A stretch of DNA of 64,000 nucleotides from Candidatus Hebobacterum abditum (GTDB taxonomy: Bacteria; Armatimonadota; Hebobacteria; Hebobacterales; Hebobacteraceae). The stretch lies in the NCBI GenBank assembly GCA_029821875.1, contig JALGXW010000005.1, forward strand, positions 62,001 through 126,000, written 5' to 3'. A model generated the notes under the pieces. It was not told the origin of the DNA and searched no databases. It saw only the letters and a list, made by a program, of their open reading frames with translations. Position 1 is the stretch's first letter, and each line of letters begins with the position of its first letter. Of the stretch, positions 1 through 64,000 are shown in pieces. Made by a program: the position numbers and the translations under genes.

Positions 1-1
1 C

Positions 2-1171
2 GCGTTGGACACGCGCATCGAGAAGATCAAGCAGAGCTTGCGGATGGTCGAGGCGGCCATAGAGGACAGGCGCTCACTCACGGACCGTCTCGTCGCCGCG
101 GAGCGGGAGGCGGAGGAGACCTGCACGGAGCGCGCCGGCGAAGTGGAGCGGCTGAGGGAGGCGCGCGCCAAGGCCGAGGCAGAGCTTGCGCAGTGGCAGG
201 ATGAACGGAAGAACCTTCTCGACGGGATTGCCGCGAACCGTGAAACCGCGGCCGGCCTTCGGGCCGAGCTGGAGACGATGCAGAACCGGGCGCACAGACT
301 GGAGCTACGGCTGACGCAGATCCAGGGCGAAATCAGCTTCTGCGAGCGGACACTGGGGGAGGAGTATCGGATCTCCCTCGAGGAGGCCGAGCGGCGAGCA
401 CAGCCGATTGACAGCCGAACGGCAGCCCAGCAGATGGTCAAGGAGCTCCAGGGGAAGGTGGATGCGCTCGGAGAGGTCAACGTCGGCGCAATCGAAGAAT
501 ACGAGCGCGTGAAGGAGCGCCTGGAATTCCTGGGGGGCCAGCGGCAGGACCTGGAGGCGGCGCGGGAGGACCTGCACCAGGCGATCGTCGAGATCGATGG
601 TGAAGCGAGAACGAGGTTCCTCGACGCCTTCCAGAAGATCCAGCGGGAGTTCCAGGAGTTCTTCACCCGTCTTTTCGGTGGCGGCCGCGCCGAGCTGTCT
701 CTCACGGATCCGGACGATGTCCTTGAGTGCGGTGTCGACGTGACTGTCACCGTGCCCGGCAAGAAGACCCGCGACCTGCTGCAGCTGTCGGGCGGAGAGC
801 GGGCCCTCACGGCGGCCGCCATCCTCTTTGCCCTCCTAAAGGTGAAGCCATCGCCCTTCGTGATACTCGACGAGGTCGACGCGCCGCTGGATGACTCGAA
901 CATTGGGCGTTACTCCGCCCTGTTGAGGGAGTTCGCGCAGGAATCCCAGTTCATCGTCATCACGCACAACAAGGGCACGATGGAGGCGACCGACGTACTC
1001 TACGGCGTAACCATAGAGCAAGCCGGTACGAGCAAGCTGATAGGGATGCGGCTCCGCGACCCGGAGGAGGCGGCCGCGAAGGCAGTAGTCCCTATCGCCG
1101 AGCGAAGAGAGGACCGGCCCGCCGATGGCCCGGCCTCGGAGCAGCCAGCGGCGGAGGAAGAAGCGGCCTGA
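2..1171 (+). CDS. smc: Chromosome segregation ATPase SMC, C-terminal part (5' end outside window)
   Basis: SMC is the ATPase of the bacterial condensin that compacts and segregates chromosomes. About 389 codons are visible and the frame is open to the left edge, so the N-terminal Walker A head, the first coiled-coil arm and the hinge lie outside. Counting from the TTG codon at position 5, residues 1-130 are heptad-rich coiled coil. The C-terminal head has the ABC signature LSGGERALT (261-269), the Walker B strand FVILDEVDAPLDD (285-297) and the H-loop ITHNK (319-323). A short Glu/Ala-rich tail ends the protein. The signature plus the EVDAPLDD wording is specific to SMC rather than RecN or SbcC. 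It ends just before the convergent peptidase gene. Confidence 0.96.
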   Translation, partial: ALDTRIEKIKQSLRMVEAAIEDRRSLTDRLVAAEREAEETCTERAGEVERLREARAKAEAELAQWQDERKNLLDGIAANRETAAGLRAELETMQNRAHRLELRLTQIQGEISFCERTLGEEYRISLEEAERRAQPIDSRTAAQQMVKELQGKVDALGEVNVGAIEEYERVKERLEFLGGQRQDLEAAREDLHQAIVEIDGEARTRFLDAFQKIQREFQEFFTRLFGGGRAELSLTDPDDVLECGVDVTVTVPGKKTRDLLQLSGGERALTAAAILFALLKVKPSPFVILDEVDAPLDDSNIGRYSALLREFAQESQFIVITHNKGTMEATDVLYGVTIEQAGTSKLIGMRLRDPEEAAAKAVVPIAERREDRPADGPASEQPAAEEEAA

Positions 1172-1198
1172 GCTGTGCCCGGCCTTCGGCCGCGCCGG

Positions 1199-2662
1199 TC
1201 ATGAACCGTCGGGCGCCATTACGTCGGCGATGAGCGGCTCGATCTGTAGACCCGGATAGCCCATCCGCTGGGCGAGCTCCTCCGCGTTGAACTCCTGGCC
1301 AAGGGCCCACAGCTGCCTGAGGAACTCCCCAGCCTGCGCCGAGGCGAACCAGCGCTCGCCGAACTCCTCCAGCAGCCTTCGCCGCAGCAGGACCTCCAAC
1401 ATCCACGCTCGCAGGTAGCAGGTGCAGTAGAGCCCGTCGTCGACATCGGCAAGGTAGTTCTCCGGGACCATCTGCACTCCCAGAGACTCGCCCAGGTCAT
1501 CCGCGTAGACATCCGCAAGCTCCGCTGTCGGTGCCGTTGCCGCATGTAACTTGCGCTCGTACGCAAGCCGGGCCGCCAGGCGTCGAAGGTAGTAGAGCTG
1601 GTAGAAGTGCGCGAGCCGAAGGTAGGGCTCCTGCGGTGGCATCCGCGCCACCTCCCGAAGCCACGTAGGACTGCGTAGCAGCAGGTTGAGAAGGAAGGCA
1701 TAGGCCTCCGTCACCGAGTTGTCGCCCAGCGCACGATAGGCGAAGGGTGCTGAGGACCTCGTGTGTGCGAAGTGCAGCGCGTGCCCGGCCTCGTGGAAGA
1801 GCGTGTTGTAGTCCTCCCTGCCCCCGCGCGGCATGATGACCAGTCGCACATCCGACGGGACGCGAACCGGGGAGCAGAAGGCACGGGGAGACTTGAGTGG
1901 GCGTTCCGCCGTGTCGAGGTCCAGGTTCCCGAGAGATCTCAGGCTGATCCCCAGTCCGTCCAGCGTCCGCTCCAGAGCGGGCATCAGGCACTCGCGGGGG
2001 AAGAGGCTGTCGAACTGCGGCGCGGTGAGGATATAGCGGAGATCGGCGATGTGCGCCCCGTCCGTGGGAATGCCCTCTGCTGACATGAAGTGGTCTAGTT
2101 CGAGCTGCCAGCGCCGGGCCGACTTCTGTAGGAGAGACTCCATCTGGGAACAGAGACTGCCGAGGCCGATTCCCAAGAGCTCATCGCAGAGCTGGCAGTA
2201 CCCGTTGAATCCGAGCGCCTCTGCTTGGCGGTGGAGTTCGGCCATCCTTGCCAGGCGATCCTCGTTCGTCCGGGCCGTGAGTGAGTGGACCCGACGAATG
2301 AGACTTAGCCGTCGGGCGCGATCGGGTTCCTTGGGCACGAGCGCCAGGCCCAGTCGGTACGGGATATCTTCGCCGTCCCACTTCAGCACGGCCTGCGTCT
2401 CGGCCGTTGCGATTCGCTGGGTCACGGCGCACACCGAGCGGTCGAGATACTGAAGGGCGGCGAACTGCGCCAGGTAGCGTTCTCGCCTGGAGTGTCTGCG
2501 CGCGAGCATCTCGCTCACTCGCTCTGCGCTGAAGAGGTCAGCGTATCTGTCATAGATGGGTGCGAGGTCGCATGTGTCCTTCAGGCCGGCACCGTTTCGA
2601 TGGTACTCCTCTTCCAGCTCGGCCGTGAAGTCTTCGGCTTCTTGCTCGTAGGCGTCGATCAC
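1199..2662 (-). CDS. M3-family (oligoendopeptidase F-like) metallopeptidase
   Basis: This is a predicted cytoplasmic zinc oligopeptidase. With the GTG start at 2662 the product is 487 aa. It carries HEAGH at about residues 290-294 and a downstream Glu in GDNSVTEAYAF (about 319), the two halves of the M3 zinc site. The mostly helical sequence and the length somewhat below the usual 560-600 aa fit an M3 subgroup member. I chose GTG 2662 over the upstream ATG at 2716 because it overlaps the stop of the preceding radical-SAM gene as GTGA, which implies translational coupling. There is no signal peptide. The substrate is unknown. Pairing with a radical-SAM enzyme hints at peptide processing, but no precursor peptide gene is evident. 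Confidence 0.85.
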   Translation of the reverse strand: MIDAYEQEAEDFTAELEEEYHRNGAGLKDTCDLAPIYDRYADLFSAERVSEMLARRHSRRERYLAQFAALQYLDRSVCAVTQRIATAETQAVLKWDGEDIPYRLGLALVPKEPDRARRLSLIRRVHSLTARTNEDRLARMAELHRQAEALGFNGYCQLCDELLGIGLGSLCSQMESLLQKSARRWQLELDHFMSAEGIPTDGAHIADLRYILTAPQFDSLFPRECLMPALERTLDGLGISLRSLGNLDLDTAERPLKSPRAFCSPVRVPSDVRLVIMPRGGREDYNTLFHEAGHALHFAHTRSSAPFAYRALGDNSVTEAYAFLLNLLLRSPTWLREVARMPPQEPYLRLAHFYQLYYLRRLAARLAYERKLHAATAPTAELADVYADDLGESLGVQMVPENYLADVDDGLYCTCYLRAWMLEVLLRRRLLEEFGERWFASAQAGEFLRQLWALGQEFNAEELAQRMGYPGLQIEPLIADVMAPDGS

Positions 2663-4170
2663 GCGCGTCCTCCACTGGCGGCCTCCAGGACTCGCGCGCG
2701 CTCGCGGTCCGCCCACTTCCCCTTAAGCAAGCCGCAGCGTTCTCGCACTCCAATCATGCGCTCCATAGCTTCGCCCGCGACGTCTATGATTTCCGCACGC
2801 GAGAGAGTGTCGGTCTCGAAGTTCAACACGTCCCGGAGGTCGGGCTGCCGCATGAGCTTCCGGTGTTCGGCGAGACTCCGGGCGAAGAGGCGGTAGCCGG
2901 TCTCTTCCGGACGCTCGAAGGCCAGGCTGCCCGGGTCGATGAATGGCAGCGGCGGCGATATATTCGCGTCCAGCTTGCCTGGGTAGCGTGCGTTGTGGTG
3001 CTCAAGGAGCCGTTCCGCGTAGTCCACGCTCTCCATCACTGAAGCGCGAGTTTGTCCGGGAATGCCGATGAGGAAGAAGAGGAATGCTTTTCCCCCGGCC
3101 CTCAATATGAAGTCGAGGTCGGCCTCCAACCGTTCATTCCCATAGCCTCGGCCATAGCGTCTGCGCAACTCCTCATCGTGACTCTCCGGGGACATGTGGA
3201 TGTCCAACGGGGGCCCTATGCTCGCGAGCTCCCGGAGGAACTCCTCGCCGCCAGGCCCGCTGAGTTCAAAGCTGAGCGGCCGCGTCGGCTTGCGGCGCCG
3301 CAGCGCGTCGATGAGCCGATCCGGCTCATGCTGCCGGATGTCGCCTGGGACGCCGACGCCGTGCGGGGTGAGCTCCTGGGTGGATAGGATCTCATCCGCG
3401 AGAATCTCCGGGTCGCGGACTCCGAGCTTCGAGCGGCCGAGGGCCCAGTTTGTGCCCCCGCATGTGAGGCAGTTCATCAGGCACCCTCGGCAGAACAGCG
3501 TCATGTTGAAGGCGTAGGCCGGCCACTGATATCCAGTGAGCAGATTCCCCCGGAGGTCGCGGTAGCGCAGAATATGTCTGATGGTGCGGCGATAGTCGAT
3601 CCTGACGTCGAGCAGCTCCGGCTGGTAGCTGAAGGGATTCTCGACGACTTGCCCATCGCGCTTCCATACCAGGTTGGGGACCGCGACGGGCTCGTCGCCT
3701 GACTGCAGGGCGCGGAGCAGGTCCGCCAGGGGTTGCTCGGTGGAATCGCCTCGCAGGATGTAGTCCACGTGCGGCGACTGGATCAGTTCACGGTGGTAGT
3801 AGGATGCGCTCAGTCCGCCGAAGAGCACCGGCACCCCCGGGTGCTCCTCTTTGCAGATCCGCGCCAGCTGCAGCGCCCCGTCCGCGTGGACCAGCCAGTG
3901 CAGATCGACGCCAAAGACCATCGGCTCCAGCTTCCGGACAGCTTTCCGGGCGTCGAAGCGGCGGCTTCTCGCCACCTTCACGGCGAGATTGAAGATCCGC
4001 ACGTCGAAGGAGTGACGCTCGAGGTATTCCAGCAGCGTCAGGAAGCCGAGGGGGTAGTACTCGAAGACAGGAGAGCTCGCCACGGTGGCAGTCGCCAGGC
4101 CGTGGCGCGGCTTCAGCTCTCTGAAGTCAAACAGGCTCGGCGGATGAAGGAGTGCGATGTGAGGGCGCAT
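2659..4170 (-). CDS. B12-binding domain / radical SAM protein
   Basis: The 503-aa protein has an N-terminal cobalamin-binding-like Rossmann region (about 1-150, including VLFGGLSASYYHRELI and YILRGDSTEQPLADLL, typical of these domains). A radical-SAM core follows, with the cluster motif C-LMN-C-LT-C at Cys230, Cys234 and Cys237 and an extra Cys227. Later segments such as HMSPESHDEELRRRYGRGY and FFLIGIPGQTRASV match the TIM-barrel half seen in B12-radical SAM enzymes. It resembles the Ta0216-type group, whose reaction is unknown to me. It is the first gene of a two-gene minus-strand operon and shares a GTGA overlap with the M3 peptidase. The B12 ligand residues were not resolved, so cobalamin binding is inferred. 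Confidence 0.82.
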   Translation of the reverse strand: MRPHIALLHPPSLFDFRELKPRHGLATATVASSPVFEYYPLGFLTLLEYLERHSFDVRIFNLAVKVARSRRFDARKAVRKLEPMVFGVDLHWLVHADGALQLARICKEEHPGVPVLFGGLSASYYHRELIQSPHVDYILRGDSTEQPLADLLRALQSGDEPVAVPNLVWKRDGQVVENPFSYQPELLDVRIDYRRTIRHILRYRDLRGNLLTGYQWPAYAFNMTLFCRGCLMNCLTCGGTNWALGRSKLGVRDPEILADEILSTQELTPHGVGVPGDIRQHEPDRLIDALRRRKPTRPLSFELSGPGGEEFLRELASIGPPLDIHMSPESHDEELRRRYGRGYGNERLEADLDFILRAGGKAFLFFLIGIPGQTRASVMESVDYAERLLEHHNARYPGKLDANISPPLPFIDPGSLAFERPEETGYRLFARSLAEHRKLMRQPDLRDVLNFETDTLSRAEIIDVAGEAMERMIGVRERCGLLKGKWADRERARVLEAASGGRA

Positions 4171-4355
4171 CCAGCTCTCCCCAGCTGATGGTGACCTGCG
4201 AGGCCTTAGGGGCCTACCACGTCTGCACTCAACTCGCCTGCCTCAGAAGCAAAGGCAGAGGGACGAGCGGCCGTTGGTGGAGACCCCCGGACGATTCGTG
4301 AGCTAGACGCAGAGCCTGGTGTCTCGGTGGGGCTTCGCGAGGGATGTGTGGCTCC

Positions 4356-4385
4356 TTGACACCCTTTCGCAGCGAGGGATATACT
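4356..4385 (+). promoter_or_regulatory. Sigma70-type promoter of hisG
   Basis: TTGACA (4356-4361) and TATACT (4380-4385) are separated by 18 bp. Transcription would start near 4392, about 37 nt before the hisG GTG. The -35 is a perfect consensus and the same pair of hexamers with the same spacing recurs ahead of purH. The rest of the 4171-4428 gap shows no other convincing signal. Confidence 0.75.
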
Positions 4386-4428
4386 GACTCTGGAGCCCTC
4401 TTGGTGGGGGCGACGGTGGAGGTCAGTC

Positions 4429-5298
4429 GTGGGTCTACGTCTCGGGCTGCCCAAGGGAAGCCTACAGCAACGCACTTTCGACCTGCTCGCCCGGGCTGGC
4501 TATCAGTGCAGCGTGGGTAGTCGGTCCTACTATCCGACGATGGACGACGCGGAGATCGAGCCCGTGCTGATGCGCGCGCAGGAGATCCCGCGCTACGTGG
4601 CGGCGGGCGCGCTGGACGCCGGACTGAGCGGGCTGGACTGGATCATCGAGACGGAGGCCGACGTCGTCCAGGTGTGCGATCTCGTCTACTCGAAGTCGAG
4701 CCGTCGCCCCGCTCGTTGGGTCGTGGCGGTCGCACAGGATAGCCCCATCAAGTCGGCCCAGGACCTCCAGGGCAAGCGTATCGCGACTGAAGTGGTGACT
4801 GTGACCAGGAAGTACCTCGCGGAGAGAGAGGTCGAGGCGGAAGTCGAGTTCTCTTGGGGCGCCACAGAGGTCAAGGTCCCGGAGATGGTGGACGCGATCG
4901 TGGAGCTGACCGAGACGGGATCATCTCTCGCCGCGAACAACCTGCGGATTCTCGACACTGTTCTGGAGACGAACACCAAGCTGATCGCAAGCCGCGAGTC
5001 GTGGGCCGACTCGTGGAAGAGAGAGAAGATCGAGACGCTCGCAATGCTCCTACAGGGCGCGCTGGTCGCGGCGGAGAAGGTGGGGCTGAAGATGAACGTC
5101 TCGCGCGCCAACCTCGACAAGATCATTGCGCTGATTCCCGCTCTCCGCCAGCCGACCGTATCGGCGTTGACGAACGACGATTGGGTGGCCGTTGAGACGG
5201 TGCTGGACGAGAGGGAGGCGCGCGACCTGATACCCGAACTCCGGAAGGCCGGGGCCGAGGGAATCGTCGAGTATCCGCTGAACAAAGTCATCCCGTGA
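4429..5298 (+). CDS. hisG: ATP phosphoribosyltransferase (long form)
   Basis: HisG catalyses the first step of histidine biosynthesis, joining ATP and PRPP to give phosphoribosyl-ATP. The N-terminus [18 protein letters not shown] is the family signature, and [34 protein letters not shown] and the segment around [18 protein letters not shown] fit the periplasmic-binding-protein-like catalytic lobes. At 289 aa with a C-terminal regulatory domain (about 210-289, ending ...[10 protein letters not shown]) it is the long, HisZ-independent form that is usually feedback-inhibited by histidine. The GTG start at 4429 directly precedes the conserved N-terminus. No other his gene lies next to it; it sits alone behind its own strong promoter. 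Confidence 0.95.
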
Positions 5299-5434
5299 CT
5301 AGACGCTGAGTCGCGGCCTGCGAGCGGTAGTGTGAGGCGGGTGACGCATCGTCGGCAACCAGCACGGTCGACGAGGATTGATGGCGATAGGACCCTCACG
5401 TCGTCCGCAGGTGTGCTGAGGAGGCGGAAGCAAG

Positions 5435-6601
5435 GTGCAATGCCCGAAGTGTGGCAAGGAAAGTCCTGAACAGGCACGATTCTGCCGAGCTTGTGGCGAG
5501 CGTCTGGCCGATGCCGCCGATGACGCGCACGCGCCCCGGGTGCTGACCCCGGAGGAGCGGTCGCGGCGCTTGCTCGAAGATGCCTTCCGCCTGAGCGAAG
5601 AGGGCCGGGTGCAGAGCGCCATCCACGCCTGCCGGCAGGCCATCTCATTGAACCCGACCTCCACCTCCGCCCACTCCCTGCTCGGCACGCTGTACGAGCG
5701 GACCGGCGACAGAGACGGCGCCATACGGGAGTACGAACAGGTCCTCACCCTGAGCCCCGGCAGCACTGTGGAGCGCCGGCGGCTCAACGAGCTCATGGGC
5801 GTCGCCGCGGCGCCCGAGCCGGTCGCGGTCTCGCCTCGAACGGCTCGGATGGCCGTCACCGGTGGGTTTGTGGTCATTGCCCTGATCCTCATCGGCGCCC
5901 TGGTGTTCACAAGTCAACAGCAGGAGCGCAGCCGGCGTGGGCGGGCCGTTGCCCAGCGTCCGCAGGCGGCCCAGCGGCCGGCGGAGATGGCTCTGGCTCC
6001 CTCCCAAGTAGCTCCGCCGCGTCTGCTTGGTCCGGGCCGGGTTCGTTCCCCGCGCCCGGCCTCGGCGAGGACCGCTGCTGCTTCCGCAGCCCGCGCCCAG
6101 CGGCCGACTTCTCAGGCTCACGGACAGTGGATCGGCCCCGGCACGTTCCTTCTGTCGTCCGGTGGACGCGAACCATACGCCGGAGCCGGGGGGCTGGCGC
6201 GAGGCGGATACACCAGGCCGCCGATTCAGGGCGCCGTTCGTGTCCGCGGGGCCGGCGCGCCGACTGTGAACACGCCCAGTTGGCTCTACCCATCGGGGGT
6301 CGCTTCTGTCCCCGGCGCAGCAGTGCCGAGACTTGCACGCAACTACTACTTCCAGGGCAATTACCAGGCCTCGATTGACGCCTACCGCGGCTACCTGACT
6401 GAGAATCCGCAGGCCGCGGCGCCACGACAAGAGCTTGCCTGGGTCTACATGGACTCCGGCGATCGGCCGACGGCCCGCCGAGAATACGAGACAGCGCTTG
6501 ATCAGTACCAGGCAGACCTGAGTCGGGGGCACAATGTCGAGGCCGCCAGGCACGGAGCGCGCACCTGTGAGTCCGCGATTGACGTACTTGAGACTGAGTA
6601 G
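5435..6601 (+). CDS. Zinc-ribbon, TPR and single-TM protein
   Basis: The 388-aa product has an N-terminal double-CxxC zinc ribbon (Cys3, Cys6, Cys17, Cys20). TPR repeats span about residues 46-110 (for example AHSLLGTLYERTGDRDGAIREYEQVL). One transmembrane helix lies at about 140-160 (VTGGFVVIALILIGALVFTS), followed by a long Pro/Ala/Arg-rich linker. A second TPR region covers about 307-380. A TGAGGAGG ribosome site ends 10 nt before the GTG start at 5435. The layout suggests a cytoplasmic zinc-ribbon/TPR head tethered to the membrane with an outward TPR tail, probably a scaffold. The next gene, also TPR-rich, begins inside its 3' end. No enzymatic motif is visible and the function is unknown. 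Confidence 0.75.
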   Translation: MQCPKCGKESPEQARFCRACGERLADAADDAHAPRVLTPEERSRRLLEDAFRLSEEGRVQSAIHACRQAISLNPTSTSAHSLLGTLYERTGDRDGAIREYEQVLTLSPGSTVERRRLNELMGVAAAPEPVAVSPRTARMAVTGGFVVIALILIGALVFTSQQQERSRRGRAVAQRPQAAQRPAEMALAPSQVAPPRLLGPGRVRSPRPASARTAAASAARAQRPTSQAHGQWIGPGTFLLSSGGREPYAGAGGLARGGYTRPPIQGAVRVRGAGAPTVNTPSWLYPSGVASVPGAAVPRLARNYYFQGNYQASIDAYRGYLTENPQAAAPRQELAWVYMDSGDRPTARREYETALDQYQADLSRGHNVEAARHGARTCESAIDVLETE

Positions 6602-8111
6602 CGCTATCGCGCTGGCCGCGGTCCTCGCCGCCGGGCCCGCGCGGGGCGCTTCGGGCAAAGACAGCCCTTCCCTTCTGCTGTTCCCGGTTCGCAGCCACTG
6701 GCTGTCCGAGCCATTGGCCGAGGCGGTGACGGCCTCTCTCTCGAATCGCCTCACGGACGCGGGCTACGGCGTCGCCGAGATGCATCGGGACTCTCCAGCA
6801 CTCCAGTTGGCCGTGTCCGAAGACTGGGTCTCGGCAGACATCCTGAAGAGAGGGAACTTGGAGGCGGCGCGGGAGCCGTTGGCGGTGGCGATCGGGGCCG
6901 GGGCCTCCATCGCTGGGGAGGTGGTTGAGCGAGAGGCCGAAGTGGGCCTGAGCCTCTTGGTAGCGGCCACTGTGTCCGAAAAGGAGACGCACCTCGAGAT
7001 CGGCGTACCCCGCACGGGCAACCGGAAGGCCGATGCGGCCGAGCTCGCGAGCGGTGTCGTTGCCGCTCTGACACCAGAGCTCTGGTCTTCCGTGGCGGCA
7101 GACCCCGAAGGAGCGGCGCGATCGGCGCAGGCGCGCCACGCGGCCGGGCAGGCCGCGATGGCCGAGGGGATGTACCGGGAGGCGCTCCTGGACTTCGATG
7201 CCGCGCTGATAGGAGCACCAGGGAACGCCGATTACCTGAGCGCGGCCGCCGAGGCCCGCGCGGCATTGGGGGACTACTCGGGAGCGATGGTCCGCATGCG
7301 CACGCTGGCCGCCATCCGGCCCAGCGACGCGGAGGTGGCACTTCGGCTCGGCTACGCGGCTCTGCGGGCGGGCGAAGCAGTACGGGCAGAGAGCGCCTTC
7401 CTTGCTGCCGCAGAGGAGCTGAGGAACGATCCGCGGGTCGTCGAAGGCCTGGCGCTGTCAGCACGAGCGCAGGGCGAGACGGGGCGAGCCGAGGAGTACT
7501 ACCAAGTCCTCGTGAGCATCCTGCCAGCACTATCGGGTGCCCCTTCGGCGCTGCCTTGGTTGCTCGCCAACGCCGAGGAGACGGTGGTGCTGACGGGGGC
7601 CTCGCCCGACCAGCTGCCCCGGCAACTCGGGCGGCTCTACCTGGCGGGCGGGCATGCGGCCGAGGGTGTGGCGGTTCTGCTTGCCTATCATCTCGAGGGA
7701 GATCAGCCCCCCTACGAGGACGAGAAGTACATGAGGCTGTGTGCTCGGATCGACGGGGAGGCTGAGACGGTCGCGCGAGCTGCCCAGGGCGTCTTCGCGG
7801 CGCAGGCGCTGGGGCAGTTCAGCGACGAGCAGGCGGCCTCACAGATGGACTACCTGCACAACCGATCCGAGGCCATGGCCTCCCTCGCCGAGCAGATGTC
7901 GACCTCCTCCCTCCTGGAGCCAGCGCACCGCTACCGCGTTCTCGCATACAACTTCCTGAACCAGTCGAACTTCGAATCCCTCATGCACCTTCGCACTCGG
8001 GAGGCCGAGCGACAACGTCGCGCGGACTTGCTTCGCACGGCCTTCCGCAAGTCGCTCGCGCAGGCAAGGTCGCTGGCTGTAGATTTGCTGGGTGCGGAGC
8101 CCGAAGATTGA
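6534..8111 (+). CDS. Exported TPR-repeat protein
   Basis: The protein is about 525 aa with an N-terminal hydrophobic stretch (LSSAIALAAVLAAGPARGASG) that looks like a signal peptide ending near an ARGA/S site. The first third contains a segment resembling a lipoprotein or curli-associated domain (LLLFPVRSHWLSEPLAEAVTASLSNRL...). From about residue 200 onward it is built of TPR-like helical pairs (AMAEGMYREALLDFDAALIGAPGNADYLSAAAEA, VALRLGYAALRAGEAVRAESAFLAAAEEL). The ATG at 6534 overlaps the upstream TPR gene by 68 bp. GTG 6567 or TTG 6579 would also leave an intact signal peptide, so the exact start is uncertain. It is probably co-expressed with the upstream membrane TPR protein as a periplasmic partner. 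Confidence 0.7.
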   Translation: MSRPPGTERAPVSPRLTYLRLSSAIALAAVLAAGPARGASGKDSPSLLLFPVRSHWLSEPLAEAVTASLSNRLTDAGYGVAEMHRDSPALQLAVSEDWVSADILKRGNLEAAREPLAVAIGAGASIAGEVVEREAEVGLSLLVAATVSEKETHLEIGVPRTGNRKADAAELASGVVAALTPELWSSVAADPEGAARSAQARHAAGQAAMAEGMYREALLDFDAALIGAPGNADYLSAAAEARAALGDYSGAMVRMRTLAAIRPSDAEVALRLGYAALRAGEAVRAESAFLAAAEELRNDPRVVEGLALSARAQGETGRAEEYYQVLVSILPALSGAPSALPWLLANAEETVVLTGASPDQLPRQLGRLYLAGGHAAEGVAVLLAYHLEGDQPPYEDEKYMRLCARIDGEAETVARAAQGVFAAQALGQFSDEQAASQMDYLHNRSEAMASLAEQMSTSSLLEPAHRYRVLAYNFLNQSNFESLMHLRTREAERQRRADLLRTAFRKSLAQARSLAVDLLGAEPED

Positions 8112-8683
8112 GGCTGTTGCTTCATTGCTGCTGCGGCCCCTGCGCGCTCGTCACCGCCGATCACCTCCGCTCGCCCAACACGACGGTCGTCGGGTGGTTC
8201 TACAATCCCAACGTGCACCCGCCCGAGGAGCGCGCGCGTCGGGCAGCCACGATGGCCGCGGCCGCAACCTCCGCCGGCCTGGCGATGCTGCCCGACGGGC
8301 CCGATGTGGCGCTTGCGGACCTCCTGCTGTCGCTCGCCCGAGCGGGCGGGCCGCGTTGCCCCGCCTGCTATCTCCTGCGACTGCACGCCACCGCGCGCAA
8401 GGCGTCCGAAGAGGGCTTCGGGGCCTTCTCGAGTACGCTGGAGATCAGCCCCCATCAGGACCTCGACGCCATCGCGGAGGTCGGGAGAGAGGCGGGGGCC
8501 GCCGTTGGCGTAGAGTTCCGCTTCGCCGACCTCCGGGGCCGCTACGGTGAGAGCTGCGAGCGCGCGAGGGACTTGGGGCTGTACCGACAGAACTACTGCG
8601 GATGCCTGTTCAGCGGTCTCGAGCGCGCGGCTCGTCGAGTTCGGCGAGTGGTCGGCAGAGCGTCCGCGGGGCCGACAGGATAG
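8108..8683 (+). CDS. queH: Epoxyqueuosine reductase QueH
   Basis: QueH performs the last step of queuosine tRNA modification, reducing epoxyqueuosine with a Fe-S cluster and another iron site. The 191-aa product begins MRLLLHCCCGPC, the family signature cysteine cluster (Cys7-9, Cys12). It continues with WFYNPNVHPPEE, a middle RCPACYLLRL pair of cysteines and the C-terminal NYCGCLFSG motif, all conserved in QueH (formerly DUF208). The TTG start overlaps the stop of the upstream gene as TTGA. No other queuosine gene is in the window. Confidence 0.93.
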   Translation: MRLLLHCCCGPCALVTADHLRSPNTTVVGWFYNPNVHPPEERARRAATMAAAATSAGLAMLPDGPDVALADLLLSLARAGGPRCPACYLLRLHATARKASEEGFGAFSSTLEISPHQDLDAIAEVGREAGAAVGVEFRFADLRGRYGESCERARDLGLYRQNYCGCLFSGLERAARRVRRVVGRASAGPTG

Positions 8684-8687
8684 CTGA

Positions 8688-8930
8688 GTGGCCTGGGGCA
8701 CGGACAAGCTCGTGGTCTGGCTCGGGGTAGGGCTCGTCGTTCTGGGCCTTGTCACGATAGGCGTGGGTCTGCTGTTCGGCGCCGTCGGCGCGCGGGGAGG
8801 GCGACTCCTGCCGGGCGATATCGTCGTCTCCCGACCACGCTTCACGTTCCTCTTTCCCATAACAACGGGCATCGTGCTGAGTCTCTTGCTGACACTGCTG
8901 CTCTGGGTCATAGCTGTCTTTCGCAGGTGA
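8688..8930 (+). CDS. DUF2905-family small membrane protein
   Basis: This 80-aa protein has two transmembrane helices (about 8-31 and 53-76). They flank the short conserved loop GGRLLPGDIVVSRPRFTFLFPI, which is the DUF2905 hallmark (LPGDI followed by a PRFTF/FPI block). The GTG start at 8688 comes 4 nt after the queH stop, so the two are probably one transcript. The function is unknown. In other genomes I recall such proteins sitting near queuosine or RNA-modification genes, which agrees with this neighbourhood but proves nothing. Confidence 0.85.
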   Translation: MAWGTDKLVVWLGVGLVVLGLVTIGVGLLFGAVGARGGRLLPGDIVVSRPRFTFLFPITTGIVLSLLLTLLLWVIAVFRR

Positions 8931-8961
8931 CGGTGCCGATGCTCGGAAGAATTGCGAGCGC

Positions 8962-10125
8962 ATGAATATCATCGTAGCCCCAGATAGCTTCAAGGGAAGC
9001 CTCACGGCGTTGGAGGCGGCCGACGCTATTGTGCAGGGCATCCGTGATGTCTTTCCCGAGGCGGAGATCGTCTCCATCCCGCTCGCCGATGGCGGAGAGG
9101 GCACGGTCGAGGCGCTTGTGCGCGCGACCGAGGGGAGGATTCTCGAAGCGGAGGTGACGGGGCCGATGGGTGAACCCGTGGTCGCCCATTTCGGTCTCCT
9201 GGGGGATGATGTGACCGGTGTGGTGGAGATGGCGCAGGCGGCAGGCCTCGCGCTGGTCCCTCCCGAGAAGAGGAATCCCCTCCTGGCCACCACCTACGGC
9301 GTGGGCGAGCTCATGCTGGCGGCTATTGATGCCGGATGCGCGCAGCTGATCGTCGGGCTGGGCGGGAGCGCGACCTCCGACGGCGGCGCCGGCATGGCGC
9401 AGGCACTCGGTGTGAAGCTGCTCGGCCCGGGCGGGGCCGAGTTGAGCCGCGGGGCGGCCGGACTTGCCAGCCTGGAGAAGATCGACATGTCGGGCCTCGA
9501 CCCCCGCCTCCAGGGGATGAAGATCTACGCGGCCTCCGACGTCATCAACCCGCTGTGCGGCCCGGAGGGCGCAGCCGCGGTCTACGGCCCGCAGAAGGGC
9601 GCCAGCGGGAAGATGGTGCAGATGCTCGACGCGGCCTTGGCGAACCTGGCCACCGTGGTGGAACGCGATCTCGAGCTGGAGGTCAGGAGGTTGGCCGGCG
9701 CAGGAGCGGCGGGAGGCCTGGGCGCCGGCCTGGTGGCCTTCGCGGGAGCAGAGATACGCTCCGGCCCGAGTCTCGTGCTGCAGCTGCTGCAATTCGAGGA
9801 GTTCCTGCAATCGGCGGACCTGCTGCTGACCGGAGAGGGCAAGCTTGACCGCCAGATCGAGTTCGGCAAGGCCATCAGCGGAGTCGCTCTCCTCGCGGAG
9901 AAGCACGAGGTCCCGGTGATCGTCTTCACGGGGTCGCTGGAGGAGGAAGAGGACAAGCTGGCCGAGCGCGGGATCGGCGCCGTCGTACCCATCGCGTTGG
10001 GTCCCATCTCGGAGCAGGATTCCATGGAGAGGGCAAGCGAGCTGCTGCAGGCCGCGGCCGAGCGCGCGATGCGGCTTCTCGCACTGGGCAGGGAACTGGG
10101 CGACGGCCGCTGGCTCGCGCGATAG
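8962..10125 (+). CDS. Glycerate kinase (GarK/GlxK family)
   Basis: The enzyme phosphorylates D-glycerate with ATP to 2-phosphoglycerate (class II glycerate kinase). The 387-aa protein opens with MNIIVAPDSFKGSLTALEAADAI, the family N-terminus. It has the conserved SIPLADGGEGTVEALV, the GLGGSATSDGGAGMAQALG glycine loop and TGEGKLDRQIEFGKA near the C-terminus. The length matches the family (375-385 aa). It is on the same strand as QueH and DUF2905 and 31 bp downstream, so it is probably part of one transcript. Confidence 0.95.
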   Translation: MNIIVAPDSFKGSLTALEAADAIVQGIRDVFPEAEIVSIPLADGGEGTVEALVRATEGRILEAEVTGPMGEPVVAHFGLLGDDVTGVVEMAQAAGLALVPPEKRNPLLATTYGVGELMLAAIDAGCAQLIVGLGGSATSDGGAGMAQALGVKLLGPGGAELSRGAAGLASLEKIDMSGLDPRLQGMKIYAASDVINPLCGPEGAAAVYGPQKGASGKMVQMLDAALANLATVVERDLELEVRRLAGAGAAGGLGAGLVAFAGAEIRSGPSLVLQLLQFEEFLQSADLLLTGEGKLDRQIEFGKAISGVALLAEKHEVPVIVFTGSLEEEEDKLAERGIGAVVPIALGPISEQDSMERASELLQAAAERAMRLLALGRELGDGRWLAR

Positions 10126-10276
10126 CTGAGGCTCGCGGCCCCTCGACTGGACGTGGCGACTGCTGGTTTGTTCTCGCGGGCCCTGCACACCACACTGTTG
10201 GAGACCCGCGCTCGAAGCGTGATTCATGGTATAGTCCGATGGTATCTGACCGAAGAGCACAGGGGCGATCGGCAAC

Positions 10277-10810
10277 GTGCGCTCTCTACTAGCCCCCTCC
10301 CTTCTGGTTGGCGCAGTCTGGGAAGTGGATCTGGAGGCGCTGTGCGGGGAGGGCATTACCGGGCTGATCCTCGACCTAGACAACACCCTGGTCGACTGGA
10401 ACGAGACCTACGTGCGGCCGGAGGTGCGCCGATGGCTTGACTCGGCGCGCGAGAAAGGCATGCGTAGGTCGCTCGTCAGCAACGCCGTGCGCGGCCGGCG
10501 TGTGAAGGCGCTGGCGGGGGAGCTGGGAATGGCGCCAGTCATACTCGCCTGCAAGCCCCTGCCAAGGGCCTTCCGCCGCGCGATGAGAGTCATGGGCACA
10601 GACGCCGCCAGCACGTGTGCCATTGGCGATCAGGTGTTCACGGACATGCTGGGAGCCAACTGGCTCGGGCTGAAGACGATCCTTGTGCACCCACTCAGCG
10701 AGCATGAGTCTCCTCACACGCGCGTCATACGACTCATTGAGGCGCCGATGCGCCGGCGGTGGGCCAGATCTGGCACGGCGGCCTGCCCGCAGATCCCTGA
10801 CAGACCGTGA
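10277..10810 (+). CDS. yqeG: YqeG-family HAD-IIIA phosphatase
   Basis: This is a small HAD-superfamily phosphatase of the YqeG type. At 177 aa it has motif I DLDNTLVDWNE (about 33-43), motif II in SLVSNAV, the conserved Lys in ILACKPLPRAF and motif III GDQVFTDMLGANWLGLKTILV. The N-terminal PSLLVGAVWEVDLEALCGEGITGLILDLDNT is characteristic of YqeG. A TATAGT box at 10230-10235 lies upstream but has no clear -35. The physiological substrate is not established; in Firmicutes yqeG neighbours aroE and ribosome-assembly genes. Confidence 0.88.
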   Translation: MRSLLAPSLLVGAVWEVDLEALCGEGITGLILDLDNTLVDWNETYVRPEVRRWLDSAREKGMRRSLVSNAVRGRRVKALAGELGMAPVILACKPLPRAFRRAMRVMGTDAASTCAIGDQVFTDMLGANWLGLKTILVHPLSEHESPHTRVIRLIEAPMRRRWARSGTAACPQIPDRP

Positions 10811-11279
10811 AGGCCCCGCCGGGCTGGCCCTCGCCCGGCCGGCGCCTCTCGGCGGGATATGGCCGCGTTGCGAAACACCTGCCCATAGGCTTTTGGGCTG
10901 CTCTTGCGGTATAATGATTCGGTAGCAACGCGGTGTGCTGCCCCGGTCCTGGGGTCCGGCGGGGAGAGGATACGGGGGACGCGGGTGGAACAGCTGCACT
11001 GCGGCGGACCATAGTCGCCGACGCCGACAGTGGGGGGTGGCCCGCAGTTGTGCGATCTTGCGCAGCGCGAGCCGCTTTTCGCGTGCGTGACGTTGCCAGC
11101 GGGAGGGTACCCCTGCGGCAATGGGGCGCCTTCGCGGGGCGTAGGGTTGAAATGGCGATTGCGAGGGTAACTCAGTTGTGGTATGATATGAGCAAGACAG
11201 GTCCAGTGGAGTGCCCCAGCGCAGTCATCAATAGCTCATTTCCGACTCGCGCGAAGTAGCTGCTGCGAGAGGAAAGCGC
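10811..11279 (+). other. Intergenic region upstream of the pilus locus
   Basis: These 469 bp hold no supported gene. A TATAAT box at 10910-10915 could be a -10 element but lacks a good -35. The convincing promoter is at 11159-11187. I looked for a cyclic-di-GMP riboswitch, which would make sense ahead of pilB, and saw no match. The stretch 10920-11150 is GC-rich with short local hairpins only. Confidence 0.5.
11159..11187 (+). promoter_or_regulatory. Probable promoter of pilB
   Basis: TTGCGA (11159-11164) and TATGAT (11182-11187) are separated by 17 bp. The start point would be near 11194, leaving a leader of about 86 nt before the pilB ATG. This is the best-spaced hexamer pair in the gap and probably drives pilB-pilT-pilC-pilD. 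Confidence 0.6.
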
Positions 11280-13025
11280 ATGGCAACGCCACAAGGACCG
11301 AAGAAGCTCGTCGGGCAGATTCTCCTGGAAAACGACCTCATCACCCAGGAGCAACTCGACGAGGCACTGAACGTCCAGAAGAACACAACTGAGCAGATCG
11401 GACGTATCCTCGTAGACCTGGGCCACGTGACGGAGCGAGATGTGCTCCGCGCCCATGCCGAGCAGCTTGGCATTCCCTTCCTCCAGCTCGACGAGACGAG
11501 CGTCGACGAGGACGTGGCCAAGGCCATCCCCCAGAGCGTTGTCCAGCGCTACAACGCGGTGCCCATTCGACGTAGCGGCAATCGCCTGACGGTCGCCATG
11601 TCGGACCCGAGCAATGTGTTCGCGCTCGACGACATCCGACTGATCACAGGTTATGAGATCGACCCCATCCTCGCCACGGCCGAAGACATCAACGTACTCA
11701 CCTCCGGCGCAGACGGCGCGGGCGGCCAGGAGGAACTGCAGGACGCGCTTGAGGCCCTCGATGGCGGGTTGGGCGCCGCTCTCACCGATGAGCTCGACAT
11801 AGCTGCGGCCGGCACGGAGGAGGATGTCGATAGGGCGCAGGCGATGGAGGACGAGGCGCCCATCATCCGCGTCGTCAACGTGGTCATCCAGCAGGCCATC
11901 AAGGACCGCGCCAGCGACATCCACGTTGAGCCAGACCGCCGCGGCGTGCGCATCCGCTACCGAATCGACGGCGTTCTCCACGAAGTGATGAGAGTGCCCA
12001 AGTACGTTCACGCGCCGCTTGTCTCCCGTATCAAGATCATGGGCGACATGAACATCGCCGAACGCCGGCTGCCCCAGGACGGCCGGATTCACATTCGACA
12101 CGAGGGCAAGGACTACGACCTCCGTGTCTCCAGCCTTCCCACCGTGTTTGGCGAGAAGGTCGTGATGCGTATTCTCGATCAGACCAGCGTCTTGATCGGT
12201 CTCAACAAGCTGGGCATGTTCGGCGAGACCCAGGCGCAGCTCGAGTCCATTATGGTCCAGCCGAACGGCATGATCCTCTCCACGGGGCCGACGGGTTCCG
12301 GCAAGACGACGACCCAGTACTCGATCCTCAACAAGATCAACTCCGTGGAAAAGAACATCCTCACCATTGAGGATCCGGTTGAGTACCAGCTCCCGGGCCT
12401 CAGCCAGGTGCACGTGAACCGGAAGGCGGGGCTGACCTTCGCCAGCGCCATGCGGTCGTTCCTCCGACAGGACCCCGACATCATCATGGTCGGCGAGGTC
12501 CGAGACCTGGAGACGGCGGAGACGGCCATTCAGGCATCGCTGACCGGCCACCTGGTGCTGTCGACGCTGCACACGAACGACGCCCCCTCCGCCATCACGC
12601 GTCTGATGGACATGGGGGTCGAGCCCTTCCTGATCGCCTCCTCGGTCATCGGCGTGCTGGCGCAGCGTCTGGGTCGCCGCATCTGCCCGAACTGCAAGGA
12701 GCCGTACAAGCCGCCCGTCGAGGCCCTTCACCGGGTCGGGTTCAGTGTAGATGATATGGAAAATGTGGTCTTCTATCGTGGACGCGGCTGCGAGCAGTGT
12801 CGGCACACCGGATATCGGGGCCGGACCGGCGTGTTTGAGATGATGCTCATCAACGAAGAGATCGCCGACCTGTGCGTCAAAAGGGCGCCGCTGTCGGAGA
12901 TACGCAATGCGGCCCTCGCGAATGGGATGAAGAGCCTGAAGACGGACGGCTTCCAGAAGGTGATGGAGGGCGTAACCACGGTGGAAGAAGTGATGCGCGT
13001 GATCTTCACGGTCGGCGGCGCGTGA
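11280..13025 (+). CDS. pilB: Type IV pilus extension ATPase PilB (GspE family)
   Basis: PilB is the cytoplasmic hexameric ATPase that powers pilus (or pseudopilus) extension. The 581-aa protein starts with an MshEN domain (KKLVGQILLENDLITQEQLDEAL... to about residue 140), a module that can bind cyclic-di-GMP. Catalytic parts are Walker A GPTGSGKTT (about 336-344), Walker B and Asp/His boxes in LRQDPDIIMVGEVRDLETAETAI and LSTLHTND, and the zinc-binding tetracysteine CPNC...CEQC (about 468-506). Length and motif order are those of PilB/GspE. AGGAAA precedes the ATG. It is the first gene of the pilus locus, 75 bp before pilT. Confidence 0.96.
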   Translation: MATPQGPKKLVGQILLENDLITQEQLDEALNVQKNTTEQIGRILVDLGHVTERDVLRAHAEQLGIPFLQLDETSVDEDVAKAIPQSVVQRYNAVPIRRSGNRLTVAMSDPSNVFALDDIRLITGYEIDPILATAEDINVLTSGADGAGGQEELQDALEALDGGLGAALTDELDIAAAGTEEDVDRAQAMEDEAPIIRVVNVVIQQAIKDRASDIHVEPDRRGVRIRYRIDGVLHEVMRVPKYVHAPLVSRIKIMGDMNIAERRLPQDGRIHIRHEGKDYDLRVSSLPTVFGEKVVMRILDQTSVLIGLNKLGMFGETQAQLESIMVQPNGMILSTGPTGSGKTTTQYSILNKINSVEKNILTIEDPVEYQLPGLSQVHVNRKAGLTFASAMRSFLRQDPDIIMVGEVRDLETAETAIQASLTGHLVLSTLHTNDAPSAITRLMDMGVEPFLIASSVIGVLAQRLGRRICPNCKEPYKPPVEALHRVGFSVDDMENVVFYRGRGCEQCRHTGYRGRTGVFEMMLINEEIADLCVKRAPLSEIRNAALANGMKSLKTDGFQKVMEGVTTVEEVMRVIFTVGGA

Positions 13026-13099
13026 GCTGTGCACATCATCTTCCGCCTCTCATAGCCGCGGCGTAGCGCGCCGGATACGGGGGAAAGGAAGCGTTTAGC

Positions 13100-14275
13100 A
13101 TGGCGGAAGCAACAGACGCACTCGAGGGCGAGAGACCGATTGCCGCAGCGACCGGAGAGAAGCTTCCAACCGCGCAGGTAACGAAGCCGCGACCCATCGA
13201 GGAAGTACACATAGACGAGCTGCTTCGCCTCGTGGTGGAGAAGCGCGGCTCCGACCTCCACCTGGCGGCGGGAGTGCCGCCCGTCATGCGCATCGACGGA
13301 CAGCTCTACGCCACGAACTACGAATCCCTCAGCGAGTTCGAAGTCCAGCGCATGGTCTACGCGATCCTCACGGATGAGCAGATTCGCGTGTTCGAGACGG
13401 ACTACGAGCTCGACTGCTCCTACTACCTGCGGAATGTATCTCGGTTCCGGGTGAACGTCTATCGTGACCGCGGCGCAGTGGCGGGCGCCTTCCGCGTCAT
13501 CCCCTCGAAGATCCCGACCGTCAGGGAGCTGGGGCTGCCGCTCGTATTGGAGGACATCAGCCGAAGGCCGCGGGGCCTGGTCTTGGTGACCGGCCCGACC
13601 GGCTCAGGGAAGTCCACCACGCTCGCCGCGATGATCGGCCAGATCAACAACGAGCGCTCTGTGCACATCATCACCATTGAGGATCCGATCGAGTATCTCC
13701 ACACACACAAACGGAGCCTGATAAACCAGCGCGAGCTCGGCACTGACACCCGCAACTTCGCCCAGGCTCTTCGCCATGCCCTTCGGGAGGACCCCGACGT
13801 CATCTTGGTCGGCGAGATGCGGGATCTCGACACGATGTCCCTCGCCATCACGGCTGCGGAGACGGGCCACCTGGTCTTCTCTACGGTTCACACGAACAAC
13901 GCCGCCCAGACGGTTGACCGAATCGTGGACGTGTTCCCTCCTGGCCAGCAGGAGCAGATACGAATCCAGCTCTCGAACAACCTGGAGGCTGTTCTCTCCC
14001 AGCAGCTGCTGCCTCGGGCGGGCACGCCCGGGCGCATCGCGGCCATGGAGATCATGATCGCCTCCCCGGCCATCCGCAACCTGATTCGGGAGGCCAAGGC
14101 CCACCAGATCACATCCATCATCCAAACCAGCGCCCACCACGGCATGCAGACTATGGACCAGTGCCTGAGAGACATGTACCAGCGCGGCCTGATCACTTAC
14201 GAGGAAGCGATGGGCCGCGCGATGAATCAGGAAGAGCTGAAGAAGATGCTCTTCACCAGAGGTGACCAAGAGTAG
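13100..14275 (+). CDS. pilT: Twitching/retraction ATPase PilT
   Basis: PilT is the hexameric ATPase that depolymerises type IV pili. The 391-aa product has an N-terminal extension of about 25 residues beyond the usual start. A PAS-like domain follows (LLRLVVEKRGSDLHLAAGVPPVMRIDGQL), then Walker A GPTGSGKSTT (about 165-174), LREDPDVILVGEMRDLDTMSLAITAAETGHLVFSTVHTN and the C-terminal AIRNLIREAKAHQI motif (the AIRNLIRE box of PilT). AAAGGAAG lies upstream of the ATG. The presence of a retraction ATPase favours a dynamic type IV pilus over a pure type II secretion pseudopilus. Confidence 0.96.
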   Translation: MAEATDALEGERPIAAATGEKLPTAQVTKPRPIEEVHIDELLRLVVEKRGSDLHLAAGVPPVMRIDGQLYATNYESLSEFEVQRMVYAILTDEQIRVFETDYELDCSYYLRNVSRFRVNVYRDRGAVAGAFRVIPSKIPTVRELGLPLVLEDISRRPRGLVLVTGPTGSGKSTTLAAMIGQINNERSVHIITIEDPIEYLHTHKRSLINQRELGTDTRNFAQALRHALREDPDVILVGEMRDLDTMSLAITAAETGHLVFSTVHTNNAAQTVDRIVDVFPPGQQEQIRIQLSNNLEAVLSQQLLPRAGTPGRIAAMEIMIASPAIRNLIREAKAHQITSIIQTSAHHGMQTMDQCLRDMYQRGLITYEEAMGRAMNQEELKKMLFTRGDQE

Positions 14276-14305
14276 AGCCGAGGGGATTCCCGAGGAGGCG
14301 GTCGG

Positions 14306-15556
14306 ATGGCGACATACCAGTACGTAGCCAAGGATGCCCTGGGGAAGGTGATCACGGGGACGTCGGAGGCCGAGAACGAGCAGATCCTCGTTCGGCGCCT
14401 CCGCGAGAAGGGGTACTGGGTTCAGAAGGTGAACCCGGCGCGCTCGGCCACTCGCCAGCAAGCTCAAGCCCGGCCGTCTTCCGGGGCGCTAGCCAGCCTC
14501 GGCCGGGTGAGCGGACGTGACCTCGCGGTCTTCTGCCGCCAGTTCGCCACCATGATTGATGCAGGCGTTTCTCTCGTGCGCTGCCTGGCTGTTCTGGAGG
14601 AGCAGACGGGAAGCGCTCGCCTGCGCGGGATCATACGGGAAATCCAGGCCGCGGTGGAGTCGGGCGAGACCTTGTCCCGCGCGCTCACGCGGTGGCCCCG
14701 GGTCTTCAACAACCTCTTTACCGGCCTGGTGCGGGCCGGGGAGGTCGGCGGCGTTCTCGACGAGACGCTGAACAGGCTGGCGACCTTCCTGGAAGAGAAC
14801 GAACGCCTGCGCCGCAGGGTCAAGGCGGCAATGACCTACCCGGTGCTGGTCCTCATCTTCGCCACTGTCGTCGTGATCGGGATGGTGACGTGGATCTTGC
14901 CGCAGTTCGTCCAGGTCTTCGAGGATCTCGGCATCAAGGAGCTGCCCGGCACCACGAGGATGCTGATACAGATCAGCAACTTCCTGACGAACAGGTGGTA
15001 CATGATGATCGGCGGGGTCGTGCTGTTCGTCCTCGCGTTCACTCAATATGTCAACACACGCATCGGACGCCGCCACTGGGACTGGGTGAAGCTGAAGGTC
15101 CCGATCTTCGGCAAGCTCAATCACAAGATCTGCATCGCGCGCTTCTCGCGCACTCTCAGCACTCTGCTCATGAGCGGCGTGCCAATCCTGCAGGCGCTTG
15201 AGACCGTCGCCGGCAGCGTAGACAACGAGATCATCTCCGACGCCATTATGGCCTCCCGCGCGGCCATCCGTGAGGGCGAGCAGATAGGGGATCCGCTTCA
15301 GCGCAGCGGCATGTTTCCCCCGATGGTGGTGCAGATGGTCGCCATCGGCGAAGAGACGGGGTCGCTCGATCAGATGCTGTCGAAGATCGCCGACTTCTAC
15401 GAGTCGGAGGTGGAGGCTACTCTGGCCGGCCTGACGGCCGCCCTGGAGCCGCTGCTGATCATCACCCTCGGCTTCATCGTCGGGTTCATCGTGATCTCGA
15501 TGTTCATGCCGCTGATAACGGCCATCAGCCAACTCCAGTCGGGCGATATCGGTTAG
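14306..15556 (+). CDS. pilC: Inner-membrane platform protein PilC (GspF family)
   Basis: PilC is the inner-membrane platform that couples the motor ATPases to pilin assembly. The 416-aa protein starts MATYQYVAKDALGKVITGTSEAEN, typical of the family. It has two T2SSF cytoplasmic domains (about 72-195 and 275-397), each followed by hydrophobic helices (VLVLIFATVVVIGMVTWILPQFV, MIGGVVLFVLAFTQYV and a final PLLIITLGFIVGFIVISMFMPLITAI). The GEETGSLDQML motif sits in the second domain. It lies 30 bp after pilT and 12 bp before pilD. Confidence 0.95.
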   Translation: MATYQYVAKDALGKVITGTSEAENEQILVRRLREKGYWVQKVNPARSATRQQAQARPSSGALASLGRVSGRDLAVFCRQFATMIDAGVSLVRCLAVLEEQTGSARLRGIIREIQAAVESGETLSRALTRWPRVFNNLFTGLVRAGEVGGVLDETLNRLATFLEENERLRRRVKAAMTYPVLVLIFATVVVIGMVTWILPQFVQVFEDLGIKELPGTTRMLIQISNFLTNRWYMMIGGVVLFVLAFTQYVNTRIGRRHWDWVKLKVPIFGKLNHKICIARFSRTLSTLLMSGVPILQALETVAGSVDNEIISDAIMASRAAIREGEQIGDPLQRSGMFPPMVVQMVAIGEETGSLDQMLSKIADFYESEVEATLAGLTAALEPLLIITLGFIVGFIVISMFMPLITAISQLQSGDIG

Positions 15557-15568
15557 GAGATCCCTCGG

Positions 15569-16417
15569 GTGCTGCTCCCGAGGGCCGTGTTATACTTCTG
15601 GGCTTTTGCACTGGGCACGGCGGTAGGCAGTTTTCTCAACGTCTGCATCTACCGCCTGCCTCGCGACCGGTCGGTCATCGCACCGCCGTCGCACTGTCCC
15701 CAGTGCGGAGTTCGGCTGCGGGCGATCGACCTGGTCCCGCTGCTGAGCTTCCTCGCGCTGGGGCGGAAGTGCCGGTCTTGCGGCGGGGCCATCGGTTGGC
15801 GCTACTTCGCGGTCGAGCTTGTCACCGGCCTGGTATTCCTGGCCGCCTGGGAAGCCTGTGGGCGGGGCATCCAGGTGTTGCCGTGTTGGATCTTCGCCTC
15901 CGTCATAATCGCCGTCGTATTCACGGATCTGGACCACATGATCATACCGGACAGCCTGGTCATCGCCGGCCTCTTTGCGGCCGTCCTGAGCGAGGGCATG
16001 GCGGTGGCTTCGGGGCAGGCGGCGCTGCTGTCGGTGGCCATCCCGGGCACGGAGATCGCCCTGCCGCGGCTCGTAGCCGGCGGCGGGGTCGGGCTGGCCG
16101 TGTTCGTATTCATCCGGGCCTTCAGCCAACTGCTGTTTCGGCGAGAGGGAATGGGCCTGGGTGACGTGAAACTTGCAGGTGCGATTGGCGCCATGCTGGG
16201 GCCCGGCCTGGCACTACTCAGCTTCGGGCTCGCGATCGTGGCCGGCGCGGTGCTCGGGATGGCTCTGCTGGCGGTGCGTGTGCGCCGCAGGATGGAGTAC
16301 CTGCCATTCGGCCCCTTCCTGGCGGGGGCCGCCTTGGCGGTGCTGCTTGCGCCAGACTACATTTGGGCGACGTCGAGATCGCTCTATCTGGGCTGGCTGA
16401 GTCTTTTTGGGGCCTGA
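15569..16417 (+). CDS. pilD: Prepilin peptidase / N-methyltransferase PilD (A24 family)
   Basis: PilD cleaves and N-methylates prepilins in the inner membrane. The 282-aa product has the N-terminal GSFLNVCIYRLPRDRS segment, the zinc-binding cysteine pairs Cys43/Cys46 and Cys68/Cys71 (bifunctional enzyme), the first catalytic Asp in FTDLDHMIIPD (120 or 122) and the second in the GMGLGDVKL motif (Asp199). Several hydrophobic helices follow. The GTG start at 15569 lies 12 nt after pilC. Its substrates are presumably the four FTLxE-type pilins encoded immediately downstream. Confidence 0.95.
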   Translation: MLLPRAVLYFWAFALGTAVGSFLNVCIYRLPRDRSVIAPPSHCPQCGVRLRAIDLVPLLSFLALGRKCRSCGGAIGWRYFAVELVTGLVFLAAWEACGRGIQVLPCWIFASVIIAVVFTDLDHMIIPDSLVIAGLFAAVLSEGMAVASGQAALLSVAIPGTEIALPRLVAGGGVGLAVFVFIRAFSQLLFRREGMGLGDVKLAGAIGAMLGPGLALLSFGLAIVAGAVLGMALLAVRVRRRMEYLPFGPFLAGAALAVLLAPDYIWATSRSLYLGWLSLFGA

Positions 16418-16522
16418 GGCAGTTTGGCCCTGCAGTCGCCAGGGGTATGACTATAGATGGCCAGGTAGGCGGCCCTGGTGGCGGCCGTTTGCGTGCGGCA
16501 CGTTCGCTGCGTGAGGTGAGAG

Positions 16523-17671
16523 ATGGAACGTCTTCGTGCTCGGCCTGGCTTCACGCTGGTCGAGCTACTGGTCGTCATCGCAATCATCACGGTGCTCATC
16601 GCAATCGCGCTCCCCGTATTCACGCGCGTTCGCGAGAATGCGCGCCGGACCGCCTGCATGGCGAACCTCCACCAGATCGCCATGGCCGTTCGCATGTACC
16701 GCATGGACATGGGCCACTACCCCGGACCGTACGATCCTGTTACGGGTGAGGGTGGACTGAACGCGCTGTATCCCGCCTACATCACCGACCGCAGCGCGCT
16801 CATCTGCCCCGACGATCTCATCGAGAGCGGCGACGACTACGTCGCGCAGAAGGTTCGCTTCTACACCGACCACGACGCCTATGTCGAGGTGCCCTACGCC
16901 GAGCTTCTCCTCGCGGCCAGCAGCCTCTACGCCGAGGTCGATCCGACCGGCGAGTACTGGATCAACCTGTGGGCCTATGGCAGGCCCAATCCCCCCGACG
17001 GCGCCGCCTACGACCCGGCCTTCTTCGTCGAGCACTACTCGAGCTACAACGATCTCTACAACTGGGTAGGGTACGTATCCGCCCCCGCGGTCTACAGCCT
17101 GTGCGATCTGGGATCCCAGTACCTCAACCCAGGTGACAACCTGGCCTTCTGGTACGTCTGGCACTGCTGGGATCCCGACAACGACCTCGGCGTGTGGAGC
17201 AGCTCTACGGCCTATGGACTGGTCGAGTACTACTTGCACCTCCATCTCGCCCAGCAGACCTACTGGGGAGGCTATGATCCCTGGGACTTGGCGGAAGGCA
17301 TACGACTCCAGGACAACCTGCACCGCGGCCTCTGGGATCCGGGCAATCCCGACCCGATGACCTACGAATACATGCCCTACGGAATCCCGAGCCCTGTGTT
17401 CCCGGGCCTGATCAACCGCAACGCCCCGGACAACACGATCATCACCCGGTGCATTCATCACCGGCCATATACAGTTGTCAAAACGCCGATAAGGGGCAGC
17501 GGCGGGGGTGGCCGTGGGTCGCGCGGGCGCGGCGGCGGGCCTCCTGCCTATGAGACTGAGATTGTGTATGGCGAATCGCCTCGGGACATCGCTCTGAGGC
17601 TCGACGGGTCGACCGACCTGATCGTGGGCTTGAACTACGATTGGGCAGTCCAGTCGCCGCAGACGGAGTAG
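16523..17671 (+). CDS. Prepilin-type protein 1 (class III leader)
   Basis: The 382-aa protein has a short basic leader MERLRARPG, then the mature start FTLVELLVVIAIITVLIAIALPVF with Glu at position +5. This is the processing and methylation site for PilD followed by the assembly helix. The region FTRVRENARRTACMANLHQIAMAVRMYRMDMGHYPGPYD resembles the GspG/DUF1559-like pseudopilin group. A large Tyr/Trp/Pro/Asp-rich globular domain follows. Near residues 330-345 there is a Gly/Arg-rich patch, related in composition to the tails of the pilus assembly proteins downstream. It is far longer than a classical PilA. Whether it is a major or minor subunit cannot be told from sequence. Confidence 0.85.
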   Translation: MERLRARPGFTLVELLVVIAIITVLIAIALPVFTRVRENARRTACMANLHQIAMAVRMYRMDMGHYPGPYDPVTGEGGLNALYPAYITDRSALICPDDLIESGDDYVAQKVRFYTDHDAYVEVPYAELLLAASSLYAEVDPTGEYWINLWAYGRPNPPDGAAYDPAFFVEHYSSYNDLYNWVGYVSAPAVYSLCDLGSQYLNPGDNLAFWYVWHCWDPDNDLGVWSSSTAYGLVEYYLHLHLAQQTYWGGYDPWDLAEGIRLQDNLHRGLWDPGNPDPMTYEYMPYGIPSPVFPGLINRNAPDNTIITRCIHHRPYTVVKTPIRGSGGGGRGSRGRGGGPPAYETEIVYGESPRDIALRLDGSTDLIVGLNYDWAVQSPQTE

Positions 17672-17752
17672 CTGTCCGTCTGCACGTCCTGAGCGCAACG
17701 CGGCCATCGGTCCACGGCATCTGGGGGCTGGCTTGGCAGAGACTCGGGCAAG

Positions 17753-18745
17753 ATGAGTTTCCGATCGAGAGCACGTAGGGGCAGCTCGGGCGCTCTGGTC
17801 CATGGGACCGGACGGGGGAAGGCCTCGGGCTTCACCTTGATGGAGTTGCTGGTGGTGATCGCTATCATGGTGATCATCATGGCCATCGTTGTGCCCAGCT
17901 ACTACGCCATGTCCGCCAGCAACCGGCGCGCATTCTGCGCAGCCAACATGAAAGCACTTGCCCAGGGGCTGGCCCTGTTCCGAGAGGACTACCAGTGCTT
18001 CCCGCCCGATGCCACCGAGTGGCTCTGGACGCTCGACGCCGTGGAGTCGTACCGGGCCCTCTACGGTGTCGATCCGCCGGGTGACCACAGCGTCGGCACC
18101 CTGGTCGGGGCCGCCTATCACCCTGACGGCACGCCCTTCCAGACCGGCGTCCCAGGTCTGGGGCTGTTCACGCTCTACTACCTCGGGGCCTACTCGGCCC
18201 AACCGCCGCCGCTGTCTTCGGACAGGCGCATCCGCGACTATCCGGAATCCACCGATCCTTCGCTGGTCCGTCTTCGCTGGGACCTCGAGCGAAGTGGCCA
18301 CGGCCTCAACGGCCTGTCGTGGTTCCGCGGCAGCGCCTACATAACGGAGATGGAGACGTATCACTGCCGTGGCAACGCGGCCGAGCTCTTCCCCGATGAC
18401 CTCGTCCAGCGCTCGCAACTGCCGTCCCTGCGCGGTTGGAACAACTACGATGTCTTCTACCGACGTAACTTCTGGCACCCCGGCGCTGCCATCGCGGGCG
18501 TGACGGACAATCGCAATCTCTTCAAGCCCTATCCGCCCGCGGACACTGCCGTGACCTGGTGTCCACACCACCGAAGCTCCAGTCCGCCCTCCGGGCCGGG
18601 CGTCGAGAGCATCCCCAACCCGGGCGATCAGGACCTCGTGCTGTTCGTTGACGGAACGGTGCGGCGTATGGCAACTCAGCGGCAGAACCGAATGTACCAG
18701 GAGCCGACGCCCGGGGCCGGATGGCCCGAGGGGCCGATAATGTGA
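17753..18745 (+). CDS. Prepilin-type protein 2
   Basis: This 330-aa protein has a 26-residue basic leader ending in KASG, then FTLMELLVVIAIMVIIMAIVVPSYY with Glu at +5, the PilD site and pilin helix. The next segment (NRRAFCAANMKALAQGLALFREDYQCFPPDATEW) aligns in style with prepilin 1, suggesting the two are paralogues. The rest is a Tyr/Pro-rich domain. It is the smallest of the pilin set yet still twice the size of a typical PilA. The coding region reaches a few bases past an alternative ATG of the next gene (18721), so the two are closely spaced. Confidence 0.82.
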   Translation: MSFRSRARRGSSGALVHGTGRGKASGFTLMELLVVIAIMVIIMAIVVPSYYAMSASNRRAFCAANMKALAQGLALFREDYQCFPPDATEWLWTLDAVESYRALYGVDPPGDHSVGTLVGAAYHPDGTPFQTGVPGLGLFTLYYLGAYSAQPPPLSSDRRIRDYPESTDPSLVRLRWDLERSGHGLNGLSWFRGSAYITEMETYHCRGNAAELFPDDLVQRSQLPSLRGWNNYDVFYRRNFWHPGAAIAGVTDNRNLFKPYPPADTAVTWCPHHRSSSPPSGPGVESIPNPGDQDLVLFVDGTVRRMATQRQNRMYQEPTPGAGWPEGPIM

Positions 18746-18786
18746 GGGGGGCCGCAGGACGCGTGGTGTCTGATACGAGAGACTCA

Positions 18787-20907
18787 ATGTCATTCGGGAG
18801 CGGGCCGTTCGTCATCGGCGGCCGGGCACGCGCGCGCGGCTTCACTCTGATCGAGCTGCTGCTCACCCTCGTGGTGTTGCTCATCGGCATCTACGGGATG
18901 CTTCGCATCTTCCCCCGGGGGTTCATGGCCATCGAGGTGGGCCAACAGCGAACGATCGCGGCCGGGCTTGCCGAGGCCGAGATCGCACGGTGGAAGCTCC
19001 ACCCGGAATCGCTCCCCGACGCCGTGATCGCTACCGATCTCGAGGGCAATCTCATCCAGGCCACCATCGTCAACAACGAGGATTCGCTGTCCAGCGTCCT
19101 CGTGCACGGCGGGACAACCGCCTTCATGCCGGGCTCGATGACCTACGAGAGTCTGCAGCTCCCCTTCGGGGAGGTGGGGATCGACAACCTCGACTTCTAC
19201 GCCAAGGCGCTGATCTACAGCCCGCTCGACCTCACGCCCAGTCAGTTCGACGCTGCCCAAGCCGTCATGCCGCCCGGCGCGAGCGCCCGGCCCAACACCG
19301 CCCATCCGAACTGGCAGCCCAACAGCCTTTACCTTCCGCGGACGGTCATTGGGGAGCGCATCGACATCCGGCGCCTCGGGCGGACGATCCTCGGCGTGCC
19401 GTTCTATCTGCTTTCCCACGCGCCGCTTGCGCCGCTCCGCCTCGAGGATAACCCGCTCACTCCTGAGGAGGATCGATCGCTCGAGGTGTACGTGGATATC
19501 TACGACGCGCAAGCCTGGATGTATGTCCCCTACGGCGCAGGCGAACTGAACCAGCGGGAGTTCACGCTCGACCCGGCCACCGGCGCTCTCTTCTTCGGCC
19601 CCACGGACTTCCCCCCGGCAGAGCCGCGTCGGTTCAAGGTTGACTACACTGATCCGGTCACCTTCCAGCGCCTGCTCGGCCTGACGGTGATAGTCGGGCC
19701 GGGGGCCACCCAGGGCGCTCCCCCCCTGCCGCTCGGAGTTGCACCCGACACGATCATGGTGCATGAGCGGCTCCAGCAGGTGGACAATCCGAACCTCTTG
19801 CGCATCACCGATCCGGGGGACCCGGCGACCCGGCGGAACATCTTCTACGTCAACCCGGAAACGACGATCAGCGGCCGCATCGAGTTCCCGCTGATGCTGC
19901 AGATAGACCCGCGGCCGACGGACATCTCCCTGGTGAAAGTCGACTACAGGGTCTACGATTGGTCCATTCTCGCGTTCGACGTCGAAGTGCCGCCTGGCGG
20001 GATCGTGCGGCTGCCCGTAGGCCGGATCAAGGGGCCGTCGTTCACGAATCCGCCCCGGCAGCCCCGTCCCCAGGAGGTCGCCCGAGGCATCAAGCGGGAA
20101 TACGACTGGAGCGGCGATCCGCAGCCCGTCGATCCCCGCAATCCCGTCAGCTGGGCCCATATCGTGGCAGTCGACCGGCAGAGCGGGGAGATTCTGACCG
20201 ACCACGAGGGCGCGGAATGGCCGGCCAACGCCTACGAGCGCCGCAGCCGCTTCCTGGTGAACTACCGAGATGGCCTGCTGGACTTCAACTACGATCACTG
20301 GGATGTCTACCAGTTCAACCCGGAGATCGACACGCCTGACCGCTCCGGCCGCACCTACCGCATCTTCTGCCGGGCGGAGGATGATTGGGCCGTGCAGTTG
20401 ATGGTGACGGCGCGCCGCTACGGCCGCTCGGGGACGGGTATCCCGGGCGGCCAGCCGGCAGGAGGCGAGGGCGGCGGGTCCGACGTTCTGCTTACCTACG
20501 CCTGGAACCCCGAGGTGGACGCCCGACAGGTGTACTTCCCGCTGAGCGAGTACGGCCAGGCGGTTGCCATCGATTACTACTACCTGGATCCGAACACCGG
20601 CAATCTGACATTCGTGGAGGGCGAGGTGCACGCCATCGGCGAGGCGGACGTCACCGACCTGGGCCAGTGGGTCTGCCGTCTCGCCAGGCCGCTGGAGCAC
20701 GAGCCCTACTACTCGTTTGGCCCTGTGGGCGTGCGAGGCATCGGCGTCCGCGCGCGGACAACATGGGTCGGCCCAGGCCGCGCGACCACGCTTCAGGATC
20801 TCGTCTCTGCGCTGACCCAGTCGCCGCCGGGCAGAGCGGTGCCGAGCCTCGGCGAGACATGGCATCAGGTGATAGTCGACACCTATCTGACGAGAGCGCC
20901 CATCTAG
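18787..20907 (+). CDS. Giant prepilin-type protein 3 (PilV-like N-terminus)
   Basis: With the ATG at 18787 the product is 706 aa. An 18-residue leader ending RARARG is followed by FTLIELLLTLVVLLIGIYGMLRIFPRG, a pilin assembly helix with Glu at +5. An upstream in-frame ATG at 18721 would lengthen the leader to 40 residues; the shorter leader is more typical. The C-terminal 650 residues contain repeated beta-rich units with FTLDPATGALFFG-, VDYTDPVTFQRLLG- and LDPNTGNLTFVEG-like lines. Minor pilins (PilV) are normally 130-200 aa, so this carries a very large added domain. Its function is unknown; tip adhesin or substrate-binding roles are possible. Confidence 0.8.
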   Translation: MSFGSGPFVIGGRARARGFTLIELLLTLVVLLIGIYGMLRIFPRGFMAIEVGQQRTIAAGLAEAEIARWKLHPESLPDAVIATDLEGNLIQATIVNNEDSLSSVLVHGGTTAFMPGSMTYESLQLPFGEVGIDNLDFYAKALIYSPLDLTPSQFDAAQAVMPPGASARPNTAHPNWQPNSLYLPRTVIGERIDIRRLGRTILGVPFYLLSHAPLAPLRLEDNPLTPEEDRSLEVYVDIYDAQAWMYVPYGAGELNQREFTLDPATGALFFGPTDFPPAEPRRFKVDYTDPVTFQRLLGLTVIVGPGATQGAPPLPLGVAPDTIMVHERLQQVDNPNLLRITDPGDPATRRNIFYVNPETTISGRIEFPLMLQIDPRPTDISLVKVDYRVYDWSILAFDVEVPPGGIVRLPVGRIKGPSFTNPPRQPRPQEVARGIKREYDWSGDPQPVDPRNPVSWAHIVAVDRQSGEILTDHEGAEWPANAYERRSRFLVNYRDGLLDFNYDHWDVYQFNPEIDTPDRSGRTYRIFCRAEDDWAVQLMVTARRYGRSGTGIPGGQPAGGEGGGSDVLLTYAWNPEVDARQVYFPLSEYGQAVAIDYYYLDPNTGNLTFVEGEVHAIGEADVTDLGQWVCRLARPLEHEPYYSFGPVGVRGIGVRARTTWVGPGRATTLQDLVSALTQSPPGRAVPSLGETWHQVIVDTYLTRAPI

Positions 20908-20909
20908 AA

Positions 20910-22721
20910 ATGAAGCTCAAACGCAGAGCCAGAGCCGCGGCGATACGCATGTCGGCCCCCACGCGTGGTTTCACTCTGGTCGAGGTGGTCGTCACCGTGG
21001 GCCTTCTCGCGATCGTGCTCGCGCTGCTGCTGGTGCCCATCATGAGCAGCCTCGGCTACTTTCGGTCGGCGACCGCGCGGGCGGACGCTCAGACGGCGGC
21101 TCGCATCGCGGTGGATGCGATGGCACGCGAGCTGACGGAGGCGATGTACGTCCAGCTCGATATGTACGACAGCTCGATGATCGCATTCGTCCCGCCGCTG
21201 CGCGTCGACCCCGGTGATCCCAACAGCGAGATCGTGACCCCGCCTCGCCCCGACCGGTCGCGGGCCGTCCGCTACTGGCGGGCCCTGCACGACCCGACTC
21301 TGAACCACAACCCCCAGGCTCTGCTCGGCCCGAGCAATCCCTTCTTCCTCGCCCGCACGGAGGTGCCGTACCCGCTCCTGGATGACGATGGCTGGAACCG
21401 GTGGAACGCGGCCTGGGCGATGGCGCAGGACGCGGCCGGAGCCGAGGGAATCGTCAACTGGGCCCCGATCAGCCGCGTGGTACACAAGGATGTGGACTGG
21501 CGTTTCGAGCCGGGGCTGGTCGGGACGCGGAACGCCACGCTCCAGCCGGGCTATCCCTACCTGAAGGTGCAATACGAGCTGAGCAGGGGTGACATCTCGC
21601 AGACAGAGGCGGCGCGCAGATACCGCGACGCGGTGGTGGCGATGACGCCCCATGCTGAGGACTATGACGTCTCCCAGCTCGAGTTCAATCCAGCCGTGGT
21701 CGCGGGCGAGTGGCTGCGTCCGGTCGAAGGCCCGGCCACGAAGGACTACGCCACCTACCGCGCTCGCTATCCGCTCTGGCGGCTGGGCGCCCGCTATACG
21801 GGGTGGGCGCAGCTGAGCGAAGACCCGTACATCGACGCTGCTCTCCGGGAGCTCACTTGGGCGCGAGACCCATTCCTGCTCATCTACAGGTACGAGCCCG
21901 CGGGCGGAGGTGTGTGGACGTATAATCTTCGCGCGCTTGGCGTCTTTGACCCGCGCACCCGCACCATGAAGATCATCGACCCCGACACGCGGGGGGAGAT
22001 CTACGACACGGACAGCCACCCATATCGGAGCCCTGTAGCTTCCTATGCCTTCGGAATCGACTGGATCGATGGCTCGCTGCGGTGTGACTTCCCTCCCCTG
22101 GCGGATTGGGTCTCGATGTCCAACGAGGAGCCGCTTCAGTTCCTCGGGAGTGACTTGGTGCTGGTCCCGCTTAGCAGTGTATCGCGGAACGTGTACGTGA
22201 GAGCGCTGAGCGCGTACTGGGCGGGACGCGTGGCGGGCGATGCGCTGTTGGAGTTCCTCCAGCCCGACTCCGCACAGGTCCGCGTGGACACGGTCGGCGA
22301 TGGCCTGCCCGACCGCACCCTCACGCAGGTCTTCTGCGCGCCCCGAGAGAACAGTGATGAGTTCCAGGTCGGTCTCTACGTTCCGGATGCCCCGGCGGCG
22401 GGCGACCTGGACAGGCTCCAATACGGCTGGCTTCGCCTTCCCGAGTATCTGGCCGGCGGAGTGTCTCCGAGCGCCTGCGCCTTCTTCGTGGACTTCCGCT
22501 GGCGGAACAACGGCGCAGTCCCGCCTGGGTTCACGCTGGAGCAGGAGAAGCCGGATCTCATATCGGCCTACTACCGGACTGCAGCCGTGGTTGATATCGC
22601 GATGACCGTGACGCGAGCCGATCCAAGCGCGACGGCAGGACAGCGAGTTGCTCAGTCAGCTCACATCACACGCCGAGTGAAGCTGCGCAACCTCCTTCGC
22701 GAGGTCCGCTATGAGGAATAG
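20910..22721 (+). CDS. Giant prepilin-type protein 4 (PilW/GspJ-like N-terminus)
   Basis: The real start is ATG 20910, 2 nt after the preceding stop, giving 603 aa. A longer frame reaching back to 20385 is only read-through of another frame of the preceding gene. The leader ends APTRG and is followed by FTLVEVVVTVGLLAIVLALLLVPIM with Glu at +5. Next comes the PilW/GspJ-style helix SATARADAQTAARIAVDAMARELTEAMYV. The remaining 500 residues form a large Trp/Tyr-rich domain. It overlaps the next gene by 11 nt, so expression of the two is probably coupled. Confidence 0.82.
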   Translation: MKLKRRARAAAIRMSAPTRGFTLVEVVVTVGLLAIVLALLLVPIMSSLGYFRSATARADAQTAARIAVDAMARELTEAMYVQLDMYDSSMIAFVPPLRVDPGDPNSEIVTPPRPDRSRAVRYWRALHDPTLNHNPQALLGPSNPFFLARTEVPYPLLDDDGWNRWNAAWAMAQDAAGAEGIVNWAPISRVVHKDVDWRFEPGLVGTRNATLQPGYPYLKVQYELSRGDISQTEAARRYRDAVVAMTPHAEDYDVSQLEFNPAVVAGEWLRPVEGPATKDYATYRARYPLWRLGARYTGWAQLSEDPYIDAALRELTWARDPFLLIYRYEPAGGGVWTYNLRALGVFDPRTRTMKIIDPDTRGEIYDTDSHPYRSPVASYAFGIDWIDGSLRCDFPPLADWVSMSNEEPLQFLGSDLVLVPLSSVSRNVYVRALSAYWAGRVAGDALLEFLQPDSAQVRVDTVGDGLPDRTLTQVFCAPRENSDEFQVGLYVPDAPAAGDLDRLQYGWLRLPEYLAGGVSPSACAFFVDFRWRNNGAVPPGFTLEQEKPDLISAYYRTAAVVDIAMTVTRADPSATAGQRVAQSAHITRRVKLRNLLREVRYEE

Positions 22722-25700
22722 GCGACACCGCTGCGGCCCTCGCCTCCCGGGCGCGATGCGTGCAACGGCCATGGTCCGGGTGGGGCGCCGAAACGCAGCC
22801 GCCGGGCAGGCGCTGCTCATCGCAGTGCTCGTCCTGTTCGCGGTCGCCACCTTGGCCGCGCTGTTCGCCGGCATCGTCAGCTCTCAGCTCACCCAGGTCG
22901 CTCGGCAGAGCGACGTCGTGGCGCTTCGCAACATCGCAGAGGCCGGCCTCCGGCTCGCCAACGAGCAGCTCACCTACTCGCCGGCGGGCGCCGACTGGCG
23001 GCCGGATGCGAGTCCCTACGTCTGCGGCGACGGGCAGGTCACCATCCAGGTGACCTACGGACCATTGCCCGATCAGCTCCAGAGCCGCTTCCTGCGGATC
23101 GTCTCCACGGCCGTCTTCCCCGACAACCCGTTCCTGCGCCACACGATCTCCGCCTGGAAGCCGGTCCTGCTGACCGACTACGCCCGCTTCATCACAGACA
23201 AGTACGAAACGGACAGAACCGCGCGCCTCGGTGTCTCCGGCCTCCAGATGGGCGGCTATCCCCGGCAGGACTACGTCACCTACTTCGGAGGCCCTATCCG
23301 CTCGAATACGGACCTCATGTGGTACGGGCAGTCTCGGCTCAGTCTCCGCACCACATTCGACACCACCACAGACTGGCAGAGCCTGGGCATACTGCGCGAC
23401 GACCGCATCGAGGTAGCCGGCACCATGCGCCCGGCCCCGAGCTCCTCACCGACGGATGCGTTGACCTTGTACGTAGACGGAGCGCCCCTGCCGCGGGCGG
23501 CGAGTCTGTTCCAGCCGAATACCGAGCAGGAGCAGAACGACTACATCAACGGGTTCCCGCAGCCGCCATTCGGGGCAGGCCCGATCATCCCGAACAGCAG
23601 GATCGTGCTCGCGCGCCTGCCGGACTACCAGGCCATGACCGGGTGGGTGTACGGGGTCGACCTGTCTGTCCCGCGGGTGCGCCCGCCGGAGATCGACGCC
23701 GTTCACCCGGACAAGGAGACGCACCGCTATCTTCAGCTGACCCGCGATTCTGGGTTCTGGCGACAGGACCCCGGCCTGCCTACCTCCTACTACAACACCG
23801 GCGAGTTCGGCTGGGGGTGGATGAATTACGGCGGCATCTACATCGATAACTTCGACGATATCCAGTACGAGCACGACCTCGACATGCTCCGCGGCAACTG
23901 GATGCGCTCGGTTGGCGACCACTATCCCTTTGGCGACGGGCGCGACGGGGGCGTCGAGCGGCCGCCCGAAGGGCCGGCCGATTACTGGGACCGGACGGGC
24001 CGCCACTACGCGCCGCCGGCCGTGGAGATCATCGTGCACGGTGAGGCGCTCTGCCCCTACATGGAGGTCATCCGGCACGACCTCCGCGATGTGGCCGGCA
24101 TCGAGTGCTACTGGGAGGACCCCGACGGCGCGCCGGTGCCGCTGGACCTCAACCCCGACATCCCGGATGAGCTCGTCTACGCGTACGACCCGGGGGTGAT
24201 GAGTGGCTGCACCCCTACCGCGGGATCGAGACCGATAGGAATCTACGATGGCAACCGCGCCATCTTCCCGTTCCCGGCAAACGGTGTGATCTACGCCGAA
24301 GGCAATGTCCGCGTCAGCGGAATCATGCCGCCGGTCCGAGACAATCAGGGCCGCGTCGGGACGGCCATCCCCGTGGATCAAGTGCCGGAGGGTTACTTCG
24401 GCGACTGGCACGCCATGAACGGCCGCAGTCGGCGGTTCGATCTGCAGATCGTCTCCGGCGGGACCATCTACATCGACGACAATCTGCTCAGCCCGGCCTC
24501 GGCGCGGCTCGGGGGCCTCTCGCCGGACAACATGGTGACAGACCGCCTCTACGGCTCCCGCATTGCCCTCCTCGCTCGGGACTACGTCTGCCTCAACACG
24601 ACCGCGCTCAATCCGAGACCGGTTGACATGTTCAGGGCCGTCCAGGACCAGGTGGAGCCAGGGATCTACCATCTCTACAACGACGCGCAGCCGATCTTCG
24701 CGTCGAGTGGGAGCGAGGGGCATCTCCTGCTTGAGGGCGACCAGAACCCGGATGTCAACGTGGATGGATACGCCGAATTCTGGGACCCGGCGACCGACGA
24801 CCCATTCGACACGGACCCGGCCTGGGTCAGCTTCGCCTACACCAACCCGAGGCTGCGCCTCCCCGATCTTGCCGCCGAGCTGACCGACCTCAGGTTGATG
24901 GTGGGGCACAGCGGCCTGTGGGTCGATGAGGCCCAGCCAGGCGAGCCGGGCGGCATCGGCACAGCGGGAGGGGAGCCGCCAGAGCAGCAGACTACGCCAC
25001 CGGGCACCGATGCGGATGAGCCGGCGGTCGACGTTGCGCTCCACGTGAATGATCCCGCGCTTGGCAGTCCCTGGCCGTGGGGGGCAGACACTTCGCGATA
25101 CACGTTTCTCAGGGCGGCGATTGCGGAGCACGAGATTAGAGACGAGTCGGATCACTGGTATGTCGACCCTCAGCCCGGACTCCTCGAGCTCGGCAGCGGC
25201 GCCGACGATTTCTCGGAGCTGCTGCCAGATGCATACCAGCCGATGGCCATGCACACACCTGCCGCCGTGCCGGCGGCCGCATGGCTCACCGGCGCCGACA
25301 CCCTAGCACTCGCCGGCCGCGTGTGGCCGGTTCGGCACTGGGAGCAAGATCCGGACACCGGCGCCTGGTATGTGGATGGATGGGAGACCCCCCCCAAGGA
25401 GCTGGCCTACACGGTCGGCCCCATCGCCGTCGCTCCGCCGCGGGGCGTCGAGCCGCTCCCGGTGCAGATCGATGCGCTCATCTACGCTCAGAACGGATCG
25501 TGGTTCGTCATCTCTGGCCGCTGGTTCAACGACGATCCGGATGAGTTCGGCGCAGATCCGAGGACACAGCTGTATCCTGGCTATCACGAGCCGCTCAACA
25601 CCAGCATTCACGTCTACGGCGCGATCAGCGAGAACATGCCGGCCGAGCTTGGGTCGGTGGCCGATTGGACGAGCAAGTGGGGCGGTCCCGCGGGGCAAGG

Positions 25701-25857
25701 CGGCGAGGGATTCATTACTTATGCCTTCGACCCACTGCTGCGCCACCCGCGGCGGGAGACCGATGACCGCATAGGGTATCTCCGGTTCCCGAACTTCCCA
25801 ATCACGTCCGATCTGGTCATATGGGGCGAGAGAGTATCGGGGCCTGCAGGAAGCTGA
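22711..25857 (+). CDS. Very large PilX/GspK-like pilus protein
   Basis: The 1048-aa protein has a basic N-terminus and a hydrophobic helix at about 33-56 (QALLIAVLVLFAVATLAALFAG). The helix is followed by SQLTQVARQSDVVALRNIAEAGLRLANEQL, the arrangement of PilX N-terminal domains. No canonical G/FTLxE cleavage site is present, as in many PilX or GspK homologues. The rest is a long Asp/Pro/Tyr-rich exported region with many DP and GxY turns. Classical PilX is about 160 aa and GspK about 320 aa, so this is a giant version. It is the last gene before the pilM promoter and probably forms a minor-pilin tip complex with the preceding proteins. Confidence 0.75.
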   Translation: MRNRRHRCGPRLPGAMRATAMVRVGRRNAAAGQALLIAVLVLFAVATLAALFAGIVSSQLTQVARQSDVVALRNIAEAGLRLANEQLTYSPAGADWRPDASPYVCGDGQVTIQVTYGPLPDQLQSRFLRIVSTAVFPDNPFLRHTISAWKPVLLTDYARFITDKYETDRTARLGVSGLQMGGYPRQDYVTYFGGPIRSNTDLMWYGQSRLSLRTTFDTTTDWQSLGILRDDRIEVAGTMRPAPSSSPTDALTLYVDGAPLPRAASLFQPNTEQEQNDYINGFPQPPFGAGPIIPNSRIVLARLPDYQAMTGWVYGVDLSVPRVRPPEIDAVHPDKETHRYLQLTRDSGFWRQDPGLPTSYYNTGEFGWGWMNYGGIYIDNFDDIQYEHDLDMLRGNWMRSVGDHYPFGDGRDGGVERPPEGPADYWDRTGRHYAPPAVEIIVHGEALCPYMEVIRHDLRDVAGIECYWEDPDGAPVPLDLNPDIPDELVYAYDPGVMSGCTPTAGSRPIGIYDGNRAIFPFPANGVIYAEGNVRVSGIMPPVRDNQGRVGTAIPVDQVPEGYFGDWHAMNGRSRRFDLQIVSGGTIYIDDNLLSPASARLGGLSPDNMVTDRLYGSRIALLARDYVCLNTTALNPRPVDMFRAVQDQVEPGIYHLYNDAQPIFASSGSEGHLLLEGDQNPDVNVDGYAEFWDPATDDPFDTDPAWVSFAYTNPRLRLPDLAAELTDLRLMVGHSGLWVDEAQPGEPGGIGTAGGEPPEQQTTPPGTDADEPAVDVALHVNDPALGSPWPWGADTSRYTFLRAAIAEHEIRDESDHWYVDPQPGLLELGSGADDFSELLPDAYQPMAMHTPAAVPAAAWLTGADTLALAGRVWPVRHWEQDPDTGAWYVDGWETPPKELAYTVGPIAVAPPRGVEPLPVQIDALIYAQNGSWFVISGRWFNDDPDEFGADPRTQLYPGYHEPLNTSIHVYGAISENMPAELGSVADWTSKWGGPAGQGGEGFITYAFDPLLRHPRRETDDRIGYLRFPNFPITSDLVIWGERVSGPAGS

Positions 25858-25900
25858 GCCGGGCGTCGAATAGGTAAAGGGACCCCGCTTGGCTCGTTTG

Positions 25901-25929
25901 TTGCGGAACAAAACGGGCGGTGCTATAAT
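25901..25929 (+). promoter_or_regulatory. Promoter of the pilM operon with overlapping palindrome
   Basis: TTGCGG (25901-25906) and a consensus TATAAT (25924-25929) are 17 bp apart. The -35 sits in the centre of an imperfect inverted repeat: CGTTTGTT, then GCGG, then AACAAAACG (25895-25915, one bulged A). A protein bound there would block the promoter. Transcription would begin near 25936, 82 nt before the pilM ATG. Confidence 0.7.
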
Positions 25930-26017
25930 CTAACACTTCGGGGGGAGCGCGGGCTCGCGGAGGCCGAGCGGGACGGCCCGGATCTCTAGCTTCCGATGAC
26001 GGGAAGAATGGGCAGCC

Positions 26018-27289
26018 ATGGCGGATAAAGCGGTCTTGGGGCTGGACATCGGCACCAGCCGGATCAAATTCGTTGAGGCTCGCGGGGGACGCAGCGGCCC
26101 GGTCGTCACGAACGTCGGGATGGGAATGACGCCGCGAGACACAATCGCCAACGGCGTCATCGTCGATCCGGACACCCTCGGTGCGGCCGTGCGGCAGTTG
26201 CTGGCCGAGTACGGCGTTCGGACGCGCTCGGTCGTCAGCTCGGTTGCCAGCCAATCCTCTCTGGTTGTGCGCCCGATCGAGGTGCCGAGGATGACCAGGA
26301 GCGAGCTGACGGAAACGATGCAGTGGGAGGTCGATCGGCATATCCCATTTGCCGCCAGCGAGGTGGTCATGTCCTTCGAGCCGTTGATCCCTCCCGAAGA
26401 GCTTCCCGAGGAAGCTCAGAACATGGAGGTCCTGCTCGCGGTCGCGCAAGAGGACATGGTCGATGCGCACGTCCAGACCCTCTTCAACGCGGGGCTGGAC
26501 CCGGCGGCCCTCGATGTGGAGCCGCTGTCGGCGAGTCGCTCTCTCATCGACATCGTCGGCGAGCAGGGAGCCTACGATCGCACCTACGCGCTCCTGAACA
26601 TCGGCGCAAACACGACCGACCTGAGCATCTTCCGGCCGGGCGGCCTGCTGTCTTTCACGCGGCCGATCCCGATTGCAGGCGATACCGTCACGAATGCTGT
26701 CGCCGAGGCCTTGGGCTACGAGTTCCACGAAGCTGAGCGGGCCAAGATCGAGGAGGGACGCGTCTACAGCGAAGGCGCGCCGGCACTCGCCGCCTCGGCC
26801 GGCGGCGAGCCGCAGCCGCCCCCTGAGGTCGCGCCGGCGCCCCCACCCGACGAGCAGGGAGAGGGGGAGGAGCGGGTCTTCGATCTGGGCGCGGAAACCG
26901 GCCCCCAACAGCCGCCTGCTGAGAAACCGCCGCCCACGACGCTGCCTGCAGTTCATGCCCCGACGGCGGGTTCTTCCGAGCGCCAGGTCTACGACGCGAT
27001 GCTGCCGACGCTGGTAGAGCTGGTGACAGAGGTGAGGCGCTCCCTCGAGTACTACACGAACCGGTTCCCGGACTCCAGCGTGGACAGGATTCTGCTCTAC
27101 GGCGGCACCACCAGGCTGGGAAGCTTCCCCGAGTTCCTTGCGAACGAAGTCGGGATGGAGGTCGAAGTCGGCGATCCATTCCAGTATGTGGCCGTCGATG
27201 AGGCGAGCGTGCCCGCGGAGATGTTCCGAGACAACGCGTGCTTCATGCCCATCGTTGTGGGGCTCGCGATCCGCGACATGATTGACTGA
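26018..27289 (+). CDS. pilM: Type IV pilus assembly protein PilM (actin-like)
   Basis: PilM is the cytoplasmic actin-like ring protein that binds the N-terminal tail of PilN. The 423-aa product begins KAVLGLDIGTSRIKFVEARGGR and has the ATPase landmarks LLNIGANTTDLSIFRPGGLLSFTRPIPIAGDTVT and ILLYGGTTRLGSFPEFLANEVGMEV. Between about 257 and 330 it carries a Pro/Glu-rich insertion (APAPPPDEQGEGEERVFDLG and flanking residues). PilM proteins are commonly near 350 aa, so the insertion explains the excess. The ATG lies downstream of a strong promoter. It is followed by pilN with a short gap. Confidence 0.93.
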   Translation: MADKAVLGLDIGTSRIKFVEARGGRSGPVVTNVGMGMTPRDTIANGVIVDPDTLGAAVRQLLAEYGVRTRSVVSSVASQSSLVVRPIEVPRMTRSELTETMQWEVDRHIPFAASEVVMSFEPLIPPEELPEEAQNMEVLLAVAQEDMVDAHVQTLFNAGLDPAALDVEPLSASRSLIDIVGEQGAYDRTYALLNIGANTTDLSIFRPGGLLSFTRPIPIAGDTVTNAVAEALGYEFHEAERAKIEEGRVYSEGAPALAASAGGEPQPPPEVAPAPPPDEQGEGEERVFDLGAETGPQQPPAEKPPPTTLPAVHAPTAGSSERQVYDAMLPTLVELVTEVRRSLEYYTNRFPDSSVDRILLYGGTTRLGSFPEFLANEVGMEVEVGDPFQYVAVDEASVPAEMFRDNACFMPIVVGLAIRDMID

Positions 27290-27305
27290 CGGCCGGAGAG
27301 ACAGC

Positions 27306-28133
27306 ATGATAAAGATCCAACTTCTCCCGCCCTATATCGTAGAGCGCCGGCGCGTGAAGGCGCTGATCGTTCTTCTGGTCTTCGTGCTGATCGTCGAGGC
27401 GCTGCTCTTCATGGCCTACCTGTGGGCACCCGCGCCGTTCTCGTTGGCCACACGGCGACAGAAGGCCGAGGAGCGTAGGGATAGGGCATGGGAGAAGGAG
27501 CAGGAGGTGCGGCAGCTCGAGGACGATCTGGCTGACATACAGGCAAGATACCGGAGCAAGCAGTCGTGGGTGTCGTGGGTCGATGACGCTGACTCCAGGC
27601 CCGCCCGTTACGTCGCCTACTTCAAGACAATCACCGACTACTTCCCCGCCGACGTGGTCGTGAACGGGCTGAACCTGCCCAGCGGGAACACTCTGAACCT
27701 GAGCGGGAACACGAGCGACCTCATGGCTGCCGCGCGCTGGTACTTGAACATGCTGCGGTGCGAGATGGTCAACACCGAGCTCGGCCGCAACGCCGTGCAG
27801 TTCAGCCCGGGCTCGATGGCCTCCGGCGCCGTCAATCCCAGAATGCAGATGCCGGTCAGCATCAGCGTGGCACTGAAACCTGAGGACCTGGATTCCATAC
27901 TGATGCCCGTCGCCCGTCCCCAGGCAATCGGAGGCGGAGGCGGGCGCGGTCGTGGGCGCATGGGCGGCGGCGGGGGGCGCGGTGGTGGCATGCGCGGTGG
28001 TATGCGGGGCGGCGGAAGGCGCGGCGGGATGCGCGGTGGCGGGGGGCGCGGTGGTGGCATGCGCGGCGGTGGCATGCGCGGTGGTGGCATGCGCGGTGGT
28101 GGCATGCGGGGCGGCGGCAGGCGTGGCTTCTGA
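27306..28133 (+). CDS. pilN: PilN-like assembly protein with Gly/Arg/Met-rich tail
   Basis: PilN is a bitopic inner-membrane protein linking PilM to PilO. The ATG at 27306 follows a GGAGAG site by 6-7 nt; a TTG at 27282 overlapping pilM is less likely. The 275-aa product starts MIKIQLLPPYIVERRRVKAL, matching the INLLP PilM-binding motif. It has one transmembrane helix (about 18-40), a charged coiled coil (49-80) and a periplasmic domain to about 205. From residue 209 to the end it is a low-complexity tail of repeated MRGGG units ending in RRGF. That tail is not part of any PilN I know. Confidence 0.85.
   Translation: MIKIQLLPPYIVERRRVKALIVLLVFVLIVEALLFMAYLWAPAPFSLATRRQKAEERRDRAWEKEQEVRQLEDDLADIQARYRSKQSWVSWVDDADSRPARYVAYFKTITDYFPADVVVNGLNLPSGNTLNLSGNTSDLMAAARWYLNMLRCEMVNTELGRNAVQFSPGSMASGAVNPRMQMPVSISVALKPEDLDSILMPVARPQAIGGGGGRGRGRMGGGGGRGGGMRGGMRGGGRRGGMRGGGGRGGGMRGGGMRGGGMRGGGMRGGGRRGF
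28050..28112 (+). repeat. 15-bp tandem repeat inside pilN
   Basis: About four copies of the 15-mer GGCATGCGCGGTGGT encode successive GMRGG units in the PilN tail. The repeat is in frame and differs between copies by single bases. Unequal pairing could change copy number and hence tail length. Confidence 0.85.
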
Positions 28134-28211
28134 GGATCGTCAGTTCAGCCGGCGGACGGGCGAAGCGGACCTCGTCCGGCGCGGCGTGAGCGCTGACAAA
28201 GGAGCGGTGAG

Positions 28212-29024
28212 GTGAACCTGCAGCGGATAACTCGGGTACAGGTGGCGATTGCAGGGCTGGCAGTGGTGGTCGGCATCGCTCTCATCTTCTTCTTCCTGTT
28301 CGTTAACCCGCAGCGCAAGGCGATAAAGACGGCCACCGATGACGCGATATACTACGAGGGGGAGGCCGCGCTCCGGGACGGCGTGTTACAGCAGATCGAC
28401 GACGCGGAGGCAACGGAGAAAGAGGTCACTGCCAAGTACGAGGAGATCCTGGAAACACGCATGCCGAAGCTCGACTTCACCGATCCGATCGGCGCAACGG
28501 TTCGGATGTGGGACCTGGCCGGGGAAGAGCAGCGGCTGATGGACCGGTGGTTCGCCTCCACCGGAGCGCGGGTGACAGGATACAGTTTCCCGGACTGGGG
28601 CGCCAACATGCCGGGCAGCTTCCCCAACCCGGCGTGGACGCATCTCGATCCGCTGAGCTGGAACCTGACGATCGAAGTCGAGGACTTCCCAGAGCTTCTC
28701 GAGTGGCTGCTCAAGATCCCGGAGGCGCCGCGCTTCATGGAACTCCAGAACGTGACCATCCAGGGGCCGCGGCAGCCCGGCCAGCCCCTGGTGGCTCAGG
28801 TCCCAGTGATGTTCTACCAGTGGACGGGCGTGGAGCCGGCGGCCGCGACTGAACCCTCAGCAGGAGCCGCCACGACAGGCGCTGGTGTTCGCGGGGGCAG
28901 AGGCGGCCGCGGTATGGGTGGCCGTGGTATGGGCGGCCGTGGCGGCCGAGGCGGCCGAGGTATGGGCGGCCGAGGTATGGGCGGCCGTGGGGGCCGAGGC
29001 GGCCGTGGGGGGCGAGGCTTCTAG
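28212..29024 (+). CDS. pilO: PilO-like assembly protein with RGG/GMGG tail
   Basis: PilO pairs with PilN in the periplasmic alignment complex. The 270-aa product starts at GTG 28212. It has a short cytoplasmic N-terminus (MNLQRITRVQ), a transmembrane helix at about 11-32 (VAIAGLAVVVGIALIFFFLF), an alpha-helical segment (ATEKEVTAKYEEILE) and a ferredoxin-like C-terminal domain. From about 226 onward it has a Gly/Arg/Met tail of GRGMGG and GRGG units ending in RGF, the same ending as PilN. Its position between pilN and a PilP-like gene supports the call more than sequence alone. Confidence 0.8.
   Translation: MNLQRITRVQVAIAGLAVVVGIALIFFFLFVNPQRKAIKTATDDAIYYEGEAALRDGVLQQIDDAEATEKEVTAKYEEILETRMPKLDFTDPIGATVRMWDLAGEEQRLMDRWFASTGARVTGYSFPDWGANMPGSFPNPAWTHLDPLSWNLTIEVEDFPELLEWLLKIPEAPRFMELQNVTIQGPRQPGQPLVAQVPVMFYQWTGVEPAAATEPSAGAATTGAGVRGGRGGRGMGGRGMGGRGGRGGRGMGGRGMGGRGGRGGRGGRGF
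28912..29000 (+). repeat. Short in-frame repeats inside pilO
   Basis: Repeats of GGTATGGGCGGCCGT type, 9-15 bp units, encode GMGGR and GRGG steps of the PilO tail. The unit sequence differs from the pilN repeat, so the two tails are not a simple recent duplication. Confidence 0.75.
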
Positions 29025-29131
29025 CGGAGGTGGCAGGGCGCTGTGTCGCTCTGACGGTCGCTGGAGGCGCAAGGGAATGGTGTGCAATGTGTCGAACGAG
29101 TGCTAACATCTCCCCGTGCTGGGGGTGAACA

Positions 29132-29812
29132 ATGGGTGCGGCGGATCGGAACAAGATTCTCATCGCAGGGGGCGTCGCTGTCGTTGCCATCGCCCTCATC
29201 CTGTTCTTCGTCTTGCGGGGCCGCAGACGGGCGCCCCCGCAGTACCCCGCCTTCGCGACCGAGACGGCCGCTGAGGAGGCCGCGGCAGGTGGGGCGGGCA
29301 CGGGCGTGCCGCCGGCTCCCGGCACAGGGGAACCGGCGCCGCCGGGAGGAGAAGAGGCGCCCCGGGCGCCCGCGCCAACCCGCTCTGTCGGCGTGGTGCA
29401 GATGGCAACGGGCCCCGCCGAGCCCACCAGGACCGACCCATTCGAAACGCTGGATCCGCCCCCGCGGCCGACGCCGCCGGAGCTGTTGCTCTCGTTTCCG
29501 ACGGTGGGACTCGGCCCACTGCGCCCGCCCGGTGTCGGGGGGCCTCGTGTCGGCAACCGCCGCGTCGCCGGCTTGCTCTTCAACGACCAGGCGTGGGCGA
29601 TACTCGAGGACGAAGATGGAGAGACCTTCATCGTCAAGCCCGGCGATGTTGTTGATGGTATTCGCATAACGGCAATTGCGCGTGATTCCATCTACCTGAT
29701 GGACAGTGATGGCAAGAAGTGGCAAGTTCCGCTCCGCGGGCTCGGGCCGAGCACCGGCTCGGCCGGCGCAACGTCCACGGTGTCGGCCCTGCCGGCGGTG
29801 CCACCCGCCTAG
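29132..29812 (+). CDS. pilP: PilP-like pilus protein
   Basis: PilP bridges the PilN/PilO complex to the PilQ secretin. The 226-aa product has one N-terminal membrane anchor (about 9-26, ILIAGGVAVVAIALILFFVL), a Pro/Ala-rich linker (about 32-130) and a compact C-terminal beta domain (about 140-208: VAGLLFNDQAWAILEDEDGE..., FIVKPGDVVDGIRITAIARDSIYLM). That domain resembles the PilP/GspC homology region in which a GDxV turn precedes an IxxDxV-like strand. Typical PilP is a lipoprotein; here the anchor is a helix without a lipobox. The call rests largely on position in the pilM-N-O-P-Q order. Confidence 0.72.
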   Translation: MGAADRNKILIAGGVAVVAIALILFFVLRGRRRAPPQYPAFATETAAEEAAAGGAGTGVPPAPGTGEPAPPGGEEAPRAPAPTRSVGVVQMATGPAEPTRTDPFETLDPPPRPTPPELLLSFPTVGLGPLRPPGVGGPRVGNRRVAGLLFNDQAWAILEDEDGETFIVKPGDVVDGIRITAIARDSIYLMDSDGKKWQVPLRGLGPSTGSAGATSTVSALPAVPPA

Positions 29813-29901
29813 TCGAATCGCGCGCCAAAGTACCAGGGGAATTGCCCTGTCGGGCAGAACAAATCGGTGCTTGGGGCAGTCTAAACAGACGAGGAAGGAC
29901 T

Positions 29902-29946
29902 ATGGCGCGGGCGTCGGAACACCGCTATCGCCCGTGCCGGAGGTGA
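29902..29946 (+). CDS. Possible 14-codon leader ORF
   Basis: An ATG at 29902 is preceded by GAGGAAGG and opens a 14-codon frame rich in Arg (MARASEHRYRPCRR) that stops 6 nt before the next gene's ATG. Its end contains the GGAGGTGA ribosome site of that gene, so translating it could affect access to the site. It may be only chance. Confidence 0.25.
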   Translation: MARASEHRYRPCRR

Positions 29947-29952
29947 GCTGAC

Positions 29953-30726
29953 ATGGTGACAGGCAGAATACGGCTGGCAGTTCTCATCCTGGCTCTCGCG
30001 ATGGCCGCTGGCGGAGCGCTGTTCGCTGGCGAACGCGCATGGGCCCAGGCCGACGAGCGGTTGATCACGCTCGACCTGCGAGACGCCACCCTCGACGATG
30101 CGCTTCGCCTCATCTTCAGGTCGACGCCATACAGCTATGTGTTGGCCCCTGGCGTGACCGGGCGGGTGACGCTGACGCTCAACAACGTCACCTTCAGCCA
30201 GGCCCTGCGCGCCATCCTGGAGATGCACAATCTCACCTATAGGCGGGAGGCGGGGAACGTCTACTACATTACCGTGAAGACTGAGCCAACTCCGGATCCC
30301 GTGATCACCCAGACGCCCCGTTCTGCCTCTCGGTGGTTCTTGTTCGGCCCCGGCGGCCGCTATGAGTTCCAATACCTGGACTGCCGCCAGGTTGCCATCT
30401 GGTTCGGTGGCTGGGAAGGCGGTCCGTCTGTGATCCCGGTGCCGGCTCAGGGCGGCGGCGGTGCCGGCGGCGTCGGCGGTGGCGGCCGTGGCGGCGTCGG
30501 TGGCGGCGGCATCGGTGGTGGTGGTGGCGGCGGCGGGATCGGTGGTGGCGGCATGGGTGGTGGTCGCGGCGGCGGTGGCGGCGGTGGCGGCGCCCGCGGC
30601 GGTGGCGGCCGTGGCGGTGGTGGCGGTGGTGGTGGCGGCGGCCGTGGCGGTGGTGGCGGTGGCCGCGGTGGTGGCGGCGGCGGTGGTGGCGGCGGCGGTG
30701 GCGGCCGCGGCGGCCGTGGTCGCTGA
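29953..30726 (+). CDS. Short secretin-like STN-domain protein with poly-Gly tail
   Basis: The 257-aa product has a signal peptide (about 1-33, ending ERAWAQA) and an STN/N0 domain (about 34-105: LITLDLRDATLDDALRLIFR..., NVTFSQALRAILEMHNLTY, NVYYITVK). A start-of-N1-like strand follows (YEFQYLDCRQVAIWFGGWEG), matching the same region of PilQ. There is no secretin core. From about residue 167 to the end it is nearly pure Gly with scattered Arg, ending GRGR. It thus looks like the N-terminal part of a secretin, with the pore domain replaced by a glycine tail. GGAGGTGA ends 7 nt before the ATG. It may be a co-secretin or secretin chaperone. Confidence 0.75.
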   Translation: MVTGRIRLAVLILALAMAAGGALFAGERAWAQADERLITLDLRDATLDDALRLIFRSTPYSYVLAPGVTGRVTLTLNNVTFSQALRAILEMHNLTYRREAGNVYYITVKTEPTPDPVITQTPRSASRWFLFGPGGRYEFQYLDCRQVAIWFGGWEGGPSVIPVPAQGGGGAGGVGGGGRGGVGGGGIGGGGGGGGIGGGGMGGGRGGGGGGGGARGGGGRGGGGGGGGGGRGGGGGGRGGGGGGGGGGGGGRGGRGR

Positions 30727-30786
30727 GGTGGCTCTGTCCCTTCGGGGTCTGCGGGCAGAGCGTAGCGGGTCTGCGGAAGAGGGTCC

Positions 30787-30815
30787 TTAACACTCCGCCG
30801 CAGGTGTGCTACAAT
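30787..30815 (+). promoter_or_regulatory. Promoter of pilQ
   Basis: TTAACA (30787-30792) and TACAAT (30810-30815) are 17 bp apart, five of six matches each. The predicted start near 30822 leaves a leader of about 190 nt before pilQ. The leader is GC-rich with possible local structure but no riboswitch I recognise. Confidence 0.7.
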
Positions 30816-31010
30816 ACGCAGTCGACGCTGCGGCTGTTGCGAGCTGGATCGGACAGCGGGGTGGCCGCGGCGTTCGTTGTCTCGGACGGTCTGTCCGGAC
30901 GAGTTGTCTGCCGCTGAGGAGCGGGGGCAGCACAGCTTCGAACGGCCGAGAGTCGGCCTCAGCGAAGGGTGACAGCTGGCCAGATCAGCCATTTGTTTGG
31001 GAGGCGAGTG

Positions 31011-32588
31011 ATGAGGCGAGAATTGTTGGCACCGATCCTGTGCGCATTCCTGATGGCCTTGGGATCCCTGGCGGCAACGGCTTCTGAGAGTGCCACCGAC
31101 CCTGGTCGCGAGCTTGTGAGCATCCATGTCAGGGATGCGGACGTTCGGGATGTCGTCCAGACTATCATCACCGCCTCGGGTGCCAGCATCGTGCTGGCCG
31201 ACGTAGCGGGCCACATCACGCTCAACGTCGATAATGTGCCCGTGGAGAGGGTCCTCGAGATCATCTGCACCGCGAAGGGCCTACACTGGTGGCGCGACAC
31301 AGATGGCATCTACTTCGTCTCCGCAGAGCCGCGGCCGGCCTCCTCCGGCGAGGCATCGGCTCTGCCAGGCGTGACGGAGTCTGACGAGCAGAAGATGCTC
31401 TCGCAGATGTACCACCTGCAGTTCATGCCGCCGCGATACGTGGCCTGGCTCTTCGGCACGAGCGAGGACCCGGGCCCGCTTCCCTACGACCCTGATGTGC
31501 TGCTGGCCGATTCGGGATCGGTGCTCATGTCGGGCGTCAGGAGCTTCGGCACCGCAGGAGGGCCGGGTCAGTTCGGTGCCGGGGGCCGCGGCGGCGGTGG
31601 TGGGGGCCGCGGCGGCGGGGGCGTAGGCACGGGCTTCGGCGGCGGCGGTGGTGGCGGTCGCGGCGGCGTCGGCGGCGGCGCTGGCGGCGGCTTCATCGGC
31701 GCAGGCGCCTTCTCGCAGTTCCTGCCCGAGGGCATTGAGGCCATGATCGCCTTCCCGGTCTTGAACTCGCTCCTCATTCGGGGCACGGAAGAGGACATAA
31801 ACGAGCTCATAGAGATCCTCAAGTTCGTCGACCACAAGCCGCAGCAGATAATCGTGGAACTGCAGTCTGTCCAGGTGAGCACGAGCCTCCAGAAGCAGCT
31901 TGGGATGGACTGGTTCTACACCGTCGGCACCTTCGCCATCGAGACCTCGGATCTCCTCACTCCTGCCAACGTGATCGTTGAGTACGAGCCACCCGGCGAT
32001 CCGAACTTCTCGGCCACCCTCACCTATCTGCTCGAGACGGGGCGCGGGCGAATCGTAGACGCCATCCGCGTGTCGACAATGAACCTGCTGCCTGCCGTCA
32101 ACCAGGTGACCGTTAACTACCCATGGGTGACCGTGGGGGGCATCGCTGGCGACCCGTTCCGGGGGAGCAACATCCAGACGACCACGGTGACCACCTATCC
32201 GATTGTCACAAGTCTCATCATCACGCCCCGGATCAATGGGGACGGCACCATCACGATGTACATCCCGTTCCAGAAGAGCGTCATAAGCGGCTTTGTCGAA
32301 GTACCCGTGGGCCTGGATGCATCAGCTTCCTACCCGATCACGACCGTGAATACCCTGACGACAACGGTCAACGTCCGAGACGGCGAGACGTTTGTGGTCG
32401 GGGGGTTCGTCGAGAAGTCGGAGCTGGAATCGGAGACTCGGCTTCCAGTGCTCGGGCACATCCCTGTCCTCGGAGACCTGTTCTTCACGCGTAAGGCCCG
32501 CACCGTCAACGAAACCGAGACATTGATCTTCATCACGCCCCGCATCGTGAAAGAGGAGACCGCGCCGGCAACGCTGGGGCCGATCTAG
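31011..32588 (+). CDS. pilQ: Type IV pilus secretin PilQ
   Basis: PilQ forms the outer-membrane pore through which the pilus passes. I place the start at ATG 31011, where GGGAGGCGAG precedes it and a signal peptide follows (MRRELLAPILCAFLMALGSL...). The 525-aa protein has an STN/N0 domain (about 35-107), the strand QMYHLQFMPPRYVAWLFG (133-149), a Gly-rich linker (about 189-230) and an N1-type KH domain (about 236-285, VLNSLLIRGTEEDINELIEILKFVD). The secretin core ends with TTVNVRDGETFVVGGF, the TRLPVLGHIPVLGDLFF signature and LIFITPRIV. It is shorter than E. coli-type PilQ because AMIN domains are absent. Confidence 0.94.
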   Translation: MRRELLAPILCAFLMALGSLAATASESATDPGRELVSIHVRDADVRDVVQTIITASGASIVLADVAGHITLNVDNVPVERVLEIICTAKGLHWWRDTDGIYFVSAEPRPASSGEASALPGVTESDEQKMLSQMYHLQFMPPRYVAWLFGTSEDPGPLPYDPDVLLADSGSVLMSGVRSFGTAGGPGQFGAGGRGGGGGGRGGGGVGTGFGGGGGGGRGGVGGGAGGGFIGAGAFSQFLPEGIEAMIAFPVLNSLLIRGTEEDINELIEILKFVDHKPQQIIVELQSVQVSTSLQKQLGMDWFYTVGTFAIETSDLLTPANVIVEYEPPGDPNFSATLTYLLETGRGRIVDAIRVSTMNLLPAVNQVTVNYPWVTVGGIAGDPFRGSNIQTTTVTTYPIVTSLIITPRINGDGTITMYIPFQKSVISGFVEVPVGLDASASYPITTVNTLTTTVNVRDGETFVVGGFVEKSELESETRLPVLGHIPVLGDLFFTRKARTVNETETLIFITPRIVKEETAPATLGPI

Positions 32589-32621
32589 TCACCGCGCAGC
32601 CCGGCGGCATAGCTACTTGCT

Positions 32622-32655
32622 CGGAAGCGGCGCTCGACGAAGGGTGCCGCTTCCG
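32622..32655 (+). other. Stem-loop between pilQ and aroB
   Basis: The arms CGGAAGCGGC (32622-32631) and GCCGCTTCCG (32646-32655) form a perfect 10-bp stem with a 14-nt loop. No T-run follows, so it is not a standard intrinsic terminator. It could be a weak or Rho-assisted terminator or an mRNA stabiliser, and it ends 10 nt before the aroB ribosome site. Confidence 0.6.
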
Positions 32656-32678
32656 CTGATGTTTGGAGGGTGTCGCGG

Positions 32679-33776
32679 ATGACCGCCGATGGCATGCCGC
32701 CCCTCAGAGTCGAACTCGGGGAGCGGTCGTACGAAATCCATGTGGGAATTGGTGCCCTCTCGCTCGCGGGTGCCCTCATTCGCTCAGATGTAGGGGAGCG
32801 GGGCATCATCGTCACGCATCCGAGCGTCGACCGTCTCCACGGCGAGGCGCTGCGGACGGGCCTGGGGTGCTTTGCCGGGGAGACCGTGCTCGTACCGTCG
32901 GGGGAGAGGCAGAAGTCGCTCCGGCGTGCCAAGCTACTCTGGGATGAGTTGCTCTCGCGGGGGGCAGACCGGCGTTCCGTGATCCTGGCCTTCGGTGGCG
33001 GCGTGATAGGCGACCTCGCGGGGTTTGTCACCGCCACCTACATGCGGGGCCTTCCCTATGTTCAGGTGCCGACCACGCTGCTCGCCCAGGTCGATGCCTC
33101 GGTCGGCGGCAAGGTGGCCATCAACCATCCCCGCGTCAAGAATCTCATTGGAGCTTTCTATCAGCCGCGGCTGGTGCTTGCAGACGTTTCGACCCTGGCG
33201 ACGCTGCGGCCGCGCGACTACCGCGAGGGGCTGGCAGAGGTCGTCAAGCACGCTGTCATCGCCGATGCCGGGCTTTTCTCCTGGCTTGAGCAGAACTACC
33301 GGGCGGTCCTCAAGCGGGACCCGGACACCCTCGCCTATCTCGTTCGCCGCAACTGCGAGATCAAGGCGGAGGTCGTGCAGGCCGATGAGCGCGAATCCGG
33401 GTTGCGCGCTGTGCTCAACTTCGGCCATACCTTCGCCCATGCCTTGGAGTCGTTGACGGAATACCGACGCCTGAGGCACGGCGAGGCCGTCTCCATTGGC
33501 ATGTGTGCGTCCGCCCGCGTAGCCCAGCGGCTGAGCATGATCTCGGAATCTGATCGACAGCGGCTGGTGAACCTGCTGTCGGTTCTCCGATTGCCGATCA
33601 GAATCCCCGCTGCACCGGCCTCGGCGATCCTCGATGCAATCCGGTCCGACAAGAAAGCTCTCGCCCGGTCGCCGCGCTTTGTGCTGCCGACCGGGATCGG
33701 GCACGTCGAGATCGGCTGCGAAGTCCCCGAGTCCCTACTTCGGGAAGTGCTGACGGAAGTCAGAGTTGTCAACTGA
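32679..33776 (+). CDS. aroB: 3-dehydroquinate synthase
   Basis: AroB catalyses the second step of the shikimate pathway, cyclising DAHP with transient NAD oxidation. The ATG at 32679 follows GGAGG (32665-32669); the in-frame GTG at 32670 is too close to that site. The 365-aa product has the conserved RSVILAFGGGVIGDLAGFVTATYMRG, VPTTLLAQVDASVGGKVAINHPRVKNLIGAFYQP, the zinc-binding Glu in REGLAEVVKHAVIAD and the His residues of NFGHTFAHALE and LRHGEAVSIGM. The length is normal. It overlaps the preferred PHP-gene transcript with only 16 bp between them. Confidence 0.97.
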   Translation: MTADGMPPLRVELGERSYEIHVGIGALSLAGALIRSDVGERGIIVTHPSVDRLHGEALRTGLGCFAGETVLVPSGERQKSLRRAKLLWDELLSRGADRRSVILAFGGGVIGDLAGFVTATYMRGLPYVQVPTTLLAQVDASVGGKVAINHPRVKNLIGAFYQPRLVLADVSTLATLRPRDYREGLAEVVKHAVIADAGLFSWLEQNYRAVLKRDPDTLAYLVRRNCEIKAEVVQADERESGLRAVLNFGHTFAHALESLTEYRRLRHGEAVSIGMCASARVAQRLSMISESDRQRLVNLLSVLRLPIRIPAAPASAILDAIRSDKKALARSPRFVLPTGIGHVEIGCEVPESLLREVLTEVRVVN

Positions 33777-33792
33777 GCACAGGAGCGGGAGC

Positions 33793-34482
33793 ATGGTCTT
33801 TGACTTCCATACGCATAGCTTCCACAGCGACGGTGTGCTCCTGCCGATCGAGCTGATACGACGCGCGATGGTCAGCGGCTACGAGGCAATCGGCATCACG
33901 GACCACGTCTCGTTGGGAAACGTTGCGCCTGTTGTGCAGGCCCTGGTCGCGGACTGCCGACTTGCGGAGGAGCACTGGGATGTCCGAGCGGTACCTGGAG
34001 TGGAGTTGACCCACCTCCCGCCCCCCGCTATCCCCGAGGTGGCCGCAGAGGCGCGCCGCCTCGGCGCGGAGCTGATAGTGGTCCACGGCGAGACGCCGGT
34101 CGAGCCCGTTCCCCCGGGCACGAACCGAGCGGCGCTGGAGTGCCCCGAGGTCGACCTCCTCGCCCATCCCGGACTGATCGCCGGCGAGCTGGCGGAGCTC
34201 GCGGCCGGCAACGGCGTCTTTCTCGAAGTGTCCGCCCACCGCGGGCATAGCCTGGCGAACGGCGCTGTCGTTGCGGCGGGGCGCGCCGCCAACGCGCTGC
34301 TCCTCGTGAACAGTGATGCTCACGGTCCCCAGGACATACTCACCGACGGTCTGGCGCGGCGAGTGGCGCTTGGGGCTGGCCTCTCAGAGGAGGAGGCGGA
34401 GACCGTCCTCACCAGCAATCCGCGGAGTCTGATCGAGAAGCTGGCCAGGCGGCGGATGGGTCGGCCGACGGACGCGACGTAG
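33793..34482 (+). CDS. PHP-domain hydrolase (HisK-like phosphatase)
   Basis: The PHP domain is a metal-dependent phosphoesterase fold. With ATG 33793, preceded by CAGGAGCGGG, the product is 229 aa. It has the motif I pair HTHSFHSDG, motif II GITDHVS, the VVHGE block, the histidine in DLLAHPGL and the last metal motif NSDAH. A TTG at 33766, inside the end of aroB, is the alternative start. The length and the single domain resemble small PHP phosphatases and histidinol-phosphatase relatives, but substrate specificity cannot be read. It follows aroB directly. Confidence 0.85.
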   Translation: MVFDFHTHSFHSDGVLLPIELIRRAMVSGYEAIGITDHVSLGNVAPVVQALVADCRLAEEHWDVRAVPGVELTHLPPPAIPEVAAEARRLGAELIVVHGETPVEPVPPGTNRAALECPEVDLLAHPGLIAGELAELAAGNGVFLEVSAHRGHSLANGAVVAAGRAANALLLVNSDAHGPQDILTDGLARRVALGAGLSEEEAETVLTSNPRSLIEKLARRRMGRPTDAT

Positions 34483-34521
34483 CTGGGTCGGCGAGGCAGC
34501 TCGATCCGCGACAGCCGCATC

Positions 34522-34552
34522 TTTGACACCTGTCAAAGGGCCGTGCTATACT
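34522..34552 (+). promoter_or_regulatory. purH promoter with palindromic operator over the -35
   Basis: TTGACA (34523-34528) and TATACT (34547-34552) are 18 bp apart, an almost perfect sigma70 promoter. The -35 is one arm of the inverted repeat TTTGACA-CC-TGTCAAA (34522-34537). A repressor bound to the palindrome would cover the -35. The predicted start is near 34559, 32 nt before the purH ATG. Confidence 0.75.
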
Positions 34553-34590
34553 CGGCGTCGTCGCAGCAGTCCCCTCGTGAGGTCGCCCAT

Positions 34591-36150
34591 ATGGCGCGCG
34601 TTCAGACTGCCCTCATTAGCGTCTTCGACAAGGCCGGCATCCAGGAGTTTGCGCAAGGCATCGCTGAGCTCGGTGTGAGCATTCTCTCCTCGGGCGGCAC
34701 GGCGGGCCAGCTGAGAGCGGCCGGCGTAGACGTCACGGATGTGTCCGACTATACCGGCTTTCCCGAGATGATGGACGGCCGCATCAAGACGCTCCATCCC
34801 AAGGTCCACGGCGGTCTGCTCGCACTGCGGGACAACCCCGAGCACATGGCGGCCGTGGTGAGACACGGCATCACACTCATCGATCTTGTGGTCGTGAACC
34901 TCTATCCCTTCGAGCAGACAGTTGCCAAGCCCGATATCACACTCGCCGAGGCGATTGAGAACATCGATATCGGTGGACCGTCCATGCTGCGGTCGGCCGC
35001 AAAGAACCACCGATCCGTCGCTGTCATATGCAATCCCGCTCGGTATGGGTCCCTCCTCGACGAGATGCGACGGACGGGAGGCGAGATCAGTGACGCCAGC
35101 CGCGCCGGGCTCGCGGTGGAGGCCTTCGCCCACACGGCCCGGTACGACGCGGCGATCCACAACTACCTGCTCAAGCAGGTCGATGCGAACGAAACGTTCC
35201 CCAGCCTCCTCTTGCAGCCGCTCGAGAAAGGAGCGCAGCTTCGGTACGGCGAGAACCCTCATCAACAGGCGGCTTTCTACAGGCGGGCCGGCGTCGTTCC
35301 CGTGGGGCTCGCGGCCGCTCGCCAGCTTCACGGGAAGGAGCTGTCCTTCAACAACTACCTCGACCTCGATACGGTCCTCGGCTTCGTGCGCGAGTTCGAG
35401 CAGCCCGCGGCGATCGTCGTCAAACACAACAGTCCCTGCGGCGCGGCGTTGGGCGACACACTGGCGACGGCCTACCGAGACGCGCTCGCGACCGACCCGG
35501 TCTCCGCCTTCGGCGGAATCATCGGCCTCAACCAAGAGGTAGACGCAGCGACGGCCGAGGCGATACTGGAGGGGATCGAGCAGCATGGCTTCATGGAATG
35601 CGTGCTCGCGCCTGGCTATGAGGCGGATGCGCTGAGTGCGCTTCGGGAGATGAAGAACCTGCGGCTGCTCGAGTTGCCGGACCTCCACGCCGCAGGCCGG
35701 TGGGCGATGAAGCAAGTCTCAGGCGGAGTGGTCGTGCAGACCCCTGATGACAGCGGCGCCCCGGCCGAGCTGAAGGCGGTGACGAAGCGACCGCCTGCGG
35801 CTGAGGAGGAGTCTGCGTTGCGCTTCGCGTGGATCGTCTGCAAGCACACGAAGTCAAATGCCATCGTCATCGCGCGGGAGCGAAAGGCGGTGGGAATCGG
35901 CGGCGGCGTGACGAGTCGCGTCGACGCTGCGCTCCTGGCGGTGCAGAAGGCCGGTGCTCGAGCCAAGGGAGCGGTGCTGGCCTCCGACGCCTTCTTCCCG
36001 TATCCGGATGCGGTCGAAACTGCCGCGCAGGCGGGCGTGACCGCAATCGTCCAGCCGGGTGGCTCGCGCAACGACGAAGAAGCCATCGCCACCTGTGACA
36101 AGCACGATATAGCGATGGTCTTCACCGGCGTCCGACACTTCCGACACTAG
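34591..36150 (+). CDS. purH: Bifunctional AICAR formyltransferase / IMP cyclohydrolase
   Basis: PurH performs the last two steps of de novo purine synthesis. I choose ATG 34591, which starts [20 protein letters not shown], the family N-terminus; the longer frame begins inside the promoter. The 519-aa protein has the MGS-like cyclohydrolase domain (SVFDKAGI...[43 protein letters not shown]) and the AICARFT domain with KHNSPCGAA (catalytic Lys-His), [18 protein letters not shown] and [10 protein letters not shown]. It depends on 10-formyl-THF, which links it to glyA and folC just downstream. Confidence 0.97.
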
Positions 36151-36212
36151 CGCGACGGTCGGACTGCCCTCGCGGATTCTGGCGAGCGATTTCGATCAGA
36201 CAGAGGAGCGGA

Positions 36213-37466
36213 ATGAACCGTACCCTAGCCGAAGTTGACCCGGACATGGCTGCAGTTCTGAGCGAAGAGCTCGAGCGACAGCGGACGACTCTGGTCATGA
36301 TCCCGTCGGAGAACTACGCCTCCAAGGCCGTGCTATCTGCGCAAGGCTGCGTCATGACCAACAAGTACGCTGAGGGCTACCCGGGGGCGCGCTGGTACAA
36401 CGGGTGCGGCTCGGTCGACAAGGCCGAGCAGCTCGCCATCGAACGTACCAAGGACTTGTTCGGCGCGGAGCACGCCAACGTGCAGGCGCATACGGGCTCG
36501 CAGGCGAACATGGCCGCCTACTATGCGGTCCTGGACCCGGGGGACATCGTTCTGTCACTCTCGGTGGATCACGGCGGCCATCTCAGCCATGGTCAGAACA
36601 CCAACTTCTCGGGTCGCTACTACCGTGTGCATCACTACGCGCTGGACCGTGAGACCGAGCTGCTTGACTACGAGTCGGCCCGCAAGATAGCGCACCTCTA
36701 CCGGCCGAAGCTCATCGTGGTGGGCTTCAGCGCCTATCCGCGAGCCATCGACTGGGACGCGTGGCGGGTAATCGCGGACGAGGTGGACGCGCTCCTGATG
36801 GCCGACGTCGCGCACATCGTTGGCCTGATTGCCGCGGGCGTTCATCCTAGTCCGGTCCCGTACGCTGATATCATCACGTCGACGACTCACAAGACTCTGC
36901 GCGGCCCTCGCGGCGCCTTCATCATGTGCAAGCGTCACCTCGCCGACATCATCGACCGCGCCATCTTCCCTGGCATACAGGCGGGCCCTCTCATGCACGT
37001 GATAGCGGCGAAGGCGATCGCCTTCAAGGAGGCGATGACCGATGAGTTCCGAGAGTATCAGCGTCAGATCGTGAAGAACGCGAGGACCCTCGCGGAATCC
37101 CTGCAGGAAAACGGCGTCCGCCTCGTGTCAGGTGGGACCGACACTCATCTGATGCTCTGCGATCTGCGGCCGCTCACGCTTACCGGCCGCGACGCGGCCA
37201 ATCTGCTTGAAGAGGCGGGAATCATCGTCAACAAGAACTGCATCCCGTACGACCATCAGCCGTCGGCCATCGCCTCCGGCATTCGCCCTGGCACCCCGGC
37301 CTTGACGACGCGGGGCATGAAAGAAGCCGAGATGAAACAGATCGGCAAGTTGATGGCGAGCGTGCTTCGGAATCCTCTGGACGCGGAGGTCCGGAAACAG
37401 GCACGGGAAGAGGTGCTGGCTCTCTGCGAGCGCTTCCCGATCTACGAGGACCTGGAGGTGGTCTAG
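36213..37466 (+). CDS. glyA: Serine hydroxymethyltransferase
   Basis: GlyA converts serine and THF to glycine and methylene-THF with PLP. The 417-aa product shows [14 protein letters not shown], the glycine-rich [23 protein letters not shown], the [11 protein letters not shown] block, [39 protein letters not shown] with the PLP-binding Lys in THKTL, and the C-terminal [20 protein letters not shown] lies upstream of the ATG. It stands between purH and folC, so the three form a one-carbon/purine group. Confidence 0.97.
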
Positions 37467-37575
37467 GTCGGAGTCGCAGCTCGGCCTGCACGCTGCCTCT
37501 CCGAGAGCGTCTCAGTGGGTTAGCGGGCGTCCTCTGCCCCATCGGCGTCCGCGGTCTGGGCCTCCCCACACTGCG

Positions 37576-38910
37576 ATGACCTACAAGGAAGCTGTCGCTT
37601 ATCTCGAATCGCTCATTGACTATGAGCGAACTCCCGCCGGCGCGGCCGCCACGCGCGTGTGGAACCTCGACCGCACCCTCCACATGCTGCGCGCGGTCGA
37701 AGATCCTCATGTAAGGCTGCCCTGTCTCCACATCGCTGGCACGAAGGGGAAGGGATCGACGGCGGCGATGGCGGCTGCCATCTTCACCGCCGCGGGGCAC
37801 CGAACGGGTCTATACACTTCGCCTCACCTAATCACCTTCCGGGAGCGCATCCGCATCGACGACCGGCTCATTCCGGAGCGCGACGTCGTGGGTCTTGTTC
37901 AGCAGGTGCGGCCTCTTATCGAATCCATGCGGGAAACCGAGATGGGTCCTCCGTCCTTCCACGAGGCGTATACGCTGCTGGCCTTCCTCCACTTCGTCCG
38001 CGAGGAAGCTGACTTCGCGGTCATCGAGACCGGCCTCGGCGGGAGGTTGGACGCGACGAATGTCGTCCGCCCTGTCGCGTGCGGGCTGACGCGCATCGGC
38101 CTCGACCACACCGCTGAGCTTGGAGATACGATCGAGGAAATCGCCCGCGAGAAGGCCGGCATCATCAAGCCGGGCGTGTCCGTCATATCCGCTCCTCAGG
38201 AGCCATCGGTCCTGGAGGTGTTCCAGGAGGTCGCGCTAGAGCGCGGTGCGCAACTCCTGGTCGTGGGCGAGTCGCCCGCTCCTCGCGTTTCCGAACTCCG
38301 ACAGGACAAGAGTCATCAGCTCATCACCATTGAGGGCAGGCAGAGGCTGTACGCTGACCTCAAGTGCCCCCTCCTAGGCGCGCACCAGGCAGAGAATGCT
38401 GCCCTAGCCATCGGCCTGGTCGAGATCGCCGAGCAGCACGGGCTCGAGGTAGGGGAGGAGGCCATCCGAAAGGGCCTCGCCGAGGTGCGCTGGCCCGGGC
38501 GATTCCAGATCGTAAGCCGTCGTCCCACGATCATCCTCGACGGCGCCCACGACGAACTCGGCGCCGCCGCTCTCGTTCGCACGCTCGAGGCAACCATCCC
38601 GGGCCGGCGCATCATCCTCGTGCTCGGCCTCCACGGCGACAAGGACGCATCCGCGATCGCCGGGCAGCTCTGCCCTGTGGCCGATCGTGTGATCTGTACG
38701 GCCAGCTCGTCGCCGCGTGCTCTCGAGGCCGAGGAACTCCAGCGCGTCGTGTTCCGCCTCTGCGAGCACACGTCTGCCTATACCCCCGTCGCCGCCGCCG
38801 TGCGCGCCGCCATCGCACAGGCGACACAGAGCGATGCAGTCGTCATCACGGGCTCCCTCTACGTCGTAGGCGAGGCAATGCAGGCGCTGGGGGCGGCGGA
38901 GGTCGAGTGA
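37576..38910 (+). CDS. folC: Folylpolyglutamate / dihydrofolate synthase
   Basis: FolC attaches glutamate to (dihydro)folates. The 444-aa protein has the Mur-ligase P-loop HIAGTKGKGSTAAM, TGLYTSPHLITFRERIRID, the FAVIETGLGGRLDATNVV motif, GLDHTAELGDTIEEIAREKAGIIKPG with the carbamylated-Lys neighbourhood, and WPGRFQIVSRRPTIILDGAHDELGAAAL in the C-terminal domain. The length is typical. The ATG at 37576 has no obvious strong ribosome site. It supports the folate pool used by purH and glyA. Confidence 0.96.
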   Translation: MTYKEAVAYLESLIDYERTPAGAAATRVWNLDRTLHMLRAVEDPHVRLPCLHIAGTKGKGSTAAMAAAIFTAAGHRTGLYTSPHLITFRERIRIDDRLIPERDVVGLVQQVRPLIESMRETEMGPPSFHEAYTLLAFLHFVREEADFAVIETGLGGRLDATNVVRPVACGLTRIGLDHTAELGDTIEEIAREKAGIIKPGVSVISAPQEPSVLEVFQEVALERGAQLLVVGESPAPRVSELRQDKSHQLITIEGRQRLYADLKCPLLGAHQAENAALAIGLVEIAEQHGLEVGEEAIRKGLAEVRWPGRFQIVSRRPTIILDGAHDELGAAALVRTLEATIPGRRIILVLGLHGDKDASAIAGQLCPVADRVICTASSSPRALEAEELQRVVFRLCEHTSAYTPVAAAVRAAIAQATQSDAVVITGSLYVVGEAMQALGAAEVE

Positions 38911-38988
38911 GCCGCTCGGCCGCGGGAGTGGTGTGCCGAGGATGCCAGCAGGCGGGCCGCCCGAAGATGGCGAATGGTACGATAACAG

Positions 38989-39011
38989 GGGGCTGACTGC
39001 ATGTCAGCCCC
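38989..39011 (+). other. Hairpin upstream of the Fe-S protein gene
   Basis: GGGGCTGAC (38989-38997) and GTCAGCCCC (39003-39011) form a perfect 9-bp stem with a 5-nt loop. No T-tract follows. It lies 25 nt before the predicted start of the next gene and could act as a partial terminator or operator. Confidence 0.55.
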
Positions 39012-39035
39012 GTACTCTGTCCGGGAGCGCCTTCC

Positions 39036-40325
39036 TTGGGAAAGGCTCCGCCGCTCGTCGAGAAGATCGCCGACGAGCTCGACAAGTGTAATCGCTGTGG
39101 CTTCTGCCAGACTCGCTGCCCGGTCTATCGCATGACGGGCCGCGAGTCGTCGGTCGCTCGTGGACATCTCGCGCGGCTGCGGGCGACGGTGTCGGGCGAG
39201 CTTCCGCTCGACGGAGAGATCCGCGAGCCGCTGTTCGAATGTCTGATGTGCAGGGCCTGCACCGCCGAGTGCCCTCCGGCCATCGAGACCGACCGCGTCG
39301 TATTCGCCGCGCGGGCGAGCTACCTGGCAGAGCGCCAGTCCGCCCTCCAGCGGTTTGTCTTCCGCACCGTGCTCGCGCATCCGCGGCTGTTGAGGACGGG
39401 CGCGCGGGTGCTCGGGTGGCTGAAGCGCACGCGGCTGACCGTGTTCTCCAAGCTGCTGCGCCTGCTGCCGGGGCTCGACCGGGGCTACTCGGAAGCGCCC
39501 GCGTGGATGCCGGTGCCGAAGACGTTCCTCCGGCCGCGACTGACGCGGCGCGCGAAGTCACAGACGGGGACGAGGCGAGTCACCTACTTCGTGGGCTGTT
39601 CCATCGACTATGCGTTTCCAGAGGTAGGCGAGTCCACGATCGACGTGCTGGAGGCCGTGGGCTGTGAGGTGGAGGTGGCTGACAACGTCTGCTGCGGGCT
39701 GCCGCCCTACTCCTACGGCGACCTCGAATCCGCGCGAGAGCTGGCGGAAAGGAACATCTTGGCGCTGGCGGCGGCCGAGGGCGAGGCGATCGTCACCGAT
39801 TGCGCGAGCTGCGCCTCGTTTCTGAAGGATTATCCGGAGCTGTGGGAGGAAGGCGATCCCGCGCGGGCGGCGGCAGAGGAGGTGGCCGGCCGCGTGAAGG
39901 ACTTGTCCGAGTTCCTCGCGGGGCTGGACCCCACCGCGCTGGAGCCGGTCGAGGCGGTGGTGACGTTCCACGATCCGTGTCACCTCGGGCGCTATCAGGG
40001 CATCGTGGCTGAGCCGCGCGAGCTTCTTCAGCGCGTCCCCGGGGTGGAGTTCCGCGAGCTGCCCGAGGCGGATTGGTGCTGTGGCGGCGCTGGCAGCTAC
40101 TCGATGTCTCATCACGACCTTTCCATGCAGATCCTGGAGCGGAAGATGCGGAACATCGAGGCCACCAGCGCGCAGATCGTGGTCACGCCCTGCCCTGCGT
40201 GCATCATGCAGCTTCGCTACGGGGCGGAGAAGTTCGGCGTCCCGGTTGAGGTGCTGCATCTGTCCGAGCTGCTCCGGCGCGCACTACCGGAGGGTGGTGG
40301 CTTGTCTGCCGGGACTGTGACTTGA
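39036..40325 (+). CDS. Glycolate oxidase iron-sulfur subunit-like (GlcF/LutA type) protein
   Basis: The 429-aa protein carries two 4Fe-4S ferredoxin motifs (Cys18/21/24/28 in CNRCGFCQTRCP and Cys69/72/75/79 in CLMCRACTAECP). Two CCG domains follow, with VGCSIDYAFPEVGES..., DNVCCGLPPYSYGD, FHDPCHLGRYQG and ADWCCGGAGSYSMSH...VVTPCPACIMQL. This is the architecture of GlcF and related electron-transfer subunits of 2-hydroxyacid oxidases or heterodisulfide-type complexes. The TTG start at 39036 gives the expected N-terminus. No FAD-binding partner (GlcD) is next to it in this window; folC is upstream and the downstream genes run the other way. Confidence 0.87.
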   Translation: MGKAPPLVEKIADELDKCNRCGFCQTRCPVYRMTGRESSVARGHLARLRATVSGELPLDGEIREPLFECLMCRACTAECPPAIETDRVVFAARASYLAERQSALQRFVFRTVLAHPRLLRTGARVLGWLKRTRLTVFSKLLRLLPGLDRGYSEAPAWMPVPKTFLRPRLTRRAKSQTGTRRVTYFVGCSIDYAFPEVGESTIDVLEAVGCEVEVADNVCCGLPPYSYGDLESARELAERNILALAAAEGEAIVTDCASCASFLKDYPELWEEGDPARAAAEEVAGRVKDLSEFLAGLDPTALEPVEAVVTFHDPCHLGRYQGIVAEPRELLQRVPGVEFRELPEADWCCGGAGSYSMSHHDLSMQILERKMRNIEATSAQIVVTPCPACIMQLRYGAEKFGVPVEVLHLSELLRRALPEGGGLSAGTVT

Positions 40326-40343
40326 GGCGCAGGGCCCTCCGAC

Positions 40344-40985
40344 CTAGACGACCTGCGTTCCGTCCGAGGCCGTTGTGCTGGCCGGTACGTAGAACGGATT
40401 CCGGCGAAAGATATCCCCGAGGATCACGCTTGGATGTGTCTGCATGGCCGTGACGATCATGTCTCCCGAGACCTGCCGGTAGTCGTACTGACAGACCATC
40501 ACAAGTGCGAGGCCTGCGACGTCTCGCGTGAGGCGCCGCTCGAAGTCCTCCCATAGCCTCATATCCACCCGCCCGGCTGTCAGCCACGACACATCAGTGG
40601 CGACGCGCATGGTACGGTACCCCTCGCGCTCATTGTCCTTCGCCAACGCCGCGAGGAGGTCGAGCGTGCGGTCCGGCTCGAACACACCGCCCTGAAGATA
40701 GAAGTCCAATTCGGAGAGTATGAGTAGCTGGCTCGAGGCCTCCAGTGTCGCGGGATCGCCGCCCATGCCTACCAGCGCTCGACGAAGCCCCTCCGCAGAC
40801 TCCTCAGGCGACACCCACACACACCTCTGCTCGGCCGCGATACCCGTTGCGATGAAGGGGCCCATGACCTCCATCTGCTGTATCCGGCTCTCGAAGATGG
40901 CGCAGATGTGATCCCCCCAGGCGAAGCTGAAACTTGCATAGCCGAAATCTGTCGGACCTGGCACGGGGATGGGTTGCCCTCGCAA
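40344..40985 (-). CDS. MEDS-domain (DcmR-like) sensory protein
   Basis: The 213-aa protein matches the MEDS domain, a ligand- or signal-sensing module found in DcmR and in methanogen/methylotroph regulators. Seen features are WGDHICAIFESRIQQMEVMGPFIATGIAAEQRCVWVSPEES at residues about 23-63, DFYLQGGVFEPDRTLDLL and a C-terminal VCQYDYRQVSGDMIVTAMQTHPSVILGD. No separate helix-turn-helix or kinase domain is present, so it is a stand-alone sensor domain that may signal through a partner. The ATG at 40985 is close behind the upstream cytidylate kinase-like gene (5 nt gap), so the two are one transcript. Confidence 0.8.
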   Translation of the reverse strand: MRGQPIPVPGPTDFGYASFSFAWGDHICAIFESRIQQMEVMGPFIATGIAAEQRCVWVSPEESAEGLRRALVGMGGDPATLEASSQLLILSELDFYLQGGVFEPDRTLDLLAALAKDNEREGYRTMRVATDVSWLTAGRVDMRLWEDFERRLTRDVAGLALVMVCQYDYRQVSGDMIVTAMQTHPSVILGDIFRRNPFYVPASTTASDGTQVV

Positions 40986-40990
40986 TTGGA

Positions 40991-41758
40991 CTAGAGAGCC
41001 GAGCGACGCTCGCAGTGACGCCAGACAACTTCGCTCACGCGGGGGAAGCGCGGTCTGCGCTGGAACCGCATCACGTGGCTGAGGAAGTCCTGTGGCGCGT
41101 CATGCGCCGCGACGCGATGCTGCGACTTGCGTCGGGCCGCAGGGAGGATGATGTCGGCCACTTCCTCGGGCGCAAGCTCGGCCGTGTTGAGGGTGAGGTC
41201 ATAGTGATATGGCGCGTCGATATCGGCGTCGAAGCTCCGGCGAACAAACCGCGCTCTCGACCGGTCGCTGGCCCGCAGAAGTTGCTGTGCCTGGGAGCGG
41301 AAGATCCCTTGCCGCTGAACCAGGCGCGCGACTCGGCAGGGCATCGGTGCGACAACTCGGACGTGGAGCGTGCCGGGATCGGTAAGGATGAACGCTGCGC
41401 CGCGACCAACGAGCAGGACGTTGTCCTCTCTCTCGAGGGCGAGAACGGCCTGTATCAGGCGACGCAGGTACATGCCGTGGCTGACGGAGGTGCGCCACTC
41501 GGTGATGACGGCCTCTATGGGGCCGGGCATCGCCTCGTCGAAGACGGCGAGCTGCGCAACTGGCAGTCCTTCTCGCTGCGCGATGCGTTCGAGGATCGCC
41601 CGATCGGCCAGATGGAGATCGGCCCGCTCTGCTACCAGGCGCGCAATCTCCTCCCCCTGCGATTCCGCCTGTCGAGACAGCGTTATGACCAACGGACGCG
41701 GCTCCTCGCTGTATCTGTTCGCCGCGAGGGCGCCCCACTCCCTCGCTCGACCAGGCAC
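40991..41758 (-). CDS. Cytidylate kinase-like P-loop family protein
   Basis: The 255-aa product belongs to the cytidylate-kinase-like family. The N-terminal LVITLSRQAESQGEEIARLVAER replaces the usual GxxGSGK loop with a family-type SRQxxSxG loop. LLVGRGAAFILTDPG and RVVAPMPCRVARLVQR... follow, then a C-terminal YDLTLNTAELAPEEVADIIL. Members of this group are often annotated as cytidylate kinases without proof. The GTG start at 41758 is used because the nearby ATGs are out of frame. It runs directly into the MEDS sensor gene. Confidence 0.78.
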   Translation of the reverse strand: MPGRAREWGALAANRYSEEPRPLVITLSRQAESQGEEIARLVAERADLHLADRAILERIAQREGLPVAQLAVFDEAMPGPIEAVITEWRTSVSHGMYLRRLIQAVLALEREDNVLLVGRGAAFILTDPGTLHVRVVAPMPCRVARLVQRQGIFRSQAQQLLRASDRSRARFVRRSFDADIDAPYHYDLTLNTAELAPEEVADIILPAARRKSQHRVAAHDAPQDFLSHVMRFQRRPRFPRVSEVVWRHCERRSAL

Positions 41759-41852
41759 ATCATCCCCCCGGCGGCCCTCCCTTGTCTCCGAACGGCACCA
41801 TCAGTGAGCAGAGGCGCTCCGTGGGCTACGCCCCAGTCAGTCCCTCTTCGGA

Positions 41853-42689
41853 CTACTCTTCCTCGTACTGCTCGTCGCCGAGCTCCTCTGTCCCCTCGTA
41901 GTACTCCGCCTCTACTTCCTCGTACTGCTCGGCGTAGGCCTGCGCCAGCGCTCGTTCTACGGCCACGGCAATGGCCGCCTGTGCGGCCGCTGCCTCGGCC
42001 GCATCCAAGCGACGAAGCTGTTCGATGGTCTGAGCGCCCACTGGGTCCAGAGAGAGCGCAGCGTATATCCACTCGCGGGCGTCGGCGACATCTCCCTCTG
42101 TCTCTGCGATGGTGCTGAGGAGCAGCGCGGCCTCTATCTTATGGCCTGCCTCGAGTTCCGGCTCGTCGGCCCAGATGCCCTTGAGTATCCCCTGGGCCTC
42201 GAAGGCATGCCCGAAGTCGAAGAGGGCCGCTGCGAGGTCAAGTAGATAGTCGCCGTTCCCGGGCGCAAGCTCTGCGGCCTTTCTCAGCGCCTGGAGTCCC
42301 TCCTCCGGGTCGCTTGCCAGCCCCTGCATCGCACGGCTCAGCGTCTCGGTCTTCGCGCCGCTCTGTGCGTCGAACGTGATCTGCTCAATCTCGACGACTC
42401 CGTAGGCGTACAGCAGCCAGCTTCCGAGCAGGTAGTGCGCGTCGGCCGAGTCGGGATTCTCCGCCACCAGATCCTGTGCGTGCTCCAGCCCGCGGTCAGC
42501 CAAGAGCTGCAGCTCACCCAGTTCTGCCGGTGTGCCGGGCCTGACCTCCAAGATGGCCCCCAGCGCAACGTTCCGGTCGAAGTCCGCCATCGCTTGCTCG
42601 AGCAGCGACGCACTCTCTTCGACCGGCTCGGCCCCCCATACGGTGGCTACCATTGTCACCAGCAGCAGTGCTGCTGCAAGCCGCTTCAT
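41853..42689 (-). CDS. Exported TPR protein with acidic Tyr/Glu tail
   Basis: The 278-aa protein has a signal peptide (MKRLAAALLLVTMVATVWGA) and TPR-like helices across about 25-220 (for example EQAMADFDRNVALGAILE, ADAHYLLGSWLLYAYGV and EGLQALRKAAELAPGNGDYLLDLAAALFDFG). It ends with a very acidic tail of E, Y and G (about 250-278). Its first 120 residues parallel the adjacent thioredoxin protein, so the two look like tandem paralogues. The stop is 94 bp before the cytidylate kinase-like gene. No enzyme motif is visible. Confidence 0.75.
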   Translation of the reverse strand: MKRLAAALLLVTMVATVWGAEPVEESASLLEQAMADFDRNVALGAILEVRPGTPAELGELQLLADRGLEHAQDLVAENPDSADAHYLLGSWLLYAYGVVEIEQITFDAQSGAKTETLSRAMQGLASDPEEGLQALRKAAELAPGNGDYLLDLAAALFDFGHAFEAQGILKGIWADEPELEAGHKIEAALLLSTIAETEGDVADAREWIYAALSLDPVGAQTIEQLRRLDAAEAAAAQAAIAVAVERALAQAYAEQYEEVEAEYYEGTEELGDEQYEEE

Positions 42690-42716
42690 GTCACGTCCCT
42701 CCGGACCTGGGGCAAG

Positions 42717-43769
42717 CTAGTGATTCGGCACCGCCCGGCGGAGCTCCTCCAGATAGCGGGCACTTGGTCGGTACCCCACAATGCGATGGAGTTCTCGCCC
42801 CGTGTGGTCGAGCACGACTGTCGTTGGATAGCCGTCCACCCCGTAGGCGGACGTGAGATCCTTCCGCTGATCGCCATCAACCTTGATGCACACAAACTGG
42901 CGACAGAACGAGATCACCTCGGGATTCGGGAAGACGTTGCTCTCCATCTTCCGACACCAGCCGCACCAGCTGGTGGAGAAGTCTATGAGCATGGGCTTCT
43001 TCTCGTTGGCGGCGAGCGCCTTGCCCGCCTCGTAGCTCAGCCAGGCTATCCGGGGCTGCGCCGCCACGATGTCCGCGAGCCGCTGGCCTGCGTCTTCGTG
43101 TTGAGGGTCATACCTGACGGCCTCCTGAAGCCAACGCATTTCAGCATCCGGCTGATTCTGTCGGCTGGCGCAGTCGGCCAGCAGGCACGCGCAGCGAGCG
43201 CACTGCGAGTTCGACATTGATGACCGATGGTCCCACAGGGAGAGCGCCTGCTCCTGGCAGCCGCCGATGTCCTCGCATGCATAGAGCGCTTCAGCGTAGT
43301 CGAGGAAGTAGTCCAGCCTGTTCTTCTCCAGCCGCAGCGCCGCTCGAAGTTCGGCGAGGCCCTCTTCGCAGTCCTTAGCGCCCCCGCGTCGGAGAACCGT
43401 CTCCATCGCGGGCTCGGAGTCATCTGCAGAGGCCTCCTCTGGGGCCGGGTCGGCCGGAACTGAGACCGGACGGTAGGCCATGCATAGGAAGATCCCGGCC
43501 ATCCGATGCGCCTCCGCGGAGCGCGGATGAAGGGAGGCGTACTCCCGCGCCTTGCCGAGGCCTTCCTGGAAGAGGCGCTCTGCCTCGGCTGTCTCTTCGG
43601 CGCTCGCGGGTCTCCCCTCAAGCGACCTGCCGAGCGCGACGTTCTGTTCGTATGCCTCCCGCGCCTCGACCAGCTCGGCGGCAGACTCCTGGGCGGTCGC
43701 CCAGGTCGGCGCAGCCGTCGCTACGAGGCAAAGTGCCACAGCAGTTGAAATCAAGCATACCCCTCTCAT
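42717..43769 (-). CDS. Exported TPR-thioredoxin fusion protein
   Basis: I place the start at ATG 43769, 6 nt after a GGAGG site; longer frames begin in the neighbouring spacer. The 350-aa product has a signal peptide (MRGVCLISTAVALCLVATAAPTWA). A TPR region (about 25-215) follows that parallels the neighbouring TPR gene. A C-terminal thioredoxin domain carries WCGWC at about residue 264, a redox CxxC that would act on periplasmic disulfides. The downstream cis-Pro segment GYPTTVVLD is intact. It may reduce or isomerise disulfides of TPR-bound substrates. It is separated from its paralogue by 27 bp, so they are probably one operon. Confidence 0.82.
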   Translation of the reverse strand: MRGVCLISTAVALCLVATAAPTWATAQESAAELVEAREAYEQNVALGRSLEGRPASAEETAEAERLFQEGLGKAREYASLHPRSAEAHRMAGIFLCMAYRPVSVPADPAPEEASADDSEPAMETVLRRGGAKDCEEGLAELRAALRLEKNRLDYFLDYAEALYACEDIGGCQEQALSLWDHRSSMSNSQCARCACLLADCASRQNQPDAEMRWLQEAVRYDPQHEDAGQRLADIVAAQPRIAWLSYEAGKALAANEKKPMLIDFSTSWCGWCRKMESNVFPNPEVISFCRQFVCIKVDGDQRKDLTSAYGVDGYPTTVVLDHTGRELHRIVGYRPSARYLEELRRAVPNH

Positions 43770-43909
43770 TGCCATCCTCCGTCGCCGCCCCTCGACGCCC
43801 GCCTCGCACGGGGGCCCTATGCTCGGAGTTCTGCAGGGCTCACCGCATCCCTGGTCGCGGGGGCGCCTGCATAGGCCCGTATGCGCACGGGGCGAGGAGC
43901 CGAGATCGG

Positions 43910-44869
43910 CTACGCCGAGGGATCGGCTGTCTCTTCGCCCTGGTGAGGCACCAAGTGGATGAGCTCGTCGGTCCGGCAAGGCTCCTTCTCCGTCTGTATG
44001 GTGGTCTCCGTGATCCCAAATCGCACCCGGAGCTCGTCATTGACCGCCTTGGCGATCTCGTCTCTGGCTGCCGCCGTTCGGTCTCCCACCGTGATGTGAA
44101 CGCTGAGTGCCAGCAGGTTGGAGCAGATCGTCCATATGTGGAGGTCGTGGATGTCCTCCACCCCGGGCGTCGCGCGGATCACATCTGCAGCCGCATGCAA
44201 ATCGATGCCGGGCGGCACCCCTTCGAGGAGGATGTGAGCTGTGTCTTTCAGGAGGCGGAGAGATCCAACAAGGACCGCGAGGGCGATGACTATGCCCAGG
44301 ATGGGGTCCACGATGTACCAGCCGGTCGGCAGCATGATGACCGCCGCTACTACCACGCCGACGCTCCCCGCGAGGTCTGCCATGACGTGAAGGTAAGCAC
44401 TGCGTATGTTGAGGTCCTCGCGCGCGTGGCCGCGCAGGCGGAAGACGATAACGGCGTTTGCGAGCAGTCCGGCGACCGCTACCCCGAGCATTCCGGCCAC
44501 CCGGACTTCTGGCGGTTCCTGCAGACGAGCAATGGCCTCCCGCACCAGATAGCCGGAGACGGCTAGCAGCAGCAGGCCGTTGGCCAGGGCCGCCAGGACC
44601 TCCGCCCGATGCCAGCCGAAGGTGCGCTCCTTCGTGACCGGCCGCGCCGCCAGCAGCACTGCGCCGAAGCTGAGGGCGAGCGACACCAGATCAGTCAGCA
44701 CGTGCGCTGCGTCGCTGAGCAACGCGATGCTTCGCGTCCACACCCCACCGACTACCTCGGCGATCAGCACCGCGGCAGTCAAGGCGACGGCGAAGGCGAG
44801 TCTGCTTCGCACTAGCTCGGCGCCTCCCCGCCTCGAAGCGCGCCCGTTATCCATGGTCTCAGAGCACAT
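43910..44869 (-). CDS. Cation diffusion facilitator (CzcD-like) efflux protein
   Basis: The 319-aa inner-membrane protein has six transmembrane helices. The two metal-site HxxxD motifs are HVLTD (in SDAAHVLTDLVS, TM2) and HVMAD (TM5). A C-terminal cytoplasmic domain follows (GVPPGIDLHAAADVIRATPGVEDIHDLHIW, LALSVHITV) with the typical IHDLHIW motif, but it lacks a long His-rich loop between TM4 and TM5. I place the start at ATG 44869; the longer frame only extends into the adjacent gene. Zn, Co or Cd efflux is likely. No metal-regulated repressor is adjacent. Confidence 0.92.
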   Translation of the reverse strand: MCSETMDNGRASRRGGAELVRSRLAFAVALTAAVLIAEVVGGVWTRSIALLSDAAHVLTDLVSLALSFGAVLLAARPVTKERTFGWHRAEVLAALANGLLLLAVSGYLVREAIARLQEPPEVRVAGMLGVAVAGLLANAVIVFRLRGHAREDLNIRSAYLHVMADLAGSVGVVVAAVIMLPTGWYIVDPILGIVIALAVLVGSLRLLKDTAHILLEGVPPGIDLHAAADVIRATPGVEDIHDLHIWTICSNLLALSVHITVGDRTAAARDEIAKAVNDELRVRFGITETTIQTEKEPCRTDELIHLVPHQGEETADPSA

Positions 44870-44912
44870 GCCGATCAGCCTGCCCGAAGTCGCAGTCCGT
44901 CGCCACGGGTCT

Positions 44913-46010
44913 TCACATCCCCGTGTCGGTCTCAGGGTCGCTGGCCCAACCGACGAGCGAGAGGCGGCCCGCGCTGGTCGGAAGCTGATAGACTCTCCGG
45001 GCCCATCCTCCCGAGGCATGATACAGCCAGATGATCTGCTGATCCCCGATGGTCGCCTGTACGGCAAGCCACTGCAGGTCATCTGAGTACGCCAAAGCCG
45101 TGACCGTGCCCTTCGCCGAGAACTCCTCGACTTTGATGCCGTCCGGCAGCCTCAGAACTGAGATCGGCCCGCCGCCCCTGTGACCTGTGGCAGTCTCCAG
45201 GGCAACGGTGATCTGGTTCCGCTCCGGCCCCCAGGCAAGCGAGTTGGCGCGACAATCGGAGATTCGGCGCGTGCGGCGCGCCCCGATATCCGCGAGGTAG
45301 AGGCCCGCAGCCGAGAGCTGGGCCTCGTCCACGGTGTGCTCGTCGCCCTGCGGTCGAACAACGTAGGCAAGCAGCCTCGCGTCGGGCGACCAGGCCAGAT
45401 CGGCCACCTCCATCCACTCGCCGGGCAAAGGCACGCGCCATTCCTCGGCACCCGTGGCAGACAAGACCCGGATGGCGGGCCGCTCCAGGCGCTCATCGCC
45501 AATCCGGAGCGCAGGGAGGGCGATTCGGCTGCCATCGGGGCTCACCGCGAAGAGCGGGGCCCGGTTCCAGAGGCCGTAGGGCGACGCGTCGCTGAAGCAC
45601 AGGGGCACGGGGAAGATGGGCTCCCATTCGGCTGCATCTTCGCCTGCGGTGAGCCTCAACCGGGAGAGGGCATCTGAGCAGGCGGCCTGCGACTCGACCT
45701 CCGCGGGGCCCCTCATAGCGTAGACCGTCGAGCTCCCGGTGATTCTCACTGCGCCGAGGACGTCCGAACTGGCGATTCTCACGAGGACGCGTCGGTCGCC
45801 GGCGCCGTCCTGGTAGATGCTCCGTCCCGTGCCGCTCTTGATATCGCGCAAGGAGAGGGTGGTGACCGGCGGGTGTTGTGCCGTATCGGTGAGGGCCAGC
45901 ACGAGCTTTAGGCCTGGCAGGGAGGCGTCTGCTTGGAGGCACTGGGGCGAGAGCAATGCGCCCAGGAGCAGAACGCCGAGCAGTCGCTTTCTGAGGCTTA
46001 GGGTCACCAT
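44913..46010 (-). CDS. Exported beta-propeller (TolB/WD40-like) protein
   Basis: The start at ATG 46010 gives 365 aa with a signal peptide (RKRLLGVLLLGALLSPQCLQA). The body has repeating propeller blades with DxxxLAYxV-type lines: LAWSPDARLLAYVVRPQ, SLAWGPERNQITVALETATG and TALAYSDDLQWLAVQATIGDQQIIWLYHAS. This is the repeat style of PD40/TolB-type propellers. Its partners are unknown. It stands between the cation efflux gene and the DJ-1-like gene with small gaps. Confidence 0.7.
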   Translation of the reverse strand: MVTLSLRKRLLGVLLLGALLSPQCLQADASLPGLKLVLALTDTAQHPPVTTLSLRDIKSGTGRSIYQDGAGDRRVLVRIASSDVLGAVRITGSSTVYAMRGPAEVESQAACSDALSRLRLTAGEDAAEWEPIFPVPLCFSDASPYGLWNRAPLFAVSPDGSRIALPALRIGDERLERPAIRVLSATGAEEWRVPLPGEWMEVADLAWSPDARLLAYVVRPQGDEHTVDEAQLSAAGLYLADIGARRTRRISDCRANSLAWGPERNQITVALETATGHRGGGPISVLRLPDGIKVEEFSAKGTVTALAYSDDLQWLAVQATIGDQQIIWLYHASGGWARRVYQLPTSAGRLSLVGWASDPETDTGM

Positions 46011-46126
46011 AGCGATGTCGCCTGAATACGCTTTCTTCTGCGGCAACGCGGGATGCATCTGACCGTTGAGACCGAGCTTCCCGCGCGGAAAACCAAACCT
46101 ACTGAAGCCGCAGGTGGCATCACAGC

Positions 46127-46786
46127 CTAAGTAGAGGGCTGCTTGTACGTGCGCGCCAGTGTACGCGCAACGGCCGCGGCGAACTCATCGGCGGCAGCAG
46201 GGCCATTGCCAGTGATGATCTGACCGTCCACCTCTACGTCGGCGCCCGTGTACGTCGCGCCCTGCGCCCGCAGTCGTCCGGACTCCGTCTTCCAGACCGT
46301 GGCCTTCTTCCCGTCGAGGACCCCCGCGTTGGCGAGGGTCACGGGGGCAAGGCAAATGGCCGCGACGATCTTGCCCTGCTCGGCCGCTTGTCGCGCCACC
46401 GCGTGAGCCGTGTCGTCGTTCCAGTACTCCTCCGCGCCTGTTCCGCCCACGAAGACGACTGCCTGGAACTCCTCCGGAGCGACCTCGCTCAGCAGCATGT
46501 CCGGCTGCACCGTCCCGCCTAGCATCCCCGTTGCCTCGTCGAGAGAGGATGACGCAACGACGACCTCAGCGCCGGCCTTCTCCAACAGCGCCTTCGGCTC
46601 GAACAGCTCCTCATCTCGGAAGTCACGCTGACTGATGACCATGAACACGCGCATGTCGCTGAGATCGGGCAGCAGTGTCTCACCTGCCGCGCCCGCTGGC
46701 GCACTGCGGGTCTGTCCCGCGCCTTGTGGTCCACACCCGCATGCGAACAGCAGACAGATGAGCAGGGAAGCGGCGTAGACGCGCAT
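46127..46786 (-). CDS. DJ-1/PfpI-family protein, probable lipoprotein
   Basis: I place the start at ATG 46786, behind GGTGAGGTGA. The longer frame reaches into the tRNA gene upstream and is artefactual. The 219-aa product starts MRVYAASLLICLLFACGCGPQ, a lipoprotein-like signal with Cys16 or Cys18 as candidate lipidation residues. The DJ-1/PfpI domain (about 40-215) carries VVFVGGTGAEEYWNDDTA and IVAAICLAPVTLANAGVL. The nucleophilic Cys is present, but the residue after it is Leu instead of the His of classic PfpI proteases, as in several relatives. Protease, chaperone or glyoxalase activity cannot be chosen from sequence. Confidence 0.82.
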   Translation of the reverse strand: MRVYAASLLICLLFACGCGPQGAGQTRSAPAGAAGETLLPDLSDMRVFMVISQRDFRDEELFEPKALLEKAGAEVVVASSSLDEATGMLGGTVQPDMLLSEVAPEEFQAVVFVGGTGAEEYWNDDTAHAVARQAAEQGKIVAAICLAPVTLANAGVLDGKKATVWKTESGRLRAQGATYTGADVEVDGQIITGNGPAAADEFAAAVARTLARTYKQPST

Positions 46787-46867
46787 CACCGTCACCTCAC
46801 CTTCCGATCCTGGGACTGGCTTCGAGTCGCGCGGAGGAGGCTCACTCTCAGTCCAGCCCCGGGGATG

Positions 46868-46939
46868 TGGGCCCGGCAGGATTCGAACCTGCGACCGAGC
46901 GGTTATGAGCCGCCAGCTCTGCCGCTGAGCTACGGGCCC
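46868..46939 (-). tRNA. tRNA with CAU anticodon (probably tRNA-Ile2, otherwise elongator Met)
   Basis: The 72-nt cloverleaf on the minus strand has a 7-bp acceptor stem GGGCCCG/CGGGCCC, D-arm GCTC...GAGC, a 5-bp anticodon stem closing the loop CTCATAA (anticodon CAT) and a T-arm with TTCGAAT in the loop. The CCA end is not encoded. The anticodon-arm and variable-loop sequence (GGCGGCTCATAACCGCT and the following GGTCG) resembles the tRNA-Ile2 genes I recall, whose C34 is modified to lysidine by TilS, more than elongator Met tRNAs. A TATAAT (minus, 46957-46952) sits just upstream, without a clear -35. Confidence 0.9.
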
Positions 46940-46951
46940 GCGCACCCGAGC

Positions 46952-46957
46952 ATTATA
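46952..46957 (-). promoter_or_regulatory. -10 box of the tRNA gene
   Basis: TATAAT on the minus strand ends 12 nt before the mature tRNA 5' end. The -35 would fall in the end of the preceding hydrolase gene and is not well matched, so only the -10 is supported. Confidence 0.45.
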
Positions 46958-46980
46958 CCACGCCCCGCCCCGCCACGGGA

Positions 46981-47625
46981 CTAGAGATGCGCCAACCAGG
47001 GATTGCCAGCCACCTCCGCTCCAACTGTGGTGGCAGGCCCATGCCCGGGGTACACCGCGGTCCCGGGTTCGAGCCGCGCCAGCCGGGAAAGGGACTTCAT
47101 CATTGCCCTCTCGTCCCCGCCCGGTAGATCGATCCGGCCTATCCCCCCCGCGAACAGACAGTCCCCCGCGAAGAGGACACCGCTGCCAAGCAGAGAGATG
47201 CTGCCAGGGCTGTGTCCGGGAGTATGCAGGACGGAGAGGGTGATCTCTGTCCCTGGTATCGTGACGGAGTCGCCCTCGTCAAGGACTCGGTCGGCCGAGG
47301 CCCCTTCCTGCGCGAAGCCAAACATGGCCGCCCCGCTCAGCATCGCGTCCGACAGCATTGGGGCGTCCAGTTCATGGATGGCCACCGGCGCCCCCGTCTC
47401 CCGCTTCAACTTGGCGAGGTCCTCGATATGGTCTGTGTGCCCGTGGGTGGCAACGATCAGACCGATCTCGAGGCCGTGCCGATCGGCGGCGCCGACGATC
47501 TCGCGGGCAGTGCCGGCCGCGTCGATCAGCAGTGCTTTGCGGGGAAGAGGAACATCGCCCTCGTGGGCCGAGACGAGGTAGCAGTTCGTAGCGAGCGCGC
47601 CAAGTGTAAGAGTCTCAACCTTCAT
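46981..47625 (-). CDS. MBL-fold metallo-hydrolase (glyoxalase II-like)
   Basis: The 214-aa protein begins MKVETLTLGALATNCYLVS. It has the metal-binding THGHTDH (about 60-66), HTPGHSPGSISLL, FAGDCLFAGGIGRIDLPGG and the final histidine in VYPGHGPATT. This is the layout of small glyoxalase II-like hydrolases. The C-terminal substrate domain of true GloB is missing, so it may act on other thioesters. The ATG at 47625 overlaps the stop of the upstream TPR gene as ATGA. It is the last gene of a three-gene minus-strand operon. Confidence 0.9.
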   Translation of the reverse strand: MKVETLTLGALATNCYLVSAHEGDVPLPRKALLIDAAGTAREIVGAADRHGLEIGLIVATHGHTDHIEDLAKLKRETGAPVAIHELDAPMLSDAMLSGAAMFGFAQEGASADRVLDEGDSVTIPGTEITLSVLHTPGHSPGSISLLGSGVLFAGDCLFAGGIGRIDLPGGDERAMMKSLSRLARLEPGTAVYPGHGPATTVGAEVAGNPWLAHL

Positions 47626-48542
47626 CTGGCGCGCGCGGCGTCGATCTCGGCGCGGTTCAACTCCAGCCTCCGTCGCCCGACAAAGTCCGTCTCGTAGCTG
47701 TCCAGTTCGCCGACCGAGTTCAACAGCGCGGCTGCTTCGTCCTCCATGCCGGCGGCCGCGTAGGCATCGGCCAGCAGCACTCGGTAGCAGCGATTGCGCG
47801 GCTCCATCTGCAGGGCCGACCGAAGCGCGTCTATCGACTCTACAATCCGGCCCGTCGCGAGCGACGCGATCGCGTAGCGCACCAAGTAGTAGCCGTCGTA
47901 GGGGGCAAGCTCCGCCGCCTCGGAGAGCTGGCCGACCGCCTCCTTGACTTGGCCGAGCCGGAGGTGGAGACTGCCGAGCCGGAACCGGTAGAAGGCTTCC
48001 TTTGGGGCCAGCCCGACAACGGTCAGCATCTCTTCGACTGCCTCTTTCAGCTGATCGATCGCGGCAAGCGTATCCGCGAGTTTGAAGCGATAGTATGCGC
48101 GGTCTGGATCGGCCGTGACCGCCACTCGATACTGGCCGAGCGCCTGCGCATTCATGCCGAACCGCCGGTACAGATCCCCCAGGCTGACCCGAGGATCGGC
48201 CAGTTGCGGATCGCTCTTCACCGCTCTGCGATACTGGGCCAGGGCCTGGTCGACCATGTCTCGGAGGAGGTAGGCGTCGCCGAGTCGGGTGCGAAACACG
48301 GCGTTGTCCTGGTCCATCTTGACCGCCCGCCGGTACTGCGCTATGCCCCTCTGGATGTTGCCCGACCTCACATAGAAGTCGCCCAGGCGAAGGCACAGGT
48401 AGGCGGTCTGGGCGTGCAGCTCCATGTCCTCGTGACGGCGCTGCTCGTCCTCCGCCTTCATCTTCTCGCTGTGGCGGACCAGGCGCTCTCGCTCGTGCCG
48501 GTCGCCGATTTCGAACTCAAGCTGTTCGGAATCCCGCGCCAT
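47622..48542 (-). CDS. TPR-repeat protein
   Basis: The 306-aa soluble protein has no signal peptide. After a charged N-terminus (about 1-45) it is made of consecutive 34-residue TPRs: ERGIAQYRRAVK-like units such as FYVRSGNIQRGIAQYRRAVK, YLLRDMVDQALAQYRRAVKSDPQLAD, RFGMNAQALGQYRVAVTADPDRAYYRFKLA and SEAAELAPYDGYYLVRYAIASLATGRIVESIDAL. The frames overlap as ATGA with the hydrolase downstream and as TGATG with the upstream gene, so the three proteins are made together. A cytoplasmic scaffold role is inferred. Confidence 0.8.
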   Translation of the reverse strand: MARDSEQLEFEIGDRHERERLVRHSEKMKAEDEQRRHEDMELHAQTAYLCLRLGDFYVRSGNIQRGIAQYRRAVKMDQDNAVFRTRLGDAYLLRDMVDQALAQYRRAVKSDPQLADPRVSLGDLYRRFGMNAQALGQYRVAVTADPDRAYYRFKLADTLAAIDQLKEAVEEMLTVVGLAPKEAFYRFRLGSLHLRLGQVKEAVGQLSEAAELAPYDGYYLVRYAIASLATGRIVESIDALRSALQMEPRNRCYRVLLADAYAAAGMEDEAAALLNSVGELDSYETDFVGRRRLELNRAEIDAARAR

Positions 48543-49030
48543 CAGTAGAAGTCCTCGAACCTCCGCTCGATGTCGTGTCCGCTGACTGACTTGACCACCC
48601 AGCCTCTACGCCAACCGCGTCGCTGCTTCTCGAACTCCACCACGAGAGGCAATCGAAGGGGCGGCTTATAGCGTCCCGCTTGCTGAAACTCCAGCTGCAC
48701 TACGAAAGACCCCGTTGCCGTTGGCGACGCGATACCCAATTCATACTCGTCGATGATTATCTCTACCTGCTCCGAACTGCGCTCCCAATGCAGCGCCAGT
48801 CGAAGAATGTCCACTCGCGACAAGCCGGAGTCGTCCTGGTAGTCGCTCGCAATACACTCCAGGATTCCGTCTTTGTCCTTCGTCTCGACACCATGCTCTG
48901 CCTTCGCGACAAGGTCGAGGATGAGTTCCTCGTCGGTGGGGCGCGGACGAAGCAGCCACCATGCCAGCAGTGCCGCCGCAGCAAGGAACACCGTCAGCTG
49001 CAGCACCCGTCTACGCCGCTTCCCGGACAT
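48542..49030 (-). CDS. Membrane-anchored NTF2-like domain protein
   Basis: The 162-aa protein has one N-terminal membrane helix (about 10-27) followed by an NTF2-like cone fold. ELILDLVAKAEHGVETKDKDGILECIASDYQDDSG is a typical opening helix pair, and GSFVVQLEFQQAGRYKPPLRLPLVVEFEKQ is the sheet. The C-terminus GWVVKSVSGHDIERRFEDFY ends with the stop shared with the TPR gene (TGATG). The ATG at 49030 is almost at the predicted transcription start. Its role is unknown. Confidence 0.65.
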   Translation of the reverse strand: MSGKRRRRVLQLTVFLAAAALLAWWLLRPRPTDEELILDLVAKAEHGVETKDKDGILECIASDYQDDSGLSRVDILRLALHWERSSEQVEIIIDEYELGIASPTATGSFVVQLEFQQAGRYKPPLRLPLVVEFEKQRRGWRRGWVVKSVSGHDIERRFEDFY

Positions 49031-49031
49031 A

Positions 49032-49070
49032 CCGAGGGCTATTGTACCTTGCTGCCCTCGGATGCCGCAA
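49032..49070 (-). promoter_or_regulatory. Minus-strand promoter inside an 8-bp inverted repeat
   Basis: On the minus strand TTGCGG (49070-49065) and TACAAT (49046-49041) are 18 bp apart. The transcription start would be about 4 nt before the ATG at 49030. The -10 lies between the arms CCGAGGGC (49032-49039) and GCCCTCGG (49054-49061). Confidence 0.55.
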
Positions 49071-49182
49071 CCCCGGGGGGCCCGACCTGCCGGACCGAGG
49101 CCGCCGAGGCTGTCCGACGAAAGGAAAACCCTCTCGTTCGGCAAAGGAGCAATAACAGCGTTTCGGTCGACAGAGGCACCGC

Positions 49183-50265
49183 ATGAGCCACACTTGTACC
49201 TCGCTCGACATCCCGTCCTCCTGGCGCCCTGCACTTGAGGCCGCGCGGGCAGGGGGCAGACTGCTGCTGTTGGGCCAGACCGATTCTGGCAAGAGCACGC
49301 TTGCCGTAGTCCTCGCGAACGAAGCCCGCGCGGCCGGGCGCACCACGTACATCGTCGATGCCGATGTCGGGCAGTCCAGCATCGGTCCCCCTGCCTGCGT
49401 CGGCCTCGGGCGCGCCGATGCCGAGCTGTCGAGTCTGGATGATCTGGAGCCTTCGGCGCTTGACTTCGTGGGGGCCTGCTCTCCCGTGAAACACCTGCTA
49501 CAGACTGCAACCAGCACGGCCGTGATCACAGAGACTGCCCGCCAAGATGGCGCGGAGACGATCATCATAGACACCACGGGTCTGGTGGTCGGCGGCATCG
49601 CTCGTGCCCTGAAGGGAGCCAAGATCCGGCTGGTAGCTCCCGACTACGTAGCTGCTCTGCAGCATGAGGACGAGGTTGAGCATCTGCTCGCTCCATACCG
49701 CACACAGGCGACGCCGCAGGTCTTTCGTGTGAGTGTGTCGCGCGCGGTCAAGCCCCGGTCGCGCGAGGAGCGAGCTGCCCGGCGGCAGCGCAAGTTCGCG
49801 GCCTACTTCGCAGATGGTGACACGGTGGACCTTCCTTGGGAGATGGCGCCGATCGAGAACGGGGGATGGACGAGCGGGGATCCGCTGCCGGGGCACATGC
49901 GTGCCTATGCCGAGGAATGTGTGGCCTGCGAAGTGCTCCATGGTGAGCGCCTTGCCGACGGGGTCTTCCTCGTGGTGGACGGGCGGCCGGATCCGGGGGG
50001 GCTTCGAGAACTCGGGGAGAACTTCGGCGGGACAGCGCGCGCGGTGGAGGCCTCTTCCCTCGTGAACCTCCTGATCGGCCTCCTGGGCAACCGCGGTGAG
50101 ACCCTCGCCCTCGGTATCCTGGAGGGGGTCGATTTCCGTCGCCGTCACATGATGGTATACACGCCCCTCACCGAGACGGGAACCGTGCGCGGGGTCCGTC
50201 TCGGGTCGCTCCACATCGGCCGCGACGGCACGCAGCTCGGCACCGCGGACGTGAGCGGCAAATGA
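49183..50265 (+). CDS. Clp1/Grc3-family polynucleotide kinase-like protein
   Basis: The 360-aa protein has Walker A GQTDSGKST (about 31-39) followed by VDADVGQSSIGPPACVGLG (58-76). This is the Clp1/Grc3 P-loop signature of RNA 5'-hydroxyl polynucleotide kinases. IIIDTTGLVVGGIARALK is the Walker B strand, and the C-terminal third (about 270-355) is a beta-rich domain. The Clp1 family is best known from eukaryotes and archaea, where it phosphorylates 5'-OH RNA ends; bacterial members are less studied. The ATG lies 152 bp from the divergent NTF2-like gene. It overlaps the downstream phosphatase start as ATGA. Confidence 0.82.
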   Translation: MSHTCTSLDIPSSWRPALEAARAGGRLLLLGQTDSGKSTLAVVLANEARAAGRTTYIVDADVGQSSIGPPACVGLGRADAELSSLDDLEPSALDFVGACSPVKHLLQTATSTAVITETARQDGAETIIIDTTGLVVGGIARALKGAKIRLVAPDYVAALQHEDEVEHLLAPYRTQATPQVFRVSVSRAVKPRSREERAARRQRKFAAYFADGDTVDLPWEMAPIENGGWTSGDPLPGHMRAYAEECVACEVLHGERLADGVFLVVDGRPDPGGLRELGENFGGTARAVEASSLVNLLIGLLGNRGETLALGILEGVDFRRRHMMVYTPLTETGTVRGVRLGSLHIGRDGTQLGTADVSGK

Positions 50266-50942
50266 CGACATTTCCCAGGCCAAAGGGCGGCGCGCCGGTT
50301 GACCCCAAGCGAACCACACTGATCCTCGTCCGTCACGGGGAGACCGAATGGAACCTGGAGGGGCGGATCCAGGGGCACTCGGACTCGCGGCTGACCGAGT
50401 GTGGGCGCGAGCAGGGGCGGCGGGCAGCGGAGCGGCTCGCCGGGCTGGAGCTCGCGGCCGTGTACGCGAGCGACCTCGGCCGAGCGCGGGAGACGGGGGG
50501 GATCATCGCCGCGCCGCACGGGCTCGCAGTGCAGACGAAGCCGGAACTGCGCGAGCGGTGCTATGGCGAGTTCGAGGGCCGGACGCGCGAGGAGATGATG
50601 GCGGCCGACCGCGAGACGTTCGCGACCTGGCTGGCGGACCGGCAGCGGCTCGCGCCGCCAGGGGGAGAGACGCAACAGGAGTTGTCGGACCGAGTGATGC
50701 GGGCAGTGCGCGAGATCGTCGGCGCGCATCCCCGCGAGACGGTGGCCATCGCCGGGCACGGTGGGCCCATCAAGTCCGCGCTCTTCGCGGTGCTCGAGAT
50801 TCCGATAGGCTCGTGGGATCGGACCTGGGTCGCGAACGGGTCGGTCACGGTGCTGCGCGGCACGCCCGACGGTCTGCGGGTGGCCTCGTTCAATGATACG
50901 AGCCATGTCGACCAGGCGCCGGTCGAACGGCGGTACATCTAG
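50262..50942 (+). CDS. Histidine-phosphatase superfamily protein (GpmB/CobC-like)
   Basis: The 226-aa protein contains the catalytic LVRHGETEWNLEGRIQGHSDSRLTECGREQG (RHG motif about residues 25-28), DLGRARETGG and AIAGHGGPIK with the second histidine. It is a phosphoglycerate mutase-like phosphatase; its position next to cobO makes an alpha-ribazole phosphatase (CobC-type) role possible. The ATG overlaps the stop of the Clp1-like gene as ATGA. Confidence 0.85.
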   Translation: MTTFPRPKGGAPVDPKRTTLILVRHGETEWNLEGRIQGHSDSRLTECGREQGRRAAERLAGLELAAVYASDLGRARETGGIIAAPHGLAVQTKPELRERCYGEFEGRTREEMMAADRETFATWLADRQRLAPPGGETQQELSDRVMRAVREIVGAHPRETVAIAGHGGPIKSALFAVLEIPIGSWDRTWVANGSVTVLRGTPDGLRVASFNDTSHVDQAPVERRYI

Positions 50943-50944
50943 CC

Positions 50945-51511
50945 ATGGCAGAGCCGACGAAGGGACTGGTGCAGGTCTACACGGGAGCGGGGAAGGGCAA
51001 GACGACGGCCGCGCTCGGCCTGGCGGTGCGGGCGGCGGGGCACGGGTTGCGGACGTGCTTCGTGCAGTTCATGAAGAAGGGGTGGGAGTCGGGAGAGCGG
51101 GCCGCGCTGGCGAAGCTAGCGCCGGCGATCGAGGTGCACGTGTTCGGCGCGGCCGAGTGGGGCGACCGCACGCAGGCCGCGCCCGATACGCCGTGGTGGG
51201 GGCTGCCCCCGTCGGAGGAGGATCGCGCGCAGGCGCGGGAGGCCTTTGAGTTCGCGAGGCGGGCGGCGACAGGGGGAGACTGGCACCTTGTCGTGCTGGA
51301 CGAGGTGTTCGCGGCCGTGAAGTATGGGCTGGTGTCGGTGGAGGACGTGCTCGGGTTGATGCGGGCCAAGTCGTCGCGGGTCGAGCTCGTGCTGACGGGC
51401 CGTGAGGCCCCGCCCGAGGTGATCGAGGCGGCCGACCTCGTAACCGAGATGACGGAGGTGAAGCACCCATTCGAGCAGGGGGTACAGGCCCGCAAAGGGA
51501 TCGAATACTGA
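50945..51511 (+). CDS. cobO: Cob(I)yrinic acid a,c-diamide adenosyltransferase
   Basis: CobO/BtuR transfers the adenosyl group of ATP to cobalt of corrinoids. The 188-aa protein has GLVQVYTGAGKGKTTAALGLAVRAAGHGLRTCFVQFMKKGW (P-loop GAGKGKTT, about 14-21), WHLVVLDEVFAAVKYGLVSVEDVLGLM and VELVLTGREAPPEVIEAADLVTEMTEVKHPFEQGVQARKGIEY, the family C-terminus. The start at 50945 is 3 nt after the phosphatase stop. It supports B12 use in the organism, in agreement with the B12/radical-SAM gene at 2.7 kb. Confidence 0.95.
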   Translation: MAEPTKGLVQVYTGAGKGKTTAALGLAVRAAGHGLRTCFVQFMKKGWESGERAALAKLAPAIEVHVFGAAEWGDRTQAAPDTPWWGLPPSEEDRAQAREAFEFARRAATGGDWHLVVLDEVFAAVKYGLVSVEDVLGLMRAKSSRVELVLTGREAPPEVIEAADLVTEMTEVKHPFEQGVQARKGIEY

Positions 51512-51519
51512 GGACAGAC

Positions 51520-52044
51520 ATGACCAGAGATGAACTCGCGAAGGCCATCAAAGACGCCGCCTATCTGGAGGGCGACTTCGTGCTCAGCTCCGGGAAGCGG
51601 AGCAAGTACTACCTGGACAAGTGGCGGTTCGAGACGCGGCCGGAGCTGTTGCGCGAGATCGCCCGCGCGCTGGCCGAGCTGCTGCCCTCGCCGCCGCCCG
51701 ATCGAGTGGCGGGAGTGGAGCTGGGCGGCGTGCCGCTGGCGACCGCGCTGGCGCTGGAGACGGGAATCCCCATGCTGGTCGTCAGGCGAGAGGCGAAGGG
51801 GTATGGCACCGCGAAGGGGATCGAGGGCGTGTTCAAGCCGGGCGAGCGCGTGGTCCTGGTGGAGGACGTCCTGACCACCGCCGGGCAGGCCATTGGTGCC
51901 GCGCAGCGGCTGACAGAGGCGGGCCTCGAGGTCATCCGCGTCATCTACGTTATCGACCGCGAAGAGGGCGCGGACACGAACATCCGCGAGGCCGGATTCG
52001 AGCCCGCGATGCTCTATCGCAAAGCAGATCTCGGCATCGCCTAG
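51520..52044 (+). CDS. pyrE: Orotate phosphoribosyltransferase
   Basis: PyrE makes orotidine 5'-phosphate from orotate and PRPP. The 174-aa product has FVLSSGKRSKYYLDKWRFETRPELL, GVELGGVPLATALALETGIPMLVVRREAKGYGTAKGIEG and the PRPP-binding VVLVEDVLTTAGQAI (the DVxTTG-type motif of phosphoribosyltransferases, here TTAG). The ATG at 51520 is 9 nt after cobO. The length is normal for the short bacterial form. Confidence 0.95.
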   Translation: MTRDELAKAIKDAAYLEGDFVLSSGKRSKYYLDKWRFETRPELLREIARALAELLPSPPPDRVAGVELGGVPLATALALETGIPMLVVRREAKGYGTAKGIEGVFKPGERVVLVEDVLTTAGQAIGAAQRLTEAGLEVIRVIYVIDREEGADTNIREAGFEPAMLYRKADLGIA

Positions 52045-54365
<2,321 letters not shown>

Positions 54366-54518
54366 TAGATCTTCCCGGGCTTCGCACGGGTCGGGCGGCG
54401 CGCATGTCGTGAGGGAGTCGGCACATCGTGCTGACCGCACAACTCGGGCCCCAGCGCAGGCAGTTGCCGCGGATCAGCCAGTGGGCACACGCTTGCGGCT
54501 CTGGAGACAGCAGACCTG

Positions 54519-57083
54519 ATGGCGAAACCCAAGGAGATCATCAACGTAACAGACATCGACATCGAGGATGAGATGCGCGAGTCGTTCATGACGTTCGCCA
54601 TGAGCGTCATCATCGCGCGCGCACTCCCCGATGTTCGGGACGGCCTCAAGCCGGCTCAGCGCCGCATTCTCTACGCGATGCACGACCTGAACTTGACCCC
54701 GGGTGCCCAGCATCGCAAGTGCGCCAAGATCGCCGGCGACACCTCCGGCAACTACCACCCCCACGGGCAGGAGGTCGTCTACCCGACACTCGCTCGGCTC
54801 GCCCAAGACTGGAACATGCGCTACCCGCTGGTGGACGGCCACGGGAACTTCGGGTCGGTGGATGGTGACCCGCCGGCGGCCATGCGCTACACCGAGGCCC
54901 GAATGTCGGCCTTCGGGGCCGAGATGCTGGCCGACATCGACCAGAACACCGTCGATTTCGTCCAGAACTACGACCAGACTCGCACCGAGCCGACCGTTCT
55001 GCCTGGCCGCTTCCCGAACCTGTTGTGCAACGGCGCGTCGGGAATCGCCGTCGGTATGGCAACGAACATCCCCCCGCACAACTTGGGCGAAGTTGTAGAT
55101 GCCTGCGCGCTGATCATCGACGACCCCAAGGCGACGGTTGACGAGATCACGGCGGCCCTGCCGGGCCCGGACTTCCCAACGGGTGCACTGATACTCGGCA
55201 CATCCGGCATCCGCCAAGCCTATGAGACCGGCCGTGGCTCCATCATGATGCAGGCGCGCGCCGTCATCGAACCGATGGATGGCGGCAAGAACGCGATACT
55301 CATCACCGAGCTTCCCTATCAGGTCAACAAGGCCACCCTCGTCGAGCAGATCGCGGAGCTGGTGAACAGCAAGCGCATTGAGGGGATCAGCGGCCTGCGC
55401 GATGAGTCGGACCGGAAGGGGATGCGCGTCGTCGTTGAGCTCAAGCGGGAGGCCAACCCGCACGTCGTCCTCAACCGCCTCTACAAGCACACGCGGATGC
55501 GTGTCAGCTTCCCTGTGAACGCGGTCGGCCTGATCCCCGAGTTAGCCGGTCAGAAACCTGACGAGCCCGTACCACTCGTGCCGCGCACGCTGGGCATTAG
55601 CGACCTGCTGACTCAGTTCCTGAACCACCGCCGGGAAGTCGTGGTGCTTCGCTGCCAGCACCAGCTCGACCGCGCGCAGGCTCGGGCGCACATCCTCGAG
55701 GGATACCGGGTCGCGCTCAAGAACCTGGACGCTGTCATCAAGATCATCAGGCAGGCGGAGAGCCCCGCGACGGCGCGCGAGAAGCTGATGAAGCGCTTCA
55801 AGCTGTCGGAGCGGCAGGCGCAGGCGATTCTCGAACTCATGCTCCAGCGACTGACGAGTCTCGAGCGCAAGAAGATCGACGAGGAGTACAAGGAGGTCAT
55901 CAAGACGATCGGTCGCCTCGAGGATATCCTGGGCAAGCGACTCTCACAGCTAGTGGGCAAGGACGACAGAGTCCAGGCGACTCGGGAGTGGCTGCGCAAG
56001 CATCCGTGGCAGCCCCGCAAGGTCATGCAGATGGTCAAGCAGGAGCTGCTCGACGTGAAGTCCAAGCGGGGTGACGAACGTAAGACAGAGATCCGCCCTG
56101 AGGAGGCCGAGGACATCAGCATCGAGGACCTGATCGCGGAAGAGGACATGGTCATCACCATGACTCGCGACGGGTACATCAAGAGGCTTCCCGTTGCCAC
56201 CTACCGCACCCAGGGCCGGGGCGGCAAGGGCGTCATCGGCCTCAGCCCGAAGGAAGAGGACGTCGTCGATCACCTCTTCGTGGCCAGCACGCACACCTAC
56301 ATCCTGTTCTTCACGAACCGCGGGAAGGTCTATCGCCTGCGCGTTCACGAGGTCCCACTGGCTAGCCGTAAGGCGCGCGGTACCGCGGTGGTCAACCTCA
56401 TCCCCATAGAGCCCGATGAGAACGTAACGGCCGTCAGGGCGGTCCGGGAGTTCCAGAAGACCCGATACCTCTTCATGGCAACTCGTAAGGGAGTCGTCAA
56501 GAAGACACGGCTGAGCGAGTACGATACTCGTTTGAAGGGCGGCATCATCGCACTAAAGCTGCGTAGAGGCGACGAGCTCGAGTGGGTCGCGGAGACCGAC
56601 GGCAAGCAGCACATCGTGCTCGCCACGGTGAAGGGCCAGTCGATACGGTTTGCGGAGAAGCAGGTGCGACCGATGGGTCGGACGGCCGCCGGAGTCCGCG
56701 GGATCAACCTCCGCAAGGGGGACTCGGTCGTGGGGATGGGGGTCGTGCGGAAGGGGGCCGATCTGCTTGTCGCCTCTAAGAATGGGTACGGCAAGCGCAC
56801 CGCCCTTACGGAGTACCGCACGCAGAGCCGTGGCGGCATCGGCATCAAGACGATGAACGTGACGACCAAGAACGGCCCGATCATGGGCATGCGGATTGTC
56901 GATGATGAGGACGATCTGCTGATCATCACGACCTCCGGCCAGATCATCAGACAGCGGGTGGGAGAGATCCGACGGATCGGCCGCTCGACACAGGGGGTGC
57001 GCCTCATCCGGCTCGACAAGCGCGACAAGGTCGCCAGCATCGCTCGCGTCGTCCGTCGGGAAGATGCCGAGGGCGAGGACTAG
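54519..57083 (+). CDS. gyrA: DNA gyrase subunit A
   Basis: The 854-aa protein has the breakage-reunion domain with catalytic Tyr124 in AAMRYTEAR and the C-terminal wrapping domain with the GyrA box QGRGGKG (about 565), so it is gyrase rather than topoisomerase IV. The start [24 protein letters not shown] is standard. In the quinolone-resistance region the stretch [21 protein letters not shown] (79-97) shows Gln, Glu and Pro where E. coli has Asp82, Ser83 and Asp87: Glu85 aligns with Ser83 and Pro89 with Asp87. It is followed directly by archease (3 nt gap). Confidence 0.97.
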
Positions 57084-57086
57084 AAG

Positions 57087-57533
57087 GTGCCCTCGGAGCC
57101 GCGGCAGGCCGAGCGCGGCCATCGGGCTCTCGATCATACCGCGGACAGGGCGATCGAGGCCTGGGGTCCTGATCTATGCAGTCTGTTCCGCGCGGCCGCC
57201 GAGGGCATGTTCAGCGAGAGCGTGAGCTGCGCCGGCGTCGAGCGCGAGCAGGAATGGCAGATCCAGGTCGAGGCCGACAGCCTGGAGGGGCTCCTCCACG
57301 CGTGGCTTTCTGAGCTGCTGTGGGTCTCAGAGCGTGACGAGGCGGCCGTTTGCTGTGTGGACGTGGATGAGGTGCAGGCCGGGCCTCACAGGGCCCGAGG
57401 GCGGGCCTGGGGCGGGCCCCCGCCCCCTGATTTGCCCCACACGGGCGCTCCTGTGAAGGCTGTGACGTACCACGAACTCCGGGTGTGGCAGGACGGGGGC
57501 ACCTGGCGCGCTTACGTCGTCTTCGACGTGTAG
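57087..57533 (+). CDS. Archease (RtcB RNA-ligase activator)
   Basis: Archease speeds the guanylylation of the RNA ligase RtcB. The 148-aa protein has LDHTADRAIEAWGPDLCSLFRAAAEGMF near the N-terminus and the C-terminal GAPVKAVTYHELRVWQDGGTWRAYVVFDV, the archease ends, including the Asp and terminal Val-rich strand of the metal site. The internal segment (about 88-118) is Gly/Pro-rich. The GTG start is 3 nt after gyrA and would share its transcript. No rtcB gene is in the window, so its partner must be elsewhere. A Clp1/Grc3-like 5'-OH kinase lies 7 kb upstream. Confidence 0.88.
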   Translation: MPSEPRQAERGHRALDHTADRAIEAWGPDLCSLFRAAAEGMFSESVSCAGVEREQEWQIQVEADSLEGLLHAWLSELLWVSERDEAAVCCVDVDEVQAGPHRARGRAWGGPPPPDLPHTGAPVKAVTYHELRVWQDGGTWRAYVVFDV

Positions 57534-57561
57534 CTAGGGCCCCTTCTCCGGCCTCCTTCTG

Positions 57562-57591
57562 TTGACCAGATGCCGCCCGATGTGGTACTCT
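57562..57591 (+). promoter_or_regulatory. Promoter of the structured RNA gene
   Basis: TTGACC (57562-57567) and TACTCT (57586-57591) are separated by 18 bp. Predicted transcription starts near 57598, and an intrinsic terminator follows at 57719-57753, delimiting a transcription unit of about 156 nt. Confidence 0.65.
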
Positions 57592-57597
57592 ACAGTC

Positions 57598-57753
57598 AGC
57601 AGAAAGGAGGTGGTGTCCTATGTTACATAGACCCGGAGGTGGCGTCTCCTAGCGGAGCCCACCTAATCCTACCGGAGTAGGTGACACCTCCTGTTAGGAT
57701 CGTCACCTCAGGAAGAATTCGGGGCCCGCTTCGGCGGGCCCCGATTCGTTTTT
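57598..57753 (+). ncRNA. Candidate structured RNA gene (possible raiA-class RNA)
   Basis: The transcript has its own promoter and terminator and no good ORF. Visible pairings: hairpin CTATG-TTA-CATAG (57618-57630); long-range AGGAGGTG (57605-57612) with CACCTCCT (57685-57692); ATCCTA (57666-57671) with TAGGAT (57695-57700); CACCTA (57660-57665) with TAGGTG (57678-57683), mutually exclusive with GGTGAC (57680-57685) and GTCACC (57702-57707). It contains two GGAGGTGG segments and a strong anti-SD complement (AAAGGAGGTG). The pattern reminds me of the raiA RNA class from metagenomic surveys, but I cannot verify that. A 10-codon ATG frame at 57620 sits inside the first hairpin and is not a convincing gene. 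Confidence 0.6.
57719..57753 (+). terminator. Intrinsic terminator of the structured RNA
   Basis: An 11-bp GC-rich stem (57719-57729 with 57734-57744) is closed by a TTCG tetraloop (57730-57733) and followed by TTCGTTTTT (57745-57753). This is the strongest intrinsic terminator in the window. It also ends read-through from gyrA-archease. Confidence 0.88.
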
Positions 57754-57791
57754 GGGCGGAGGACGGGAGGGCGCGCGGCGAGGGCGGGCCT

Positions 57792-60700
57792 TCAGTCCTC
57801 CCCGTCTGTCTCACTGACAATGCGGGGCTTCACGATCAGTGTGTGCCAGGAGCCCTCGCAGTGGGAGACGAAGCCGACGACCTCTCCATCCTTGACGTTG
57901 ACAACGGCAGACGCCAAGCTCCTCGCGGCCGCCGCCCCTGCTTTGAAGTCGTTCTCCGTCATCATCTCCCGGTCTGCTTGCCTCACCTCGGCGCGGAGCG
58001 TGATGGTCCCGTCGCCGTTGATCCTGGGCGTGATCGCGAGGAGGAGCGTGTTGGCGCCCGCGGTGGTGACAGCGGGCATGAGATTCATCGAAGCCACTCT
58101 TTCAGCGCGACACGGAGCCTCCGCGGACGGTGTCGCATCGGGAACGAATCCCAAGAAGGGTCCTCGCACAGCGCCTCCGTGTTCAGACTCTCCTTGGAAG
58201 AAGTCCGACTCGTGCGTGCCGACGGGCAGGCCCCGAAAGCCGAAGATGTCCAGGATCACCTGCTGCGGCTTCCGGTCCACGAGCTTGATCAACTCGATGA
58301 GTTCGTTGATGCTCTCCTCCGTGCCCCGGATCAGGAGCGCATTCAGAGGGGAGAAGGCGACCACTGCGTCGATACCTTCGGGCACGAACATTGCGAGCGC
58401 GCCCTTGCCCTGGAGGTCGCCGCCGTCGCCGCTACCAGCGCCTGGGCCGCCTGGCATCGTCGCCGAACCTACGTCATCCAGATCGGACCGGAACCACATG
58501 GGGCCGGGATCATCCGAATACCCGAGCACATAGGCGATGTAGATGGGCGGCATATACTGTAGTTGGTACATCCGGGAGACTCTGTCGCCAGCCGTCTCTG
58601 ACGTCGCGTCTGTTTCGGCCCCCCCCGCCTTCGGCTTGGTGGAGACGATGTAGGCCCCGGTCTCGTGCCGCGACCAGTGCCAGCCCTTTGCCTCGCAGAT
58701 CGTGTCGAGGAGCACCTCCGCATTCGCCGGGAGGTTTGCCTTGAGTGTGATCGGGCCCTCGACCCCTCTCCGCAGCACGATGATGGCCCCCGTGCTGCGG
58801 GAAACGGCCTGCATGACGTGCTCGACGTCCAGGCCCTGCGCCTCGATCTCCATGGTGTCCGCTCGGGAGTCACCGGCGACCGCGTTTTCCTTCAGCCACT
58901 CCAGCAGTACCTGGAGGTCCTCGCCGCTGACGCGGTATCTCTCGTCGGGCGCGATCACCCGCAGGCCATGCTCCCGGACCTCGCTCAATTCGGGTGACAA
59001 TGGCCGACCATCTGGGGTGGCGCTGATGAAGATGAGGAAAGCTTCCTCAGTTCGCTCCGCCTCGCCCTCGGACGCGCCGCCTCTCCAGGTGTATAGATGG
59101 GGGGCAGTGAAGAGGACATACTCCCCGGCTCGCTTCGCCTCGGCCGCGGGCGCTTCGTCATCGGTCGGGGCGGCAGCCTCTTCCTCGGGCTTCCCCTTCC
59201 GTTGGATGCGGGCCAGGATCTCACTGGCAAACGCATCAATTCTCGATCTCGATCCCGCACCCCCCACCCAGGCCCACCACTGCCACTTCTCGTCAGCCAG
59301 CACGTCCGTGCCACCGTGTGGTGGTGGCAGAAGCTCCTCTTCCGGAACGGATTCGTTGACCTCGAGCAGCACCACCTCCAGCTCGGTCGACCCGGTCAGG
59401 ACCCAGTTGCCATTCGCGTCCTGCCGCTCGCCCTTCCGGGCCACGACAGTGGGCGTCCACAGGCCCTCCAACACCTCGCGGAAGCCGGAGTAGTCCCAAC
59501 TATGGCGGAGATAGACACTCGCCGGGAAGTTCTTGTATCCGGTCGCCTCTCCCTCGGCCCGCACAACCGCGTGCCCGAGCGCGGGACAGACCCACAGCCG
59601 CTCGAACCCCTTGACGTCCAGTTCGTCGTACTCAATCACCTGGCAGGTCAGGCCGTTGACCGTGTCTTCCCCGATGAGCCGCGGATTGCCCGATCTGATC
59701 ACCCATAGGTGCCGAGGAACGCCGAGGTCAGAATCAACATCGACCCAGCGGGACAGGCCTAGCTCCCTGGCCAGCGACGAGCCCGCCCCGCCCACGAGCC
59801 TCCCTTCACATTCCTCCCTGAGAACGAACTCTCGGCTGGAGCTTCCTGACTTTGGGCTGTACGACCAGTAGTTCTTCCCGTCACAGCCGTACATCGTGCC
59901 ACTCGCCTTGTCTTCCGGAGAGGCGGTCCGCCGGGAGTTACGGTATCTGCCCTCCACCCAGGCTGAATGCTCGTGGATCACGCTCTCGATCAGCACCGTC
60001 CCGGTGAAGTCGTTCTCCGCCTCCCACCGCGGGACGACGATCCCAACACGAGGCCTGGGCGATTCCTCCTTCTGCTCGGCCTGATCGTCGACGCGAACCG
60101 GAGCCGTCTCGCCGTCACCCTCGCGCGCTGTCTTACGGATGACGTAGAAGCCTCGGATGCTGCGCAGCTCTCGCCGTACCAGTTCCCCTCTTGCCTCCAT
60201 CCCCTGGATCAGCCGTTCCAGTGATGGGTCGGTCACCTTCCCGTCTCCTTCGCTGGAGCCATGCGCCGAGAGGCCCAATGCGGTGGCGGCGAGCACGAGC
60301 CCTCCGAGTGCGAAGACAGCTGCGAAACCTGACGGGACGCGATGTCTGCGGGGCTCTGAGACTCCGAGGATTCGCTGTACGCGGGTCAGCAGCGAGCCGT
60401 TGACAGAAGCGACGGCTGGCCTCGGTCCCCGGAGCCCCTCCAACTCGGTCAATGCCCTCGCATAGCCGGCCGCATCCCCACACACTGCGACCGCCGCGTC
60501 ATCGCAGCAGTGCTCCCGCTCCAGTCGGATTCGGTTCGACAGCCACCAGACCGCGGGGTGATAGAAGAGGAGGGTCTCGACGATGGTCTGCGCGAGGTTG
60601 ATAACGTAGTCGTGTCGGCGGATGTGTGCCAGCTCATGGGCGATGATCGCCTCAAGCTGCGCCGAACTCAGGCCCGTCACTGCGCCGGCGGGGAGCAGGA

Positions 60701-61343
60701 TGGCCGGCCGGAGCCAGCCCATGACCATCGGCGCTTGGTGGGCCGCTGACTGAAGCAAGCGCACCGGCCGGCTGATCCGGAGCCGCGCGCACAGCGCGCT
60801 TAATGTCTGCCGCCACGGCCCCTCCGTCACCTCCTCCGCCGTCCGTCGTGTGTGGCGCAACCTGATACATCCGATTCCCAGCCGTAGAGAGAGCACGAGC
60901 ACACCAAGTGCCCAGGCTGCCGCGAGCCAGCCGAGCTGTCGCTCAATCCACTCCGAGACCAGTCGTACGCGACTACTCAAGGCAGCTCGTCCGGCCGATG
61001 TCGGCGTCGCCGCTGCAGATCTGTCGGCGCCTGTGGGCCGCAGAGCTGTCGCTGGGGTCCTGTGCAACTCCTCTGGCCGAATCTGTGCATACATAGCAGA
61101 TGGACCGACGTCGCTGGGCGCACTGTCTGGCAGCGCAAGGAAGGTGACGACCGGGCAGACGGCCATCGCCGCGAACACCGCCAGCAGAGCCAGGTAGCGC
61201 GCGGCGGCCGACGCCCGGTGCAGCGCGAGCAGCAGCGCACCGGCCACCAGCGCGGCCGCCGCTCCCTGCCAGGTGAAGTGCAGCAGCGTGCGGCCGATCC
61301 TGAGCACACTCTCGTCTTGAAGCAGCGTCGCGAAAGCGTTCAT
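57792..61343 (-). CDS. M56 (BlaR1/MecR1-type) protease fused to secretin-like sensor domain
   Basis: The 1183-aa membrane protein has three parts. (1) An M56 antirepressor core: helices at about 20-45, 48-72 and 138-158, the zinc motif HELAH (236-240) in an HELAHIRRHD context, REHCCDD (276-282) and a fourth helix near 337-360. (2) A middle region (about 385-680) with a LolA-like beta style (GKNYWSYSPKSG, CQVIEYDELDVKGFERLWVCPALGHAV). (3) A secretin-like C-terminus: STN/N0 (829-905), RMYQLQYMPPIYIAYVLG (924-941), N1-type KH (986-1033, NALLIRGTEESINELIELIKLVD), then NLMPAV and ITPRINGDGTITL, ending in a short core. BlaR1 proteins normally end in a penicillin-binding domain, absent here. The ATG overlaps the blaI stop as ATGA. 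Confidence 0.88.
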   Translation of the reverse strand: MNAFATLLQDESVLRIGRTLLHFTWQGAAAALVAGALLLALHRASAAARYLALLAVFAAMAVCPVVTFLALPDSAPSDVGPSAMYAQIRPEELHRTPATALRPTGADRSAAATPTSAGRAALSSRVRLVSEWIERQLGWLAAAWALGVLVLSLRLGIGCIRLRHTRRTAEEVTEGPWRQTLSALCARLRISRPVRLLQSAAHQAPMVMGWLRPAILLPAGAVTGLSSAQLEAIIAHELAHIRRHDYVINLAQTIVETLLFYHPAVWWLSNRIRLEREHCCDDAAVAVCGDAAGYARALTELEGLRGPRPAVASVNGSLLTRVQRILGVSEPRRHRVPSGFAAVFALGGLVLAATALGLSAHGSSEGDGKVTDPSLERLIQGMEARGELVRRELRSIRGFYVIRKTAREGDGETAPVRVDDQAEQKEESPRPRVGIVVPRWEAENDFTGTVLIESVIHEHSAWVEGRYRNSRRTASPEDKASGTMYGCDGKNYWSYSPKSGSSSREFVLREECEGRLVGGAGSSLARELGLSRWVDVDSDLGVPRHLWVIRSGNPRLIGEDTVNGLTCQVIEYDELDVKGFERLWVCPALGHAVVRAEGEATGYKNFPASVYLRHSWDYSGFREVLEGLWTPTVVARKGERQDANGNWVLTGSTELEVVLLEVNESVPEEELLPPPHGGTDVLADEKWQWWAWVGGAGSRSRIDAFASEILARIQRKGKPEEEAAAPTDDEAPAAEAKRAGEYVLFTAPHLYTWRGGASEGEAERTEEAFLIFISATPDGRPLSPELSEVREHGLRVIAPDERYRVSGEDLQVLLEWLKENAVAGDSRADTMEIEAQGLDVEHVMQAVSRSTGAIIVLRRGVEGPITLKANLPANAEVLLDTICEAKGWHWSRHETGAYIVSTKPKAGGAETDATSETAGDRVSRMYQLQYMPPIYIAYVLGYSDDPGPMWFRSDLDDVGSATMPGGPGAGSGDGGDLQGKGALAMFVPEGIDAVVAFSPLNALLIRGTEESINELIELIKLVDRKPQQVILDIFGFRGLPVGTHESDFFQGESEHGGAVRGPFLGFVPDATPSAEAPCRAERVASMNLMPAVTTAGANTLLLAITPRINGDGTITLRAEVRQADREMMTENDFKAGAAAARSLASAVVNVKDGEVVGFVSHCEGSWHTLIVKPRIVSETDGED

Positions 61344-61729
61344 CGCTTCCCCCCTTCGATCTCGTCCAGGAGTCGCCGGATCTCGGCGAGCTCCTCCGGC
61401 TTCGCCTTCTTCTGGGAGAGCGCGTGGAGCACGAGTTGGGTCGCCGACCCGTCGAACACCCGGTCCAGCAGGTCGTTGGCGAGTCGCCCGGCGACGGTTC
61501 GGCGGCTGTGCCGCGCGCGGTAGATGTGGGCACGTTGACGGTCATCACGCAGCACGAGCCCCTTGTCGGCCATGATCTGGAGCATCTTGAGCACGGTCGT
61601 GTAGCCGACGCGGCGGCGCTTCGACAAAGCCTTCATCACGGCGCGAACCGTGCTGGGCCCCTCCCCCCACAGCACCTTCAGGATCTCCAGCTCCAGATCG
61701 GTCGGTCGCCCGGTTCCTCGACGCGCCAT
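61340..61729 (-). CDS. blaI: BlaI/MecI/CopY-family transcriptional repressor
   Basis: The repressor is a winged-helix dimer that the partner M56 protease cleaves. I place the start at ATG 61729, 8 nt after GGAGG, giving 129 aa. The DNA-binding part is GRPTDLELEILKVLWGEGPSTVRAVMKALSKRRRVGYTTVLKMLQIMADKGLVLRDDRQRAHIYRA. YTTVLKMLQIM is the recognition helix typical of the family, and the C-terminal dimer helices follow. The promoter region holds two palindromes that look like its operators, consistent with autoregulation. It is co-transcribed with the M56 protein (ATGA overlap). Confidence 0.93.
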   Translation of the reverse strand: MARRGTGRPTDLELEILKVLWGEGPSTVRAVMKALSKRRRVGYTTVLKMLQIMADKGLVLRDDRQRAHIYRARHSRRTVAGRLANDLLDRVFDGSATQLVLHALSQKKAKPEELAEIRRLLDEIEGGKR

Positions 61730-61750
61730 GTTGCCTGCCTCCGGACTGTC

Positions 61751-61813
61751 TACGAATGATTTCGTACGATAGTGTACCACATGATGTTCGAGCTGTCAAC
61801 GAAGGATTTCGTA
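61751..61813 (-). promoter_or_regulatory. blaI promoter with two operator palindromes
   Basis: On the minus strand TTGACA (61799-61794) and TACACT (61776-61771) are 17 bp apart. Palindrome 1, TACGAATGATTTCGTA (61751-61766), covers the start region. Palindrome 2, AACGAAGGATTTCGTA (61798-61813), covers the upstream edge of the -35. They share the core ACGAA-N4-TTCGT and lie 47 bp apart centre to centre. The pair flanking a promoter is what a BlaI-type autorepressor needs. The remaining 61814-61986 gap holds a hairpin at 61878-61905 and a lone TATAAT (minus) at 61965-61960. Confidence 0.78.
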
Positions 61814-61986
61814 CATTCTCCGAGGCCAACGGCGGACGAGGACCCCGACCGGCACTACCTGGACCTTCGAACGGCGCGACCCGCTGGCTGGGAAGCCACC
61901 GGGTCGTGTGCGTCGGGGCGTGGGCCAAAGCCGCACGTCCCTGGTATGGAAGCGCGGGTATTATACCACCTGATGCGGCTCGCCGC

Positions 61987-62523
61987 CTACGCCGTTTCTG
62001 TTCCGCTCGCCTCCTCCATCGCCAGGGCTGTGATCTCCCGCACGAGGGCGTCCTTGCCGGCCATGTAGGCTTCCCGGTCGTCCCCGTGCCGGTCGGACAG
62101 GGATCGCTTCAGCTCGCTCAGCCTTGACGCCCATTCGGGGTGGGTGCGCAGGAAGTCGCGGAAGGCGAGGTGTCGCTTCAGCTCCGCGGACTCGCGCGGG
62201 CAGAGGTAGAGGTGACGGGGCGGCAGGCCCGCGGCCGACCCGGCCCCATCGAGCTTGAAGGCCTCTCGTTCCGGGATGCCGAGATTGCCCTCGTGGCGAT
62301 AGCCAAGCTCGCCAAGCACTCCCCTCACGTCCTCGAACCGGTAGGGCTCGATCACCACATCGAGGTCGATGATCGGCTTCGCGACCATCGCTGGCACCGC
62401 TGTGCTGCCGACGTGCTCGATGGCCAGGCAGGCCGCCCCAAGCTTCTCCGCGATTACGTCGCGAATCCGCTCGAACCAGACCGGCCACTCCGCGTTATAC
62501 TCGCTCACCAGACTCATGGTCAC
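61987..62523 (-). CDS. GrpB-family (UPF0157) nucleotidyltransferase-like protein
   Basis: The 178-aa protein has the GrpB hallmarks: VSEYNAEWPVWFERIRDVIAEKLG, IEHVGSTAVPAMVAKPIIDLDVVI (metal-ligand DLD of the nucleotidyltransferase fold), GYRHEGNLGIPEREAF and ESAELKRHLAFRDFLRTHPEWASRLSELKRSL. GrpB proteins are related to CoaE-associated and minimal nucleotidyltransferases; activity is unknown. The ATG at 62523 (or M3 at 62517) starts a single gene with no obvious promoter. Confidence 0.92.
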   Translation of the reverse strand: MTMSLVSEYNAEWPVWFERIRDVIAEKLGAACLAIEHVGSTAVPAMVAKPIIDLDVVIEPYRFEDVRGVLGELGYRHEGNLGIPEREAFKLDGAGSAAGLPPRHLYLCPRESAELKRHLAFRDFLRTHPEWASRLSELKRSLSDRHGDDREAYMAGKDALVREITALAMEEASGTETA

Positions 62524-62673
62524 GACTCGTCGAGGGGATTCCCTCAGGCGCCCGCTACTCAGTGTGTGCCCCCTGCGGCAGAGGGGCGGCGAGATGGAGT
62601 GCCGCGGGCTCCGCGAACACGATGGCCTCCGGTGGCGGTGGCGGGAGGGAGTCCACGCGCGCGCTGGCGGCCG

Positions 62674-63372
62674 TCATTCGTGGACATAAGCCCAGCCATC
62701 GATCTCCTCGATCACTCCGCCCCAGGCCTGGTCGGGGTATTCTCCGGTCGGCCAGTAATGCATGGAGTCCCAGCCAAGGACGGCCGTACTGCAGGAGACG
62801 GAGAGGTCGTAGCCTACTCCGTAGCTGGCGAGCCATTCGCCTTGAACGGCACGCTCGTAGTAGAAGTCCGGGTCCGCCATCAGGCCAGTGTCAGGGATGC
62901 GCGGGAGGTAGTCTGGGACTAACGCTCCCAGCGAGCTCGGGTACTGGCCATGGTCCTGCCTGTAATCGTCGAGCGCAGCGGTCAGCGCCTGCGCTCGAGC
63001 TGGCAGTTTCCACAAGAACCACATGCGGAGGTCCCAGGTGGGCCTGAACAGCAGAATGACGGCGGCCAAGCCGCAGAATAAAGCCAGCGCGAACCAATGG
63101 TGTGTCCGCCGCGCCTCCTTCGGCGCCTTGCGCGACACGATGATAAGCACGGGGATAGCGACCAGATAGCCAGCCACAGCATAGAACAGCGCCAACGACA
63201 TCCCGGAGCTGAGATATGCAACGGTAGTCGACGCGATACGCGGCCCTGGCATCACAGGAAGGACGATCTGGCAGAAGTGCATCGTCGCGGGCAGCACGGC
63301 CAGCGCGCACAACACCATGGGAACGCCCGCGCGCTGTCTCAAGGGAATCGCCTCTTGGCCATCTGCGCACAT
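62674..63372 (-). CDS. Multi-spanning membrane protein with GspG-like C-terminus
   Basis: ATG 63372 gives 232 aa; a longer frame from 63453 starts with unlikely residues. There are four hydrophobic helices in the first 125 residues (VLCALAVLPATMHFCQIVLPV, MSLALFYAVAGYLVAIPVLIIV, WFALALFCGLAAVILLF). A soluble region follows, with ALTAALDDYRQDHGQYPSSLGALVPDYLPRIPDTG. That block is the alphaC/loop signature of GspG-type pseudopilins, where calcium-binding loops follow. The FTLxE leader helix is absent. The function is unknown. Confidence 0.6.
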   Translation of the reverse strand: MCADGQEAIPLRQRAGVPMVLCALAVLPATMHFCQIVLPVMPGPRIASTTVAYLSSGMSLALFYAVAGYLVAIPVLIIVSRKAPKEARRTHHWFALALFCGLAAVILLFRPTWDLRMWFLWKLPARAQALTAALDDYRQDHGQYPSSLGALVPDYLPRIPDTGLMADPDFYYERAVQGEWLASYGVGYDLSVSCSTAVLGWDSMHYWPTGEYPDQAWGGVIEEIDGWAYVHE

Positions 63373-63624
63373 CTTCCCGCCATCTTCGCCGCGTCGTGGT
63401 TCGCTGTGAACGCGGTGCCGCTCACTCTCCCACACCAAGCAGCCCCCCGTCAAGCGTGGGGCTTAGCAGGGCGAGGGAAGGGGAGGACGCCGGGCATGAG
63501 GCAAGCTACTGCCCAAACCACACAGACGTCCAATGGCCGGGAGCGCGGCCTTTCTTGTCGCTTCGGCGGCCTCTGCCCGAGCCTCATGGATGAAGCGAAA
63601 GCAGGCAAGCTCGCGGCCTACGAG

Positions 63625-63999
63625 CTATATTCTCGACATGAGGGGCCGGGCGATCGTCGCCACCACTACTGCCGCGAGCAGCATGGGAGTGCCGAGTATC
63701 ACCGCGCCTCCATACGCTTCCACGTCCCCTATTGCCGAGACAGCCCGCCACGTGATTCCCACATGCCCGGCGGCCGCGAATGCCGCGCCCACTGCGAGAC
63801 GCCATTCCAATCGTTTGAGCCCCCGTATGAAGGGCACGGACTGCACCACCCCAATACCCGCCGCCACCCACGCGATGATGTCCCAGGCGATGAAGGCCGG
63901 ACCTCCCAGCACGAGGAACGCGGCGTCTGCAGTGACCTCTCCGGTGAAGAGCAGCGCGGGCACGCAAAGAATGGCGGTGGCGATACCTAGGCCGGCCCC
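63625..63999 (-). CDS. Membrane protein, N-terminus beyond window
   Basis: The frame runs from the right edge (open at 63999) to the stop at 63625. About 124 residues are visible: four hydrophobic helices (TAILCVPALLFTG, FLVLGGPAFIAWDIIAWVAAGIGVV, RLAVGAAFAAAGHVGI, AVILGTPMLLAAVVVATI). I do not recognise the family. A GTG at 63963 gives a shorter 112-aa product, but the frame stays open upstream. Confidence 0.5.
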   Translation of the reverse strand, partial: GAGLGIATAILCVPALLFTGEVTADAAFLVLGGPAFIAWDIIAWVAAGIGVVQSVPFIRGLKRLEWRLAVGAAFAAAGHVGITWRAVSAIGDVEAYGGAVILGTPMLLAAVVVATIARPLMSRI

Positions 64000-64000
64000 G

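Follow-up and report, generated by a model that had tools for sequence, protein, structure and literature searches.

A BlaR1-type M56 membrane protease with a C-terminal tail derived from the secretin PilQ in Candidatus Hebobacterum abditum

In the 64,000-nucleotide stretch analyzed here (the window) from the genome of Candidatus Hebobacterum abditum, an uncultured member of the Armatimonadota, we found a BlaI-linked membrane metalloprotease of the M56 family whose C-terminal tail descends from the secretin PilQ. Judged from its sequence, this receptor is a sensor-swapped form of a known switch, real, well formed, and unusual, and a link to the pilus is plausible. The gene encodes 1183 aa from an ATG without an internal stop; a previous sequence-only reading had placed it correctly but given no strand, which is minus. 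In the protein, four predicted transmembrane (TM) helices and the M56 core are followed by a LolA/DUF2092-like region, an N0 domain, an N1 domain, and a reduced secretin core (table 1). Marine sediments were the source of the organisms on which the class Hebobacteria was described (PMC10290634).

Table 1. Features of the receptor locus and of the pilus cluster (window coordinates).
Feature	Position	Strand	Basis
M56 membrane metalloprotease of BlaR1 type, 1183 aa, with C-terminal tail of secretin origin	57792-61343	-	Single open frame; Pfam M56 1.5e-31
Peptidase_M56 domain, residues 60-310	60414-61166	-	Pfam 1.5e-31
Zinc site HELAH, residues 236-240	60624-60638	-	E277 as third ligand (BlaR1 spacing), plus D281
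LolA/DUF2092-like region, predicted extracytoplasmic, residues ~364-695	59259-60254	-	Homologues; hhalign to DUF2092
Secretin N0 (STN-type) domain, residues 830-905	58629-58856	-	Pfam type_II_gspD_N0 3e-4 (tail alone); model strands and helices
Secretin N1 domain, residues 918-1033	58245-58592	-	Pfam Secretin_N 3e-5 (tail alone); residues 965-1033 59% identical to PilQ
Reduced secretin core lacking LPVLGHIPVLGDL segment, residues 1034-1183	57795-58244	-	Pfam Secretin (positions 59-117 only), alignments, shuffle test
blaI-type repressor gene, 129 aa from ATG 61727-61729, 4-nt overlap with M56 start	61340-61729	-	Pfam Penicillinase_R 1.4e-27
blaI ribosome site	61738-61742	-	Sequence inspection with start ATG 61727-61729
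blaI promoter: TTGACA 61794-61799, 17-bp spacer, TACACT 61771-61776	61771-61799	-	Aligned with G012 orthologue
Operator O1 TACGAAATCATTCGTA, perfect palindrome directly downstream of -10	61751-61766	-	Palindrome search
Operator O2 TACGAAATCCTTCGTT, 2-nt overlap with -35	61798-61813	-	Palindrome search
PilM	26018-27289		
PilP-like protein	29132-29812		
Two-STN protein, 257 aa	29953-30726	+	Pfam 2e-17
PilQ secretin, 539 aa, tail paralogue, in pilM...pilQ-aroB cluster	30969-32588	+	Pfam Secretin 2e-31
aroB	32670-33776		

As had been read from the letters, the N-terminal part of the receptor is an M56 antirepressor core; the gene is paired with a blaI that overlaps its start. The HELAH motif lies where it had been placed, four TM-like hydropathy peaks (residues 23-41, 51-69, 142-160, and 340-358) agree with the four helices expected, and the solved BlaR1 structures 8exp and 8exs match this part of the protein (E 0.006). 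The HExxH residues H236, E237, and H240 are present together with E277 as third glutamate ligand by BlaR1 spacing, and HELAH, E277, and D281 plausibly form a complete zinc site. We take the catalytic residues of BlaR1 to be H201/E202/H205/E242/D246. Their spacing in BlaR1 (PMC9834060) is identical to that in the receptor. Profile searches, including Pfam, detected no transpeptidase or beta-lactamase family in the receptor C-terminus that could represent a penicillin-binding sensor; the N-terminal part matched only M56/M48-type metalloproteases, with no cytoplasmic anti-sigma domain.

Two TACGAA-N4-TTCGTA palindromes, O1 and O2, straddle the -35 and -10 elements of the blaI promoter, and a site resembling O1, TACGAAAGAAGTCGTA, is found in the G012 orthologue. 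Genome-wide, the pattern occurred once exactly and at four places with one mismatch, one of them O2; the three others (on C42, C81, and C95; L083-L085), considered as members of a wider BlaI regulon, were rejected as chance-like sites inside long open frames. Sites with up to two mismatches numbered 48 in all, compared with 29 for the reversed pattern, which suggests that they are mostly due to chance. The same genome-wide search revealed no operator near pilQ or other pil genes, and no further convincing operator or target operon besides that of blaI itself. Because the pattern was found convincingly only at the blaI promoter, only autoregulation is visible, and this predicted autoregulation of BlaI through O1 and O2 is well supported by sequence. 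The earlier proposal of a sensor controlling a BlaI repressor therefore holds as far as the overlapping blaI and the tandem promoter palindromes go; no support was found for BlaI control beyond its own operon. A different palindrome, TACTAA-N7-TTAGTA, was observed upstream of paralogous blaI-M56 pairs (L047:1670, L051:1334, and L040:3333), suggesting that the BlaI paralogues are insulated.

The tail proved to be a paralogue of PilQ. Its Smith-Waterman score against PilQ was 448, compared with a maximum of 69 in 300 shuffles, and the part after KPQQ alone scored 93, compared with a maximum of 63 in 500 shuffles; identity to PilQ reached 42% over residues 823-980 (E 2e-22) and 59% over residues 965-1033 (E 8e-20). 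The five sequence blocks described earlier as shared were all present, in the same order, in both proteins, and from KPQQ to the end we counted 159 residues in the receptor and 250 in PilQ (previously about 158 and 246). With the full-length receptor, the Pfam matches to GspD N0 (residues 836-881, 0.0026), Secretin_N (994-1028, 1.4e-4), and Secretin (1100-1156, 0.02) all fell below their curated cut-offs, the last (PF00263) with 15 bits against 27.5, spanning model positions 59-117 of 169 and so short of a complete core; for the N0 and N1 domains, however, the pairwise and fold matches were strong. An AlphaFold2 model of the tail, built from a ten-sequence alignment, was of modest confidence (pLDDT 59) and gave low TM-scores, as expected for a flexible multi-domain model. 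When this model was searched with Foldseek, all 50 PDB matches at E<=0.001 were secretins, secretin N domains, or secretin-containing complexes. A C-terminus unrelated to secretin N domains is excluded. The secretin core is indeed reduced: of the 169 positions in the Secretin model, the tail, like the second one described below, retains no more than about 54-117, and in the alignments with PilQ the LTYLLETGRGR, NYPWVTVGG...TTY, and LPVLGHIPVLGDL stretches are absent from the tail. The alignments of both known tails (see below) also lack the conserved LPVLGxIPxLG end segment. Because the barrel segments and the LPVLG-type end motif are missing, the tail should not form a barrel or a pore.

The LolA-like assignment of the middle region is putative and profile-based. 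Homologues of residues ~364-695 within the phylum are proteins of ~300-460 aa, and their profile matched the DUF2092 family with an hhalign probability of 96% (reversed control, 0.2%), but direct Pfam and PDB sequence searches gave no usable match to LolA, and folding the region from its sequence alone yielded no informative model (pLDDT 37). The DUF2092 family is grouped with the LolA-type folds.

The pilus cluster of the window, with pilQ about 25 kb from the receptor gene, also encodes the two-STN protein, located between the pilP-like gene and pilQ; it is a possible partner of the tail. Further secretin-like genes were observed elsewhere. A 761-codon frame (L107:4022-6307, on G000:C64) with weak Secretin and Secretin_N matches keeps the FPVLGQLPLVGRLF motif and represents a second degenerate secretin-like protein, and at L108 (G000:C27:35700-39573) three complete secretin-domain genes follow one another.

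The same reduced tail was observed in the independently assembled genome of another species of the genus, Candidatus Hebobacteria bacterium M3-38_Bin_440 (G001; Armatimonadota). There, a 758-codon frame, cut by a contig end, combines the last part of an M56 region with CarboxypepD_reg domains and the tail, which lacks N0 and is attached to an unrelated middle region. On both flanks, this gene matches L047 (1375 aa), another of the BlaI-M56 genes in the present genome and not an orthologue of the receptor. Alignment of the flanking DNA extends to 15 nt before the L047 stop (76% over 72 bp) and resumes 9 nt beyond the stop (87% over 2.3 kb), and ~790 nt of tail lie between these flanks in G001 only, with L047 ending where the tail would begin; the join of contigs C272 and C29 in G001 is putative, backed by synteny and an ~80-bp overlap that includes a few mismatches. 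Both tails retain N1 and the INGDGTIT core, and both show features missing in PilQ, namely RGLPV and the same deletions; RGLPV and INGDGTITL are shared although the tails are ~2.4 changes per site apart. In the tree, the two tails formed one clade (support 95/94) beside the PilQs of the family, with a long G001 branch whose exact position is less sure. The losses common to both tails and their joint clustering argue that the reduced form has been kept by selection. The simplest history would be a single duplication and reduction of pilQ, followed either by losses or by a move of the tail from one M56 gene to another.

Among 291 Armatimonadota genomes, no secretin-derived M56 tail was found beyond these two species of one genus, the other matches listed being frames of ordinary secretin size or fragments; outside the phylum, such fusions were sought by a peptide-pattern scan of genome contigs only. 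A literature search found no paper joining M56 or BlaR1 with secretin. The sequence-only reading had proposed a search of other genomes for M56-STN fusions and saw here a candidate for an undescribed system; the system is a known one with a swapped sensor, seen in two species among the 291 genomes. M56 genes occur in 7 of the 14 genomes of the class (six genes in the present genome), and a BlaI relative lies directly upstream at 11 of the 12 M56 loci checked, the exception being L052 (G000:C51). At the gyrA-archease locus, the receptor orthologue is absent in G002 and G003, and the G001 contig ends 0.3 kb past archease. The closest relative of the M56-BlaI pair in the family, an M56 gene of G002 (48%; L039, G002:C1:1593691), is cut by a run of N that hides its sensor part, and the family members bearing pilQ mostly lack the receptor gene. 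The C-terminal parts of other M56 proteins of the class carry CarboxypepD_reg (L047), about 15 HEAT_2 repeats (L049), or two DUF881 domains (9.8e-53; L056), and weak pseudopilin-like DUF1559-type segments were noted, partly by eye, in L048 and L050. An STN domain suspected by eye in the M56 protein L042 (G000:C37) had no Pfam support and was discarded.

For the function of the receptor, we tentatively favor, at somewhat below an even chance, a BlaR1-BlaI-type transmembrane switch whose swapped sensor contacts the N domains of the pilus secretin or their partners. BlaI would repress its own operon via the two palindromes, and the tail would use homotypic N0/N1 contacts to dock onto the secretin of the type IV pilus or onto inner-membrane partners of the PilP/PilN/PilO class. 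If this contact were altered by a missing, misassembled, or engaged secretin, a signal would pass through the TM bundle, the cytoplasmic protease would open, and BlaI would be cut; the LolA-like region may supply a second input of lipid or lipoprotein type. BlaR1 cleaves BlaI directly (PMC9834060), and cleavage by the receptor is presumed by homology. In PupR and FoxR, proteolysis-controlled membrane regulators, the protein ends in an STN domain that helps to bind the partner's STN/signaling domain, which belongs to an outer-membrane transducer (PMC7186176, PMC11637429). By analogy with this pairing, the tail is expected to contact the N domains of PilQ or its inner-membrane partners, and the analogy suggests the state of the pilus or envelope as its signal; contact, signal, and response are thus what we infer from related systems. 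The catalytic residues with BlaR1 spacing, the operators unique to the blaI promoter, and the homology of tail and PilQ count for such a switch. Against its pilus part, the tie between tail and PilQ is one of ancestry alone, pilQ is distant and has no operator, the only target operon found is the receptor's own, and pilQ-bearing family members mostly lack the receptor gene. In addition, contact through N0 cannot be general because the G001 tail has no N0, and the choice of sensor may be loose because sibling M56 proteins carry HEAT, DUF881, and CarboxypepD_reg. A bolder version, which we consider rather unlikely, is that a decoy secretin protomer from a duplicated pilQ was wired to the protease and reports assembly or engagement of the exit channel by homotypic N-domain contacts, leading to destruction of BlaI. 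In the literature searched, we encountered no system of protease and repressor that monitors an outer-membrane secretin.

The main rival, serious although not the likelier account, is that the M56 receptors of this lineage acquire whatever envelope domains are available, and that the tail serves as a generic module for interaction or dimerization outside the cytoplasm, with a ligand other than the pilus machinery, such as peptidoglycan, polysaccharide, or another STN protein. The gene-to-gene variation of the C-terminal parts (CarboxypepD_reg, HEAT, DUF881, and possibly DUF1559), the unrelated middle region and missing N0 in G001, the free two-STN protein encoded among the pilus genes, and the position of the pil genes outside the operator regulon all agree with such a module; however, both tails derive from PilQ itself rather than from other STN sources, and both kept N1 and the INGDGTIT core. 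It is improbable that the LolA/DUF2092-like region is the real, RseB-like sensor and the tail a passive or decaying extension. A precedent exists in the protease cascade of RseB and RseA, where a LolA-type fold senses lipids or lipoproteins of the envelope, and orthologous genes may have the tail at their 3' end or lack it, but the tail keeps an open frame with coding composition (GC3 0.78-0.92), and the motifs common to both tails persist across their divergence. Very improbable is a structural pilus part whose tail still assembles a secretin-like periplasmic ring; N0/N1 domains do form rings in secretins, but the tail has lost the barrel core and end motif, and the M56 catalytic residues and blaI linkage are kept. 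Finally, the draft state of the genome (103 contigs, 3.7% contamination) could suggest that two genes were joined in error during assembly or binning, but we rejected this explanation as scarcely credible, since GC at the codon positions stays even throughout the receptor frame, the longest exact DNA match between receptor and pilQ is 12 nt, and in an independently assembled species the same tail, likewise reduced, is found on another BlaI-M56 gene.

If the favored pilus-contacting switch is correct, the cell would have a direct route for checking its pilus secretin, and the presence or absence of the tail on orthologous genes in two species makes its contribution directly testable. Compared with BlaR1-BlaI and MecR1-MecI, the receptor shares the M56 gluzincin core, a predicted TM bundle, the neighboring repressor of the BlaI family, promoter palindromes as operators, and a C-terminal sensor part that is presumably extracytoplasmic, but LolA/DUF2092-like and secretin-derived domains replace the penicillin-binding sensor, and no beta-lactamase or PBP target gene was seen. 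From PilQ, the tail has N0, N1, and part of the secretin core by direct ancestry, but it is devoid of the barrel segments and LPVLG-type end motif, and the predicted TM helices would tether it to the inner membrane. As in RseB-RseA, a LolA-type domain may govern a membrane proteolytic switch, although here the domain is fused in cis and its LolA assignment is profile-based only. In PupR, FoxR, and FecR, which are inner-membrane regulators under proteolytic control, the extracytoplasmic C-terminal part also contains an STN-type domain (PMC7186176, PMC11637429). Their output is a sigma factor via site-1/site-2 proteases and their partner a TonB-dependent transducer, whereas the receptor would act through an M56 protease and BlaI. 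Modular sensor replacement on an M56 core is shared with M56 proteins with other C-terminal fusions, here DUF881, HEAT, and CarboxypepD_reg and elsewhere TonB_C, but the secretin module was seen only within this genus. The receptor shows that the architecture of BlaR1-BlaI, familiar chiefly from antibiotic sensing, can draw its presumed sensor from a component of an envelope machine itself.
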